Shown one piece after another: positions 1 through 64,000 of a stretch of 64,000 nucleotides of DNA. The stretch's first letter is position 1, and every line of letters begins with the position of its first letter. The notes under the pieces are model-generated. The model did no database searches, had not been told where the DNA came from, and worked only from the letters and a program-made list of their open reading frames with translations. Made by a program: the position numbers and the translations under genes. The DNA comes from Desulfomicrobium macestii (GTDB lineage: Bacteria > Desulfobacterota > Desulfovibrionia > Desulfovibrionales > Desulfomicrobiaceae): the NCBI RefSeq assembly GCF_014873765.1, contig NZ_JADBGG010000011.1:1-64000 (forward strand). The letters are read 5' to 3'.

Positions 1-105
1 CGCCCCTACGGTGTGTGGATTGTTGGAAATGGGTAAACCGTGGCGTTTGATCGTTGTAGGGGCAGGCCTGCGTGCCTGCCCTCTTCGTTCCGCCCGTACG
101 GTGTG
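1..105. repeat. Palindromic extragenic repeat cluster downstream of trpA
   Basis: Two near-identical 15-base units (CGCCCCTACGGTGTG at 1-15 and CGCCCGTACGGTGTG at 91-105) flank a perfect 8-bp inverted repeat, GGGCAGGC at 60-67 and GCCTGCCC at 74-81 with a six-base loop. There is no T-run, so it is a poor intrinsic terminator on either strand. The form resembles REP/MITE-type intergenic palindromes. Copy number elsewhere in the genome cannot be seen from here, so the repeat call is inference. Confidence 0.5.
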
Positions 106-135
106 ATTATCGGCGCCATGTGCATTCCCGGTTTT

Positions 136-903
136 TCATTCCTGGCACGCCGCCAAAAAATCATCCACGGCCCCAAGACCATCAGCGTCCATCAGATTGA
201 TGATGTGGCTGCCGATTACGGCCACGTCGGCCAGGCCGTCCAGCATGCGTACGTGCTCGGGCCGCGAGATGCCGAATCCGGCGGCGATGGGTAGACCGGC
301 CTTGGCTTTCAGCGCCTTGACGTAGTCGACCCCGGCCTGATCCATGCTTGTCCCCGCGCCCGTGATGCCGACCTTGAGCGTCGTGTAAAGAAGGCCCGAG
401 GCGCGTTCGAGAATGCCCGCCAGGCGTGGGGCCGGGGTGTCGGGGGAGATGACCATGATCGGGTGCAGACCTCTTTGTCGCGCGGCTTGCGCATAATCCC
501 CGTCCGCCTCGTCCCAGGGCAGGTCGGGCAGGATGGTTCCGCTGGCGCCGCTGGCCGCTGCCTTGTCGAGAAAGGCCTCCATGCCCAGCGCGTAGGGAAT
601 GTTGGCGTAGGTCATGAGCATGAAGGCCACGTCGAGTTCCCTGGATAAGGCCGCGCACAGTTCAAAGCAGTGCGCGGGGGTGATCCCTGCGTCCAGGGCG
701 GCCTGGTTGGCGCGCATGATGGTCGGCCCGTCGGCCAGGGGGTCGGTGAAGGGGATCTGGATTTCGACCAGCCGCACCCCTCTGCGGGCCATGAGGCGGA
801 TCAGGTCGGCGTTGACATTAAGGCTCGGGTATCCGGCCACCACATGGGTCATGAGCTGGATGCCCTTCGCCTCTTTGAGGGCCAGGTCGATTCTATTTTC
901 CAT
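136..903 (-). CDS. trpA: Tryptophan synthase alpha chain
   Basis: TrpA cleaves indole-3-glycerol phosphate to indole and glyceraldehyde 3-phosphate and passes indole to TrpB in the alpha2-beta2 cytosolic complex. The 255-residue product is slightly short for the family (about 260-270). The catalytic pair is visible as E47 in [15 protein letters not shown] and D58 in the same segment. The start at 903 is preferred over an upstream in-frame Met because a GAGG Shine-Dalgarno lies about seven bases before it. It overlaps the end of trpB by 11 bases, so translation is probably coupled. It is the last gene of the aro-trp operon. Only the extragenic palindrome follows, and no T-rich terminator is visible. 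Confidence 0.97.
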
Positions 904-2131
904 GACGTACCTCGTTTTCCAGAAAGGCAATCCAGTTTTCGCGGTCCAGTTCCATGGCCGTGATGAAGATGTCCTTGTCGCCCCGGCCTGAGATGTTGAC
1001 GATCATGATCTCGTCCCTGGGCAGCGTCGGGGCCAGTTCGATGGCCCGGGCCACGGCGTGGGAGGATTCAAGGGCCGGGATGATGCCTTCAAGGCGGGTC
1101 AGCCGCTTGAAGGCGTCCAGGGCTTTCACGTCGGTGATGGGCGAGAACTCAACGACGTTCTGATCGAACAGCCAGGCCAGCTCCGGTCCGACTCCCGCAT
1201 AATCGAGGCCCGCCGAGACCGAATGGGTGTCCTGCAGTTGTCCGCTCTCGTCCTGCAGGAAATAGCTCTTGTAGCCCTGCACGATGCCGACCTTGGGGCT
1301 GCCGCCGAAGCGGGCCGCGTTGTCGCCGATTTCGGGACCGCGCCCGCCCGCCTCCGCCCCGTGGAAGCGGATGCCCTTTTCCCCCAGGAAGGGGTGGAAG
1401 AGGCCGATGGAATTGGAGCCGCCGCCCACGCAGGCCACGAGATGGCTCGGCAGCCTGCCTTCGCGTTCCATGATCTGGGCGCGCGCTTCGCGGCCGATGA
1501 CGGACTGGAAGTCGCGCACCATGACCGGGTAGGGGAAGGGCCCCAGGGCCGAGCCCAGGATGTAGTGCGTATCCTTCAAATTCTGAATCCAGTATTTGAG
1601 CGTGGCGTTGACCGCGTCCTTCAGCGTCCGCGTGCCATCGGTGACCGGGACGACCTCGGCCCCCAGAAGCTTCATGGCGTAGACGTTGGGATACTGGCGG
1701 CGCACGTCCACCTCGCCCATGAAGACCTTGCACTCAAGGCCGAAGCGCGCCGCAACGGTGGCCGAGGCCAGCCCGTGCTGGCCCGCGCCCGTCTCGGCGA
1801 TGACCTTGGTCTTGCCCAGGCGTTTGGCCAGCAGGGCCTGGCCCAGGGCGTTGTTGATCTTGTGCGCGCCGGTGTGCGCCAGCCCTTCGAGTTTCAGGTA
1901 TATCTTGCAGCCGCCAAGCTCGCGGGTCAGATTTTCCGCGAAATAGAGGGGCGTGGGACGGCCGCAGTAGTTTTGGTACAGGTCGGCCAGTTCGGCCGTG
2001 AATTCGGGGTCGTCCTTGTATTTCAGGTAGCCCTGTTCCAGTTCCTCCAGGGCCGGGACAAGCATTTCCGGCACATAGCGCCCTCCATAAGGGCCGAAAT
2101 GGCGCGGGAGCATGTCTGATATCGTACTCAT
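893..2131 (-). CDS. trpB: Tryptophan synthase beta chain
   Basis: PLP-dependent condensation of indole with serine to tryptophan. The 412-residue product is of normal TrpB1 length. The PLP lysine is K91 in HTGAHKIN, and the phosphate-binding glycine loop GGGSNSIG is present. An upstream open frame continues to 2485 but lies inside trpF. The ATG at 2129-2131 gives the canonical N-terminus ([12 protein letters not shown]) and overlaps the trpF stop as ATGA, which points to translational coupling. Residues just before the PLP lysine read [11 protein letters not shown] where many TrpB have a REDLNHTGAHK-like stretch, a minor variation. The partner is TrpA, encoded next. Confidence 0.97.
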
Positions 2132-2742
2132 GGTTTTCCTCGCAGCAGTTGTAAGGCGTGGCGTATTTTTTCGTGATCCTTGATTCCGGGGGCGCTTTCC
2201 ACTCCGGAGTTCAGGTCGAACCCGGCCGCGCCGGTGGTTTTCATGACCGTCAGGTTGTGTGGGCCAAGGCCCCCGGCCAGGTACCAGGGATGGGGGCATT
2301 GCAGGCGTTGCAGATCCTTGGGGGCGAGGCTCTTGCCGTGTCCGCCGCCGCTTTTGCCGCTGTCCAGCAGAATGGCCCGGCAGGCCGGGGCAAAGAGCAG
2401 CATGTCCGCGGCCAGCCGCTCCACCGTTGGGTAACGCTCGGGCCACATGGTCTTGATGACTCGCTCTGGACCCAGGGCGAGGCATTGTTCCACGGTGTGC
2501 CCGCCGTGAAGCTGGAGCAGATCGAGGCCCGCCTTGGCGGCGATGGCCTGGATTTCCTCCACGCCCTGACGCACGAAGACTCCGGTCTTGAGGGCGCGGT
2601 TGGGCTTTTGGGCGGAGACCCAGTCCTGTGTGACGTTTCTGGGGCTCTCAAGATGAAAGATGAAGCCAAGCAGATCGATGCCGAGCGCGTCGCAAAATTC
2701 GACATCCTCCGCTCTGGTCATGCCGCAGACCTTGATGATCAT
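2128..2742 (-). CDS. trpF: Phosphoribosylanthranilate isomerase
   Basis: Amadori rearrangement of phosphoribosyl-anthranilate to CdRP, the fourth step of tryptophan synthesis. The 204-residue single-domain TIM barrel has the catalytic base C6 in KVCGMTR and the general acid D127 in [13 protein letters not shown]. It is a free-standing gene rather than the TrpC-TrpF fusion of enterobacteria. The start overlaps the trpC stop by four bases and the stop overlaps the trpB start by four bases, so it is embedded in a chain of coupled genes. Confidence 0.96.
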
Positions 2743-3512
2743 GATCGGCCTCCGCTCAGCCGGGCCAGGCCCAGACCGGGACTTTCGTGTTGCATGAGCG
2801 CCGTGCCGATGAGCAACGCGTCCAGGCCGGCAGCCTTGAGCCTGCTTACCTGTTCAGGGGTGCTTATGCCGCTGGCGCCGATCCAGATCTCTCCATCCTC
2901 CTTGCGTCGGACCATGTCCAGACAGCGACCAATGTCCGTGGTCAGCGTGTCCAGGTCGCGGTTGTTGACCTGGATGATGGTGCTCCCGATTTCCTTGGCC
3001 CTGTCCAGGTCGCGTTCATCGAAGACCTCGACCACCGGTTCAAGACCGCTTGTCAGGCACAGAGCGTGAAGTTGAGCCAGCTCGTCAAGGTCCTCGAACA
3101 TGCGCACGATGAGCAGGATGGCCGAGGCCGGAGTGGCCACGGTTGCCTCCACCTGCAGGGGATGGATGATGAAATCCTTGCGCAGCAGAGGCAGGCCCAG
3201 CGGTGCTACCTCCGACAGAAAGCCGAGGCTCCCCTTGAAATAGTTCGATTCCGTCAGGATCGAGAGGGCGCAGGCTCCGGCCTCTGCGTATCCCCGGCAG
3301 GCTTGCAGGGGCAGGACATCAAGATTGATGTCGCCCTTGGACGGGGAGGCGCGCTTGTACTCGGCGATGATCCCCGAGGTCCCGGGCCGGGTCAGGGCCG
3401 CGCCGAATTCGGGGCGGACGCCCTCATGCGGGATGTGCCTGTGCCCCGCGTCACGGAGGCGGATGAGTTCGTCGACTTCAGCTTGCTTGGCCCGGCGGAA
3501 TTTCTCAAGCAT
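2739..3512 (-). CDS. trpC: Indole-3-glycerol phosphate synthase
   Basis: Ring closure and decarboxylation of CdRP to indole-3-glycerol phosphate. The 257-residue monofunctional TIM barrel has the active-site signature IIAEYKRASPSKG with E51, K53 and K59, and the catalytic lysine K112 in LLRKDF. The motifs ILTE, NNRDL and the C-terminal LIGTALM are also present. The segment after the RKDF strand reads QVEATVATPASAILLI, which departs from the usual alanine/glycine-rich sequence but keeps the strand. It overlaps trpD by eight bases and trpF by four. Confidence 0.96.
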   Translation of the reverse strand: MLEKFRRAKQAEVDELIRLRDAGHRHIPHEGVRPEFGAALTRPGTSGIIAEYKRASPSKGDINLDVLPLQACRGYAEAGACALSILTESNYFKGSLGFLSEVAPLGLPLLRKDFIIHPLQVEATVATPASAILLIVRMFEDLDELAQLHALCLTSGLEPVVEVFDERDLDRAKEIGSTIIQVNNRDLDTLTTDIGRCLDMVRRKEDGEIWIGASGISTPEQVSRLKAAGLDALLIGTALMQHESPGLGLARLSGGRS

Positions 3513-4506
3513 GGAGCGCTCCGCCGAGGAGCCCTTGCTCCACTTTGGCTTGGGCCATTTCCATGGCCAGTTCCAGGGGCAGGTCGTCTTCCAGCAGGAA
3601 AAGGGCCACGCCCAGATTGAGGGTGACCATGTCCTGGAGGGATTTTGGTCCCTGTCCGGCCAGAACCTGGCGCTGGAGCTTCAGTGCATCTTCCTTGCTG
3701 TCGCAGGCCAGGTCCCTCGGGACGCAGGTGGAGAGTCCGAAATCCGCAGGGTCAATGACCGTCTCGCGGATCTTGCCGTGTTCCACGAAAATGACCTGAC
3801 CGGGTCCGCAGGGCGTCAGTTCGTCGAATCCGCCCGCGCCGTGCACGATGGCCGCGCGTTCGAGACCTTTTCTGGCCGCCAGCACCTGGGCGATCATGGG
3901 CGCGAATCGGAAGTCCGGCACGCCGAGAATCTGGTGGGTGGGCAGGGCCGGGTTCAAAAGCGGGCCCATGAGGTTGAAGATGGTGCGTACTCCCAGTTGC
4001 TGCCGTACCGGTCCCACGTGTTTGAAGGCCGGATGGAAATGCGGGGCGAAGAGGAAGACGAAATTGCGTCGCGCAAGCTCGTCCCTGACCGCTTCGGGGT
4101 CCGTGACCAGGGGGTAGCCCAGATCTTCGACCACGTCGGCGCTGCCGCATTTGCTCGACACGGCGCGGTTGCCGTGCTTGACGACCTGATAGCCCATGTC
4201 GGCCAGGAAAAAGGACACGGCCGTGGAGCAGTTGAAGCTCTGCTGCCCGTCTCCGCCCGTGCCGCAGGTGTCGATGCGCTTGCCCGAGAGCCCGGGGATG
4301 AGCCGGGCCTGTCCCAGGGCCGCATCCACGGCGGCCGAGAGTTCGGCGGCGGTTTCGCCCTTGGCCCGCAGGCCCATCAGAAAGGCCCCGGCCTGCACCG
4401 GGGAAACCGCGCCGGTCAGCAGGAGATCGAAAGCCTCCTTGGCCTGAATGCCGGAAAGATCGGCGCCCGTGGTCAGATATTCAAGAATATGGCTGATGGT
4501 GTTCAT
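3505..4506 (-). CDS. trpD: Anthranilate phosphoribosyltransferase
   Basis: Transfers phosphoribose from PRPP to anthranilate. The 333-residue product has the PRPP-binding loop DTCGTGGDG (about 79-87) and KHGNRAVSSKCGSAD (about 110-124), both diagnostic. It is a separate gene, not fused to the glutaminase domain, which is encoded three bases upstream as trpG. The C-terminus overlaps trpC by eight bases. Confidence 0.97.
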   Translation of the reverse strand: MNTISHILEYLTTGADLSGIQAKEAFDLLLTGAVSPVQAGAFLMGLRAKGETAAELSAAVDAALGQARLIPGLSGKRIDTCGTGGDGQQSFNCSTAVSFFLADMGYQVVKHGNRAVSSKCGSADVVEDLGYPLVTDPEAVRDELARRNFVFLFAPHFHPAFKHVGPVRQQLGVRTIFNLMGPLLNPALPTHQILGVPDFRFAPMIAQVLAARKGLERAAIVHGAGGFDELTPCGPGQVIFVEHGKIRETVIDPADFGLSTCVPRDLACDSKEDALKLQRQVLAGQGPKSLQDMVTLNLGVALFLLEDDLPLELAMEMAQAKVEQGLLGGALHA

Positions 4507-4509
4507 GGC

Positions 4510-5091
4510 TTACTCCGCTTGGATGTTGCACATTTTCAGGAAGTTGTTCAGCAGTTTCGGCCCTTCCGGCGTGAGCACGGATTCGGGGTGGAACTGCACG
4601 CCGACCCAGGGGCGGTCCTTGAAGGCCAGGGCCATGATCTCATTGTCTTCGGTGCGGGCGGTGACGGTGAAGGGCAGGTCCCCCTCCCCATGCACGGCCA
4701 GGGAATGGTAGCGGCCGATCTGCATCGGGTTTTGCACCCCTTCGAAAAGCCCGGTCCCGTCGTGTCGGATGTTTGAAGTCTTGCCGTGCATGATCCGCTG
4801 GGCCGCGCCCACGTTCACGCCGCTGTGATGCGACAGGGTCTGATGTCCGAGACACACGCCAAGGACCGGGACGCTGCGTGGCACCAGATCGAGAAACTTA
4901 AGGCACAGCCCCGTGTTGCGCGGATGGCTCGGGCCGGGGGAGATGATCGCTCCTTGCAGGCGCGGGTCCGTGGCCAGGGTCAGGATTTCCGGCTCGTTGT
5001 TACGAAGCACCAAGGGGTTTGCGCCCAAAGATTGGAAAACCTGAACCAGGTTGAAAGTAAACGAGTCAAAGTTGTCTATCAGTAAAATCAT
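4510..5091 (-). CDS. trpG: Anthranilate synthase component II (glutamine amidotransferase)
   Basis: Class I glutaminase that supplies ammonia to TrpE. The 193-residue product has the nucleophile C80 in GVCLGHQ and the His-Glu of the triad at H168 and E170 in FHPES. The oxyanion segment SPGPSHP is at about 51-57. The start lies 26 bases inside the end of trpE, so the two subunits are probably translated in a coupled, stoichiometric manner. The stop is three bases before trpD. The same protein could also serve PabB in folate synthesis, but nothing here tests that. Confidence 0.96.
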   Translation of the reverse strand: MILLIDNFDSFTFNLVQVFQSLGANPLVLRNNEPEILTLATDPRLQGAIISPGPSHPRNTGLCLKFLDLVPRSVPVLGVCLGHQTLSHHSGVNVGAAQRIMHGKTSNIRHDGTGLFEGVQNPMQIGRYHSLAVHGEGDLPFTVTARTEDNEIMALAFKDRPWVGVQFHPESVLTPEGPKLLNNFLKMCNIQAE

Positions 5092-6478
5092 CTCCGCCTC
5101 CGGTGCTGGTGATGGCCTTCAAAATCGCCCTGGCCTTGTTGTGGCACTCCTGCCATTCCTTTTCGGGGTCCGAATCAAAGACCAGCCCCGCCCCCGCCTG
5201 CCAGTTGATTTGGCCGTTTTCCACCCACAGGGAGCGGATGGTGATGCCTGTATCCAGATTAACCTGCCCCTGGTCCAGGCCGATCCAGCCGATACCGCCT
5301 GCATAGGGGCCGCGATCGAGCTTCTCTTCGTCCGCGATGATCTGCATGGCCCGGATCTTGGGCGCTCCGGAGACCGTCCCGGCCGGGAACCCGGCCTTCA
5401 AGACGTCGATGGCGTCAAGGCCCTCGGCCAAGTGCGCCGAGAGGTAGGAGGTCAGGTGCATGACATGGGAGAATCGTTCGACCTGCATGTACTTGTCGAC
5501 GTGCACCGTGCCGGGGGCGGCGATGCGGCCGAGGTCGTTGCGCCCCAGGTCCACGAGCATGACGTGTTCGGCCCGCTCCTTCTCGTCGCCCAGCAGCTCC
5601 TCGGCCAGGGCCTGATCCTCGGCCTCGGTGGCGCCGCGTACGCGGGTCCCGGCGATGGGTCGCAATTGCAGGAGACCGTCCTCGCAGCGGATGAGCAGCT
5701 CCGGAGACGAGCCCATGATGGTCAGGTCCCCGAAGGACATGAAGAAGGTGTACGGGGATGGATTGATCTGCCGCAGCCGTCTGTAAAGCTCGAAGGCGGA
5801 GCCGGAAAACGGCGCGCTGAAGCGGGTCGAGAGCACGATCTGGATGGCCTCGCCCTGGGTGATCAGCTCCTTGGCCCGGCAAACGCGGCGCAGGAATTCG
5901 TCCTGGTTCGGCGTGGTGGTGATGGCCCCGACGACCGGAGGGGCAGGCGTGCTCGGACGCTGGCAGCCGTTCAGGTTGGTGGAGGAATCCAGTGTCAGAT
6001 AGCAGCAGCGGTGGTGCAGGTGATCGAAGAGGATGACCTTGCCCGGCAGGACCATGATGGAGCGCGCTTCTTCGGGCGGCAGCTTGTCGGCAAGCGCCGG
6101 CTCGAAGATGCCGCCCATGTTGTAGGCCATGTAGCCGCACACGCTTCTGGTCACCGCCGGAAGCGGGCCCAGATTTTCGGGGCCGGTGACGGTCAGTTCG
6201 GCCAGGCAGGCGCGCAGCCCGGAAACGTAATCCTGGCCGCTGAATTCCTTCAGGCCGTGCAGGCGCGGGTCGTAGCTCTGGACGTCGAGCTTGCCGGAGA
6301 CGCAGGACAGGATCAGCCGAAAATCCCAGCCGATGAGGCTGTAACGGCCAAGCCGTCCGTCCACTTCGGTGCTCTCAAGGAGAAATCCCTGCTTTTCGCG
6401 CACCAGCGTCAGATACAGGGAGATGGGCGTCTGTGTGTCCGCCGGGAGCCAGGTCCCCTGTTGGGGTAGGATGATCAT
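5066..6478 (-). CDS. trpE: Anthranilate synthase component I
   Basis: Converts chorismate and ammonia to anthranilate. The 470-residue product has the N-terminal LLES element of the tryptophan feedback site (LLESTEVDGRLGRYSLIG) and the chorismate-binding motifs PIAGTRVRG, LVDLGRNDLGR and GTVSGAPKIRAM. The sequence predicts feedback inhibition by Trp. The ATG has a good Shine-Dalgarno, TGGAGG, about four bases upstream. Only about 33 bases separate it from an intrinsic terminator, too little room for a promoter, so trpE must be transcribed through that terminator from the upstream aro genes. Confidence 0.97.
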   Translation of the reverse strand: MIILPQQGTWLPADTQTPISLYLTLVREKQGFLLESTEVDGRLGRYSLIGWDFRLILSCVSGKLDVQSYDPRLHGLKEFSGQDYVSGLRACLAELTVTGPENLGPLPAVTRSVCGYMAYNMGGIFEPALADKLPPEEARSIMVLPGKVILFDHLHHRCCYLTLDSSTNLNGCQRPSTPAPPVVGAITTTPNQDEFLRRVCRAKELITQGEAIQIVLSTRFSAPFSGSAFELYRRLRQINPSPYTFFMSFGDLTIMGSSPELLIRCEDGLLQLRPIAGTRVRGATEAEDQALAEELLGDEKERAEHVMLVDLGRNDLGRIAAPGTVHVDKYMQVERFSHVMHLTSYLSAHLAEGLDAIDVLKAGFPAGTVSGAPKIRAMQIIADEEKLDRGPYAGGIGWIGLDQGQVNLDTGITIRSLWVENGQINWQAGAGLVFDSDPEKEWQECHNKARAILKAITSTGGGDDFTDRQL

Positions 6479-6511
6479 GGTGCCTCCATAATCGATTGTT
6501 GAATTTCGGAT

Positions 6512-6548
6512 AAAAAAAAGCCGGATCCCCTGGAGGATCCGGCTTTTT
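6512..6548 (-). terminator. Attenuator-like terminator between tyrA and trpE
   Basis: Read on the minus strand, GCCGGATCC (6543-6535), a six-base loop, GGATCCGGC (6528-6520) and eight T residues (6519-6512) form a strong intrinsic terminator. It stands between tyrA and the seven trp genes, with no space for a promoter behind it. The end of tyrA upstream supplies TGG TGG TGG (6631-6623), and 19 bases later GGGGGACC (6604-6597), which can pair with the 5' arm and loop of the terminator (GGATCCTCC, one bulged A and one G-U). That geometry is the one expected of a tryptophan attenuator. The terminator is seen; the attenuation mechanism is inference. Confidence 0.75.
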
Positions 6549-6586
6549 ATGCCTTTTATGCCTGAACTAACGGCACTACGATGCCG

Positions 6587-7366
6587 TCAGGAAGCGGGTC
6601 CCCCTGCGTCATGCTGCTTGCGCCACCACCAAAGAGCCTTCTGGCTCAAGAGTTCCAGATCGCCGCCGGCAGCGACGTTCAGGTATGAACGGAATATGCG
6701 CACGGCCTCAAGGCTGTGCGGATTTGCTTCGAACATGGTGGAGAAGAGGGGAGCGTCCTGGGTGATCATTTTCGTGGCCGCCTCCATGCGTCGCCCGAAC
6801 GAGGGCGTGAAGAAACGCTCGATTCCGTTTTCCAGAGGGGAAGCACAGAGATAAGCGACGGTGGTCACGAAGTTGAGTCCTTGGATGTAGGCCATGGCTT
6901 GGTCATGCTCATCGGCCGTGGTGTTGAACGGGGAGAATCCCAGCGAGCGGAGGCAGTCTGATAGATTATCGCTTGCCTCTTGGTCACGCCCCACGGTTAC
7001 GGCAATACGCAGCTCCGCGTCAAGTGTTCCGGGCCCGAAAAGTGGATGGGTGCCGACCACGGGCGTCGTGGTCAGCGCCAGCATTTCGCGCAGGGGCTGG
7101 ACCTTGACCGAGCAGATGTCGGCCAGGATGCAATCCTGCGTAAGATACGGCGCTATCGCCTGGGTGACATCCTTGACCGCCGTGATGGGCACGCACAAGA
7201 GGACCAGCGCGGCGGTGCGTACGGCCTCGGGCAGGGCGGCAAGGTCCAGCGGGTGGTCGAATTCCGTGACGGGATTTCTCGCCTCGCGAAAGCGCTGCGC
7301 AAACCGCGCGCCCATCTGCCCCTTGGCACCGATGATCACGATGGGCGATGCCGGGCTAAGCCTCAT
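6587..7366 (-). CDS. tyrA: Prephenate dehydrogenase
   Basis: NAD(P)-dependent oxidative decarboxylation of prephenate to 4-hydroxyphenylpyruvate in tyrosine synthesis. The 259-residue product starts with a Rossmann loop GAKGQMG (13-19). It carries the substrate/catalytic segment GTHPLFGPG with H107, and has no fused mutase or ACT domain. The ATG at 7366 has a GGAGAAG ribosome site; a TTG twelve bases upstream is less likely. It overlaps aroA by 11 bases. The C-terminus contains W246-W247-W248, encoded by three consecutive TGG codons just before the trpE attenuator-like terminator. These codons may double as the sensing codons of that element. Confidence 0.93.
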   Translation of the reverse strand: MRLSPASPIVIIGAKGQMGARFAQRFREARNPVTEFDHPLDLAALPEAVRTAALVLLCVPITAVKDVTQAIAPYLTQDCILADICSVKVQPLREMLALTTTPVVGTHPLFGPGTLDAELRIAVTVGRDQEASDNLSDCLRSLGFSPFNTTADEHDQAMAYIQGLNFVTTVAYLCASPLENGIERFFTPSFGRRMEAATKMITQDAPLFSTMFEANPHSLEAVRIFRSYLNVAAGGDLELLSQKALWWWRKQHDAGGPAS

Positions 7367-8702
7367 GAGCTTCTCCAAGACCGTTGCCGAGGCGAACCTT
7401 GCCCCAGACGTCCCAGAATCCGGGAAAGGATTTGGCCACGCAGGACGGGTTGTCGAGGTGAACGCCGATGCCGCCCAGTTCGAGAATGGCGAAGCTCATG
7501 GCCATGCGGTGGTCGCCGTGGGTGAGCATGTCCACGTCGCGGGGCAGGAGTCCGCCGTTGCCGCGAATGACCATGCCGTCGGGCCGGGCCTCAATGTTCA
7601 CGCCTGCCTTGGACAGCTCCGTGACCGGGCCCTGGATGCGGTCGCATTCCTTCAGAGTCAGATGCGCGGCACCGGAGATGACCGTTTCCCCGGTGGCGAA
7701 GGCGGCCATGGCCGCAACCGTGGGCACGATATCGGGGCAGGCGTTCATGTCGACGTGCACGCCGTGCAGCGCGGATGGAAAAACCGTGACCACGTCATCG
7801 GTCCATTCGATGCGCGCTCCCATGCGGGTCAGGATCTCAAGCATGAAGCGGTCGCCCTGGGCCGAGGATGGGTTCAGCCCGGAGATGCGCACCGGAGCGA
7901 CGCCGACGGCTCCGGCCGCCAGAAAGTAGGATGCATTGGACCAGTCGCCTTCCACGCGCATGGCTCCGGCGCGGTAGGGCGCCGGATGGACGATGAGACG
8001 GATGTCCGTGGGGGGCAGATCTGCGGCCTCGGCGTGGGCGCAAGGCTGCCAGTCGTCGAGGATCCGGCGTTCCAGTATCACGGGCACGCCGAAGCGGGCC
8101 ATGGTGTCGAGGGTCAGGGCGACATAGGGCCAGGAGGCCACGGACTTGCCGATCAGCCGGATGGTCGTCGTCCCGGTCGCCAGGGGTGCGGCCAGGAGCA
8201 GGCCCGAGAGGTACTGGCTGCTCTGTTCCAGATTGATGGTCACCTCGCCGCCGGACAGGCCGGGGCTGGACATGACCAGGGGCGGGTAGCCGTCCTTTTC
8301 CTCGAAGGTGACGCGCACTCCCTGGCGGGTCAGGGCGTCGGTCAGGTGCGAGACGGGTCGGTCGTGCATGCGCCCCTCGCCGAAAATACGGTAAATGCCG
8401 GTGATGGCCGTGACCACGGCGGCCATGAGCCGGCAGGTGGTGCCGGACTCTCCGACGTTCATGGAGACCGGCTCGGATGCGTCTGGCCGCGACGCCGCGC
8501 CGATGCCGTGCACGAAGAGCTTGTCTTCCCGGGGTTCGATCGTCGCGCCGAGCAGGCGCAGACACTCGGCGGTGCGGGTCAGGTCCTGGCTGTCGAGCAC
8601 CCCTTCAAGCAGGGAGTCCCCTGTGGCCAGGGCCGCGCAGATGAGTGCCCGGTGCGACAGGGACTTGGATGAAGGCGCGGTGATGCGGATGAGCGGGTTC
8701 AT
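7356..8702 (-). CDS. aroA: 3-phosphoshikimate 1-carboxyvinyltransferase (EPSP synthase)
   Basis: Transfers enolpyruvyl from PEP to shikimate 3-phosphate, the sixth shikimate-pathway step. The 448-residue product has the N-terminal substrate site TAPSSKSLSHRA with K13, S14 and R18. The PEP-site loop reads NVGESGTTCRLM, a variant of the usual GNAGTxxR/GNSGTTxR loop. The start at 8702 overlaps the pheA stop as ATGA, and a longer upstream open frame lies wholly inside pheA. The loop variant could matter for inhibitor binding, but that cannot be decided here. Confidence 0.95.
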   Translation of the reverse strand: MNPLIRITAPSSKSLSHRALICAALATGDSLLEGVLDSQDLTRTAECLRLLGATIEPREDKLFVHGIGAASRPDASEPVSMNVGESGTTCRLMAAVVTAITGIYRIFGEGRMHDRPVSHLTDALTRQGVRVTFEEKDGYPPLVMSSPGLSGGEVTINLEQSSQYLSGLLLAAPLATGTTTIRLIGKSVASWPYVALTLDTMARFGVPVILERRILDDWQPCAHAEAADLPPTDIRLIVHPAPYRAGAMRVEGDWSNASYFLAAGAVGVAPVRISGLNPSSAQGDRFMLEILTRMGARIEWTDDVVTVFPSALHGVHVDMNACPDIVPTVAAMAAFATGETVISGAAHLTLKECDRIQGPVTELSKAGVNIEARPDGMVIRGNGGLLPRDVDMLTHGDHRMAMSFAILELGGIGVHLDNPSCVAKSFPGFWDVWGKVRLGNGLGEAHEA

Positions 8703-9817
8703 GAGGACTCCTGGGTTATGCCTGCGCCGTAGAGGTGCGGGCCCGTAGGATAGCTGCCGAGCACGCGCATGGTGTGGCAGAGGCTGGTCAGATGCTTCAT
8801 GGTGTTCTCGTACTGCTCCTGGGACAGGTCGCATTCCACGTCCATGAAGAAGACGTATTTCCACTTTTCGCCCTTGAGCGGCCTCGACTCCAGTTTGGTC
8901 AGGTTGAGCCCCTGGTCGGCCAGGAGGTTCAGGATGGCGGCCAGTGCGCCGGGCTTGTCCGGAGTGGTGAAGAGCAGCGACGTCTTGTCGCGGCTGCTGC
9001 CCACCGTCGGCGTGGGGCCGATGACCAGAAAGCGGGTCCAGTTGTCGGGCAGGTCCTGGATGTCCAGGGCCACGGCCTTGAGTCCATAGCGCTCCACCAG
9101 ACGCGGATGGCCGATGGCGGCGGAACCCTCGCCCTCGCGCTCGGCCTGGGCTGCCGCCGCTGCGGTGCTCTCGGTGGGGACGACGACGGCCTGGGGTACG
9201 TTGGTGCGCAGCCAGCCCGAGCACTGGGCCAGGGCCTGGGGGTGGGAATAGACCGTGCGCACCGATGCCAGATCGGCGTTTGTGGCCAGCAGCGCGTGGC
9301 TTATGCGGCTGAAAAGTTCGGCGTGGATATAGACGTTGTATTGCAGAAAGAGGTCCAGGCTCTGGCCGACGCTGCCCTGCAGGGAGTTTTCAAGCGGGAT
9401 CACGCCAAGGTCGGCCTTGCGCGAGGCCACGGTCAGAAAGACGTCGTGCAGGGTCGGGCAGGGCGAGAAGTCCATGGAGCGGCCGAGGTATTCAAGGCCC
9501 GCCAGATGCGTGAAGGTCCCTTCGGGGCCGAGGTAGGCCACGGTCTGGGGCTGCTGCAGGCGGCGCGAGGAGGACAGGATCTCGCGGTAGATGGCGCGCA
9601 GGTGGTCTTCGGGCAGGATGCCGGGGCTTAACGCATTCAGCCGGTTCAGGACCTCCTTTTCGCGAAAGGGCTTGAAGACGATGTCCAGGGAATCGGACTT
9701 GAGCTGGCCCACCTCGCGGCTCAGGGAGGCGCGCCGATTGAGCAGGCCCAGGAGTTGTTCGTCCAGGTCGTCGATCTGGGTCCGGATCTCGGTCAGACGC
9801 TGCGTGGATGCGCTCAT
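8699..9817 (-). CDS. pheA: Chorismate mutase / prephenate dehydratase (P-protein)
   Basis: Bifunctional enzyme for chorismate to prephenate to phenylpyruvate. The 372-residue product has an AroQ-type chorismate mutase domain at about 1-85, a prephenate dehydratase domain at about 92-270 with the catalytic TRFLVIG at 261-267, and a C-terminal ACT domain at about 278-365. The ACT domain has the GALA and ESRP phenylalanine-binding motifs (290-293, 310-313). Allosteric inhibition by phenylalanine is therefore expected. The ATG at 9817 overlaps the previous stop by four bases. An in-frame extension upstream lies inside the preceding gene and is not used. Confidence 0.96.
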   Translation of the reverse strand: MSASTQRLTEIRTQIDDLDEQLLGLLNRRASLSREVGQLKSDSLDIVFKPFREKEVLNRLNALSPGILPEDHLRAIYREILSSSRRLQQPQTVAYLGPEGTFTHLAGLEYLGRSMDFSPCPTLHDVFLTVASRKADLGVIPLENSLQGSVGQSLDLFLQYNVYIHAELFSRISHALLATNADLASVRTVYSHPQALAQCSGWLRTNVPQAVVVPTESTAAAAAQAEREGEGSAAIGHPRLVERYGLKAVALDIQDLPDNWTRFLVIGPTPTVGSSRDKTSLLFTTPDKPGALAAILNLLADQGLNLTKLESRPLKGEKWKYVFFMDVECDLSQEQYENTMKHLTSLCHTMRVLGSYPTGPHLYGAGITQESS

Positions 9818-10782
9818 TCCTTGATCTCCTCGGTGATGCGCATGCCGAAATGCCTTCCTGCCTGATCCGTGCGGCACAGCACCTTGTCTCCGGCCTTGAG
9901 GTCGACCACGCTGACAGGGCGGCCGTCGGTCCGCACCATGCGGATGGTCTCGGCGTTTTGCAGGAAGAGGGTTCCCATTTTCCCGTTGCACTCGGCCTCG
10001 ATGAGCAGCATGGGCCGGATTTCGACCTTGCAGCGGCCCACCGTGGCCAGGGTGGTGGAGCCGTCGGCGCCGACGATGAGCACTTCGGTGCCGGTCTTGA
10101 GTTCATCGAGATACGTGGTCCTGTCCCCGGGCATGGCGGCATAGGCGTGCACGGCCCCGGCATTGATTCGGAACGGGCGGGGCGCCACGTAGGGGTTGGA
10201 CTCGGTTTCGGCGTTGATGAGGAAGGTGAAGGCGCTCGAATTGCCGACCAGCATGCCCTGACCGGATTTCAAAAGACTCATGGTGTCCACGCAGACACGG
10301 TGGCCGAGCCCGGCGGAGGTGACGGCGGTGATGGTCGCGGTTTCCAGTTCCATGGTTCCCTGGCTCAGTTTGAGTTCACGCACGATGGTCTTGAGATCCT
10401 CGGCCGCGCCGGGCAGGACGACGACGGTTTCGACCCCTCGCTCAAGGATGCCGGCGGCCAGCCTGGCGCGGTCGAGGCTGGCGGCTTCAACGGCCAGGCG
10501 GTCGGACTGGGCCAGGATGTTTTCCACGGGAATGATCTCCCAGCCTTCACGCAGGATGACTTCCCTGCCCTGGCCCAGGAGACGCACGGCCTCTTCCTCG
10601 TCGGCCTTGGAGGACAGGAGCACATAGGGCTGGTCTTCGGCGGCCAGGACCTGGATCTTGCTCAGCGCTTGCACGGAGGCGACATGCTCGCGTTCGACAA
10701 TGACCGCGTCCACGCCGGATTCCAGAGCCAGGGTGATTTCCCCCTTGTCGAAGGGGACGCCGGAAAAGAGTACTTTTTTCAT
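9814..10782 (-). CDS. 3-dehydroquinate synthase II (AroB-prime type)
   Basis: This 322-residue protein belongs to the archaeal-type DHQ synthase family, unrelated to classical AroB. It oxidatively deaminates and cyclises 2-amino-3,7-dideoxy-D-threo-hept-6-ulosonate to 3-dehydroquinate with NAD. It is recognised by overall sequence (N-terminus MKKVLFSGVPFDKGEI, C-terminal CRTDQAGRHFGMRITEEI) and by its position immediately after its partner, ADTH synthase. It overlaps pheA by four bases. The pair replaces AroF/G/H and AroB, an arrangement known in methanogens and in Desulfovibrio. No classical aroB or DAHP synthase occurs in this window. Confidence 0.92.
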   Translation of the reverse strand: MKKVLFSGVPFDKGEITLALESGVDAVIVEREHVASVQALSKIQVLAAEDQPYVLLSSKADEEEAVRLLGQGREVILREGWEIIPVENILAQSDRLAVEAASLDRARLAAGILERGVETVVVLPGAAEDLKTIVRELKLSQGTMELETATITAVTSAGLGHRVCVDTMSLLKSGQGMLVGNSSAFTFLINAETESNPYVAPRPFRINAGAVHAYAAMPGDRTTYLDELKTGTEVLIVGADGSTTLATVGRCKVEIRPMLLIEAECNGKMGTLFLQNAETIRMVRTDGRPVSVVDLKAGDKVLCRTDQAGRHFGMRITEEIKE

Positions 10783-10791
10783 GACACTGGC

Positions 10792-11598
10792 CTAGAGTTT
10801 GGGTTCTTCGAGCAGCGCCAGGGCCTGTTCGACGGAGTAATCCATGTGCACCACGGCGTGCAGGGCCTGGACGAGCCGGGTCGGATCTTCGGCCTGGAAG
10901 ATGTTGCGTCCCATGGACAGGCCCGCGCCACCCGCGCTGATGGAGTCGTGGGCCATCTGGATGATGTCGCGCGGGGAGTCCATGCGCGGTCCGCCGGCAA
11001 TGACGATGGGGATGCAGCAGCCTTCGGTCACCCTGGCAAAGGATTCGGGATCGCCGGTGTAGACGACCTTGATCACGTCGGCGCCCAGTTCTTCGGCCAG
11101 ACGTGCGCAGTGCGCCACGGTCGCCGGATCCCATTCGGATTTGACCTTGGGGCCTCGTGCGTAGACCATGGCCAAAAGCGGCATGCCCCATTCGGCGCAC
11201 TTGGAGGCGACCTGGCCCATGTCGCGCAGCATGTCGCGTTCGGACTCGTCACCGAGGTTGAGGTGCACGGACACCGCGTCGGCGCCAAGCTTGATTCCGT
11301 CCTCGACTGTCCCGACCAGGATCTTGGCGTTGGGGAAGGGAGAGAGGGTGGTGCTGGCCGACAGATGGATGATGAGGCCCACGTCGCGGCCATGACCCCG
11401 GTGCGAGCAGCGCGGCAGACCTTTGTGCATGAGCACCGCGTTGGCGCCGCCCTCGGCCACTTTGTTCACCGTGGAGCGCAGGTCCACCAGACCGTGGATG
11501 GGGCCGACGGTGGTTCCGTGGTCCAGGGGCACGATGATGCTGCGGCCCGTGTTGCGGTTGAAGATTCTTTCCAGCCTGACGCTTTTTCCCATGTTCAT
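10792..11598 (-). CDS. 2-amino-3,7-dideoxy-D-threo-hept-6-ulosonate (ADTH) synthase
   Basis: A class I aldolase of the FbaB/ADTH synthase family. It condenses a 6-deoxy-5-ketofructose phosphate unit with aspartate semialdehyde to start the alternative shikimate route. The 268-residue TIM barrel has D26 in VPLDHGTT, Y146 in MVYARGP and the Schiff-base lysine K177 in DVIKVVYTG. The C-terminal phosphate-binding segments GGPR and GLSMGRNIFQ are present. The ATG at 11598 follows GGAGG at good spacing; a second ATG two codons on is possible. It is the first structural gene of the aromatic operon, preceded by a leader peptide and an attenuator. Confidence 0.92.
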   Translation of the reverse strand: MNMGKSVRLERIFNRNTGRSIIVPLDHGTTVGPIHGLVDLRSTVNKVAEGGANAVLMHKGLPRCSHRGHGRDVGLIIHLSASTTLSPFPNAKILVGTVEDGIKLGADAVSVHLNLGDESERDMLRDMGQVASKCAEWGMPLLAMVYARGPKVKSEWDPATVAHCARLAEELGADVIKVVYTGDPESFARVTEGCCIPIVIAGGPRMDSPRDIIQMAHDSISAGGAGLSMGRNIFQAEDPTRLVQALHAVVHMDYSVEQALALLEEPKL

Positions 11599-11641
11599 GA
11601 TTTCCTCCGGTTTCGGCCGGGCACCCGGGGCCTTAAAATGT

Positions 11642-11675
11642 AAAAAAGGGCCGCCGGCGTATTGCCTGCGGCCCT
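11642..11675 (-). terminator. Aromatic operon attenuator (terminator with competing antiterminator)
   Basis: On the minus strand GGGCCGC (11674-11668) pairs with GCGGCCC (11654-11648), extended by GGC/GCC across an A-G mismatch, and is followed by six T residues (11647-11642). The 5' arm AGGGCCGCAGGC (11675-11664) can instead pair with GCCTGTGGTCT (11728-11718) in the upstream leader peptide gene, as 11 consecutive pairs including three G-U. The two structures exclude each other. Ribosome stalling at the aromatic codons just upstream would leave the antiterminator segment free and allow read-through into the aro-trp operon. Both pairings are seen in the sequence; the regulation is inferred. 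Confidence 0.87.
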
Positions 11676-11701
11676 AAGGTTGGTTTGCTTCGTCAAAAAG
11701 G

Positions 11702-11788
11702 CTAAAGCAGTCCCCTCAGACCACAGGCTCTGCTAAAATAAAAGTACCAAAAAAAGTACAGGCTGTGATTGAGGGAGAAGTTTGTCAT
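11702..11788 (-). CDS. Aromatic amino acid leader peptide (attenuation)
   Basis: A 28-codon frame (ATG at 11788-11786, TAG at 11704-11702) encodes a peptide with F4 and then eight consecutive aromatic residues at 11-18, YFFWYFYF. All three aromatic amino acids are represented (3 Tyr and 1 Trp, with Phe most frequent). The peptide is followed 27 bases after its stop by an intrinsic terminator, itself about 45 bases before the first gene of the aromatic operon. The ribosome site is weak (AGG about ten bases upstream). This is the architecture of trpL/pheL-type leaders, but sensing three amino acids for a combined Phe-Tyr-Trp operon. It is too short for routine gene calling. Confidence 0.88.
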   Translation of the reverse strand: MTNFSLNHSLYFFWYFYFSRACGLRGLL

Positions 11789-11800
11789 AACGATTGCCTG

Positions 11801-11828
11801 ATTACTCAGTTTGTCCGAAGGCTGTCAA
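11801..11828 (-). promoter_or_regulatory. Likely sigma-70 promoter of the aromatic operon
   Basis: A perfect -35 TTGACA (11828-11823) is followed after 16 bases by AGTAAT (11806-11801), four of six matches to TATAAT. The predicted start falls about 6-8 bases before the leader peptide ATG, which would make the leader mRNA nearly leaderless. That proximity is a reason for caution. Confidence 0.5.
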
Positions 11829-11836
11829 GAATTTTT

Positions 11837-11851
11837 ATGACCGCCGGTCAT
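11837..11851. promoter_or_regulatory. Palindrome immediately upstream of the aromatic promoter
   Basis: ATGACCGCCGGTCAT is a perfect 7+1+7 palindrome flanked by T5 on both sides. It ends nine bases before the -35 box of the aromatic operon promoter. Its place suits an activator or repressor operator. On the plus strand the following T-rich stretch also makes it a weak terminator-like hairpin. No gene on either side explains it. Confidence 0.4.
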
Positions 11852-11981
11852 TTTTATTTTGGGTGGTGATTTCGCCGTTGATGCGCGGCGTCCGGAGTTC
11901 TCCATTTTGGGCATTGATGCACGCTGGGTTCGTGCGTATGGTGGGGCAATTCCATTCCGCCAGGACCAAGGAGAGGGGTGC

Positions 11982-12467
11982 ATGGCCGCCAGGAACGCAA
12001 TGCCCGGAGTGATCCGGAAAATCTGTCTGTGCTGTCAGGGCGGGAGCCCGAAATTTGTCAGGGAGTGCGAGCATGTCCTGTGCCCGCTGCATTCGTGCAG
12101 GATGATCGAGGACGGGGAGGACACCGCTCTGCAGAGTTGTATTTCGGCTTTTTGTCTGGCCTGCGCGGGTAGTGCCGAGGCGGTGGCCGATTGCAGCGCG
12201 AACGTTCCCATCGGCGCGCAACCGCCATGTCCGGCTCATCCTTTCCGCATGCCCGCAGAGGCTCCTCCGGAGCAACAGGTCCGCCCTTTGCCTGGCCTTG
12301 GCGCAGTCCCGGAGCGGCTTGCGAAGTCAGGCGCCCGTGGGAATGCGCGAATTTTGGAATCCGTAGCGGATGATTTGCCAAGGGTTTCGGTGACATTGGA
12401 CCAGTCTCGTCATGAAGGGCTGGCGGGCATTTCACCCGGGCGTGCGCCCGAAGCGTTGGATATTTGA
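11982..12467 (+). CDS. Hypothetical protein with two tandem Cys-rich CLxCxG repeats
   Basis: This 161-residue protein has no recognised function. Its N-terminal half holds two copies of one pattern. The first is CLCCQGGSPKFVRECxxxxCPLHSCR (about residues 15-40), the second CLACAGSAEAVADC then CPAHPFR (about 57-88). The shared form is C-x2-C-x-G, a serine, V-x2-C, a spacer, then CP-x(3-4)-R, suggesting one metal-binding unit per repeat (zinc or iron-sulfur; inference). The C-terminal half is low in distinctive features. The ATG at 11982 has AAGGAGAGG upstream; a longer frame from 11859 lacks such a site. It appears coupled to the next small gene. Confidence 0.6.
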   Translation: MAARNAMPGVIRKICLCCQGGSPKFVRECEHVLCPLHSCRMIEDGEDTALQSCISAFCLACAGSAEAVADCSANVPIGAQPPCPAHPFRMPAEAPPEQQVRPLPGLGAVPERLAKSGARGNARILESVADDLPRVSVTLDQSRHEGLAGISPGRAPEALDI

Positions 12468-12468
12468 T

Positions 12469-12657
12469 ATGACGGAAAAAATCGAAAAGGTGGATGGAAT
12501 TCTGGGAAATTTCGAGCGGCGGCGGCAGATTGAAAAAGAGGTTGCCGAGTCCAAGTCCGTCGGGCGGACCCGTCCCAGGCAAAGGGAAACTGCCCCGGGT
12601 TCCCCGGTCTGGAATGAACTCCATGCCGAGGACAGACTGGTGGATGAGAAGGGGTGA
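12469..12657 (+). CDS. Small charged hypothetical protein
   Basis: A 62-residue hydrophilic protein. The N-terminal half is rich in Glu, Lys and Arg (TEKIEKVDGILGNFERRRQ) and likely helical. The start codon lies one base after the stop of the Cys-repeat gene (TGATATG), indicating translational re-initiation. It ends three bases from the convergent membrane-protein gene. No family was recognised; coding status rests on the coupling and on composition. Confidence 0.5.
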   Translation: MTEKIEKVDGILGNFERRRQIEKEVAESKSVGRTRPRQRETAPGSPVWNELHAEDRLVDEKG

Positions 12658-12660
12658 TCC

Positions 12661-12849
12661 CTAGCCGCGAATCAGGTCTATTCCGGCCAGAATCCAGCTT
12701 TGTAGCACATGGTAGCCGCTTGCGATGACATCCCACCAATGATTGGCCAGGGAGAGCACGGACAGGACGGACAGGAAAAAGAGGACGGTCCAGACCCTGT
12801 GAATGATGGCCCGGAGAATGCGCATGAAAAGGGATGAATTGGAAGCCAT
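12661..12849 (-). CDS. Small single-pass membrane protein
   Basis: A 62-residue protein with one clear hydrophobic segment at about 16-36 (VWTVLFFLSVLSVLSLA) and a second, weaker one near the C-terminus. AAGAGGAG lies about four bases before the ATG. It is transcribed with the upstream small membrane protein at 12877-13092. No family was recognised. Confidence 0.6.
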   Translation of the reverse strand: MASNSSLFMRILRAIIHRVWTVLFFLSVLSVLSLANHWWDVIASGYHVLQSWILAGIDLIRG

Positions 12850-12876
12850 GGAACTCCTCTTGATGTCTTGGTCGGT

Positions 12877-13092
12877 CTACTTTCTTCCCCGGCCTTTGCG
12901 TCCGCCCCGACCTTTCGGGGGGAAACCGATGTTCTTGATCACCCAATAGGCGGCGTAGCCAAAGGCCGCGAGAAGGAAAAAGCGCGGAAAAAACAGGCAA
13001 AACAGTAGTCCCGCGATGAGAATCAGGGGATGAATGCCTAGTCGACGGATGAACGTCTGCGCTTGCCGCAGTAAATTTTCAGCTTGTTTCAT
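12877..13092 (-). CDS. Small membrane protein with basic C-terminal tail
   Basis: A 71-residue protein: an amphipathic N-terminal helix, one or two hydrophobic segments at about 20-52 (PLILIAGLLFCLFFPRFFLL), then a strongly basic glycine-rich tail ending GRGGRKGRGRK. The ribosome site is weak. It lies 27 bases before the other small membrane gene, probably as a two-gene unit. The tail could contact nucleic acid or lipid head groups (inference only). Confidence 0.6.
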   Translation of the reverse strand: MKQAENLLRQAQTFIRRLGIHPLILIAGLLFCLFFPRFFLLAAFGYAAYWVIKNIGFPPKGRGGRKGRGRK

Positions 13093-13225
13093 TGCCTGAA
13101 TCCTTTATTATTAGGCTCAGCTTACTAAGCCGAATCATCTTGAAAGTAAACGGAAAATACTTTTTTTTGCGAGTCATCGTCCCCTTTCTTTTCGCTCATC
13201 ACCCTTATCTTCCACAGGAAATCAC

Positions 13226-14617
13226 ATGCCTTTCGTTTCGAGTTGCCCCGAGTCGGGTTTCGATATCCGTGCCCTTGAGTCCCTTTTTACCGACCGCATG
13301 CCGCGTCTTGCGCACATGCGTGACGCCGCGTCCTTTGCCCAGGATCTGTCGGAGAGCTTTTCCCTGCCGACGGAACATGCGCGGCTGCTGATCCGTTCAG
13401 CACTGCTGCACGACATCGGGTACGCCTCAGCGCTGCGCCGTTTCGAATACCATGCCCTCGACGGGGCACTGTTCCTGGAGGAGAAGGGCGAACATCCATG
13501 GGTGGTGGAAGGGGTGCTGCGTCATTCCCAGGCGGACAGGAGGGGGGGGCGGATGCCTCTCGTGAGCGAACACTACGCCAGTCGGCCGCCGCTGGCCGAG
13601 GCGGATTGGCTGGTGCGGGCCGTGACCGTGGCCGATTGGCGCGCCGCCGGTGTGGGCAAGCGGGTTTCCTTTGCGCGGCGCTTCGAGGATATCGCCGCGC
13701 GCAACCCGGACAACCCCGGGAAGGTGCGGCAGGCGGCAGCCATGGTGAACGAGGTGCGGGATTCGTTTTTGGAGTGGGCGCGGGACATGGCCACGGAACG
13801 CCGCCCCCTGCCTTGGGTTTTTTGCGATGTGGACAACACGCTCATCCGTCCCGGAGACGGGCTCTCGGATGCAAACAAGACGGCGGTCAAGGCCTACGTG
13901 GCGGCAGGCGGAGCCTTTTCTGTCGCCACGGGCAAGCATCCTTTGAGCATCGCCCCTCTGGTTTTGCAGTTGGGCCTGAACACCACCCAGGTGGCGGGCA
14001 ACGGGTCCTGCCTGCTGGACAGGAACGGGATAACCGTCCTTGACGAGCTCAGGGAGGCGGAGGAGGCCCTGCGTTGCGCCCTTGAGAGCCGGGGACTGCC
14101 CATCGCCGTTTACCGCCCGCAAGGCATCGAGACGGGAGGACTGTGGCCGGCATCCCTGGATGAGATTTTCGACCGCTACGGAGAGATCCGCCCCACGCGG
14201 ACGCGCTTGCCGGGCGCGGCGCTGAAGATTCTGTGCATTGTGGATGGTGATGATCTCCGGCGTGAGGATGAGCTGCGCCTTCTGGCTGCGGAACTGGGCG
14301 TGGATTGCTGCCGCAGCGACCGGCATTTTCTGGAATTTCTGCCCAAGCGGGGGAACAAGGGACAGGCTGCCCGTACCGTCATGGAACGTGCCCAGTGGCC
14401 GGTTTTGCACTCCCTGGCCGTGGGCGACACGGAAAATGACGAGCTGCTCTTTGCCCTCTGCGGAGCTTGCGCCGCCGTGGCCAACGCCGGGGAGTGGACG
14501 CGGCGTGGCGCGGACTGGACCATCGGACAGTGCGCGGACGGCGGTGTCGGAGTATTTTTGGACCGGCTGCGTCTCGGTTTGGGCTGGGCCGGGCTGCGCT
14601 CGGACATGACCTTCTGA
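13226..14617 (+). CDS. HD-domain / HAD-phosphatase fusion protein
   Basis: The 463-residue protein joins two hydrolase folds. Residues about 30-185 form an HD domain with ALLHDIG (H62, D63), H100 and D137 in VTVADW. Residues about 196-460 form a Cof-type HAD phosphatase. Its nucleophile motif is DVDNT (201-205); the second motif is SVATGKH, the conserved lysine is in KRGNKGQ, and the metal motif is GDTENDE. All residues needed for both domains appear intact. The substrate is unknown; sugar phosphate or nucleotide substrates are plausible from the families. AGGA precedes the ATG at good distance. It stands alone between divergent or convergent small genes, so context gives no hint of pathway. 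Confidence 0.85.
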   Translation: MPFVSSCPESGFDIRALESLFTDRMPRLAHMRDAASFAQDLSESFSLPTEHARLLIRSALLHDIGYASALRRFEYHALDGALFLEEKGEHPWVVEGVLRHSQADRRGGRMPLVSEHYASRPPLAEADWLVRAVTVADWRAAGVGKRVSFARRFEDIAARNPDNPGKVRQAAAMVNEVRDSFLEWARDMATERRPLPWVFCDVDNTLIRPGDGLSDANKTAVKAYVAAGGAFSVATGKHPLSIAPLVLQLGLNTTQVAGNGSCLLDRNGITVLDELREAEEALRCALESRGLPIAVYRPQGIETGGLWPASLDEIFDRYGEIRPTRTRLPGAALKILCIVDGDDLRREDELRLLAAELGVDCCRSDRHFLEFLPKRGNKGQAARTVMERAQWPVLHSLAVGDTENDELLFALCGACAAVANAGEWTRRGADWTIGQCADGGVGVFLDRLRLGLGWAGLRSDMTF

Positions 14618-14687
14618 AAGAAGGGGGAAAAGGGCCTGCCGGGGGCCATGCGGTGTCGGCCGCGAGGACCCCGTTGAGTTCAGCGGA

Positions 14688-15275
14688 CTATTGTTGGGGC
14701 GGGACGGGATCGTCGATTCCATCCCGCCCTTCGATATCGGCGTTGCGGATGGTTGTGATGATCTGTTGCAACTGTCCCGCGCTGATCAGGTGCTGGGAAT
14801 GGAGCCAGTGGAATTTGCGGATCTCTTCCTCGGGATCATTGGCGAAGTTGATGTTGCCGTACCATTCGAGCAGCTGTTTTTTTCTGCGCTCGCGTATGGC
14901 CTCCATGATGCGGTCGTAGTGCCTGTCGTGGAGCAGGACGATTTCTCCGGCGTCGGAACTGAGTGATGTCAATTCGATTTTGGTCAGGAAATGGAGAAGG
15001 AAGCACGCGATTCCGGGGAAGAGGAAGATGATCCCGAGAAGATCGCCGTGGGCCATGGTGTAACCAGCCTGCGCCAGCCCCCAGGCCGAAAGGAGAATCC
15101 CTCCGTTGAACAGGGTTGCGTTCCGCTCCGAGGTGCGTTGCGGGTCCATGCCGATGGAGCCGTAGGGCAACTGGAAGGAGTGCGAACCATAGGCGTCGAC
15201 CCTGGTGTAGGTCAGGGTGTCGGGTTCGAACTTGAACGTGAAGGTATTTGAAAATCGTCGCTGGGTGATGAGCAT
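14688..15275 (-). CDS. Hypothetical membrane protein
   Basis: A 195-residue protein. About 50 N-terminal residues look like a beta-rich PH-like module (TFKFEPDTLTYTRVDAYG). They are followed by two close transmembrane segments (about 58-77 and 80-98), a second beta-rich stretch, and a charged helical region (RIMEAIRERRKKQLLEWYG). The arrangement suggests a membrane hairpin with both ends on the same side. AGGAGAG lies about nine bases before the ATG. No functional family was recognised. Confidence 0.65.
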   Translation of the reverse strand: MLITQRRFSNTFTFKFEPDTLTYTRVDAYGSHSFQLPYGSIGMDPQRTSERNATLFNGGILLSAWGLAQAGYTMAHGDLLGIIFLFPGIACFLLHFLTKIELTSLSSDAGEIVLLHDRHYDRIMEAIRERRKKQLLEWYGNINFANDPEEEIRKFHWLHSQHLISAGQLQQIITTIRNADIEGRDGIDDPVPPQQ

Positions 15276-15437
15276 GGGCGGAACTCTCCTGATTCAAGGC
15301 CGGTGCATCCGTGTAGGGTTAGGTGCTTCGGGCCGGTTTCGTCAAGAATTGTGGCGGAGCCGCGGAACGGCATCTCTGGACTGGATGCCCGCGGCGGAAA
15401 ATTTGCGCAGACGGGCGGGCGGTGGGATGCTGAAAAG

Positions 15438-15460
15438 AAAAAAGGCCGCGTAATGCGACC
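15438..15460 (-). terminator. Terminator of the downstream tRNA-Phe copy
   Basis: On the minus strand GGTCGC and GCGGCC pair around a five-base loop and are followed by six T residues, nine bases after the encoded CCA end of the tRNA at 15470-15545. Confidence 0.8.
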
Positions 15461-15469
15461 TTGATTTCA

Positions 15470-15545
15470 TGGTGCCGGGGGACAGAGTTGAACTGCCGAC
15501 ACGGGGATTTTCAGTCCCCTGCTCTACCGACTGAGCTACCCCGGC
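15470..15545 (-). tRNA. tRNA-Phe (GAA), copy 1
   Basis: A 76-base cloverleaf including an encoded CCA. Acceptor GCCGGGG pairs with CCCCGGC, the anticodon loop reads CTGAAAA with anticodon GAA, and the T loop is TTCAACT. It is identical in sequence to the second copy at 15737-15812. Confidence 0.97.
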
Positions 15546-15703
15546 TCGACGGAAGACCGTTACTATGGAAATCGGCCTGCTTTGGCAAGCTAAAAAATGG
15601 GATTTGCAAAATTTGTGGTCGGGAGGGGCCGTCGGCAGGGGTCGATGAGTCGCCGGCACATCCGAAAGGTCGATGACGTTTCGTGCCGGGCTCGGCAGAA
15701 AAG

Positions 15704-15726
15704 AAAAAAGGCCGCGTAATGCGACC
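15704..15726 (-). terminator. Terminator of the upstream tRNA-Phe copy
   Basis: The same GGTCGC/GCGGCC hairpin with six T residues as at 15438-15460, placed ten bases beyond the CCA end of the second tRNA-Phe. Each copy therefore has its own terminator. Confidence 0.8.
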
Positions 15727-15736
15727 TTTGATTTCA

Positions 15737-15812
15737 TGGTGCCGGGGGACAGAGTTGAACTGCCGACACGGGGATTTTCAGTCCCCTGCTCTACCGACTG
15801 AGCTACCCCGGC
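15737..15812 (-). tRNA. tRNA-Phe (GAA), copy 2
   Basis: A 76-base tRNA with encoded CCA and anticodon GAA, identical to the copy at 15470-15545. It was presumably produced by the local duplication that also copied the terminator. Confidence 0.97.
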
Positions 15813-15969
15813 AACGTGTGGTGAGAGGTGCTTTTATGCAAAGGCGATGGCGAAGGCAAGAGGGAATTTTGTACTTTCCGAATTTCCTTCGTTTTGTTCA
15901 AACCAACTTCCGGCAGCAGGGCTGCCGGCGTGAAGATTGGTCCGCGCCCCGCAATTAAATTCATCAGGA

Positions 15970-16046
15970 TGGCCCGCCCTGCATGATTCGAACATGCGAC
16001 CAACGGATTCGAAGTCCGGTACTCTATCCAGCTGAGCTAAGGGCGG
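15970..16046 (-). tRNA. tRNA-Arg (TCG)
   Basis: A 77-base tRNA with encoded CCA. Acceptor CCGCCCT pairs with AGGGCGG with G as discriminator. The anticodon loop CTTCGAA gives anticodon TCG, reading CGA (and other CGN by wobble), and the T loop is TTCGAAT. The outermost anticodon-stem pair is a mismatch. A small membrane-protein gene lies nine bases upstream and probably shares the transcript. Confidence 0.93.
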
Positions 16047-16055
16047 AATTGGGGA

Positions 16056-16154
16056 TTAATGGTGATGCTTGTCGGGTCCGTGTTCCTTGTTCAGGGAATA
16101 GACGATAAGGCCGACGCAGCAAAGGCCCAGGGCAAGAATGAGTCCAGAAAACAT
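16056..16154 (-). CDS. 32-residue single-pass membrane microprotein with His-rich end
   Basis: The frame starts at ATG 16154-16152 behind a strong AGAGGAGG ribosome site and ends at TAA 16058-16056. It encodes 32 residues: one hydrophobic helix (residues 1-20, starting MFSGLILALGLCCVGLIVYS), then a charged tail (NKEHGPDK) ending in three histidines. The form resembles small subunits of respiratory or transport complexes, but no specific family was recognised. It is followed after nine bases by tRNA-Arg. The strong ribosome site, clean topology and promoter support coding. Confidence 0.65.
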   Translation of the reverse strand: MFSGLILALGLCCVGLIVYSLNKEHGPDKHHH

Positions 16155-16188
16155 GGGATGCCTCCTCTTGATTATGATCTAGTCCAAA

Positions 16189-16217
16189 AACATAGGCGAG
16201 ATCCTTCTTGACTTCAA
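16189..16217 (-). promoter_or_regulatory. Possible promoter of the microprotein and tRNA-Arg
   Basis: On the minus strand TTGAAG (16217-16212), 17 bases, TATGTT (16194-16189): four of six matches in each box with ideal spacing, 35 bases before the microprotein start. Confidence 0.4.
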
Positions 16218-16337
16218 GTGCTTTTCTTCACAAGTCGGTAGCAGCTTGAGGCGACGGGGTGGCGTTTTGAAGCGGTGGAGAGTATGTGACCCTGATTGCG
16301 GAGAAAACTTTTCAAACAACCGGTTCCGGAGTGTTTT

Positions 16338-17645
16338 ATGAGAATATTGAAATGCGGTTTGTGCATGATTTATTTCTGTTTCTTTTCCCTTCCTGCCTGG
16401 GGCGCGGAGACCTTGACCATGCGGGAAGCCGTGGAGATCGGACTGAAGTCGAATCCTTCGGTTCTGGCCGCGCGCGAGGCGCTTATGGCCTCGGACTATG
16501 CCGTCAAATCGGCCAAGGCGGCTTTTGGGCCATCCTTCAGTACGCAGTATGGCTACACCCGGCTCGACGAACGGCCGCGTTCCTTCGGGGTCAACGCGGG
16601 CACACTGGACAACTGGGAACTTGCCTTCAATGTGCACCAGCCGCTGTTCACCGGATTCAACCTGTTGACGACGCACGAAAGAGCCATCTTGGAGAAGGAG
16701 CAGGTCGCATCGCAGATCGACAATGTCGAGCTGCGGCTGATCGTCGCCATCCAGGACACGTTCCTGCGTTTGCTGCAGGCGCGGGAGAATGTGCGCTCCG
16801 CCGAGGATTCCCTTGTCCGACTGCGGTCACAACTGAAGGTGAACACCGCGTTTTACGAGGTCGGCCTGCGTCCCAAGCTCGACATGTTGCAGGCCCAGGT
16901 GGACGTGGCCACGGCCGAGCAGTTGCTGTTGACCGCAGAAAACAACGAAGCGACCTTGATCGCCCAGCTGAACACGTTGCTCGGCAAGAGTGTGGAGGCG
17001 GATGTAAGCTATGTCGGAGAATTGCGCTATTTTCCCATGCCTTTGACTCTCGAAGAATGCCTGGAGCGCGCGGGCCGGCATCGTCCGGATCTGCGCATTG
17101 CCCGTCAGGCCGTCATGCTGGCGGAAAAGGACAAGGTGCTGGCGGCGGTGCCGTACTATCCGCAGGTGGCCGCCGATTTCAATTACATCCGCCAAGGGGA
17201 GGATCCCCTGGTGCACGGCGGAGACTACCATGCGCCCAGCCAGTGGAACGCACAGGTCGGGATGAAGTGGACCTTTTTCGAATGGGGAAAGACCTATTAC
17301 GGGGAAAAGCAGGCGGAAAAAAATGTGAGCCGGCTGGGTCAGGAGTATCTGAATCTTGAGAATGACGCCTCGTTTGAGGTCAAGAAGAGCTTTTTGCAGA
17401 TTCAGGCCGCTGAAAAACGCATCTCTGCCGCGAGGCAGGGGCTGATCGCCGCCAAGGAGAGCTACCGCATGGCAGTGGCCAGGTACGAAGCTCAGGTGGG
17501 CACCAACACTGACGTGCTCGATGCCCAATCAAAGCAGACGCTCAGCGAAGCCAGCCTGCACGAGGCACTGTCGGATTATGAGCGCTCCGTGGCCGAGCTT
17601 TATGGGGCCATGGGCCAAAGAAATCCGGAGCTTTTGGCTCAGTGA
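16338..17645 (+). CDS. TolC-family outer membrane efflux protein
   Basis: Outer-membrane channel protein of the OEP/TolC type. The 435-residue product has a signal peptide (about 1-23, ending LPAWG-AE), then two OEP repeats rich in long coiled-coil helices (for example the region around LIVAIQDTFLRLLQARENV and the C-terminal QLNTLLG and VLDAQSKQTLSEA segments). TolC partners of type I secretion or RND pumps normally have an adaptor and a pump gene nearby; none is here, so the partner is unknown. The ATG at 16338 follows GGAG at eight bases. The gene ends at a strong terminator shared with the convergent protease gene. Confidence 0.9.
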   Translation: MRILKCGLCMIYFCFFSLPAWGAETLTMREAVEIGLKSNPSVLAAREALMASDYAVKSAKAAFGPSFSTQYGYTRLDERPRSFGVNAGTLDNWELAFNVHQPLFTGFNLLTTHERAILEKEQVASQIDNVELRLIVAIQDTFLRLLQARENVRSAEDSLVRLRSQLKVNTAFYEVGLRPKLDMLQAQVDVATAEQLLLTAENNEATLIAQLNTLLGKSVEADVSYVGELRYFPMPLTLEECLERAGRHRPDLRIARQAVMLAEKDKVLAAVPYYPQVAADFNYIRQGEDPLVHGGDYHAPSQWNAQVGMKWTFFEWGKTYYGEKQAEKNVSRLGQEYLNLENDASFEVKKSFLQIQAAEKRISAARQGLIAAKESYRMAVARYEAQVGTNTDVLDAQSKQTLSEASLHEALSDYERSVAELYGAMGQRNPELLAQ

Positions 17646-17691
17646 GGGAAGTCTGGAGCTCTTTTTAGAATCCAAGGCCAAAATCGAAGAA

Positions 17692-17723
17692 AGCCGGACC
17701 CTTTTCAGGATCCGGCTTTTTTT
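17692..17723 (+). terminator. Terminator after the TolC-family gene
   Basis: AGCCGGA (17692-17698) and TCCGGCT (17711-17717), with inner CC/GG pairs and seven T residues. It overlaps the last five codons of the convergent Lon-like gene, so the stem sequence is also coding on the other strand. Confidence 0.88.
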
Positions 17724-20140
17724 ATGCCTTTTCGCCTGGGCATGGCGCATTTCTTTTCCGCGAGAACCGCAAGCTCGGTCAGCCTTTCGTCCACGGCTGC
17801 GTAGATGGAGTTTTGCGAGAAACGGCCGTCCTTCAGGCGTTCTCCGGCTCTCTTGCCGGTCAGGAACTCCATGGCCTCCTCGATGGTGCTGACGGGATGG
17901 ATATGAAATTGTCGGTCCTTTATGGCCTGCAGCACATTGTCCCGAAGCACCAGGTGTACGATGTTGTCCCTGGGAAGCAGCACTCCCTGCTGGCCGGTGA
18001 GGCCACGTCGCCTGCAGACTTCGAAAAAGCCTTCAACCTTGTGCGTGACCCCGCCCACGGCCATGATGGCCCCCGACTGGGAAATGGCTCCGGTAAAGGC
18101 CAGATCGAGGCGGATCGGCACGTTTGAAAGGGCGGAGAGCAGGGCCGCGAGTTCCGCGCCCGACGCGGAGTCCCCATCGACCTGGGCGTAGCTTTGCTCG
18201 AAGCACAGGCTGCCGGTCAGGACGAGTGGCTTGTTGCGGGCAAACAGGTTCACGAAATAGCTTTTGAGGATCATCATGCCCTTGGTGTGGATCGGGCCGC
18301 CGAGTTCGGCTTCACGTTCCAGGTCCATGATGCCGCCGTGGCCCACACCCACAGTGCAGGATATCTGATGCGGCAGGCCCATGACGTAATCCCCGACCTG
18401 GGTCACGGACAGGCCGTTGGCCACGCCGACTCCCTGCCCTTGGGTGCGGACCTTGATGGATCTGCGATCGTATTCACGCAGGAACTCCTCCTGGTACAGG
18501 TTGGTCCTGTATTCGCGTTCCTCAAGGGCCTGCTTCACGATGACGGCGTCAATGACCCGTTTGTCCTGGGTGATGGCCAGGGCATTGGATTCGATCATGA
18601 TCTCGCGCAAATGCGAAAAATGCAGGGACAGGCGCTCCCGGTCTTCGGCCATGCGGGTAGAGTAATTCACCAATTCCGCGAAGGCGTCCTTCGTGAATCC
18701 ACGCAGGCCGGTTTCGCGTCCGGCGCGATCCAGGGCCTGGGCATACCCGGTGATGGACTCGGGGGTGCGCTCGACGGTGTCCTGAATATGCGCCTTGAGC
18801 TTGAATATCTTCCGGAACCGCTCGTCATGCATGTAGAGCAGTTCGTATGTCTCGTCGTCGCCGATGAGCAGAACCTTGAGGGAGAGCGGAATCGGGTCCG
18901 GACTGATGGTGCGAGTGCGCAGCAAGTCGTAATGATCCGTAGGGTCGTCCAGGCTCGACTGCTTGGTGCGCAGGCAGCGCAGCAGGCCTTCCCAGGCGGC
19001 GGGGTGGTTCAGGAGGTCGTCCACGCGCAAGATGAGGAATCCGCCATTGGCGCGATGCACCGCCCCGGCTTTGATCAGGGAGAAATCGGTGTAGTAGGTG
19101 CCCCATTCCGTTTCACGCTCCACGCAGCCGAGGAGGTTGAAAAAGCCGGGGTTGATTTCCTTGACCACGGGCGCGCCGGTGACTTCGGAATTGTCCACAA
19201 AGAGGTTGACGTCGTAGCGCTGGAAAAAGGAATCCGACAGGCCTTCCCCCTGCTGTTCCGGCCCGGTGCGGGGCTCGCGCTCCTGCCGACCCTGATAGTG
19301 GGGAAGGTTTTCAAGAATGTCTTCCTTGAAGGCATCGAAATATTTCTTGAGCGCCTTGTTCTCGGTGAATTTTTTGTGGATGGGCATAAGCAGACGGTCC
19401 ACGAGGCTTGCGGCATGCTCTTGCGCCAATTGCACCTCCTTGGCCCGGAATTCCTGCTCGCTTTTATTGACCAACCGTGAAAGGTCCGCGATGGTGTTAA
19501 GGACGGCACTGCTCTGGTCCTTGAGAATTTTCTTCTGGGAGGACTCAAGACGTTCGAATTCTTCCGAACTGAGGACCTTGCCGTCCACCAGTGGCGTCAG
19601 TGAAACCGCTCCGGTGTCATCGATGTTCAGACTGAACCCTTTTTTCTGGGCGGCTTCATCCATCCTGTCCATCAGATCGTCCCGCACCAGGGCCAGTTTG
19701 GTGAAGAGCTTGTTCTGGAGCCTGAGGTAGCTGGCCTGCTCGAAATGACGCGGCAGGTCGCGGCGTAGACGTTTGACGACGCGCTGCAGGTTCTCTTTGA
19801 GAACTTTGCCCTGACCGGGCGTCAGGCTGACCAGGAGCGGCTTGTCGGGATTGTCGAAGTTGTTCAGATAGACGAGGTCTGGAGGCGTCGTTCCTTCCTT
19901 GGCCCGGGGGAGAAGAAAGTTCTCGACAAGATATGTCCGTCCAAGTCCCGGTTCTCCGGCGACATAAACATTGTATTCCATGCCCGGAATGGAGAGCCCC
20001 ATTTCCAGGGCCTTGCGGGCTCTGGGCTGGAACAGGCAAACGGCGTTCGTGTTGTCGCGGATATCGTTGCTGCGCAGGATCTTGCGTGGGTCCGGCTCGA
20101 TCTTGAGTTGACGGGCTTTGAGTTCAGGGATGTTTTTCAT
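17705..20140 (-). CDS. Lon-like ATP-dependent protease (LonB family, COG1067)
   Basis: An 811-residue cytosolic AAA+ protease related to archaeal LonB and the YcbZ group. It has an N-terminal AAA region with the P-loop GEPGLGRT (about 62-69), a long coiled insertion (about 200-300) and a Walker B-like GGFLILRVDD. The C-terminal S16 protease domain has the catalytic serine in GDSASGAEL and lysine in THKVEGF. The P-loop has Arg where most AAA proteins have Lys. No membrane segments are apparent, unlike archaeal LonB. It stands alone, convergent with the TolC-family gene; its last codons form part of the shared terminator. Confidence 0.9.
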   Translation of the reverse strand: MKNIPELKARQLKIEPDPRKILRSNDIRDNTNAVCLFQPRARKALEMGLSIPGMEYNVYVAGEPGLGRTYLVENFLLPRAKEGTTPPDLVYLNNFDNPDKPLLVSLTPGQGKVLKENLQRVVKRLRRDLPRHFEQASYLRLQNKLFTKLALVRDDLMDRMDEAAQKKGFSLNIDDTGAVSLTPLVDGKVLSSEEFERLESSQKKILKDQSSAVLNTIADLSRLVNKSEQEFRAKEVQLAQEHAASLVDRLLMPIHKKFTENKALKKYFDAFKEDILENLPHYQGRQEREPRTGPEQQGEGLSDSFFQRYDVNLFVDNSEVTGAPVVKEINPGFFNLLGCVERETEWGTYYTDFSLIKAGAVHRANGGFLILRVDDLLNHPAAWEGLLRCLRTKQSSLDDPTDHYDLLRTRTISPDPIPLSLKVLLIGDDETYELLYMHDERFRKIFKLKAHIQDTVERTPESITGYAQALDRAGRETGLRGFTKDAFAELVNYSTRMAEDRERLSLHFSHLREIMIESNALAITQDKRVIDAVIVKQALEEREYRTNLYQEEFLREYDRRSIKVRTQGQGVGVANGLSVTQVGDYVMGLPHQISCTVGVGHGGIMDLEREAELGGPIHTKGMMILKSYFVNLFARNKPLVLTGSLCFEQSYAQVDGDSASGAELAALLSALSNVPIRLDLAFTGAISQSGAIMAVGGVTHKVEGFFEVCRRRGLTGQQGVLLPRDNIVHLVLRDNVLQAIKDRQFHIHPVSTIEEAMEFLTGKRAGERLKDGRFSQNSIYAAVDERLTELAVLAEKKCAMPRRKGIKKAGS

Positions 20141-20357
20141 TGATTCTCGTGCTGCCGGCTTTTATGCCGGGGTTGTTGATTTCGTGTCCGGGCATAGTGC
20201 GAATAGGTCCTGCTGGCAAGCCAACCTCTTCCGGCGGCAGTGGGTTTAATAATTGATGGATGTGCGCGCAGGGCATGGGTGGAGGGGTTTTAAAATTCAT
20301 CAGGCGAAAAACTTTGGTTGACGCGAAGTTGGGGGGTGTGGTAGCCCCGACTTCGAT

Positions 20358-20375
20358 TTGTGATTTATTGCACGA
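20358..20375. promoter_or_regulatory. Candidate Rex operator upstream of the atp genes
   Basis: TTGTGATTTATTGCACGA matches the Rex consensus TTGTGAA-N4-TTCACAA at 11 of 14 half-site positions. It lies 38 bases before atpZ, the first gene of the atpZ-atpI-atpB-atpE-rex block. The nearby rex gene supports the call. Confidence 0.6.
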
Positions 20376-20412
20376 ACGATCTGGGACAGCAAAAACCCAT
20401 CGAGACGAACAT

Positions 20413-20676
20413 ATGCTCTTTAACAGGAAAAATTCCAAACATTTCGAGTCGCTGGGTATTGCTTCGGTGATGGGGCTTCAGTTGGTATCCGGGGTGGTAG
20501 TGGGCTTTGCCATGGGCTACTATCTCGACAAATATTTCGGAACAAAACCTTGGTTGACGCTGATTTTTTTGGTGTTTGGCATCATCGCCGGATACAGGAA
20601 CATGTTTCGGGAAATGCAGCGTATCCAGAAGAAAGAAGCGGAAGCCGATGCTCGCAACAATGCAGAAGAAGATTGA
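20413..20676 (+). CDS. atpZ: AtpZ/AtpI-like ATP synthase accessory protein
   Basis: An 87-residue membrane protein of the AtpZ family (putative F0F1-ATPase subunit, two transmembrane helices at about 16-36 and 44-64). GxxxG-like glycines and the YYLDKYFGTKPWLT loop are typical. AtpZ is thought to act with AtpI in c-ring assembly or Mg2+/Ca2+ supply. The ATG at 20413 gives the standard N-terminus; an upstream in-frame extension through 20260 has low hydrophobicity and is not conserved-looking. The gene overlaps the next by 29 bases. Confidence 0.85.
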   Translation: MLFNRKNSKHFESLGIASVMGLQLVSGVVVGFAMGYYLDKYFGTKPWLTLIFLVFGIIAGYRNMFREMQRIQKKEAEADARNNAEED

Positions 20677-21064
20677 GCGCGTCCTCTACGCCCGGGGATT
20701 TCACGTCCCGGAGGTGCGCAAGATGGCGTTGCGACAGGTTTACTTTCTGCTTGGAGCCCTGCCGGCGCTGGCTTTTGGCTGGAAAGGCCTGGACCTTGCA
20801 ACCGGTGTGCTGCTTGGAACCCTCAACTTTCTGGCGCTGGCCAAGTTGATTCAGGAATTGGTCTATTTGCAAAAAAGTGCTGTGGTTGTTCAGATTTTCA
20901 GCTTTTACGGACGCCTGATGATAACGGCATTGGCCTTTTATGTGCTGATCGCCCATCTGGGTTCCTCCGGTGTCTGGCTGCTGATGGGATTTTCCACTGT
21001 GCTGATCAATATTTTGCTTTGGGGAATGTCACAATTTTTGGGGAAAACTTCTAAGGAGGCGTAA
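20648..21064 (+). CDS. atpI: ATP synthase subunit I-like membrane protein
   Basis: A protein of about 138 residues with four predicted transmembrane helices (about 25-43, 45-64, 78-98, 104-125), matching the ATP synthase I family found just before atpB. The start is uncertain between ATG 20648 and ATG 20660, both inside the end of atpZ. It probably helps assemble the c-ring. The stop is two bases from atpB. Confidence 0.82.
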   Translation: MLATMQKKIERVLYARGFHVPEVRKMALRQVYFLLGALPALAFGWKGLDLATGVLLGTLNFLALAKLIQELVYLQKSAVVVQIFSFYGRLMITALAFYVLIAHLGSSGVWLLMGFSTVLINILLWGMSQFLGKTSKEA

Positions 21065-21066
21065 AA

Positions 21067-21771
21067 ATGGCAGGGGATTTACATCCAATTTTCTTAGTAG
21101 AGGAAGTAGTAAAAGCCATTGGTCTCGTGGACGCTCATGGTCACAGCTTGATACCGGGCCAAGTCCTCCACGCGTGGGTGGTCATGGGTGTGCTCATCGC
21201 TCTTGGCATATTGGCCACGAAAAAACTCTCCCTTGTTCCTAAAGGGTTGCAGAATTTTTTTGAGCTGCTCATCGAATCATTAGAGAACTTTGTCGTTGCC
21301 AACATGGGCGAAGACGGTCGAAAGGTCTTCCCGGTACTTGCGACCCTGTTTATTTTCATCCTGTTCAGCAACTACGAAGGTCTGGTGCCCGGCCTGGACG
21401 CTCCTACCGCGAACATCAACACCACTCTGGCCATGGCCGTGTTCGTGTTTGTGTACTACCAGTACTGGGGGTTCAAGCTGCATGGATTCCACTACATCCA
21501 TCACTTCACCGGGCCTGTTCCGTGGCTTGCTCCGCTTATCTTTCCCATCGAGGTAATCGGGCATTTCGCACGCATGCTTTCGCTCTCTTTGCGACTTTTC
21601 GGAAACATCAAGGGTGAGGAAATCGTGCTGGTCCTGCTGTTCATGCTGGCCCCGGTCGTATCCACCGTTCCGATTTACTTCCTGTTCATGTTGCTGAAAG
21701 TCATCCAGGCTTTGGTCTTCTTCATGCTGTCCATGCTTTATCTGAAGGGAGCATTCGAAGAGGCGCACTAA
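21067..21771 (+). CDS. atpB: ATP synthase FO subunit a
   Basis: The stator channel of the FO motor. The 234-residue polytopic protein has the essential arginine R176 in SLSLRLFGN and the C-terminal helices that face the c-ring. The motif FSNYEGLVPGLDAPTANINTT, typical of the family, is present. AGGAGG overlaps the preceding stop and gives strong initiation. The F1 genes and subunit b are not adjacent, so the ATP synthase genes are split between at least two loci. Confidence 0.97.
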   Translation: MAGDLHPIFLVEEVVKAIGLVDAHGHSLIPGQVLHAWVVMGVLIALGILATKKLSLVPKGLQNFFELLIESLENFVVANMGEDGRKVFPVLATLFIFILFSNYEGLVPGLDAPTANINTTLAMAVFVFVYYQYWGFKLHGFHYIHHFTGPVPWLAPLIFPIEVIGHFARMLSLSLRLFGNIKGEEIVLVLLFMLAPVVSTVPIYFLFMLLKVIQALVFFMLSMLYLKGAFEEAH

Positions 21772-21831
21772 TTTGGGGGAAATGGTCTTTTCGACCACTA
21801 ATCATTATACGTTTTAGGAGGTTTTTGAATC

Positions 21832-22155
21832 ATGCGTAAAGGTTTTCTGTCCGTACTGGCCACTGTCGCTCTGGTAGCTGTCGCTTCTTCCGCTTTCGCC
21901 GCTGACGCTGCTCCTGAAGTCATCTCCACCATCGCTTGGGCTGCTTCCTTGGGAATGGCCATCGCCGCTGCTGGTTGTGGCATCGCTCAGGGTCTCGCCG
22001 TCAAGGCTGCTTGCGAAGGCACCGCCCGCAACCCCGAAGCTTCCGGCAAAATCACCGTGACCATGCTGATCGGTCTTGCTTTGATCGAATCCCTGGCCAT
22101 CTACGCCTTGGTTGTTAACCTGATCCTGCTGTTCGCCAACCCCTTCGTTGGCTAA
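21832..22155 (+). CDS. atpE: ATP synthase FO subunit c
   Basis: The rotor-ring proteolipid. The 107-residue product is longer than usual because of a signal-peptide-like N-terminus (about 1-23, ending SSAFA-AD). The ring helices follow at about 32-60 and 74-102, joined by the ARNPEA polar loop. The ion-binding glutamate is E86. Q53, S87 and Y91 lie at positions equivalent to sodium ligands of the Ilyobacter tartaricus c-ring, although the threonine of that set is L88 here. AGGAGG precedes the ATG. A G-rich terminator follows directly. Confidence 0.96.
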
Positions 22156-22165
22156 CTCTGATCGA

Positions 22166-22200
22166 AAAAGGGGGGGAGGCCCAGCCTCCCCCCTTTTTTT
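22166..22200 (+). terminator. Terminator after atpE
   Basis: A run of G residues plus AGGC pairs with GCCTCCCCCC around a tiny loop, followed by seven T residues. It separates the FO genes from rex. Confidence 0.9.
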
Positions 22201-22208
22201 GGCTATTT

Positions 22209-22226
22209 TAATGAAATAGCTCACAA
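22209..22226. promoter_or_regulatory. Candidate Rex operator upstream of rex
   Basis: TAATGAAATAGCTCACAA matches the Rex half-sites TTGTGAA and TTCACAA at 11 of 14 positions. It ends nine bases before the ribosome site of rex, suggesting autoregulation. Confidence 0.5.
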
Positions 22227-22246
22227 AGTTATTGTTTGGAGTCATT

Positions 22247-22891
22247 TTGAAAAGCGCCCACATACCTCGCGCCACAATTCAGCGATTGGCTGTCTACGTA
22301 CAAGTTTTGGAGACGCTCCTTCAAGAGGGCGATTCCGTCATATCTTCCGACGGCCTGGCCCGTGCTTGCGGCGTAAATCCTTCGCAGATTCGAAAAGATT
22401 TGGCATATTTTGGTGAATTCGGCGTGCGAGGCGTTGGATACTATGTTCAGGATTTGCTGACCGCCATCAAACAGTCTCTTGGCATCGACCGGACATGGAA
22501 TGTCGCGTTGGTCGGAGTCGGCAATCTGGGGCGGGCATTGCTCAGGCATGGCATTTTCAGGCGTCGCGGGTTTATTCTCGTGGGAGCCTTTGATTGCGAT
22601 CCCTTCAAGATTGGCGAGGAAGTCGCCGGTCTGGAGGTCGTCTGTTCGCGCAGACTCAAGGAAAAAGTCAGCGAACTCGAGATTGAAATAGGAATCATCA
22701 CGACACCTCCCGAACGAGCGCAGCGTGCCGCCAACTACCTGATTGAAGCGGGTGTGCGGGGCATCGTGAATTTCGCGCCGGCCAGAATCTCGGTTCCGGA
22801 AAATGTTGCCGTTGAATACGTGGACTTCATGCACCATATTTTTTCCGTGGCCTTCAATATTTCGATAAATCAGGCCAAGGGCCTTTCCTAA
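22247..22891 (+). CDS. rex: Redox-sensing transcriptional repressor Rex
   Basis: An NADH/NAD-responsive dimeric repressor. The 214-residue product has an N-terminal winged helix (about 1-80, with VNPSQIRKDLAYFGEFGVRGVGY as the recognition region). The Rossmann domain follows, with GVGNLGRALL (about 92-101) and the C-terminal swapped helix. The likely start is the TTG at 22247, preceded at five bases by TTTGGAG; another TTG at 22232 lacks a ribosome site. Rex-like palindromes precede both this gene and the atp genes, so it may couple FO expression to the NADH/NAD ratio. Confidence 0.96.
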   Translation: MKSAHIPRATIQRLAVYVQVLETLLQEGDSVISSDGLARACGVNPSQIRKDLAYFGEFGVRGVGYYVQDLLTAIKQSLGIDRTWNVALVGVGNLGRALLRHGIFRRRGFILVGAFDCDPFKIGEEVAGLEVVCSRRLKEKVSELEIEIGIITTPPERAQRAANYLIEAGVRGIVNFAPARISVPENVAVEYVDFMHHIFSVAFNISINQAKGLS

Positions 22892-22989
22892 CTCCCTTTT
22901 TTTTCCAATTCAGGTTACGTGAATTTCGGCTTGCCATTCGTCTCCGAGTGGTTTAGTTGTCCTCTCTCTTTTGAAACTGGAGGTTTCCC

Positions 22990-23199
22990 ATGAAGAAAGA
23001 TTTGCATCCCAAGGTTTATGAAACCGCGGTACGTTGTGCCTGCGGATACGAGTTCACTACCAAGTCCACAGTTGGCGCAGAACTCAATGTTGAAATTTGT
23101 TCGCATTGCCATCCCTTTTTCACGGGTGAGCAGCGTTTTATCGATTCTGCCGGTCGTATCGACAGGTTCAGAAAGAAATACGCCAGCCTGGCAAAATAA
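22990..23199 (+). CDS. rpmE: 50S ribosomal protein L31
   Basis: A 69-residue zinc-type (C+) L31 with C16, C18, C37 and C40, located at the bridge between subunits. ACTGGAGG lies just before the ATG. It opens the rpmE-prfA cluster, a common bacterial arrangement. Confidence 0.96.
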
Positions 23200-23236
23200 T
23201 TGTTGAAATTTAGCCGACGTCGAGCACAGCATACAC

Positions 23237-24298
23237 ATGGTCGATAAATTAGAAAGTCTTGCGGCAAAGTACCGCGAACTTGAGCGCGAAATGAGTACTC
23301 CTGAGATTTTTCAGGATCAGGAGCGCTATCGGAAAATCGCCAAAAAGCATGCTGAGCTTGACGAGATCGTCAAGGCTTTCGAGCTCTACAAGACATTGCT
23401 TCGCGAGATGGCTGAAAATCAGGAGCTTGCCAAGGATCCAGATCCCGAGCTTTGCGAGATGGCCCAGGCGGAAATTGTCATTCTGAAAGCCAGGATCGGG
23501 GAGCAGGAGCGGTTGCTCAAACAGCTTTTGACCCCCAAGGATCCCCTGGATGAGAAAAACATCATCCTTGAGATCCGTGCCGGTACCGGCGGAGAAGAGG
23601 CGGCCCTGTTTGTGGCCGATATCTTCAGGATGTATTCGCGCTATGCCGAGCTGCATTCCTGGCGTGTGGAAGTTATGAGTAGCAGCGACACGGGGACTGG
23701 AGGCTTCAAGGAAATTATTGCGTCCGTTTCCGGGACCAATGTTTACAGCAAGCTCAAGTTCGAGTCGGGTGCACATCGGGTCCAGCGTGTTCCGGCAACC
23801 GAAAGTCAGGGCCGCATTCACACTTCCGCCATCACCGTCGCGATTCTTCCGGAAGCTGAAGAAGTCGATGTGAAGATCGATCCGACCGATATCCGGGTGG
23901 ATGTGTTCCGTTCTTCCGGTCCTGGCGGGCAGTCGGTCAACACGACCGACTCGGCCATCCGCATCACCCATCTCGCCACGGGTCTGGTCGTCATTTGTCA
24001 GGACGAGAAATCGCAGCACAAGAACAAGGCCAAGGCCCTCAAAGTGCTGCGTTCCCGTCTTCTTCAGGCCGCCCAGGATGAGACGAAGAAGGCCTATGAC
24101 GACAATCGCAAGTCACAGGTGGGCTCGGGCGATCGTTCCGAGCGCATTCGCACCTACAATTATCCGCAGGGGCGTGTGACCGACCACCGCATCAACCTCA
24201 CGCTTTATAATCTTGATCAGGCCATGGAGGGTCACATCGATGACATCATTGATGGTCTGGTTCAGCATTACCAAGCAGAAGCCATGAAAGAAAGCTGA
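23237..24298 (+). CDS. prfA: Peptide chain release factor 1
   Basis: Recognises UAA and UAG stop codons and triggers peptide release. The 353-residue product has the codon-recognition region with the PAT-like tripeptide in [12 protein letters not shown] and the catalytic GGQ at 230-232 in [15 protein letters not shown]. That glutamine is the substrate of PrmC, encoded next. The last codons and stop overlap a short terminator hairpin. Confidence 0.98.
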
Positions 24299-24318
24299 GG
24301 AGACTCGGCTTTTTTTTT
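24294..24318 (+). terminator. Short terminator overlapping the prfA stop
   Basis: GCTGAG and CTCGGC pair around a GAGA tetraloop, followed by nine T residues. The prfA stop codon lies in the 5' arm. It would reduce, though probably not abolish, transcription of prmC. Confidence 0.75.
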
Positions 24319-24322
24319 GCCC

Positions 24323-25165
24323 ATGCCGTCCCGCAAATCAATACTGGAGCACTGGGAGAAATTGCTGCTTGAAAGCGGTGTTGATTCCCCCCGCCTGTCC
24401 GCGCAGGTTCTGCTGGCGCATGTCCTTGGCATTTCCCGACTCGACATGCTCCTTGAGAGTGGCGCCTCGGTGGACGAGCCATGTCGCTTGCGGATGGCTG
24501 AACTTTGCAGGCGGCGAATGGCCGGCGAGCCCGTGGCGTACATTGTTGGCGAAAGGGAATTTTACGGATTTGCCTTCCACGTCGGCCCCGAGGTACTCAT
24601 CCCCAGGCCCGAGACCGAGCTGATTATCGACCATTTGCTCGATTCGCTGGGCAAGGATTCATGCCTGAAGGTCCTGGATGTCGGTACTGGAAGCGGCGCC
24701 CTGGCCGTATCCTGTGCCAATCTTTTTCCCAACTTTCGGATTGTGGCGGTTGACATATCCTTTGATGCGCTAAAAGTCGCACGCAAGAATGCGCGGCTTC
24801 ACAATGTCACGGACCGGATTCTCTTATTGCAAGGAGATCTGCTCGAATCTCTGCGCACGGATGTTTTCGATGTCGTGCTCGCAAATCTTCCCTACGTACC
24901 CCTGTCCACGCGAGAATCACTCAGTCGGGAAGTGCTTTGCCATGAACCGGAAATCGCACTTTTTTCCGGTCCTGACGGTCTGGATTGTTATCGTGCCCTG
25001 GCTCTGTCGCTTCGCGGCGCCATGAAGCCCGGAGCCCTGCTCCTGTGCGAAATTGACCACACCCACGGACAGGCCATGACCGAGTTGTTTTCAGGGATCG
25101 CCAGGGATGTGCGTATCGTGCAGGATTATGCTGGGCTGGACCGAGTGGCGATTGTTGTTTTTTAG
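24323..25165 (+). CDS. prmC: Release factor glutamine methyltransferase
   Basis: S-adenosylmethionine-dependent methylation of the GGQ glutamine of RF1 and RF2. The 280-residue product has an N-terminal helical domain, the SAM-binding loop DVGTGSGALAVS and VDIS. The catalytic tetrapeptide is N188-L-P-Y191, where the family usually has NPPY. No ribosome site precedes ATG 24323: the only GAGGAG is about 20 bases upstream, separated by the T-run of the terminator. Start choice is therefore somewhat uncertain (TTG 24317 is the alternative). Function follows from family and from adjacency to prfA. Confidence 0.93.
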   Translation: MPSRKSILEHWEKLLLESGVDSPRLSAQVLLAHVLGISRLDMLLESGASVDEPCRLRMAELCRRRMAGEPVAYIVGEREFYGFAFHVGPEVLIPRPETELIIDHLLDSLGKDSCLKVLDVGTGSGALAVSCANLFPNFRIVAVDISFDALKVARKNARLHNVTDRILLLQGDLLESLRTDVFDVVLANLPYVPLSTRESLSREVLCHEPEIALFSGPDGLDCYRALALSLRGAMKPGALLLCEIDHTHGQAMTELFSGIARDVRIVQDYAGLDRVAIVVF

Positions 25166-25289
25166 CACTTAATATGTTGTCTGAAAGGAACTGTCATTGA
25201 GGCGGATGTGTGTAGTTCGGTTAAACGTGATTGATTTCGGGTTGTTGCGTTTGCAGAATTTGTGGCATGAAGTTTGATAACAGCTGGTC

Positions 25290-26213
25290 ATGAAACAGAC
25301 TACACTACGAAAAGAAGTTCGATGCTCCGGCGTCGGTTTGCATAGCGGCCAGAAGGTTGAGATGGTTCTCAAGCCCGCGCCTGCCGATACAGGGGTCATT
25401 TTTTCCTTGTCGACCAAGAGCGGGCGACAGGTCGTGGTGCCGGAGCCTGGAAAGGTCGTAGGCACAGGGTTGGCCACAACTTTGGGCACTGCGGGGGCCA
25501 AGGTTTCCACGGTGGAACACCTTCTTGCCGCCCTGGTCGGTTTGGAAATAGACAATGTCCTAGTCGAAGTTGATGGAGAGGAAATCCCCATTCTCGATGG
25601 GAGCGCTTCCGTATACGTGTACCTGATCAATTCCGCCGGGATCCGGGTTCTCGATCGTCCCCGCGAGGTTGCCAAGATCAAGCGTACCCTTGTTTTCGAA
25701 CAGGACGGAAAACGCGTTGTGGCCAAGCCCTTCAATGGTTTGAAGATTGATTATCAAATCAACTTCCCGCATCCGCAGATCGGCACGCAGAATTTTAGTT
25801 TCGAGTCCACTCCGCTTACTTTCTCCCACCGCATCGCCCGGGCCAGAACATTCGGGTTCATGAAAGATGTTGAGTGGTTGCAGAAAAACGGTCTGGCTCT
25901 TGGCGGTTCACTCGAAAATGCGGTTGTCTTTGACGACTACGGAGTGGTCAATCCTGAAGGCTTGCGTTTCACAGACGAAATGGTCCGCCACAAAATTTTG
26001 GATTTCATGGGTGATATAGCTGTGGGAAGTCATCGCATTTGGGGTCATTTTGAAGTCTCCTGTTCCGGTCATGACTTCAACAACAGATTCATGCGTTATC
26101 TTTTTGATAATCAGTCAGAGTTCCTGGATTTTGTTGCTCTTGAAGACACTGTAAGCCATGCCAAATGCCCTGACCCGGTGCTTGTGCCTGTAGGGGTGCC
26201 TGCCTGGGCCTGA
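25290..26213 (+). CDS. lpxC: UDP-3-O-acyl-N-acetylglucosamine deacetylase
   Basis: Zinc-dependent committed step of lipid A synthesis, showing an LPS-bearing Gram-negative cell. The 307-residue product has the N-terminal CSGVGLHSG, the zinc histidine in TVEHLLAAL, the FMKDVEWLQKNGLALGGS region and a further histidine in the DFMGDIAVGSHRIWGH segment. No strong ribosome site is visible before the ATG. It is single in this window; a tetraloop terminator follows five bases after the stop. Confidence 0.97.
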   Translation: MKQTTLRKEVRCSGVGLHSGQKVEMVLKPAPADTGVIFSLSTKSGRQVVVPEPGKVVGTGLATTLGTAGAKVSTVEHLLAALVGLEIDNVLVEVDGEEIPILDGSASVYVYLINSAGIRVLDRPREVAKIKRTLVFEQDGKRVVAKPFNGLKIDYQINFPHPQIGTQNFSFESTPLTFSHRIARARTFGFMKDVEWLQKNGLALGGSLENAVVFDDYGVVNPEGLRFTDEMVRHKILDFMGDIAVGSHRIWGHFEVSCSGHDFNNRFMRYLFDNQSEFLDFVALEDTVSHAKCPDPVLVPVGVPAWA

Positions 26214-26217
26214 GTCG

Positions 26218-26242
26218 AAAAGCGTCGAAAGACGCTTTTTTT
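26218..26242 (+). terminator. Terminator after lpxC
   Basis: AAAGCGTC and GACGCTTT pair around a GAAA tetraloop and are followed by a T-run to 26242. Confidence 0.9.
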
Positions 26243-26262
26243 AATTTCCTGAAAAATAATGC

Positions 26263-26289
26263 TTGCCTTTGAGATTGAATGCTCATAAT
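26263..26289 (+). promoter_or_regulatory. Possible promoter of the tRNA-tuf transcript
   Basis: TTGCCT (26263-26268) and CATAAT (26284-26289) lie between the lpxC terminator and tRNA-Thr. The -10 box matches at five of six positions, but the 15-base spacer is short. Confidence 0.35.
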
Positions 26290-26305
26290 GACTTCGTTCT
26301 CACGG

Positions 26306-26381
26306 GCTGGCGTAGCTCAACTGGTAGAGCAGCTGATTTGTAATCAGCAGGTTGCGGGTTCAAGTCCCATCGCCAGCTCCA
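26306..26381 (+). tRNA. tRNA-Thr (TGT)
   Basis: A 76-base cloverleaf with encoded CCA. Acceptor GCTGGCG pairs with CGCCAGC, the anticodon loop is TTTGTAA with anticodon TGT, and the T loop is TTCAAGT. It is the first of the tRNA trio before tuf. Confidence 0.97.
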
Positions 26382-26387
26382 GGTGAT

Positions 26388-26473
26388 GGAGGGGTTCCCG
26401 AGTGGCCAAAGGGAACAGACTGTAAATCTGTCGGCGTACGCCTTCGGAGGTTCAAATCCTCCCCCCTCCACCA
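26388..26473 (+). tRNA. tRNA-Tyr (GTA)
   Basis: An 86-base class II tRNA with a long variable arm and encoded CCA. Acceptor GGAGGGG pairs with CCCCTCC; anticodon GTA lies in the loop CTGTAAA. Six bases separate it from tRNA-Thr. Confidence 0.97.
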
Positions 26474-26538
26474 AGAAGAAGCCGTGAAAACCAGTAGGAG
26501 ACAGAGATCATGCTGTCGCCTGACTACTGAGATGAAAT

Positions 26539-26614
26539 GCGGGAGTAGCTCAATGGCTAGAGCATCAGCCTTCCAAGCTGAGGGTTGCGGGTTCGAGTCC
26601 CGTTTCCCGCTCCA
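26539..26614 (+). tRNA. tRNA-Gly (TCC)
   Basis: A 76-base tRNA with encoded CCA. Acceptor GCGGGAG pairs with the 3' TTCCCGC side (one G-T), and the anticodon loop CTTCCAA gives TCC. The order Thr-Tyr-Gly-tuf resembles the classical tRNA-tufB operon. Confidence 0.96.
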
Positions 26615-26719
26615 TTTCCTCGTCTCACCAGTCTTGCGCCTCCATTTTTCCTCATCTCTTCTTAAGTAGCATTCACTTATACATATATAGTAATTCGTAA
26701 TTTTATTAGGGGGTAATGT

Positions 26720-27913
<1,194 letters not shown>

Positions 27914-27916
27914 AGA

Positions 27917-28066
27917 ATGCGCATTAATATCCTTCTTGCTTGTGGTGATTGCAAGCGTAGAAACTACGCTACCCAGAAGAACAAAAAGAACACGACTACG
28001 AAGCTTGAGCTGAGCAAATTCTGTCCTTTTTGCGGAAAGCACACGAAGCATCGCGAATCTAAATAG
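27917..28066 (+). CDS. rpmG: 50S ribosomal protein L33
   Basis: A 49-residue zinc-type L33 with C9, C12, C36 and C39 (ACGDC and FCPFCG). Its ATG lies three bases after the tuf stop with no clear ribosome site in the gap beyond GTGGAG in the tuf end. It is easily missed because of its length. Confidence 0.96.
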
Positions 28067-28118
28067 TGTAATGCGGATGCTGCCCAAGCAGCATCTGCAT
28101 TGAAAATTTCCCTCACGC

Positions 28119-28194
28119 AGGCCAGTAGCTCTAACGGTAGAGCATCGGACTCCAAATCCGAGGGCTGGGGGTTCGAATCCCTCCTGGCCTGCCA
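28119..28194 (+). tRNA. tRNA-Trp (CCA)
   Basis: A 76-base tRNA with encoded CCA. Acceptor AGGCCAG pairs with CTGGCCT; the anticodon loop CTCCAAA gives CCA. It is embedded between rpmG and secE, as in many bacteria. Confidence 0.97.
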
Positions 28195-28208
28195 TACATT
28201 TACTAGCG

Positions 28209-28451
28209 ATGGACATAATGAAAAAGAATGCCGAAGCAGAATTGCAAAAACAAGGAATCATGCAGAAGTTAACTGATCTGCGTGTATTCTTTGACCAAGC
28301 AAAAGTGGAACTGAAGAAAGTTGTTTGGCCTGACAAGCAGGAGACCATCAGTACCAGTTCGGCGGTTTTGTTGTTGGTAGTCGTAATGGCACTCTTTCTT
28401 GGCGTTGTGGATTTGGTGCTGACCAAAATCATTGCAGCCGTTCTGTCCTAA
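28209..28451 (+). CDS. secE: Preprotein translocase subunit SecE
   Basis: An 80-residue single-pass form of SecE (one transmembrane helix at about 53-75, preceded by the conserved amphipathic ELKKVVWPDKQET). It clamps SecY in the translocon. The start could be ATG 28209 or ATG 28218; neither has a strong ribosome site. Confidence 0.95.
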   Translation: MDIMKKNAEAELQKQGIMQKLTDLRVFFDQAKVELKKVVWPDKQETISTSSAVLLLVVVMALFLGVVDLVLTKIIAAVLS

Positions 28452-28463
28452 GGCGAGGCCATC

Positions 28464-29006
28464 ATGAGCGACGAACCTAAGGCGCGCTGGTATATAATTC
28501 ACACATATTCGGGATTCGAACAGCGGGTGGAGCAGACGATCAGGGAAATGATCCGTACCGGACAGGCCAAGGGCTTGGTCGAAGACGTGATTGTTCCGAC
28601 GGAAAAAGTGGTTGAGCTGATCAAGGGGCAGAAGCGCACCTCCACGCGCAAGTTTTATCCCGGTTATGCAATGGTCAAAATGGTGTTCACGGACGATTCA
28701 TGGCACATGATTCAGTCCATTCCGAAAGTAACCGGCTTCATTGGCGGAAAAAGCCGACCGGTGCCGCTTACGGATAAAGAAGCGCAGAGAATTCTGGCGA
28801 CAATCGAAACCAGGAAAGAACAGCCCAGGCCAAAATTTCATTTTGAACGTGGTGACGACGTCCGTGTAATTGACGGTCCTTTTGCAAATTTCAATGCCAC
28901 GGTTGAAGATGTGAATTACGATAAAGGCAAATTGCGTGTCTCGGTATCTATTTTCGGAAGACAAACGCCGGTTGAGCTGGACTTTGTTCAGGTGACCAAA
29001 GGCTGA
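28464..29006 (+). CDS. nusG: Transcription termination/antitermination protein NusG
   Basis: A 180-residue protein with the NGN domain (about 8-115, WYIIHTYSGFEQRVEQ) that binds the RNA polymerase clamp. The C-terminal KOW domain (about 128-178, RGDDVRVIDGPFANFNATVEDV) contacts Rho or S10. It lies between secE and rplK in the standard order. Confidence 0.98.
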   Translation: MSDEPKARWYIIHTYSGFEQRVEQTIREMIRTGQAKGLVEDVIVPTEKVVELIKGQKRTSTRKFYPGYAMVKMVFTDDSWHMIQSIPKVTGFIGGKSRPVPLTDKEAQRILATIETRKEQPRPKFHFERGDDVRVIDGPFANFNATVEDVNYDKGKLRVSVSIFGRQTPVELDFVQVTKG

Positions 29007-29031
29007 TAATTTTTAGATATGAGGTGGTGTT

Positions 29032-29454
29032 ATGGCCAAAAAAATTAATGCAATAATCAAACTGCAACTTCCCGCAGGAGCTGCGAACCCTTCACCCCCG
29101 GTGGGCCCTGCCTTGGGTCAGCATGGTGTGAATATCATGGAGTTCTGTAAGGCGTACAACGCCAAGACTCTCAATGATAAGGGTACGATCATTCCGGTTG
29201 AGATCACGGTCTTTTCCGACCGTTCTTTCACCTTTATCACCAAGACTCCTCCGGCTGCAGTGCTTTTGGTCAAGGCTGCCAAGCTGCAAAAGGGATCTGG
29301 TGAGCCCAACAAGAAAAAGGTTGGGAAGGTGAGCATGGCTCAAATCGAGGAAATTGCGAAGATCAAGATGCCCGACCTTTCGGCTTATGATCTGAATGCC
29401 GCATGCAAGACCATTATGGGCACTGCACGCAGCATGGGAATTGAAGTGGAATAA
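29032..29454 (+). CDS. rplK: 50S ribosomal protein L11
   Basis: A 140-residue protein of the GTPase-associated centre. It has the proline-rich N-terminal hinge [20 protein letters not shown] and the rRNA-binding C-terminal domain ending [21 protein letters not shown] precedes the ATG. It is co-transcribed with rplA. Confidence 0.98.
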
Positions 29455-29469
29455 GGGAGTAAGCGAGCT

Positions 29470-30174
29470 ATGCCCAAGCACGGAAAAAAATTTCAGAAAG
29501 TATTTGAGGCCATCGATGGTCTCAAGATGTACGATGTGGCTGAAGCTGTCGAGTTGGTTCTCAAAAGCTCGTATGCCAAGTTTGACGAGACCGTTGACGT
29601 CGCAGTAAATCTTGGAGTCAATCCCAAGTACTCCGATCAGATGGTGCGCGGTGCTGTATCCATGCCCCACGGCCTGGGCAAGACTGTCCGCGTGGTCGCC
29701 TTCTGCAAGGGTGAAAACGAAGAAAAGGCTCTGAGCGCCGGTGCCATTGCGGCAGGCGGAGATGAGCTCGTCGAGAAGATCAAGGGCGGCTGGCTCGAAT
29801 TCGACAATGCCGTAGCCACTCCCGATATGATGGGACACGTCGGCAAGATCGGTAAGATCCTCGGACCCCGTGGTCTCATGCCCAATGCCAAGACCGGCAC
29901 GGTCACCGTCGAGCTGGAGAAGGCCATTCAGGAACTGCTCGCGGGCAAGGTGGAGTTCCGTGTGGACAAGGCCGGCGTTATCCATGCTCCCATTGGCAAG
30001 GTATCCTTCGGTTCCGAGAAGCTGCTTGGCAACCTGCGCACGGTAATCGATGCGCTGATCAAGCTCAAACCCTCCACCGCCAAGGGTACGTATGTGAAGG
30101 CAGTGTCCCTGTCCTCCACTATGGGACCGGGCGTCAAGGTTGACGCTGCTTCCCTGCGCAAAGCGGGTGAATAA
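29470..30174 (+). CDS. rplA: 50S ribosomal protein L1
   Basis: A 234-residue L1-stalk protein with the signature [22 protein letters not shown]. In other bacteria L1 also represses its own rplKA transcript. It is the second gene of the L11 pair; the rplJ leader begins just after its stop. Confidence 0.98.
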
Positions 30175-30276
30175 GTTTCAAAACAAGTAGATGAGTCAGA
30201 GAATGCAGGTGGATCTTCCTTAATATCCTGCTGAGACTGCTTTGGCTCAGTCTGCCTAGCTATAGAGAGGTATGTG
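30175..30276 (+). ncRNA. Ribosomal protein L10 leader region
   Basis: The 102 bases between rplA and rplJ contain CTGAGACTGC...GGCTCAGTC-type complementary segments and end in GAGAGG before the rplJ start. Position and pairing potential fit the L10(L12)4-binding leader that autoregulates rplJL. The call rests mainly on position. Confidence 0.5.
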
Positions 30277-30795
30277 GTGAATAGGGCAGAAAAAGCAAAA
30301 ATCATCGATGGCCTGAAGGAGAGGGCTGACAAGGCGAGCATCGCCATTGTCACGGATTTCCATGGGCTCAAAGTGGCAGAGCTTACTCCCTTGCGTGCAA
30401 AATTGCATGAGGTGGGGTGCGACTATCAGGTCGTGAAGAATACTCTGGCACGGAAAGCTTTCATGGAAGGACCGCATGTGGTACTCAATGATCATTTGAA
30501 GTACAACTGCGCCGTGGCTTTCGGTTATGACGACCCTGTCGTCGCTGCAAAGGTCCTGGTTGAGTTTGCAAAGAAGAACGACAAGTTTTCCGTGCGTTAT
30601 GCCAGTCTTGAAGGCAAGTTCCTGGAAGAGGCATCCATTAAGGCCCTTTCCGAGTTGCCCGGACGCGAACAGCTGCTTGCATCTGTTCTGGGTACGATGA
30701 ACGCGGTTCCGCAGAATTTCGTTTCTCTCTTTGCCAATGTTGTTCGAGGTATGGTCAATGTACTGACCGCTCTCAAAGACAAAAAAGAAGAATGA
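30277..30795 (+). CDS. rplJ: 50S ribosomal protein L10
   Basis: The 172-residue base of the L7/L12 stalk. The GTG at 30277 is favoured over GTG 30274 because it is six bases from GAGAGG and gives the usual MNRAEKA start. The DFHGLKVAELTPLRAKL segment is typical, and the C-terminal helix that binds L12 dimers is present. Confidence 0.97.
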   Translation: MNRAEKAKIIDGLKERADKASIAIVTDFHGLKVAELTPLRAKLHEVGCDYQVVKNTLARKAFMEGPHVVLNDHLKYNCAVAFGYDDPVVAAKVLVEFAKKNDKFSVRYASLEGKFLEEASIKALSELPGREQLLASVLGTMNAVPQNFVSLFANVVRGMVNVLTALKDKKEE

Positions 30796-30822
30796 GCCAA
30801 AGCTAATATTTAGGAGGATAAA

Positions 30823-31206
30823 ATGTCTGATATCACCAAAGAACAGGTTGTCGAATTTATTGCTAACATGACTGTGTTGGAACTCTCCGTCTTCATCAAG
30901 GAACTCGAAGAGAAGTTCGGCGTATCCGCCGCAGCTCCCGTTGCCGCTTTCGCCGCTGCTCCTGCAGCCGCTGCCGAAGCCGCTGAAGAAGAGAAGACCG
31001 AATTCGATGTCGTCCTGACCGAAGCCGGCGCCAACAAGATTGGTGTCATCAAGGTTGTGCGCGCTCTGACCAGCCTGGGTCTGAAAGAAGCCAAGGCCAA
31101 AGTCGACGAGACTCCTTCCGTGATCCTGGAAGCCGCTGCAAAGGACGCCGCCAACGACGCCAAGAAGCAGCTTGAAGAAGCTGGTGCAAAGGTTGAAATT
31201 AAGTAG
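30823..31206 (+). CDS. rplL: 50S ribosomal protein L7/L12
   Basis: The 127-residue stalk protein: an N-terminal dimerisation domain (about 1-35), an alanine-rich hinge (about 36-55), and a C-terminal factor-binding domain with [27 protein letters not shown] precedes the ATG. A strong hairpin terminator separates it from rpoB. Confidence 0.98.
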
Positions 31207-31231
31207 TTTTTTGCTTTCTGTTTGACTTTTC

Positions 31232-31280
31232 GTAAAGAGTGTAAGGGGAAAAAAACCTCTTACACTCTTTACGCCTTTTT
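31232..31280 (+). terminator. rplL-rpoB intergenic attenuator
   Basis: A perfect 14-bp inverted repeat (GTAAAGAGTGTAAG at 31232-31245 with its complement at 31259-31272), extended inside by GG/CC, and followed by TTTTT at 31276-31280. The T-run is short and comes three bases after the stem, so partial termination between the stalk and RNA polymerase genes is likely. Confidence 0.8.
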
Positions 31281-31402
31281 GTGTAACACCACGCCTTAAG
31301 CGTCAGCATATGCGACTGAGTGATTTTTCACCATAGCTTCTCTCCCTTTGGTCCCAGAACGCTTTGCCTGCCCAGCAACATCCCATTTCCTGAGGGGAAA
31401 CG

Positions 31403-35494
<4,092 letters not shown>

Positions 35495-35551
35495 TCCCTC
35501 GGCAAGACCGGCCACAGCATTGCAATTCGACCAAAGCAAGAGGAATACACG

Positions 35552-38500
35552 ATGAGTCTTGATGATCTTTTTACACAACGGGGCAGTGCATCCAGCTCTT
35601 TCAATAGCCAGAATCTCAAAGCGATCGGAATAAACGTCGCTTCTCCGGAGAAGATTCGCGAATGGTCTTTCGGTGAAGTAAAAAAACCCGAAACGATTAA
35701 CTATCGTACATTTAAGCCGGAGCGGGACGGCCTTTTCTGCGCCAAGATCTTCGGTCCGGTAAAGGATTACGAATGCAACTGCGGAAAGTACAAGCGCATG
35801 AAGCATCGCGGCATTGTCTGCGAAAAGTGCGGTGTCGAAGTAATTGCCTCCAAGGTCAGGCGCGAGAGAATGGGGCACATTGAACTTGCCGCTCCGGTCG
35901 CTCACATCTGGTTCTTGAAGTCCCTTCCGTCCAAGATCGGCACCTTGCTTGATATGACCATGGCCGATCTCGAAAAAGTACTTTATTTTGATTCATATAT
36001 AATTCTGGATCCAGGCGAGACGACCTTGCTGAAGAAGCAGGTCATTTCCGAGGAACAGTATTTTCAGATTCTCGATCACTATGACGACAACGCCATAACG
36101 GTCGGCATGGGTGCCGAATCCATCAAGATCCTGCTTCAGGAAATTGATTTGGCGAGCCTGCGAGTGGAATTGCGCGAGGAATCCCAGTCCACCCGCTCCC
36201 AGACCAAGAAAAAGAAGTTGGCCAAACGGCTGAAAATCGTCGAGGCATTTCTGGAATCCGGGAACAAGCCCGAGTGGATGGTCATGGACGTGATCCCGAT
36301 CATCCCGCCCGAGCTGCGCCCCCTAGTTCCGCTCGACGGCGGCAGGTTCGCCACGTCGGACCTGAACGATCTGTATCGCCGGGTCATCAACCGCAATAAC
36401 CGTTTGAAGCGGCTTTTGGAGCTTGGCGCACCGGACATCATCATCCGCAATGAAAAGCGCATGTTGCAGGAGTCCGTGGATGCCCTTTTCGACAACGGCC
36501 GCCGCGGTCGCGCCATAACCGGGACCAACGGGCGTCCGCTCAAATCCTTGTCCGACATGATCAAGGGCAAGCAGGGCCGTTTCCGTCAGAATCTTCTCGG
36601 CAAACGCGTCGACTATTCCGGACGTTCCGTTATCGTGGTCGGCCCGTATCTGAAACTCCATCAGTGCGGCCTTCCCAAGAAGATGGCTCTGGAACTCTTC
36701 AAGCCCTTCATCTATTCAAAGCTTGAGGAGCGGGGTTATGCCAGCACCATCAAGAGCGCGAAGAAGATGGTCGAGCGCGAGGAAATCGCCGTATGGGATA
36801 TCCTCGAAGAGGTAGTGCGTGAATACCCCATTCTGCTGAACCGCGCACCGACATTGCATCGTCTTGGCATCCAGGCCTTTGAACCGATTCTGGTCGAAGG
36901 AAAGGCGATACGTTTGCACCCGCTGGTGTGTACGGCTTTCAACGCCGACTTTGACGGTGACCAGATGGCCGTGCATGTGCCTCTTTCGGTTGAGGCCCAG
37001 ATCGAATGCCGCGTGCTCATGATGTCCACGAACAACATTCTGTCCCCGGCCAACGGTTCTCCAATCATCGTGCCTTCGCAGGATATCGTTCTTGGTCTGT
37101 ACTTCCTGACCGTGGAGCGTCCTTTCGAGCGTGGCGAGGGCATGATCTTCGCCGATCCCGATGAGGTCATCTGCGCCTTTGACGCAAACCATGTGGAGAT
37201 GCATGCCCGGATCAAGGTCCGCATCGACGGTGCATTGGTCGAGACCACCCCCGGGAGAATCATCATCCGCGAGATCGTGCCGACGGAAGTTCCTTTCGAG
37301 GTGTACAACCGCGAGATGAGCAAGAAAGTTATCGGCCGTCTGGTGGGCGAAGCCTATCGTCTGGCCGGCACCAAGGCCACGGTCATTCTGTGCGACAAGC
37401 TCAAGGATTTGGGTTTTGAGTATTCGACCCAGGCCGGCATTACCGTCGGCGTGAAGGATCTGACCATCCCGCCAGCCAAGTCCGGCATCCTGGACCGCTC
37501 CCACACGGAAGTTTCGGATATCGAGCAGCAGTACCGCGAGGGTATCATCACCCGCACGGAAAAATACAACAAGGTCGTTGACGTCTGGACAAAGGCGACC
37601 AATGACGTGGCCGACGCCATGATGCGGGAGCTCAAGTACGACACCGTGCTCAACCCGAAGCAGGATGATTCCCCGCATGTCAAGCATGCGCTGCGTTGGG
37701 AAGTTTCCAAGCTCAAGGAAGAGCGCTGCAACAGCTTCAACTCGGTGTTCATGATGGCCAACTCCGGCGCCCGAGGCAATCAGGACCAGATGCGCCAGCT
37801 GGCCGGCATGCGTGGTCTGATGGCCAAGCCCTCCGGTGAAATCATCGAGACGCCCATCACCTCGTCCTTCCGTGAAGGGTTGACCATTCTGCAGTACTTC
37901 ACGTCCACGCACGGAGCACGCAAAGGTCTCGCCGACACCGCGCTCAAGACCGCGAACTCGGGCTACCTGACACGCCGTCTGGTCGACGTGGTGCAGGATG
38001 TCATCGTCAGCGAGCATGACTGCAAGACGGTTGACGGTATCGAGCTCACGCACGTCACCAAGAGCGGTGAAATCACCGTGCGTCTGAGTGAGCGCGTTCT
38101 TGGCCGGACAGCCATGTACGACATTCTTGATCCTGAAACCGGCGAGGTTTTCATCCCCGCCAATGCAATGATCAACGAGGAATTTGTCTCCGAGATCGAA
38201 CGGCGCAACATCTCGACCATCACCATCCGTTCCGCGCTGACATGCAAGGCGAAGCACGGGGTGTGCGCGCTGTGTTATGGTCGCGACCTGGCGCGGGGCC
38301 ATCTGGTCAATGTCGGTGAGGCTGTAGGCATCATCGCCGCCCAGTCCATCGGTGAGCCTGGAACGCAGTTGACCATGAGAACATTCCACATCGGTGGTAC
38401 CGCCTCCAAGGAAATCGAGCAGAGCAGGTATGAGGCTCTGAACAAGGGTCGGATCGTTCTCTCTCGTGTGCGGACGGTTACCAATAACCGTGGGGAGCGC

Positions 38501-39754
38501 ATGGTTCTCGGCAAGAGCGGCCAGCTGCGCATTGTCGATGATCAGGGCGTCGAACGTGAAAAATACGCGTTGCCTTCCGGCGCGAAGCTGTATTTTGAGA
38601 ACGGTGCCGAAGTCAAAAAAGGCGATCGTCTGGCTGAATGGGATCCCTTCAACGAGCCTTTCGTCACGGATGTCGAGGGTGTTGTCCATTTCACGGACAT
38701 CATCGAAGGCCGCACCGCTCAGGAGCGTATAGACGAAGCCACGGGCAAGTCGACTCTGACGGTTATTGAATTCAGGTCGTCGAGCTTCCGTCCAGGCATC
38801 TCCATTTGCGATGAGAATGGCGTCTGCAAGACCAAGCCGGACACGGGAACTCAGACTTCCTATGCACTGCCGGTTGGCGCCATCGTCATGGTCAACGACG
38901 GTGATGTGGTCCAGCCGGGCGACATCATCGCACGTAAGCCGCGTGAAACCATGAAGACCAAGGACATCGTCGGTGGTTTGCCCCGCGTTGCCGAACTCTT
39001 CGAGGTGCGCAAGCCCAAGGATCAGGCGATTCTGTCCGAAATCGACGGTATCGTCAGCTTCGGCCCCGACTCCAAAGGCAAGCGTAAGCTTATTGTCGAG
39101 CCGGAAGTGGGAGACGCCCGCGTCTACCTCATTCCCAAAGGCAAGCATATCAGTGTTGGTGAAGGTGACTTCGTTGAGAGCGGAGAGCTGCTGACAGAGG
39201 GCACCCCGGATCTTCACGACCTGCTCAAGGTCAAGGGTGAAAAATACCTGGCCTTTTACCTGGTCGAAGGAGTGCAGGACGTGTACCGTTTCCAGGGTGT
39301 TTACATCAATGACAAGCACATTGAGATCATCGTCCGCCAGATGCTCAAGAAATTGCTGGTCATCGATCCGGGCGAGACAGGTCTGCTCATGGGCGAACAG
39401 GTCGATAAGGCCAAGTTTGCCAACATCAACGCCAAGTGCGTAGGCACCGGGATGCTGCCGGCGACTGCCGAGCCGCTGGTGCTCGGAATCACGCAGGCAT
39501 CCTTGTCCACGGAATCGTTCATCTCCGCGGCGTCCTTCCAGGAGACGACAAAGGTGCTGACCGAAGCCGCGTTGATTGGTAAAAAGGATTACCTCTACGG
39601 CCTCAAGGAAAATGTCATTGTCGGCAGATTGGTCAACGCCGGAACCGGGTTCAGATCTTATATCGAAAATGGAATTGTGGTTCCGGATCAGCCGGAAAGC
39701 CCAGACAAGTTCCTGGAAGATTTGGAGAAAGATCCGTTTTTCATGGGACAATAA
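35552..39754 (+). CDS. rpoC: RNA polymerase subunit beta-prime
   Basis: The 1400-residue subunit bearing the active-site aspartates in [12 protein letters not shown]. Its N-terminal zinc finger has CNCG and CEKCG (about residues 69-90), and a second zinc site reads [15 protein letters not shown]. The length is close to the proteobacterial norm, so the lineage-specific insertions are of ordinary size. AAGAGGAA precedes the ATG. Confidence 0.99.
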
Positions 39755-39778
39755 CTTTTTATTGTCTCGGCAGTTGAG

Positions 39779-39807
39779 TTGACAGGGGGAGGGAGTTCAA
39801 TTATGAA
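39779..39807 (+). promoter_or_regulatory. Promoter of the str-S10-spc-alpha run
   Basis: Perfect -35 TTGACA (39779-39784), a 17-base spacer and TATGAA (39802-39807). It starts 25 bases after the rpoC stop and is 36 bases from rpsL. No terminator stands between rpoC and this box, so read-through from rpoBC is also possible. Confidence 0.65.
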
Positions 39808-39842
39808 CCCCCTTCTCAAAATGTTTATTAATGGAGTTTGAA

Positions 39843-40214
39843 ATGCCCACTATTAATCAGTTGGTCCGTAAAGCACGGGTCCTCCAGGTGAAAGGCAAAA
39901 AGAGAGCCGCGCTGCAGGAATGCCCGCAGCGCCGGGGAGTTTGCGTGCGCGTCTACACCACGACGCCCAAGAAGCCGAACTCCGCTCTTCGGAAAGTGGC
40001 CAGAGTGCGTCTGACCAATGGAATTGAAGTGACATCCTACATTCCCGGTGAAGGGCACAATCTGCAGGAGCACTCAGTGGTCATGATCCGCGGCGGCCGC
40101 GTAAAGGATCTGCCCGGTGTCCGCTATACCATTATCAGAGGTACGTTGGATGCGGCCGGTGTTCAGGATCGCCGGAAGAGCCGCTCCAAGTACGGAGCCA
40201 AACGTCCTAAATAG
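39843..40214 (+). CDS. rpsL: 30S ribosomal protein S12
   Basis: The 123-residue decoding-centre protein, with [17 protein letters not shown] and [12 protein letters not shown], the regions where streptomycin resistance arises; both have wild-type residues. The ATG at 39843 follows GGAG at six bases; an ATG four codons upstream is part of that ribosome site region and is unlikely. Confidence 0.98.
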
Positions 40215-40232
40215 GTACAAGGAGATTGACGT

Positions 40233-40703
40233 ATGCCTCGCAAGGGAGCCACGCCAAAGCGTGAAGTGCTGCCGGATCCGAAGTACGGAAGCCGGGTGGT
40301 CACAAAATTTGTGAACCAGATGATGTATGACGGCAAGAAAAGCGTTGCCGAAACGATATTCTATGATGCCATTGAAGAACTTGGAAAGCGCACCGACAGC
40401 GAGCCGCTGAGGGCTTTCGAGCAGCTCATTGAAAAGGTGAAGCCGCAGATGGAAGTCAAATCCCGTCGAGTCGGTGGCGCCACCTATCAGGTTCCCATGG
40501 AAGTCCGCCCGGCACGACAGGAAGCATTGGCTATCCGTTGGCTGGTAAACTATGCCCGTACTCGCGGAGAGAAAGGCATGGTTTTGCGTTTGGCGGCTGA
40601 ATTTCTGGATGCTTATAACGATCGCGGTGGTGCCATCAAGAAGCGTGAAGACACCCATCGAATGGCAGAAGCCAACAAAGCTTTTGCTCATTACCGCTGG
40701 TAA
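40233..40703 (+). CDS. rpsG: 30S ribosomal protein S7
   Basis: The 156-residue assembly initiator of the 30S head ([11 protein letters not shown] start, [14 protein letters not shown] loop). AAGGAG precedes the ATG. It is the second gene of the str group and, in E. coli, the site of translational autoregulation. Confidence 0.98.
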
Positions 40704-40717
40704 AAGAGGTTCTTTCC

Positions 40718-42787
40718 GTGTCTAAACGTGTTCCCATAAAAGATCAGCGCAATATCGGTATCATGGCCCACATCGATGCGGGCAAGACCACGACTACCGA
40801 ACGTATATTATATTACACCGGTGTTTCTCACAAACTTGGAGAAGTTCATGATGGCCAGGCGACCATGGACTGGATGGAGCAGGAGCAGGAGCGTGGCATC
40901 ACGATCACCTCTGCTGCGACAACCTGTCATTGGCGTAATTGCCGCATCAACATCATCGATACTCCCGGCCACGTGGATTTCACCGTTGAAGTAGAGCGTT
41001 CGCTGCGCGTGCTTGATGGCGCTGTTGCTGTTTTTTGCGCTGTTGGTGGAGTCGAGCCGCAGTCCGAGACTGTATGGCGGCAGGCGGACAGATACCGGGT
41101 TCCCCGGATCGCCTTTGTAAACAAGATGGACCGCTCGGGAGCAGATTTCTACCGGGTTGTCGACATGATCAAGGATCGTCTCAAGGCGAAGCCTGTTCCG
41201 CTGCACCTGCCCATCGGCGCAGAGGAGAACTTTTTGGGGCAGATCGACCTCGTTCGCAAGGTCGCTCTCTATTATGACGCTGATTCCAAGGGCGAAACAA
41301 TTGTCGAGCGCGAGATCCCGGCTGAAATGATGGATCTGGCTGATGAATGGCGCATGAATCTTGTCGAGGCTATCGCCGAGGAAGATGAGACCCTGCTTGA
41401 AAAGTATTTGGGCGGAGAAGAGCTCCTGCCTGAAGAAATCATGGCGGGAATTCGTTCCGCCACCATAGGCATGAAAATTTGCCCGGTGATTTGCGGTTCA
41501 GCGTTCAAGAACAAGGGCGTACAGGCACTGCTTGATTGCGTTGTGGATTATCTGCCTTCTCCGGTAGAGGTCCCGGCCATGGTTGGTGTTGATCCTGACA
41601 CCAAGGAAGAGGTTCTTTGTGAGTGTTCCGATGATCTGCCGCTCAGCGCCTTGGCGTTCAAGCTCATGGCCGATCCCTTCTTTGGGCACCTGACCTTCCT
41701 GAGAGTATATTCCGGCGTGCTTGTTACCGGTTCGACGGTTCTGAATGCCGCCTCAGGCAAAAAGGAACGTGTTGGCCGTTTGCTGAAGATGCATGCGAAC
41801 AAACGCGAAGACATCAAGGAAGCCTATGCGGGCGACATCGTTGCCGCAGTCGGCCTGAAACAGACCAGCACTGGTGAAACTCTGTGCGATCTCAAGCGGG
41901 CAATCCTGCTTGAATCAATGGATTTTCCCGAGCCTGTTATCGAAGTCGCGATCGAACCCAAGACCAAGACCGACAGGGATGCCCTTGGGCAGGCCCTGCA
42001 GAAGCTGGTCAAGGAAGATCCCTCCTTCCGTGTCAAGACGAATGAAGAAACCGGACAGACGCTTATTGCCGGAATGGGTGAATTGCACCTTGAGATCATT
42101 GTTGACCGCCTCACCCGTGAGTTCAAGGTCGACGCCAACGTTGGCAAGCCTCAGGTTGCCTATCGTGAAACCATTTCCAAGCCGGCGGAAAAAGATCTCA
42201 AATACGCCAAGCAGTCTGGCGGTCGTGGTCAGTATGCGCATATCGTCATCAAGGTCACGCCTCAGGAGCCGGGTGGCGGTTATGAATTCGTGAACGGCAT
42301 CGTGGGCGGTGTAATTCCCAAGGAATACATCCCCGCTGTTGACAAGGGCATCCGCGATGCTCTGCTCAACGGTGTTCTTGCCGGTTTTCCCATGGTCGAT
42401 CTCAAGGTCGAATTGGTTCACGGCTCGTATCATGAAGTTGATTCTTCCGAGCAGGCTTTCTACATTGCCGGTTCCATGGCTGTGAAAGAAGCGTGTCATA
42501 AAGCGGCCGCAGTGCTACTTGAGCCGATTATGTTTGTGGAAGTACTGACTCCGGACGACTATATGGGCGATGTCATGGGCGACCTCAATGGCCGTCGTGG
42601 TCGGATCGTCAGTCTTGAAATGCGACACGGGATGCAGATCATCCGCGCAAACGTGCCGCTTAGTAGCATGTTTGGTTATGCAACGGATCTGCGTTCAAAA
42701 ACTCAAGGTCGTGCGACATACACTATGTTGTTTGATCATTATGATCGCGTCCCTGCAAGTCTTGCTGAAGAATTGACCAAGAAATGA
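40718..42787 (+). CDS. fusA: Elongation factor G
   Basis: The 689-residue translocase GTPase, with G1 AHIDAGKTT, switch [19 protein letters not shown] and NKMD, followed by domains II-V of normal length. The start codon is GTG with AGAGG upstream. It lies between rpsG and the second tuf. Confidence 0.98.
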
Positions 42788-42802
42788 GAATGGAGATGAA
42801 GA

Positions 42803-43996
<1,194 letters not shown>

Positions 43997-44011
43997 TGAG
44001 GCAAGGTCATC

Positions 44012-44320
44012 ATGAACAGTGACAAAATTCGCATAAAATTGAGAGCGTACGACTACCGCATTCTGGATAAGGCTGTAGCCGAGATTGTCGATTCCGCACG
44101 TAATACCGGTGCATCTATTGCCGGTCCCATTCCGTTGCCGACCCGTATTCACAAGCAGACGGTTCAGAAGTCTGTGCATGTGGACAAGAAATCTCGGGAA
44201 CAGTTTGAAATGCGTGTACACAAACGCCTTTTGGACATTCTTGAACCCACCCAACAGACGGTTGATGCTCTGGGTAAGCTGAATCTTCCCGCTGGCGTTG
44301 ATGTAGAAATCAAGCTGTAG
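44012..44320 (+). CDS. rpsJ: 30S ribosomal protein S10
   Basis: A 102-residue protein that also serves as NusE, the NusB/NusG partner in antitermination. It contains the [15 protein letters not shown] start and the [24 protein letters not shown] region. Only 15 bases separate it from tuf, so the str and S10 groups are continuous. Confidence 0.98.
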
Positions 44321-44338
44321 GGATAACGAGAGGCTATC

Positions 44339-44971
44339 ATGAAAAAGACTTTGGGAATCGTTGGGCGCAAAATCGGTATGACCAGAATCTATGGTGCTGA
44401 CGGAAACGTCATCCCCGTAACGGTCATTCAGGCCGGTCCTTGCCCAGTTATTGAAAAAAAGGTCAGCGAAAAAGACGGTTACACCGCTTTACAGGTTGGT
44501 TTTGAAGAAGTGGCAGCACATCGACTGACCAAACCCGAGCAGGGCCATCAGCAAAAGGCAAATTGTGGCTTTTACAAAATGCTGAAGGAAATCCGTCTTG
44601 GCAGCGTTGATGAATATGAAGTCGGTCAGAAACTGACCGTTGAAATGTTCACTCCCGGCGAAAAAATTCGCGTTACCGGTACCTCCAAGGGCCGCGGATT
44701 CGCAGGCGTCATCCGTCGTTGGAATTTCGGCGGAGCTCCTGCATCACACGGACACGAACAGGTCCACAGAAAGCCCGGCTCGATCGGCCAGTGCGCATGG
44801 CCGAGCAAGGTTTTCAAGGGAAAGAAAATGCCGGGTCAGCTTGGAAACAAGACCGCCACGATGCTCAATCTTGAGATTGTGGACGTCCGCCCGGAAGACA
44901 ATGTCGTGCTTGTACGCGGCCAAGTTCCAGGACCCAAGCAGGGGATCGTCGTCCTCAGCAAGATGAAGTAA
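44339..44971 (+). CDS. rplC: 50S ribosomal protein L3
   Basis: A 210-residue protein reaching the peptidyl-transferase centre, with [17 protein letters not shown] and the GQMGNK-equivalent [15 protein letters not shown] loop. It is the second gene of the S10 group. Confidence 0.98.
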
Positions 44972-44984
44972 AGGGGTATAGATA

Positions 44985-45605
44985 ATGGCAAACGCGAAAG
45001 TATACGATCAAAACAGGATGGAAGTCGGCGAGATTTCCCTGGCCGATGACATCTTCCAGGTTGAAGTAAGACCCGAAGTGCTTCACCTGGCTGTGAAATC
45101 TCATTTGGCGAAGCTTCGCTCCGGAACCGTAGGTGTCAAAACCCGCGGTCTCGTCAGGGGCGGTGGCAAGAAACCGTGGCGCCAGAAGGGCACCGGTCGG
45201 GCTCGTGCCGGATCCAGCCGTTCCCCTCTTTGGAGAAGTGGCGCTGTGATCCACGGACCTCAGGCCCGTGACTACAGTTTCAAGATCAACAAGCAGATCC
45301 GCAAGCTTGCTCTGAAGATGGCCATCTCCTCGCGGTTTACCTCCGAGAACATGCTTGTCGTCAACAAGCTCCAGTTCGATGAGATCAAAACCAAGAACTT
45401 CGTGGCCTGCAAGGATACCCTCGGGTTGAAAAAAGCCTTGATTGTTGTTGCTGAAAAAGATACCAACCTTGCTCTTTCGGCCAGGAACGTTCCTGGTATT
45501 CTCGTGTTGGATCCGCAGTCGATCAATGTTTACGAAATCCTCAAGTATCCCCAGATGGTCCTGGACCAGGGTGCTGTTTTGGCCCTGCAGGAGAGGTTGA
45601 AATAA
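44985..45605 (+). CDS. rplD: 50S ribosomal protein L4
   Basis: A 206-residue protein whose extended loop lines the exit tunnel (GGGKKPWRQKGTGRARAGSSRSPLWRSG). In E. coli it autoregulates the S10 operon. The stop overlaps the rplW start by one base. Confidence 0.98.
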   Translation: MANAKVYDQNRMEVGEISLADDIFQVEVRPEVLHLAVKSHLAKLRSGTVGVKTRGLVRGGGKKPWRQKGTGRARAGSSRSPLWRSGAVIHGPQARDYSFKINKQIRKLALKMAISSRFTSENMLVVNKLQFDEIKTKNFVACKDTLGLKKALIVVAEKDTNLALSARNVPGILVLDPQSINVYEILKYPQMVLDQGAVLALQERLK

Positions 45606-45895
45606 TGGAAAGCACGCAAGTATTACTCAGGCCGTTGATTTCTGAAAAATCCACGGGCCTTAAGGAACTTGGGAATCAAGTTGCTTTTTTTGTTCATTCT
45701 GCCGCGAACAAAATCGACGTGCAGCGTGCAGTTGAGAACGTATTCAACGTTAAAGTCACCGCTGTGAACATTGTCAATTACCGTCCGCGCACGAGAAAGA
45801 AGTTCGGTCGCGTGGTAGGCAAGATCAGCGGATACAAGAAAGCGTACGTATCTCTTGCCGCCGGCGAAAAGATTGATTTCTTTGAAGGGGTGTAA
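45605..45895 (+). CDS. rplW: 50S ribosomal protein L23
   Basis: A 96-residue tunnel-exit protein that docks trigger factor and SRP. It contains [15 protein letters not shown] and [22 protein letters not shown]. Its start overlaps the rplD stop (TAATG), so translation is coupled. Confidence 0.97.
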
Positions 45896-45897
45896 TC

Positions 45898-46728
45898 ATG
45901 GCAATTCGAAAGCTTAAACCCACATCTGCCGGACGCAGGTCGCAAACTGTTCTCACGTTTGATGAGATCACTTGTACAACCCCTGAGAAGTCCCTGACCA
46001 AGGGTTTGAATAAAAAAAGCGGTCGTAACAATAACGGCCGTGTAACCATGCGCCGCCGCGGCGGTGGAAACAAGTCTTTGTATCGCCTGATTGATTTTAA
46101 GCGTAACAAGATCGATGTTCCGGCCAAGGTAGCCACTATTGAGTACGACCCGAACAGAAGTGCGCGAATCGCTCTGCTGCATTACGCTGACGGCGACAAG
46201 CGTTACATAATCTGTCCGCTTGGACTTAATGTAGGCGATCAGATCCTTGCCGGCGACAAGGCCGATATCAAGCCCGGCAATGCCTTGGCGCTGGCCCGCA
46301 TTCCCCTTGGCACCCTTGTGCATAACATTGAGCTGTACCCCGGACGTGGCGGCCAGTTGGCCCGCTCTGCCGGAGCATACGCCCAGGTTATCGCCAAGGA
46401 AGACAAGTACGCTCTGCTCAGATTGCCTTCCGGCGAAGTTCGTAAGGTGTTGGCCGTCAACATCGCAACTGTCGGTCAGGTTGGCAATATCGAGCATGAG
46501 AATGTCTCCATCGGCAAAGCAGGACGTAATCGTTGGCTCGGCAAGCGCCCCAAGGTTCGTGGCGTAGCGATGAACCCCGTCGATCACCCGTTGGGTGGTG
46601 GCGAGGGCAGAAGTTCTGGCGGACGTCATCCCGTTACCCCGTGGGGTAAACCCACCAAGGGATATAAGACTCGTTCACCGAAGAAGCCTTCGTCCAAGTT
46701 AATCGTAAAACGCCGTGGAAGTAAGTAG
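45898..46728 (+). CDS. rplB: 50S ribosomal protein L2
   Basis: A 276-residue core protein, with the C-terminal peptidyl-transferase segment [26 protein letters not shown] and the conserved histidine in it. It begins two bases after rplW. Confidence 0.98.
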
Positions 46729-46736
46729 GAGTTTCT

Positions 46737-47009
46737 ATGCCTAGGTCTCTGAAAAAAGGCCCTTTCGTGGATGGCCATCTGCTTAACAAGGTGGAAAAAT
46801 CCCACACTGATAGAAGCCGTCAGGTGATCAAGACTTGGTCTCGCCGGTCTACGATTTTACCAGAGATGGTCGGACTTACCTTTGCAGTTCATAATGGAAA
46901 GAAATTTATCCCGGTGTTTGTCTCCGAGAATATGGTCGGACACAAACTTGGTGAATTTGCACCCACCAGGACTTATTTTGGCCACGCTGCTGATAAGAAG
47001 AAGAAATAG
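46737..47009 (+). CDS. rpsS: 30S ribosomal protein S19
   Basis: A 90-residue head protein ([15 protein letters not shown] start; [22 protein letters not shown]). Confidence 0.97.
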
Positions 47010-47023
47010 ACAGGAAGTTTCAA

Positions 47024-47356
47024 ATGGAAACAAGATCAGTTGCCAAGTTTATACGCGTTTCCCCGCAGAAAGCCAGGTTGGTCGCACGTAACGTGACCGG
47101 TAAACACGTGGAAGATGCGTTGAATGTCCTGAAATTCACCCCCAAGAAAGCTGCCCGTCTGATTGAGAAGGTTCTGACGACTGCAATTGCCAACGCTGAA
47201 CACAATTCCAAGCTCAACGTCGACAACCTCTATGTGAAGGAAGTTCGCATAGATGGCGGCCCGAGCTGGAAGCGGATTCAATCGAGGGCAATGGGCCGGG
47301 CTTACAGAATTATCAAGCGCAGCAGCCACATCACTGTGGTTGTCGATGAACTCTAG
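47024..47356 (+). CDS. rplV: 50S ribosomal protein L22
   Basis: A 110-residue tunnel-constriction protein (ARLIEKVLTTAIANAEHN and the beta-hairpin GGPSWKRIQSRAMGRA). AGGAAG precedes the ATG. Confidence 0.97.
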   Translation: METRSVAKFIRVSPQKARLVARNVTGKHVEDALNVLKFTPKKAARLIEKVLTTAIANAEHNSKLNVDNLYVKEVRIDGGPSWKRIQSRAMGRAYRIIKRSSHITVVVDEL

Positions 47357-47368
47357 GAGGGCAGTGCT

Positions 47369-48007
47369 TTGGGTCATAAAGTTCATCCTTACGGATTCCG
47401 TTTGGGATACAATAAAAACTGGAAGTCCCGTTGGTTCAGCGACAAGAAATATGCTGAGTATGTTTTCGAAGACAGTAAGCTTCGGAAATATGTAAAGGAA
47501 AAGCTGTTTCACGCCGGTATTTCCAAGATTGAAATCGAGAGAGCTGCCGACAAGGTTCGTCTGATACTTTTCACTGCACGCCCCGGTATTGTTATCGGAC
47601 GAAAGGGCGTTGAAATTGAAAAGTTGCGGGCTGAACTCAAAAGCAAGTTCGCTCGTGAGTTTGTGATAGAGGTCAACGAAATCCGCCGCCCGGAAACAGA
47701 TGCACAGCTCGTTGCGGAATCCATTGCGCAGCAGCTTGAGCGTCGGGTAGCTTTTCGTCGTGCCATCAAGAAGACACTGGGCATGGCCCAGAAGTTCGGC
47801 GCACTCGGGATCAAGGTCCAGTGTGGCGGCCGTCTTGGTGGAGCGGAAATCGCTCGTACGGAATGGGCGAGAGAGGGTCGTGTGCCTTTGCATACCTTAC
47901 GTGCCGACATCGATTACGGTGTTGCACTTGCCAAGACCACTTATGGGATCATTGGCGTAAAGGTATGGGTGTTCAAGGGTGAGATCCTGAGCGAGGTAGA
48001 TAGCTGA
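47369..48007 (+). CDS. rpsC: 30S ribosomal protein S3
   Basis: A 212-residue mRNA-entry protein ([21 protein letters not shown] start, KH domain [15 protein letters not shown]). The start codon is TTG at 47369, seven bases after AGGAGGG, which spans the end of rplV. The stop overlaps the rplP ATG by one base. Confidence 0.97.
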
Positions 48008-48414
48008 TGCTGAGTCCTAAAAAGGTCAAATTTCGGAAGCAGCAGAAGGGTCGTATTCGCGGTCTTGCAGGACGCGCGACCACGGTTGCTTTTGGTGAAA
48101 TCGGTTTGAAGGCTATGGAATGCGGAAAACTCACGAGTCAGCAAATTGAAGCCGCCCGTATCGCGATGATGCGACACATTAAAAGAGGCGGTAAGGTTTT
48201 CATTCGTATTTTTCCCGACAAGACGATCACGGCCAAACCCTTGGAAGTTCGTCAAGGTAAAGGTAAGGGCTCGCCAGTCGGTTGGTGCGCACCAGTTCAG
48301 AGAGGCCGCATCCTTTATGAAATCAAGGGTGTCGACTTCGAACTGGCTAAAGAAGCATTGCAGAGAGCTGCCTACAAGCTGCCTATAAAGACTACCATAG
48401 TCGAAAAGGAGTAA
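48007..48414 (+). CDS. rplP: 50S ribosomal protein L16
   Basis: A 135-residue protein near the A-site tRNA ([16 protein letters not shown] start, [22 protein letters not shown]). Coupled to rpsC by a one-base overlap. Confidence 0.97.
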
Positions 48415-48420
48415 GACAGG

Positions 48421-48624
48421 ATGAATGCTCAACAATTACGGGAATTGGGTCCTGAGAAGCTCCAGGTTAAACTTGGTGAATTTCGTAAGGAATTGATGAA
48501 TCTTCGTTTTCAGCATGCAACCGCGCAGCTTGAAAATAGTCAGAGAATACCGCTTGTTAAGAAATCCATAGCTCGGATTTTGACGATTTTGAAAGCGAAG
48601 GACATGGAGACAGGTGATGAGTAA
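48421..48624 (+). CDS. rpmC: 50S ribosomal protein L29
   Basis: A 67-residue tunnel-exit protein (ELRKELMNLRFQHATAQLEN-type core seen as EFRKELMNLRFQ). The 3' end contains the ribosome site and start of rpsQ. Confidence 0.96.
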   Translation: MNAQQLRELGPEKLQVKLGEFRKELMNLRFQHATAQLENSQRIPLVKKSIARILTILKAKDMETGDE

Positions 48625-48883
48625 CAGCGGAAAGACATCAAACAAGAGAACTCTTGTTGGCTTCGTAGTGAGCGATAAGAACGACAAGACCATTGTCGTG
48701 CGTGTCGAAACACTGGTCAAACATCCTGTTCTTAAAAAATATATCCGCCGCAGAAAGAAATTCATGGCTCATGACCCCAACAATGAATGTCACATTGGGG
48801 ATAAAGTTCAGATCGTCGAGTCCCGTCCTTTGAGTGCGCGGAAGAATTGGCATCTGATGAAAATCATTGAAAGAGCTTTGTAG
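48617..48883 (+). CDS. rpsQ: 30S ribosomal protein S17
   Basis: An 88-residue primary binder of the 5' domain of 16S rRNA ([19 protein letters not shown]). ATG 48617 is seven bases from GGAG; an in-frame GTG at 48614 is possible. It overlaps rpmC by eight bases. Confidence 0.96.
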
Positions 48884-48894
48884 GGGATTGTAAA

Positions 48895-49263
48895 ATGATT
48901 CAAATGCAGACGACTTTGGATGTCGCAGACAATTCCGGAGCCAAGAAGGTTGCCTGCATCAAGGTGCTAGGCGGAAGCAAGAGGCGTTACGCTCGTGTTG
49001 GGGACATCATCATGGTGTCCGTCAAAGAAGCGATTCCTCATGGAAAAGTCAAAAAGGGCGATGTTCTCCAGGCAGTAGTTGTAAGAACAACAAAAGAGAT
49101 CGGCCGACCCGATGGTACTTTTATCCGTTTCGACAATAATTCAGCAGTTATGTTGAATAAGAACCTTGAGCCGATGGGCACTCGTATTTTTGGGCCTGTT
49201 GCACGTGAATTGCGGGCAAAGAACTTTATGAAGATTGTATCTTTAGCCCCAGAGGTGTTGTAA
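48895..49263 (+). CDS. rplN: 50S ribosomal protein L14
   Basis: A 122-residue intersubunit protein ([19 protein letters not shown] start). It is the first gene of the spc group but is not separated from S10 genes by a terminator. Confidence 0.98.
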
Positions 49264-49266
49264 TCT

Positions 49267-49596
49267 ATGTCTACTCATGTCTGGAAAATTCACAAAGATG
49301 ACAATGTGATGATTCTTGTCGGAAAAGACAAAGGTAAGATCGGCAAGGTTGTCAAAATTCTTCGCAGCAAAAAACAGGTTATTGTCGAGAAGGCTAATAT
49401 GGTGAAAAAACACACCAAGCCTAATCCTTATAACAACCAGCCTGGCGGAATCGTTGAGAAGGAAATGCCTGTTGACGTTTCTAACGTTCAGTTGGTGTGC
49501 AACGCTTGCTCAAAGCCGACAAGAGTTGGTTATAAGTTTACTGACGATAACAAGAAAGTTCGTTATTGCAAAAAATGCAATGAAACGATCAGTTAA
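49267..49596 (+). CDS. rplX: 50S ribosomal protein L24
   Basis: A 109-residue assembly protein with a KOW motif ([20 protein letters not shown]). A C-terminal zinc-like pair, CNAC...CKKC, resembles that of other L24 proteins of this type. Confidence 0.97.
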
Positions 49597-49605
49597 GGTG
49601 CAGCA

Positions 49606-50145
49606 ATGAGTAGTCTCATAAAGATCTACAAAGATAAAGTCGCTCCTGAACTCTCGAAGGAATTCAACTACACGTCAGTGATGCAGATTCCTTCGATTAA
49701 ATGTGTCTCATTGAATATGGGACTGGGTGAAGGTAGCCAGAATAACAAAATCATACAGGATTCTGTACGCGATTTGTCTCTGATTGCTGGTCAGCGGGCC
49801 GTTGTAACACGGGCAAAGAAATCCATCGCTGCGTTCAAGCTGCGTGAGGGAATGCCTGTAGGCTGCCGGGTATCGCTTCGAGGAGACAGAATGTGGGCTT
49901 TTCTGGAGAAGCTTTTGACCATTGCGCTTCCCAGAGTCCGCGACTTCCGGGGAGTACCGGACAGAGGTTTTGATGGCCGCGGAAATTATACCCTTGGCAT
50001 TAAGGAACATACTATCTTTCCCGAAATCGAGATTGATAGGATCGAAAAAGCAGTGGGTATGAATATTTCTGTTATAACTACTGCCCAGACTGACAAAGAA
50101 GGCAAGATGCTTTTGAAGCTTCTTGGAATGCCCTTCAAGAAGTAA
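49606..50145 (+). CDS. rplE: 50S ribosomal protein L5
   Basis: A 179-residue 5S-rRNA-binding protein ([32 protein letters not shown] and the [17 protein letters not shown] segment). Confidence 0.98.
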
Positions 50146-50158
50146 GGAGGAGTGTAAC

Positions 50159-50344
50159 TTGACTCGTACATCTTTGATGGTCAAGGCTCAGCGGAAGCCC
50201 AAATTTTCCACACGCCAGTATAACAGATGTCCCATTTGCGGTCGGCCCAGAGCCTTCATGCGCAAGTTCGGCATTTGCAGAATCTGCTTCAGGAATATGG
50301 CCCTTGCCGGTGAACTGCCTGGCGTAAGAAAATCTAGCTGGTAA
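50159..50344 (+). CDS. rpsN: 30S ribosomal protein S14 (zinc type)
   Basis: A 61-residue S14 of the short zinc form, with C24, C27, C40 and C43. The start is TTG at 50159, eight bases after AAGGAGG. An in-frame ATG at 50123 would lie inside rplE and give a non-homologous extension. Confidence 0.96.
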
Positions 50345-50357
50345 ATGAGGTACGCTC

Positions 50358-50741
50358 ATGTCTGTCATAGATCCTATTGCAGATTTATTGACTCGAATTC
50401 GTAATGCATACAAAGCTATGCATTCAACTGTTTCTATTACTCCCAGCCGCACCCGCGAGGCGCTGCTCAAAATATTGAACGAAGAGGGCTATATCAATGG
50501 ATATGCCCTTGAGAATGATGCCTTATTGGTTAATTTGAAATACCATGAAAATAAGGCTGTCGTTGCCGGCTTGAAGAGAATCAGCAAGCCGGGTCGTCGT
50601 ATTTATGTGGGTGCAAAGAGCATTCCTTCGGTGCAAAATGGTCTTGGAATTTGCATTTTGTCCACCTCCAAGGGTGTGCTCGAGGGAAAACAGGCTGCCG
50701 AAATCGGCGTTGGCGGCGAACTTCTTTGTGAGATTTGGTAG
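50358..50741 (+). CDS. rpsH: 30S ribosomal protein S8
   Basis: A 127-residue central-domain protein (DPIADLLTRIRNA start, GLGICILSTSKGVLEGKQA near the end). In E. coli it represses the spc operon. Confidence 0.98.
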   Translation: MSVIDPIADLLTRIRNAYKAMHSTVSITPSRTREALLKILNEEGYINGYALENDALLVNLKYHENKAVVAGLKRISKPGRRIYVGAKSIPSVQNGLGICILSTSKGVLEGKQAAEIGVGGELLCEIW

Positions 50742-50750
50742 GAGATCGCT

Positions 50751-51290
50751 ATGTCTCGAGTAGGAAAAATGCCGATCAGCATCCCTGGTGGTGTTGATCT
50801 CAAAATCGCGGAAAGCGGGATTGAAGTGAAAGGACCCAAGGGGGTTCTTACTCTTGCCAATCATCCTGCCATCGCAGTCAGTGTCGACAATAATACGGTT
50901 TCCGTTAATCCTGTTGACGACAGCCGGATCGCTCGCCAGCAGCATGGCTTGCGGAGAACACTGCTTGCCAATGCCGTGACCGGCGTCACCAGCGGATTCG
51001 AGAAGACTCTCGAAGTCATTGGCGTTGGTTACAAGGTTAACGTTCAGGGCAATACCGTAGTGCTGAATGTCGGCTTTTCTCATCCGGTCAACTTTGCGTT
51101 GCCCGCCGGAATTCAGGCCAAGGCCGAAGGCAGCAAGCTTACCATCTCCGGATGTGACAAGCAGGCTGTCGGCGAAGTCGCGGCTCAGATTCGCCGGGTT
51201 CGTCCGCCTGAGCCCTATAAGGGCAAGGGTATCAAATATACTGATGAGACTATCCGTCGCAAGGCCGGCAAATCCGGTGGCAAGAAATAG
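50751..51290 (+). CDS. rplF: 50S ribosomal protein L6
   Basis: A 179-residue two-domain protein near the factor-binding site (VGKMPISIPGGVDLKI start; C-terminal RPPEPYKGKGIKYTDE). Confidence 0.98.
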   Translation: MSRVGKMPISIPGGVDLKIAESGIEVKGPKGVLTLANHPAIAVSVDNNTVSVNPVDDSRIARQQHGLRRTLLANAVTGVTSGFEKTLEVIGVGYKVNVQGNTVVLNVGFSHPVNFALPAGIQAKAEGSKLTISGCDKQAVGEVAAQIRRVRPPEPYKGKGIKYTDETIRRKAGKSGGKK

Positions 51291-51298
51291 GATAAGCT

Positions 51299-51652
51299 AT
51301 GAAATTATCAAGAGATGAAGCCCGTAAAAAACGCAAAATGCGGATTCGTAAAAAGATCAACGGTACGCCTGATAGGCCTAGACTTGTTGTTTTTCGCTCC
51401 AGCAAGCATATTTACGCGCAGATAATTGACGACTTGGCTGGCGCAACATTGGCATCCGCTTCAACACTGAGCCTCGAAGGCGACAATATTCGTCTGACTG
51501 TCGAGAATGCCAAGCTGGTAGGAAAGAAGGTTGCCGAAGAAGCGATCAAGAAGAGCATCACTTCCGTGGTCTTTGATCGCAACGGCTTCGTATACCATGG
51601 CCGGATCAAAGCCGTTGCCGATGGAGCCCGAGAAGGCGGCTTAAATTTTTAA
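51299..51652 (+). CDS. rplR: 50S ribosomal protein L18
   Basis: A 117-residue 5S-rRNA-binding protein ([46 protein letters not shown]). Confidence 0.97.
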
Positions 51653-51664
51653 TCGAGGACATCC

Positions 51665-52156
51665 ATGCAACAAAACGAATTTGAACTCATTGAGAAAATT
51701 GTCTATCTCAATCGCGTCGCCAAAGTTGTCAAGGGTGGCCGTCGATTCAGCTTCAGCGCATTAGTCGTTGTCGGTGACGGAAAGGGAACGGTTGGGTTTG
51801 GCCTTGGTAAGGCCAACCAGGTTCCCGATGCCATCAAGAAGGCCACCGACAGGGCTCGCAAGGATATGCAGAAGGTTGAACTTCTCGATGGTACCATCCC
51901 TTACGAAGTATTGGGGAATTTTGGCGCAGGTCACGTGATGCTCAAACCTGCCTCGGCAGGTACCGGGATCATTGCCGGCGGGCCCGTCCGTGCCGTCATG
52001 GAAGCCGCTGGCGTTCATGACATCCTGACCAAGGCCATTGGAACGAACAATCCTCACAATGTGCTTCGCGCTACATTCGCCGGACTTCGCTCCCTGCGCA
52101 GCGCCGAACTCGTCGGACGGATGAGAGGCAAAACTCTCACCATCAAGAGAAAATAG
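51665..52156 (+). CDS. rpsE: 30S ribosomal protein S5
   Basis: A 163-residue fidelity protein ([20 protein letters not shown]-type core, seen as [35 protein letters not shown]). The spectinomycin loop residues look wild type. Confidence 0.98.
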
Positions 52157-52164
52157 GTGAAGTT

Positions 52165-52335
52165 ATGATTAAGATCAAACTGACTAAGAGCCTCATCACC
52201 CAGAGCCCTGTGCAGAAAAGAACTGTAAAGGCTCTTGGTTTTACCAAGCTCAACCAGGTCCGCACTCTTCCCGACAATGAATGTGTTCGAGGGATGATCA
52301 ATAAAGTCAAGCATCTTGTAGAGGTTATTCAATAA
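52165..52335 (+). CDS. rpmD: 50S ribosomal protein L30
   Basis: A 56-residue protein (MIKIKLTKSLI start, LGFTKLNQVRTLPDN). It is easily overlooked because of its size. Its stop overlaps the rplO start (TAATG). Confidence 0.96.
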   Translation: MIKIKLTKSLITQSPVQKRTVKALGFTKLNQVRTLPDNECVRGMINKVKHLVEVIQ

Positions 52336-52781
52336 TGAACCTGCATGAATTGTATCCATATCCCGAGGAACGCGCCAAGGTGAAAAGATTGGGCCGCGGC
52401 ACTGCTTCGGGCCAGGGCGGAACTTCAGGCAAAGGTCACAAGGGTCAGAATGCCCGCACTGGTGGCGGTGTACGCGCAGGGTTTGAAGGCGGCCAGATGC
52501 CCCTTTATCGCAGACTGCCGAAGCGCGGCTTCAAGAACCCTTTTCGCGTCAGCTACCAGACCCTCAATCTCTCGACCGTTTATTCCGCCTTTGCAGATAA
52601 GGCCGAAGTGCTGATCGAAGATTTGTATCTGTCCGGTCTTGTTGATCGCGATCAGCCGATCAAGATTCTTGGCGACGGTGAAGCTGTCAAGGCGCTCAAG
52701 ATCACTGCTCACAAGTTCAGCAAGCAGGCTGTGGAAAAAATCACTGCAGCAGGTGGCGAAGCCATTTCGATCGAAGGATAG
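52335..52781 (+). CDS. rplO: 50S ribosomal protein L15
   Basis: A 148-residue protein with the glycine-rich N-terminus (GRGTASGQGGTSGKGHKGQNARTGGG) that threads into 23S rRNA. The one-base overlap with rpmD implies coupling. Confidence 0.97.
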   Translation: MNLHELYPYPEERAKVKRLGRGTASGQGGTSGKGHKGQNARTGGGVRAGFEGGQMPLYRRLPKRGFKNPFRVSYQTLNLSTVYSAFADKAEVLIEDLYLSGLVDRDQPIKILGDGEAVKALKITAHKFSKQAVEKITAAGGEAISIEG

Positions 52782-52785
52782 TAAT

Positions 52786-54099
52786 GTGAGTATATCCAAA
52801 GGCGCAAACACGGGTATGTCAGAGCTGAAAAGCAAGTTTTTATGGACTTTTCTCCTGTTGGCTGTTTTCCGAGTAGGTGTTCATCTGCCGATACCAGGTG
52901 TTGACGGGAATGCTCTAGCAGATTTTTTTGCCAACGCACAAAATACCCTTTTTGGGCTGTTCGATATGTTTTCGGGCGGCGGCTTGATGAATCTGTCCAT
53001 ATTTGCACTTGGGATTATGCCTTACATCTCCGCTTCGATTATCCTGCAGCTTTTGACCGTGGTCAGCCCTGAACTCAAAAGGCTGAGCAAGGAAGAAGGC
53101 GCTGCGGGAAAGAAGAAAATTACCCAGTATACGCGATATGGAACGGTGTTGATATCCGTGATTCAGGGTCTTGGAATCTCCATTGGTGTTGAAACGATGA
53201 CAAGCCCCACTGGGGCTTCCATTGTTTACATGCCGGGATGGGGATTTCGGTTCATCACCGTTCTGACTCTTACCGCAGGCACTGTGTTCATCATGTGGCT
53301 GGGGGAAAAAATCACGGAGAAGGGGATCGGCAACGGTATCAGCCTGATCATCTGCGCTGGTATCATCTCCGGTCTGCCCAGCGGTATCGGGAAGTCCTAC
53401 CGGCTTTTCACGGCCGGTGACGTCTCCCTTTTTACGGTACTGCTGGTTGTCGTTGTCATGGCTGGGGTTCTGGTAGGCATCACCTTCATGGAGCGTGCGC
53501 AGCGCAGGATTCCCATCCATTACGCCAAACGAATGGTCGGACGGAAAATGTATGGAGGGCAGACGAGTCATCTGCCGTTGCGGATAAATACGGCTGGAGT
53601 CATCCCGCCCATTTTCGCATCTTCGATCCTGATGTTTCCCGCGACGATAGCCAACTTTTCAAATGTTGAAATATTGAACAAGATGTCTGATTATTTCAGG
53701 CCAGATTCAATCATTTACAATATTTGTTTCGTTGCATTCATCGTATTTTTCTGCTTTTTTTATACGGCGATTGTTTTTGATCCCAAGGAAATTTCCGAAA
53801 ATCTAAAGAAACAAGGGGCTTTTGTCCCTGGCATTCGCCCTGGGTTCAAGACGAACGAGTATATCGACAAGGTTTTGACCCGTTTGACTTTATGGGGCGC
53901 TTTGTATATCTCGCTCGTCTGTGTTTTGCCCATGGTCCTTATGAAGCAGTTCAATGTCCCCTTTTATTACGGTGGAACATCCTTGCTGATCGTTGTCGGT
54001 GTGGCCATGGACACCATGTCCCAGGTGCAGTCGCATCTCATTTCGGGACGATATGACGGCCTGCTTGCCAAGGCAAAAATCAAGGGCAGGCAAGGTTGA
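52786..54099 (+). CDS. secY: Preprotein translocase subunit SecY
   Basis: A 437-residue, ten-helix translocon channel. Typical segments include GVHLPIPGVDG, GIMPYISASIILQLL and the cytosolic loop LPLRINTAGVIPPIFASSI. The start is GTG at 52786 with AAGGA upstream; a longer frame into rplO is not used. In the spc group it precedes map; no adk gene lies between, unlike many bacteria. Confidence 0.97.
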   Translation: MSISKGANTGMSELKSKFLWTFLLLAVFRVGVHLPIPGVDGNALADFFANAQNTLFGLFDMFSGGGLMNLSIFALGIMPYISASIILQLLTVVSPELKRLSKEEGAAGKKKITQYTRYGTVLISVIQGLGISIGVETMTSPTGASIVYMPGWGFRFITVLTLTAGTVFIMWLGEKITEKGIGNGISLIICAGIISGLPSGIGKSYRLFTAGDVSLFTVLLVVVVMAGVLVGITFMERAQRRIPIHYAKRMVGRKMYGGQTSHLPLRINTAGVIPPIFASSILMFPATIANFSNVEILNKMSDYFRPDSIIYNICFVAFIVFFCFFYTAIVFDPKEISENLKKQGAFVPGIRPGFKTNEYIDKVLTRLTLWGALYISLVCVLPMVLMKQFNVPFYYGGTSLLIVVGVAMDTMSQVQSHLISGRYDGLLAKAKIKGRQG

Positions 54100-54860
54100 A
54101 AAAACATAGGGGCATTTTCCTGAAAAATACGCAGGAAATTGCCGTCATGCGAGAAGCCAACCGGATAGCGGCCAACGTTCTCGATGAAGTTGGCTGCTTG
54201 GTTGCCCCCGGAGTAACGACCTGGGAATTGGAAGAAAAAGCTATAGAGCTGTGCGCTGCTTTTGATGTTATTCCAGCATTCAAGGGCTATCTGGGATTCC
54301 CATATGCCCTTTGCTGCTCCGTCAACGAAGAGATCGTGCATGGATTTCCGTCCAAGCGAGAACTTCTTGAGGGTGACATAGTATCCATTGATTTTGGCGT
54401 TAAGTTTCAGGGTTTTTACGGAGATACCGCAAGGACCTTTCCTGTAGGAAGCATCAGTGAGGGCGCGGCCCATTTACTGGAAGTCACCTTGGATTCCCTC
54501 AAATTGGGAATCGAGCAGGCCGTTCCGGGAAATGACCTTTACGATGTTTCACGGGCTGTACAGGAACGGGTTGAGGCTCAAGGGTTTTCCGTTATAAAGC
54601 GATTTGTTGGTCATGGAATCGGCAGGATGCTTCATGAGAAGCCAGAAGTCCCCAATTTCGTGCCCAAGAATAGCTCAAGATTGCCTTTGAAGCCGGGAAT
54701 GGTGATTGCCATTGAGCCAATGGTTGCAATTGGTACCGACCAAGTCGAAATCCTCTCCGACGGTTGGACCGCAGTAACCAAAGATCGAAGCCTATCTGCT
54801 CATTTTGAACATTCGGTGGCCATCACCAAGGACGGACCATTTATTCTCAGCCAAATGTAA
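54096..54860 (+). CDS. map: Methionine aminopeptidase, type I
   Basis: Removes the initiator Met from nascent proteins. The 254-residue product has the metal ligands in SIDFGVKFQGFYGDTARTF (two Asp), VGHGIGRMLHEKP (His) and IEPMVAIG (Glu); the substrate histidine is in EEIVHGFP. The start is TTG at 54096, overlapping the secY stop (TTGA), so initiation is coupled. Confidence 0.96.
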   Translation: MKKHRGIFLKNTQEIAVMREANRIAANVLDEVGCLVAPGVTTWELEEKAIELCAAFDVIPAFKGYLGFPYALCCSVNEEIVHGFPSKRELLEGDIVSIDFGVKFQGFYGDTARTFPVGSISEGAAHLLEVTLDSLKLGIEQAVPGNDLYDVSRAVQERVEAQGFSVIKRFVGHGIGRMLHEKPEVPNFVPKNSSRLPLKPGMVIAIEPMVAIGTDQVEILSDGWTAVTKDRSLSAHFEHSVAITKDGPFILSQM

Positions 54861-54899
54861 ATTGGCTTGAGTTTCAATTGAAAATCTTCGGGGGATTCA

Positions 54900-55013
54900 A
54901 TGAAAGTTAGACCTTCAGTTCGCAAAATTTGTCCCAAATGCAAAGTTATCAAGCGCAAAGGCGTGCTTAGAGTGATTTGTGACAATACGCGGCATAAACA
55001 AAGACAGGGTTAA
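54900..55013 (+). CDS. rpmJ: 50S ribosomal protein L36
   Basis: A 37-residue zinc-type L36 ([14 protein letters not shown]) with C11, C14, C27 and H32. GGGGG precedes the ATG. Too short for routine calling but unmistakable. Confidence 0.97.
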
Positions 55014-55028
55014 GGATAGGGGGATATT

Positions 55029-55400
55029 GTGGCAAGATTAGTTGGTGTAGATTTGCCGAGAAACAAAAGGCTAGATATTGCATTGACATATATTTATGGC
55101 ATCGGCCGAGCTACAGCTCTTAAAATCCTTGATGCTACAGGTATTGATTGGACTAAAAACAGTGACGATCTCACTAGTGATGATATCAACACGCTTCGTA
55201 AAGAATTGGAAACCAGTCATAAGGTCGAAGGCGATTTGCGCCGTGAGATCGTGGCCAATATCAAGCGTCTTATGGATATCGGTTGCTACAGAGGTTTGAG
55301 ACATAGGCGCGGCTTGCCATGTCGTGGTCAGCGCACGCATACCAATGCGCGCACTCGTAAGGGCCCACGCAGAGCCATTGTTGGTAAGAAGAAAAAGTAA
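55029..55400 (+). CDS. rpsM: 30S ribosomal protein S13
   Basis: A 123-residue head protein ([49 protein letters not shown]). Start GTG at 55029. First gene of the alpha group. Confidence 0.97.
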
Positions 55401-55418
55401 CTGGGTGGAGACAGACAA

Positions 55419-55808
55419 ATGGCAAGACCGCAGAGAGTAATAAAGAAAAAGGAAAAGAGAAATATCCCTACGGGTATTGCTCATGTGAACAGCACCTTCA
55501 ATAATACGATTATTACCTTCACTGATCCGACGGGTAACGTAATCAGCTGGGCGAGTTCCGGCGCTTCCGGTTTCAAGGGTTCCCGCAAGAACACCCCTTT
55601 CGCTGCCCAGAAGGCCGCTGAAACTGCCGCCCGCAAGGCCATGGAGTGCGGAATGCGCTCTGTTGGCATTCTTGTGAAGGGACCTGGCTCTGGACGCGAG
55701 TCCGCAATGCGTGCAATCAATGCTGTAGGTTTGCGTGTCGCTTTCATCCGCGACGTGACTCCCATTCCGCATAACGGCTGCCGTCCGCCCAAACGTCGTA
55801 GAGTATAG
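55419..55808 (+). CDS. rpsK: 30S ribosomal protein S11
   Basis: A 129-residue platform protein ([21 protein letters not shown]-type region; the C-terminal [18 protein letters not shown], the site of isoaspartate in E. coli). Confidence 0.98.
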
Positions 55809-55820
55809 GGGGAATTTACC

Positions 55821-56447
55821 TTGGCTAGATATACAGGCCCTAAGTGCAGAATATGCCGTAGAGAAGGCGGAAAGCTTTTTCTCAAAGGCGATAGATGTTA
55901 TACTGATAAGTGTGCTTTCGAACGTCGCGCCTACGCGCCCGGCGATCATGGAAAGGCTCGCAAAAAACCCAGTGATTACGCCTTGCAGCTTCGCGAGAAG
56001 CAGAAAGTAAGGAAGATGTACGGTATCCTTGAAGGTCAGTTCCGCAGATATTTCGAGGAAGCAGAGCGTCGCAAGGGAATCACCGGTACGAATTTGCTGA
56101 TGTTGCTTGAAACGCGTATCGACAACGTTGCTTACAAGCTCGGATTCGCCAATTCGCGCAGCCAGGCTCGCCAGATGGTTCGCCATGGTCTGTTCACGCT
56201 CAATGGACGTCGCGTTAATGTGCCTTCGATTCAGATGAAGTCCGGTGATGTTCTCGAGGTGCGGGATCGTACCAAGAAGAACCTTGTCATCACCGAAGCT
56301 TTGGAAGTTGTCGCGCGTCGCGGCGTACCTGCATGGCTTGAGATTGATGCTCCTGCCTACAAGGGATCCGTAAAGGCTCTTCCCACAAGGGAAGATATCA
56401 CGTTCCCCATGACAGAGCAGTTGATTGTCGAACTCTACTCCAAATAA
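55821..56447 (+). CDS. rpsD: 30S ribosomal protein S4 (zinc type)
   Basis: A 208-residue 16S assembly initiator and S4 autoregulator. It keeps a zinc site (C9, C12, C26, C31), which E. coli S4 lacks. The S4 RNA-binding domain is at about 97-160 ([23 protein letters not shown]). The start codon is TTG at 55821, after GGGGGAA. Confidence 0.97.
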
Positions 56448-56459
56448 AGGGCGGTAAAC

Positions 56460-57506
56460 ATGAGTTCTACGTATAGCGGAGACAAAAAAGTTTACGTCCG
56501 AAATTGGGCAGAGCTTGTCAGACCGGAACAACTTGAAAAAGATCCGAAGTGCAATGATATGTACGGTCGATTCGTGTGTGAGCCTCTGGAAAGAGGTTTT
56601 GGCACCACGATTGGAAACGCATTGCGTCGGGTTCTTCTTTCTTCTCTTCAGGGCGCGGCTCCGGTGTCGGTCAATATTCAGGGCATTCAGCATGAATTCA
56701 CAACCATTCCCGGCGTCAATGAAGACGTCACCGACATAGTTCTGAACTTGAAACAATTGCGTGTGGCCATGAACACTCCCGAGCCACAGCGGGTTCAGCT
56801 CATCGCCAATGCCAAAGGCGAAGTCACGGCGTCTGCAATTGTTGAAAATCAGCATATTAAGATACTCAATCCTGAGTTGCATATCGCGACTCTGTCCGAA
56901 GATATCGATTTGGTCATGAACCTCGAGTTTCGCATGGGCAAGGGATATGTCCCCGCCGAGATGCACGAGGACTTGGACAGCGAGATCGGTGTTATCACCC
57001 TAGACTCGAGCTTTTCTCCCATCCGTAAGGTTGCTTACGCAGTGGAGCAGGCTCGTGTCGGGCAGATGACCAATTATGACAAATTGATCATCGAGGTTTG
57101 GACCGACGGTTCCATCACTCCGGATGATGCCTTGGCTTTCAGTGCCAAGATTCTGAAAGAGCAGTTGACTGTTTTCATCAATTTCGATGAAGGCTCGGCT
57201 GATATCGAGAAGGCCAAATCCAAGCCCCAGGACAAGATCAACGAAAATCTCTTCAAGAACATCGAAGATCTTGAACTTCCCGTAAGAGCTAGCAACTGCC
57301 TCAAAAGCGCCGGCATCCATATTGTTGGCGAACTGGTTCAAAAGACCGAGGCTGATCTGCTGAAGACCAAGAATTTCGGTCGCAAGTCTCTTGAAGACAT
57401 TCGCCGGGTTCTTGAGAGCATGGGACTGGATTTCGGAATCAGAGTCGATAATTTTGACGAATTGTACCAGGATTGGTTAAAGAGGAACGAAGAAGATGAG
57501 GCATAG
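56460..57506 (+). CDS. rpoA: RNA polymerase subunit alpha
   Basis: A 348-residue subunit: N-terminal dimerisation domain ([25 protein letters not shown]), linker, and the C-terminal DNA-binding domain at about 265-325 ([47 protein letters not shown]). It overlaps rplQ by 11 bases. Confidence 0.98.
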
Positions 57507-57918
57507 AAAAGCTGGTCGAAAACTGGGTCGCACGTGGGAGCACCGCAAGGCCCTGATGAAAAATATGGCTCGCTCTTTGGTAGAACATGAGCGGATTCGT
57601 ACGACTGAAGCCAAAGCCAAGGAACTGAGCATCTTTGCTGACAAGCTCATCACGATGGCACTTCAGGATACCCTGCATGCTCGCAGGCAGGCCTTTACGG
57701 TTCTGGGAAGCCATCACAGTGTAAAAAAGCTGTTCGATGAAATTGGTCCCCGCTTCAAGGAAGTTCCTGGCGGTTACACCAGAGTCGTCAAGTTCGGTAT
57801 TCCTCGTGTTGGCGACAGCGCCCCCATGGCTCTTATCGAATTCACCCGTTTGAGCGACAAGTTTGCTGAAACAGCCGGTTCCGAGGCCGCAACCCCGGAA
57901 GCTACTGAAGAAGCTTAG
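57496..57918 (+). CDS. rplQ: 50S ribosomal protein L17
   Basis: A 140-residue protein ([20 protein letters not shown] start). The C-terminal 15 residues are Ala/Glu-rich. It is the last gene of the 18-kb ribosomal run, followed by a strong terminator. Confidence 0.98.
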
Positions 57919-57933
57919 ACAGACATAAATAAG

Positions 57934-57960
57934 TAAGGCAGCCTGGCTGCCTTATTTTTT
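57934..57960 (+). terminator. Terminator of the ribosomal protein run
   Basis: TAAGGCAGC and GCTGCCTTA pair around a three-base loop and are followed by six T residues. It is the first clear intrinsic terminator after rpoC. Confidence 0.92.
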
Positions 57961-57988
57961 GCCATGATGCATTGTTTTTATCTATACT
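57959..57988 (+). promoter_or_regulatory. Possible promoter of the LysR-selD unit
   Basis: TTGCCA (57959-57964), an 18-base spacer and TATACT (57983-57988), five of six matches in each box. The -35 box begins in the T-run of the rplQ terminator. The predicted start is only about eight bases before the regulator gene, which is close. Confidence 0.4.
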
Positions 57989-58002
57989 AGGAATGGGTAT
58001 AT

Positions 58003-58920
58003 ATGGATATTCGCAAAATTGAGGCATTTTCAAAGGTTTACGAACACTGCAGTTTCTCCAAGGCGGGAAAGTCGCTGTACCTTTCTCAGCCGACAATCAG
58101 TGCTCATGTTGCTTCGCTGGAGCAGGAACTTGAAGTGCAGCTTTTTGACCGAATCGGCCGCAGTGTCGTTCCTACAAAAGCCGGGGAAGTGCTCTATGAG
58201 CATGCCAAGAAGATTTTTGAAGCCTCCGAATTGGCGATTTCCGAGCTTAGAAAACTCCAGGATCGCATTACCGGCAAACTCGATCTGGGCGGAAGCACCA
58301 TTCCTGCAAATTACATCATGCCGGAAATTCTTGCAAAATTTTGGCAGAATTACCCGGAAGTGATAATGGATTTGCGCATAGGCGACTCCGAGGATATCGT
58401 TACGCAAGTACGTGACAACGCACTAATGCTTGGGGTGGTCGGCGCTGTTTTTGAATCTCCCGACCTTCACTATGAAAAGATTGCGAGCGATTCCCTTGTC
58501 CTGGCCATGACTCCGGCACTCTACGCAAAACATCGCCATCTTTCGGAGGATGATCTTTTGCGAGCCCTGCCATGGGTGATGCGCGAGGAAGGCTCCGGGA
58601 CGCGCGTGGCCATGGCCGAGAGCATCGCCAAGTTCGGTATCGACATTCATTCCTTGCGGACGGTCATCATGGTTCGCAACGCCGGTGCCATGTCTCGCTG
58701 TCTTTCTGCCGGCATGGGCGCTTCCATCACCTCCGCCATCACCATCCACGACGAGCTTGCGACAGGAGCCTTGGTGGCCGTTGACCTTCCCGGTTTGCAG
58801 ATGGAGCGGTCCTTCCATGTCGTTTTCAACAGGAAGAGATCCCTGTTTCCTGCTGCCATCAAGCTGATAGAATTTTTAAAGAACAACGCCCAGAACATCG
58901 CTGTGAGGTCTAAACCGTGA
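58003..58920 (+). CDS. LysR-type regulator, selenium-metabolism associated
   Basis: A 305-residue LysR-family protein with an N-terminal winged helix (about 1-60; AFSKVYEHCSFSKAGKSLYLSQPTISAHV) and a periplasmic-binding-like effector domain (about 90-295). Its stop overlaps the selD start (GTGA). The same pairing with selD defines a recognised subfamily of LysR proteins linked to selenium metabolism, so selenium-responsive control of selD or of selenoprotein genes is plausible. The effector is unknown. AGGA lies about ten bases before the ATG. Confidence 0.88.
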   Translation: MDIRKIEAFSKVYEHCSFSKAGKSLYLSQPTISAHVASLEQELEVQLFDRIGRSVVPTKAGEVLYEHAKKIFEASELAISELRKLQDRITGKLDLGGSTIPANYIMPEILAKFWQNYPEVIMDLRIGDSEDIVTQVRDNALMLGVVGAVFESPDLHYEKIASDSLVLAMTPALYAKHRHLSEDDLLRALPWVMREEGSGTRVAMAESIAKFGIDIHSLRTVIMVRNAGAMSRCLSAGMGASITSAITIHDELATGALVAVDLPGLQMERSFHVVFNRKRSLFPAAIKLIEFLKNNAQNIAVRSKP

Positions 58921-59963
58921 AAAATACGCCACTGGTTCAAACGGTAAGCGCAGCAGGTTGAGCTGCCAAATTGGCTCCAGGGGACTTGGAGCAGGCATTG
59001 CTTGGACTGAATTTCGAGAGTGATGAGCGGATTCTCGCCGGAATGGGAAACAGCGAGGACGCAGCCATCGTGCGTTTTCCCGACGGCAAGGCGTTGGTTC
59101 AGACTCTGGATTTTTTTACGCCTATCGTGAACGATCCGTTCAGGTTCGGCCAAATCGCGGCGGCCAATTCGCTTTCCGACGTCTATGCCATGGGCGGTGT
59201 TCCGTATGTGGCCATGAACATCGTGTGTTTTCCCATTGCGACCATGGATGTTTCCATACTGCGCGAAATCCTGCGCGGCGGGCTGCTCAAGGTCCAGGAG
59301 GCCGGAGCCATGCTGGTTGGCGGACACAGCGTCCAGGACAAAGAGATCAAATACGGATTGTCGGTCTCAGGTTTTGTCGATCCCGACAGATATGCCACTA
59401 ACGCTGGCCTGCGCCCTGGAGATGTCCTTATTTTGACCAAGCCCATCGGCACAGGCGTTTTGGCAACGGCCATCAAAGGGAATTGGGAGGGATGTGACGG
59501 ATTTGAGGATGATGTGTACCGCTGGGCGTCACGTCTCAACCGTGTTCCGGGTGAAGCGGTTGCCAGATTCAGGCTCAAGGCCGCAACGGACATCACCGGT
59601 TTCGGTCTTGGGGGGCATGCTCTTGAGATGGCCACAGCCTCGGATTGTTCCATATCGATAGACGTCTCTTCCGTGCCCATCATGGATCACGCCCTTGATC
59701 TGGCCCGGGTAGGTCTTTTGCCCCTTGGCAGTCACGCCAACAAGCATTTTTGCCACAAGACGGTTGAAGCCTCGTCCGCACTTGATCCCGTGTTGCTTGA
59801 TCTTATGTATGATGCGCAGACTTCAGGCGGAATGCTCCTTGGCGTGCCGCCTGAGTTGCTCGGTGACGTGCGTGCGTGGCTGCGTGATGGCGGCGAAATG
59901 GCGGCCGAGATCGGGGTCGTGGAGCCGCCGCGCGGCGATGGGAAACGGCTTTTGCTGTGTTGA
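58917..59963 (+). CDS. selD: Selenophosphate synthetase containing selenocysteine (UGA recoded)
   Basis: Makes selenophosphate from selenide and ATP for tRNA-Sec charging and selenouridine. The frame starts at GTG 58917 and passes through an in-frame TGA at 58959-58961 (codon 15) in the context AAG-U-AAKLAP, exactly at the family's catalytic Cys/Sec next to the essential Lys. After that it continues with GNSEDAAIV, TLDFFTPIVNDPFRFGQIAAANSLSDVYAMGG and AQTSGGMLL. Total 348 residues, normal length. Without recoding, initiation would have to occur at TTG 58971 and lose the active site. A SECIS-like hairpin lies 12 bases after the UGA. Coupled to the LysR gene and overlapping the next gene by seven bases. 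Confidence 0.93.
58974..58992 (+). promoter_or_regulatory. Bacterial SECIS-like hairpin in selD
   Basis: GCTCCA and TGGAGC form a perfect 6-bp stem with the seven-base loop GGGGACT, starting 12 bases after the UGA. The distance and the G-rich apical loop match the minimal SelB-binding hairpin of bacterial selenoprotein mRNAs. Confidence 0.75.
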
Positions 59964-61456
59964 AAGTTGTTATCCATCAGGCCGGAGCAATTGCGGTTGC
60001 CGCTCAGGCCAAGCCTGGGCAGTCTTTTTTGCACTTGCTTTTTGAGACCGGCATCAGCCAGGGCCGTGAGCTGTGCGCAGGCACGGGGCTTTGTGGCAAG
60101 TGCAGAATCCGCTTTCTGGACTCCCCTCCCGCGCCGTGCGCGGATGATCAGGCGAGGCTTGACTCCGAAGAACTGTCGCAAGGTTGGCGCCTGTCCTGCA
60201 AGCATGTGGTGCTGGAGTCGTGCGGCATCGAGGTGCCCGACTTTGCTCCAGCGACGCTTGCCGGCTCGCGAGGTGAGTCCCTGGCCGTTGATATCGGCAC
60301 GACTCGCATAAAATGGTCGCTGAGTTCCAAGGCTGGGCACAGTCCTGAGTTTGCCACGATCAATCCGCAGATGGGCGTCGGCAGCGAAGTCATGTCCCGG
60401 CTCAGATACGCGCTCTCTTCGGATTCGGCACGCGCCCATCTGCGTCAGTCGGTCATCCGGGTTCTCGGGGATTTGGTGCGTCGCAGCGGTGCCGTTTCTC
60501 TGGCCGTGTGCGGCAACAGCACCATGATCGCGACTCTTCTGGATGTTCCGCTCGGTGGGTTGGCCTACGCACCCTACAGCCTGCCCTGGCAGGGCGGCGA
60601 GACGGTCAGCATTGATGGCGACTTGCCTGCCGCCTATATCCCGCCATTGCTCAGCCCTTTTATCGGGGCCGACATCAGCGCGGGTCTGGCCTATATTTCA
60701 ACTCTTGAGCCGGAATATCCGTTTCTCCTTGCCGACCTTGGCACGAACGGGGAATTCGTTCTGGCGCTTGATGCAGAGCATTTTTTTGCATGCAGCGTTC
60801 CCATGGGACCGGCCATCGAAGGCGTGGGTCTGTGCTGCGGAGCCACGGCCGGTGAACGTGTGCTCAGTCGCGTCGCCCTCGGCCCCTCGGGGATGCAATG
60901 GGTCGGTACGCCCTTGAGCGGGATCTCCGGAACTGGCTACGCCTCGATCTTGGCTTTGCTGCGGCGTCTTGGCGTGCTCGATGAGGCCGGCCATTTTCAA
61001 GCCGCGACGATGCCTTTGGCCCGCAAGATATCAGAACGCATTCGTACGCACCGGCTCGGTCGTATCCTTGACCTTGAGCCGGGGGTATTCGTGGCGGAGC
61101 GTGATATCGAAGAATTTCTCAAAGCCAAGGCGGGAGTCAACGTGGCCCTGCGCAGCTTGGTCCGGCGCGCTGGATTGCTGGAAGGAGACGTGGCGCGGAT
61201 TTATCTGGCCGGGGCGCTGGGAGAACACGCAGAGCCCTCTGACTTGATTACGCTTGGGTTCTTGCCGGAGGCCTGGCGCGAAAAAATCGAGGTGGCCGGA
61301 AACACGGCCCTGGCCGGAACTGTTCTGGCGCTGGAGCGGGAGGATATCCGTGCCTGGCTGGCCTGTTTGCCCGGCCGGGTGGTTGTTGAAGGTCTGGTGG
61401 AAAGGGAGGATTTCGGATCCGACTTCATGCAGGCCATGCGTTTTGCCTGGGTTTGA
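59957..61456 (+). CDS. [2Fe-2S] ferredoxin / ASKHA-domain protein (RACo-like)
   Basis: A 499-residue protein of the DUF4445/RACo class. An N-terminal plant-type [2Fe-2S] domain (about 1-90) has C40, C46, C49 and C81. It is followed by an actin-like ATPase (ASKHA) domain with the phosphate loops AVDIGTTRIKW and LADLGTNGEF and an adenosine-side segment GSGT-like ISGTGYAS. Well-studied relatives use ATP to reduce the cobalt of corrinoid proteins. Here the neighbour is selD and no corrinoid protein is visible, so the partner is unknown. Start GTG 59957 overlaps selD by seven bases; TTG 59960 is an alternative. Confidence 0.88.
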   Translation: MLKVVIHQAGAIAVAAQAKPGQSFLHLLFETGISQGRELCAGTGLCGKCRIRFLDSPPAPCADDQARLDSEELSQGWRLSCKHVVLESCGIEVPDFAPATLAGSRGESLAVDIGTTRIKWSLSSKAGHSPEFATINPQMGVGSEVMSRLRYALSSDSARAHLRQSVIRVLGDLVRRSGAVSLAVCGNSTMIATLLDVPLGGLAYAPYSLPWQGGETVSIDGDLPAAYIPPLLSPFIGADISAGLAYISTLEPEYPFLLADLGTNGEFVLALDAEHFFACSVPMGPAIEGVGLCCGATAGERVLSRVALGPSGMQWVGTPLSGISGTGYASILALLRRLGVLDEAGHFQAATMPLARKISERIRTHRLGRILDLEPGVFVAERDIEEFLKAKAGVNVALRSLVRRAGLLEGDVARIYLAGALGEHAEPSDLITLGFLPEAWREKIEVAGNTALAGTVLALEREDIRAWLACLPGRVVVEGLVEREDFGSDFMQAMRFAWV

Positions 61457-61482
61457 AGGGCGAAGCGGCGAAAGGTTCAGGT

Positions 61483-61512
61483 AAGCCCCCGGTGATCGGG
61501 GGCTTTCGTTTT
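61483..61512 (+). terminator. Terminator after the selD unit
   Basis: AAGCCCCCG and CGGGGGCTT pair around a five-base loop, then TTTCGTTTT. It touches the stop of the convergent lipoprotein gene. Confidence 0.8.
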
Positions 61513-61885
61513 ACAATCGGGCCTGAATTGCTTCGTGAATGCGCCGCGACGCAAGCTCGTCGCCAAGATACCCGACCCGGACCGAGACTTCGGTGGTGGT
61601 GGAGCTTTGGGCGGTAAGCGATATCCAGACATCCCGGTCCCCGTCCACGACCTTGACCGAAGCCTTGCTGAGCTGCTTTTGCCTGTCCTGAACGGGCAGT
61701 CCAAGAGCTTCGCAACCAGCCAGCGTGGCCTGATACGTGGTGTCCAGATTGGCGTTGTAGGTTCGCTGCAACATTCCCGCGACATACGTATAGGTTCCGA
61801 CGGCTGCCGCCCCTCCGACTACCAATGCCGCACATCCAGTGCTTAACAGTACGAGAATAATCAATAAATTTTTGAGGGCTTTCAT
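61511..61885 (-). CDS. DUF3568-type lipoprotein
   Basis: A 124-residue protein with a lipoprotein signal (LLSTGC, lipidated C18) followed by a glycine/alanine hydrophobic stretch (ALVVGGAAAVGTYTYVAG) and a beta-rich domain (TYQATLAGCEALGLPV; SVRVGYLGDELASRRIHEAIQ) typical of DUF3568. It is likely anchored in the inner or outer membrane; function unknown. A GGAGG-like site precedes the ATG. Confidence 0.85.
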   Translation of the reverse strand: MKALKNLLIILVLLSTGCAALVVGGAAAVGTYTYVAGMLQRTYNANLDTTYQATLAGCEALGLPVQDRQKQLSKASVKVVDGDRDVWISLTAQSSTTTEVSVRVGYLGDELASRRIHEAIQARL

Positions 61886-61944
61886 ATGTTCCTCCGTGAT
61901 TTTCGCTGCTGTCTACGTGTTTTTGGGGATAAAGAAAAGCGCGC

Positions 61945-63669
61945 TCATTCCAGAGACAGGATATCCTGCACGGCCAGTTCGATCTGTTGCAAGCCGTTGA
62001 ATTTCGACAGGCGCGGTGTGTAGGCGATTTTAATCTGCCTGCCCGTGAAAGAGGCATCCTGCCAGCGTTCGCCCTGTCTCCAGGCCACGGCGCGCATGTT
62101 TGTGCCGTCACTGGAGTCGGACAAGTGCAGCTCCAGATGTTTTTTCTGGCTGAAAAAACGATGCTTGAGGATGTTCAGGGGCGGGGAAAGGAAAATGGGT
62201 CTGGGATTGCCTTGGCCGAAGGGCTGAAGCAGTTCGAGTTCCTTGAGCAATGTGGCCGTGATCAGGGCGAAGGGCAGTTCCGCGTCCAGTTCAAGGACCG
62301 GCGGGGCCGGGTTGGATCCCAGTTGCTCTTCCACGGCCCAGGCAAAAAGGTTTTTCAGATTCGCCAGTTGGAAGGGTTCCAGCTTGAGTCCCGCTGCCTG
62401 CCGGTGTCCGCCAAATTTGTAGAGGCACTGCTTGCAGGACAAGAGGGCCTGGTACAGGTCGAAGGCGGGAGTGGAACGGCCAGAGCCTTTGAAGATTCCG
62501 TTCTCCTTGGTCAGGATCAGGCACGGGCGATGAAAGCGCTCCACGATGCGCGAGGCCACGATGCCGATGATGCCTGAGTGCCAGTGTTCGGAATGCAGCA
62601 CCAGACCAGGCAGGTGAAGCTGCGACTCGGCCTGGGCGATGGCTTCTTCAAGGATGCGCTGTTCTTCGAGTTTGCGCTTGGCGTTGAGCTTGTCGAGCTT
62701 TGTGGCGAGTTGCCTTGCTTCTTCCGGATCTTTCGCCAGCAGCATGCGGACGGCAAGATCCGGATCGCCGATGCGTCCCGCGGCATTGATGCGGGGCGCA
62801 AGAGCAAAGCCTATGGAGCCCGTACCCACATTGTCGTCCGGCGCAAGACCGCTGATTTCTTTCAGGGCCTGGATGCCGGGACGGCGTCCTTCCTTGATCA
62901 GCAGAAGGCCGTTCTTGACCAGAATTCTGTTCTGTTCATCCAGGGGGACAACGTCGGCGACTGTGCCCAGGGCGACCAGGTCAAGAAAATCGCGGATGTC
63001 CGCCGCGGCCCCGGGGAGGAGGCGGTTGACCGCGCCCATGAGCAGAAAGGCCACTCCGACTCCGGCAAGGTTCTGAGTGGGCCATCCTTCGAGCTTGGGG
63101 TTGATGATGACTTCGGCTTCGGGCAGTTCCTGGCCGGGCAGATGATGGTCGGTGACGATGACCTGCATCCCAAGCGCCCTGGCTTCGCGAATCTCCTCGT
63201 TGTTGGCGATGCCGCAATCGACGGTCAGCAGAAGTCCGATCCCTTGGGCGGCCAACTCGCGGATGCCATCCACATGCAGCCCGTAACCGAAGTCCAGTCT
63301 GTCGGGGATGTAATGACTGATTTCAACGCCCCGCCGGGCCATGAAGTCCTTGACCAGCGTTGTGGCAGTGATTCCGTCCACATCGTAGTCTCCCCAGACC
63401 GCGATCCTGCGGTTTTCCTCGACGGCCTTGCAGATCAGAGCCGCCCCGGCTTCGATGCCGGGCCATTTGTCCAGCGGATGCAGATAGCGAAGCCCGGGGC
63501 TCAGAAATTTGTCCATGTCGGATTCGTTGGCCAGACCGCGCAGGGACATCAGGTGGACCAGCAGGGGGCTCACTTCAAGGCGTTCGGCGATGTCTCGCTG
63601 TTGGGCGGGGTTTTGAGCGGCTTCGGGAGCCGGAGCTTTGAGTTTCCAGGCGGCCTGGGTATCTGACAT
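61945..63669 (-). CDS. recJ: Single-stranded-DNA-specific exonuclease RecJ
   Basis: A 5'-3' ssDNA exonuclease of the DHH superfamily acting in recombination and repair. The 574-residue product has metal motifs WGDYDVDG (D94, D96, D98), VDCGIANN and VTDHH (174-176). The DHHA1 domain has APRINAAGRIGDPDLAV and FGGHRQAAGL, and an OB domain follows. The start is uncertain: ATG 63669 is ten bases from GGAAG, while ATG 63678 is only one base from it. The gene ends 59 bases from the lipoprotein gene. Confidence 0.94.
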   Translation of the reverse strand: MSDTQAAWKLKAPAPEAAQNPAQQRDIAERLEVSPLLVHLMSLRGLANESDMDKFLSPGLRYLHPLDKWPGIEAGAALICKAVEENRRIAVWGDYDVDGITATTLVKDFMARRGVEISHYIPDRLDFGYGLHVDGIRELAAQGIGLLLTVDCGIANNEEIREARALGMQVIVTDHHLPGQELPEAEVIINPKLEGWPTQNLAGVGVAFLLMGAVNRLLPGAAADIRDFLDLVALGTVADVVPLDEQNRILVKNGLLLIKEGRRPGIQALKEISGLAPDDNVGTGSIGFALAPRINAAGRIGDPDLAVRMLLAKDPEEARQLATKLDKLNAKRKLEEQRILEEAIAQAESQLHLPGLVLHSEHWHSGIIGIVASRIVERFHRPCLILTKENGIFKGSGRSTPAFDLYQALLSCKQCLYKFGGHRQAAGLKLEPFQLANLKNLFAWAVEEQLGSNPAPPVLELDAELPFALITATLLKELELLQPFGQGNPRPIFLSPPLNILKHRFFSQKKHLELHLSDSSDGTNMRAVAWRQGERWQDASFTGRQIKIAYTPRLSKFNGLQQIELAVQDILSLE

Positions 63670-63705
63670 AAGTTTCATGCTTCCGGAAAATTGGGGTGAC
63701 GTGCT

Positions 63706-63733
63706 TTGACATCCACGGGTTACAAAGTATAAT
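63706..63733 (+). promoter_or_regulatory. Consensus sigma-70 promoter for the DUF2156 gene
   Basis: Perfect -35 TTGACA (63706-63711) and perfect -10 TATAAT (63728-63733) with a 16-base spacer, about 95 bases before the downstream start. On the minus strand the overlapping TATACT (63731-63726) is a likely -10 box for recJ, so the two divergent promoters share bases. Confidence 0.75.
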
Positions 63734-63828
63734 TGTTTTTTCCTCAACTGCAAGAGCTTTGATTTCTTGAGTTTTTAAATCTGATCAAAATGACCGTAAT
63801 TGTTGCGTAACTTATATCGGAAGGACCC

Positions 63829-64000
63829 ATGGAAAAATCGTTTCGCCCCATCACTCTTGACGGGCAGAAAGAATATAACCGGCGTCTGGCGCAGTGCGCC
63901 CAGAAGCCGTCGGATTACAGTTTCATCAACCTCTGGGGCTGGGGCCGGGAGTACGGCCTGGAGTGGTCTTTCAGGGATGACTACGTACTCATCAGGCAGA
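63829..64000 (+). CDS. DUF2156-type acyltransferase-like protein (partial)
   Basis: The 5' 57 codons of a gene that runs past the window end. AAGGA precedes the ATG. The start, MEKSFRPITLDGQKEYNRRL, and the following SDYSFINLWGWGREYGLEW match the N-terminus of the DUF2156/COG4866 family. That family has a GNAT-like fold related to lysyl-phosphatidylglycerol synthase C-terminal domains. The function of this group is not established. Confidence 0.75.
   Translation, partial: MEKSFRPITLDGQKEYNRRLAQCAQKPSDYSFINLWGWGREYGLEWSFRDDYVLIRQ

What the first reader, a model, noticed from the sequence alone, without database searches (positions are those of the whole stretch)
11642..11828. Leader peptide with eight consecutive Tyr/Phe/Trp codons and mutually exclusive terminator/antiterminator before the aromatic operon
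A 28-codon frame has YFFWYFYF at codons 11-18. GCCTGTGGTCT in codons 21-24 can form 11 pairs with the 5' arm of an intrinsic terminator that precedes the first aro gene. Classical leaders sense one or two amino acids; this one carries codons for all three and controls an operon that makes all three. This would be a single switch for Phe, Tyr and Trp supply ahead of the alternative shikimate genes. Sequence elements are directly seen; the mechanism follows the established trp/phe attenuation model.
Basis: partly seen in the sequence, partly recalled or inferred. Interest (0 to 1): 0.88.

Follow-up and report, generated by a model that had tools for sequence, protein, structure and literature searches.

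The report
Leader peptide sensing three aromatic amino acids
In front of the genes that make phenylalanine, tyrosine and tryptophan in this sulfate-reducing bacterium lies a small RNA switch that appears to measure the supply of all three amino acids by translating a tiny peptide; relatives carry the same switch with its codons changed to match the genes it precedes.

Summary
Leader ORF 11788-11702 (MTNFSLNHSLYFFWYFYFSRACGLRGLL) carries YFFWYFYF at codons 11-18. GCCTGTGGTCT (codons 21-24) makes 11 pairs with the 5' arm of an intrinsic terminator ahead of ADTH synthase-DHQS II-pheA-aroA-tyrA-trpEGDCFBA. The best explanation is a ribosome-mediated transcription attenuator responding to Phe, Tyr and Trp together.

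Comparative tests support this. In 147 ADTH synthase copies the leader, the antiterminator pairing (matched vs permuted, z = -8.7) and the terminator recur across families of Desulfovibrionales and in Desulfobacterales MAGs. All 54 scorable leaders ahead of an operon holding trp genes contain Phe, Tyr and Trp codons. Genomes lacking trpE mostly lack the leader Trp codon (8 of 10), and split-off trp operons have their own WWW leaders. Monocistronic ADTH synthase paralogs have Phe-only or Phe/Tyr leaders, some Tyr-only, with the switch RNA kept. Most leaders start 35-40 nt after a conserved TTGACA without a Shine-Dalgarno, so they are probably leaderless transcripts.

This is a new variant of a known kind. 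A putative attenuator was listed for the same operon in D. vulgaris in 2005, without a leader peptide. Nothing is shown experimentally.

The parts
11837..11851 (.). Palindrome ATGACCGGCGGTCAT just upstream of the -35; possible operator of an unknown regulator
   Evidence: Conserved in most of the seven aligned Desulfomicrobium-group sequences; no other exact copy in the genome, two copies with 1 mismatch
11823..11828 (-). -35 element TTGACA
   Evidence: Invariant in 7 Desulfomicrobium-group sequences; TTGAC found at a set distance from the leader ATG across genera
11799..11804 (-). Putative -10 (TAATCA); TA at a conserved offset from TTGACA
   Evidence: TA 23-24 nt after the start of TTGACA in nearly all scored loci; weak hexamer, not found by the consensus scan
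11702..11788 (-). Leader peptide ORF, 28 aa: MTNFSLNHSLYFFWYFYFSRACGLRGLL
   Evidence: conserved in relatives
11735..11758 (-). Control codons 11-18: YFFWYFYF
   Evidence: aromatic composition follows operon content
11763..11775 (-). Segment 1 (protector) CCCUCAAUCACAG, codons 5-9
   Evidence: MFE and centroid fold; 1:2 duplex p = 0.015
11713..11728 (-). Segment 2: GCCUGUGGUCU (antiterminator 5' strand, 11728-11718), extending to UGAGGG for pairing with segment 1
11664..11675 (-). Segment 3: AGGGCCGCAGGC, shared by antiterminator and terminator
11642..11675 (-). Intrinsic terminator stem-loop plus U6 tract
   Evidence: invariant core
10792..11598 (-). ADTH synthase (2-amino-3,7-dideoxy-D-threo-hept-6-ulosonate synthase)
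   Evidence: TIGR01949 384.7 bits, cut-off 299
9814..10782 (-). 3-dehydroquinate synthase II
   Evidence: NF002628 590.7 bits, PF01959
8699..9817 (-). PheA: chorismate mutase/prephenate dehydratase
7356..8702 (-). AroA (EPSP synthase)
   Evidence: TIGR01356
6587..7378 (-). TyrA-like prephenate dehydrogenase
   Evidence: below curated cut-offs
136..6478 (-). trpE, G, D, C, F, B, A

Best explanation
This is a ribosome-mediated transcription attenuator for the whole aromatic operon. Transcription starts at or a few bases before the leader AUG, and a ribosome translates the leader behind RNA polymerase. If charged tRNA-Phe, -Tyr or -Trp is short, the ribosome stalls in codons 11-17. That covers segment 1 and leaves segment 2 (codons 21-24) free to pair with segment 3, the 5' arm of the terminator, so polymerase reads into the operon. 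If all three are plentiful, the ribosome runs through codons 19-28 and covers segment 2; after release segments 1 and 2 pair. The terminator then forms and transcription stops. Sequence elements, alternative pairings, their conservation and the match between control codons and downstream genes are shown here. Stalling, termination and read-through are inferred.
For: Leader, alternative structures and terminator are present. Terminator found in 116 of 126 scored leader regions. Antiterminator duplex stronger than shuffles at p <= 0.05 in 88 of 111. Compensatory changes occur, e.g. GCCUG/CAGGC becomes GCCAG/CUGGC in L089 and L135, and GUCAG/CUGGC in L213. Among 66 representatives below 80% identity, matched duplexes average -19.5 against -17.4 permuted, z = -8.7, none of 5000 permutations as low. 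All 54 leaders scored ahead of trp-containing operons carry F, Y and W; 24 of 64 without trp genes carry W. Genomes without trpE: 8 of 10 scorable leaders lack W. Split trp operons carry WW/WWW leaders. In Humidesulfovibrio paralogs YWYYWF became DGFFGF while FSRACG...C* and the terminator stayed. Leaders use TTT/TAT for 77% of Phe/Tyr codons against 27% in the adjacent gene. Stall simulation for the window: antiterminator probability 0.91 with the A site at codons 11-17, 0-0.4 at codons 18-28.
Against: No expression data. In the simulation ribosome-free nascent RNA up to segment 3 already favours the antiterminator (0.91) over the protector (0.02) for the window, and the model behaves differently for L086 and L170. 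The protector hairpin is individually significant in only 44 of 111 loci. A ribosome at codon 18 partly masks segment 2 and one on the stop codon largely unmasks it, so not all eight codons can be equal. The tree-based independent-pairs test has only 4 well-supported pairs (about 3 agree, 0 oppose; not significant). Trp codons persist in 24 of 64 leaders without trp genes downstream, and in trpE-less G164.
Confidence: 0.88

Rival explanations
1. The leader peptide is a nascent-chain arrest sensor (like TnaC or ErmL): the peptide in the exit tunnel with a free ligand stalls the ribosome, rather than empty A-site codons.
For: Short, translated, conserved ORF with a conserved C-terminal motif RACGxxG.
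Against: The conserved C-terminal residues are explained by RNA pairing: GCC UGU GGx pairs with the terminator arm and covaries with it. The residues before the run and the order of aromatic residues are free to vary, while their identity follows the genes controlled.
Confidence: 0.04
2. A protein or small-molecule RNA sensor (TRAP-like, T-box-like or riboswitch) uses the alternative hairpins; the ORF is incidental.
For: Alternative hairpins exist without a ribosome.
Against: No Rfam match at gathering score or convincingly below it. The reading frame and aromatic codons are kept over strongly diverged DNA, and codon identity changes with gene content.
Confidence: 0.03
3. Control is mainly by a transcription factor at the conserved palindrome 11837-11851; the leader is secondary.
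For: Conserved palindrome next to the -35.
Against: It was seen in the Desulfomicrobium group only and is absent in L004; the leader system is conserved far beyond that group.
Confidence: 0.05

Closest known systems
E. coli trp and pheA attenuators (trpL, pheL)
   Same: Leader peptide with control codons, three mutually exclusive hairpins, intrinsic terminator ahead of the operon (own knowledge)
   Different: They read Trp or Phe alone; this leader reads Phe, Tyr and Trp and precedes common-pathway plus all three terminal-branch genes
E. coli ilvGMEDA attenuator (ilvL)
   Same: One leader with codons for three amino acids made by one operon (own knowledge)
   Different: Branched-chain, not aromatic; unrelated sequence
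Putative attenuator ahead of the D. vulgaris aroA'-aroB'-pheA-aroF-tyrA-trp supraoperon (PMC1173090, Table 7)
   Same: Same operon type with nearly the same gene order
   Different: Only a predicted terminator/antiterminator was listed; the term 'leader peptide' does not occur in that paper, and it does not describe aromatic codons, conservation or paralogs
C. glutamicum aroF leader (Phe-Tyr-Phe; PMC4046766)
   Same: Aromatic leader peptide at the first shikimate-pathway enzyme
   Different: DAHP synthase, single gene, no Trp codon reported
S. meliloti trpL (PMC7298713)
   Same: Leader transcript starts at the AUG (leaderless)
   Different: Trp only

Membership tests
Ribosome-mediated transcription attenuator | Short translated ORF with a run of codons for the end products | tested here: met
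   translation inferred from frame conservation and codon bias
Ribosome-mediated transcription attenuator | Intrinsic terminator between leader ORF and first gene | tested here: met
   116 of 126
Ribosome-mediated transcription attenuator | Antiterminator mutually exclusive with the terminator, with covariation | tested here: met
Ribosome-mediated transcription attenuator | Protector (1:2) hairpin | tested here: inconclusive
   Strong in the window; p <= 0.05 in 44 of 111 loci
Ribosome-mediated transcription attenuator | Stall position on control codons decides which hairpin forms | tested here: inconclusive
   Simulation agrees for the window and several others, not for L086
Ribosome-mediated transcription attenuator | Read-through rises when the amino acid is limiting | not testable with these tools
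   Needs experiment
Rfam Trp_leader / Phe leader families | Match to the covariance model | tested here: not met
   No such match at gathering or up to E = 10
Leaderless mRNA | 5' end at the AUG, no Shine-Dalgarno | tested here: inconclusive
   ATG 35-40 nt after TTGACA in 82 loci, SD-like in 14 of 82 vs 27 of 33 for longer spacings, Fisher 1e-10; 5' ends not mapped

The most novel reading that the evidence does not exclude
Desulfobacterota use one modular attenuator whose control codons are re-written by evolution to fit the genes behind it: all three aromatics for the full operon, Trp only for split trp operons, and Phe-only or Phe/Tyr (in some copies Tyr-only) for duplicated ADTH synthases. 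That would be a codon-level counterpart of the E. coli AroG/AroF/AroH isoenzyme division of labour, mostly on leaderless transcripts.
Probability: 0.7. Interest if true: 0.72.

Novelty: new variant of a known kind. Interest (0 to 1): 0.62.

Why it matters
It would be a single translation-based switch for an entire aromatic supply chain, including the alternative (ADTH) entry to the shikimate pathway. The many natural variants form a ready experiment on how ribosome stalling sets operon output, on how attenuators are retuned after gene duplication or pathway loss, and on leaderless translation in sulfate reducers.

Tried and rejected
Rfam search found nothing relevant. The consensus promoter scan missed the promoter. 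The strict rule 'Trp codon only if trp genes follow' was tested and rejected as absolute: W persists in 24 of 64 leaders without trp genes, which fits the common pathway still feeding Trp. The phylogenetically independent-pairs test was underpowered. The palindrome was followed to its two near copies, with no shared promoter logic evident. The automatic terminator scan appears to have picked a second, downstream terminator in several Desulfobacterales loci (L092, L137): in the printed sequence GGTCTGC in the leader can pair with GCAGACC in an earlier terminator, which would explain their poor duplex scores; this was seen by eye only. Literature searches for a described leader peptide at this operon found none in the held library.

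Full report
Observation. The elements lie on the minus strand. Leader ORF 11788-11702 encodes MTNFSLNHSLYFFWYFYFSRACGLRGLL. Segment 2 (GCCTGTGGTCT, 11728-11718) can make 11 pairs with segment 3 (AGGGCCGCAGGC, 11675-11664), which is also the 5' arm of an intrinsic terminator with a U6 tract. The whole leader folds as a long protector hairpin (CCCUCA-A-AUCACAG with CUGUGGU-C-UGAGGG) plus the terminator.

Operon. NCBIfam identifies ADTH synthase (TIGR01949) and dehydroquinate synthase II (NF002628) first, then PheA, AroA, TyrA and the trp genes. DHQ dehydratase, shikimate dehydrogenase, shikimate kinase and chorismate synthase were not seen in this cluster. The closest named relatives are Desulfomicrobium MAGs, so the window is probably Desulfomicrobium.

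Conservation. 147 ADTH synthase copies were examined with their upstream regions. An aromatic-rich ORF with at least 7 aromatic codons in 10 is present in 92, against 0 on the reverse strand. A terminator follows in 116 of 126 scored. The antiterminator pairing beats shuffles at p <= 0.05 in 88 of 111. It covaries: position 4 is U-A, C-G, U-G or A-U; permuting partners lowers pairing (z = 5.4); and with 66 representatives below 80% identity the matched duplexes are stronger than in all 5000 permutations (z = -8.7). Relatedness above that cut is not otherwise corrected. The protector hairpin is less uniform.

Codon content follows gene content. All 54 scored leaders of trp-containing operons have F, Y and W; four further rows are inner copies of tandem ADTH synthase pairs and have no leader of their own. 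Aromatic operons without trp genes have F and Y and often W. In genomes where trpE is elsewhere, that trp operon usually has its own leader with WW or WWW. Of fifteen at least 90%-complete genomes of the order without trpE, twelve have an ADTH synthase; ten of these have a scorable leader (G229 weakly) and eight of the ten lack W. The exceptions are G164 and the fragmented MAG G007. Against 71 of 74 leaders with W in sampled trpE-bearing genomes, counted by hand, Fisher p = 2e-7; relatedness is not corrected. The window's own genus gives a clean case: G005 and G014 have ADTHS-DHQS-PheA-AroA-TyrA without trp genes and leaders with Tyr and Phe but no Trp (L149, L163).

Paralogs. Additional ADTH synthase copies without aromatic genes downstream have Phe-only leaders (FFFFFFF, FFSFFFFF), Tyr-only leaders (YYYY) or mixed Phe/Tyr leaders, or no leader. 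In the tree the Phe-only type appears in at least three places and most Tyr-rich leaders group together. In Humidesulfovibrio the orphan leader is visibly homologous to the operon leader: YWYYWF has become DGFFGF while FSRACG, the C-terminus, stop and terminator are kept. That is retuning after duplication. Inspection of ORFs next to several orphans showed no aromatic genes.

Start. TTGACA with TA 23-24 nt after its start is found in almost all leaders scored. The leader ATG lies 35-40 nt after the start of TTGACA in 82 of 116, with C before A of the ATG in 32 of 34 loci at spacing 37. SD-like sequence is seen in 14 of these 82 against 27 of 33 leaders with longer spacing (Fisher 1e-10). Most leaders are therefore probably leaderless; S. 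meliloti trpL is a known precedent. In the window the spacing is 40.

Mechanism. With a simple footprint model the window's antiterminator is open when the A site is at codons 11-17 and closed at codons 18-28. Aromatic codons are strongly biased to TTT and TAT. Stalling, termination and regulation were not measured.

Known. E. coli trpL, pheL and ilvL (own knowledge), C. glutamicum aroF, and a 2005 table listing a putative attenuator for the D. vulgaris operon are the closest. No description of this leader was found in the held literature, which misses most subscription papers.

Noticed in passing
11837-11851: Palindrome ATGACCGGCGGTCAT next to the -35, conserved in most of the aligned Desulfomicrobium-group sequences; no other exact copy in the genome.
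   Followed up: partly
11982-12467 (+): Divergently oriented cysteine-rich ORF with no Pfam or NCBIfam match; may not be a gene.
   Followed up: partly
L226-L232, L241, L243-L248: trp operons separate from the aromatic operon are preceded by short ORFs with WWW or WWWW runs, apparently classical trp attenuators not examined further here.
   Followed up: partly
L095, L100, L154, L155: Two ADTH synthase genes in tandem at the head of the full operon; only the first has a leader.
   Followed up: no
L161, L166, L128, L190, L214: Further ADTH synthase copies with no recognisable leader; in L161 an MltG-like gene seems to follow (read by eye).
   Followed up: no
L092, L137: Two terminator-like hairpins in a row between leader and ADTH synthase; the first could be the one controlled.
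   Followed up: no
15473-16046 and 26306-28191: Groups of tRNA genes.
   Followed up: no
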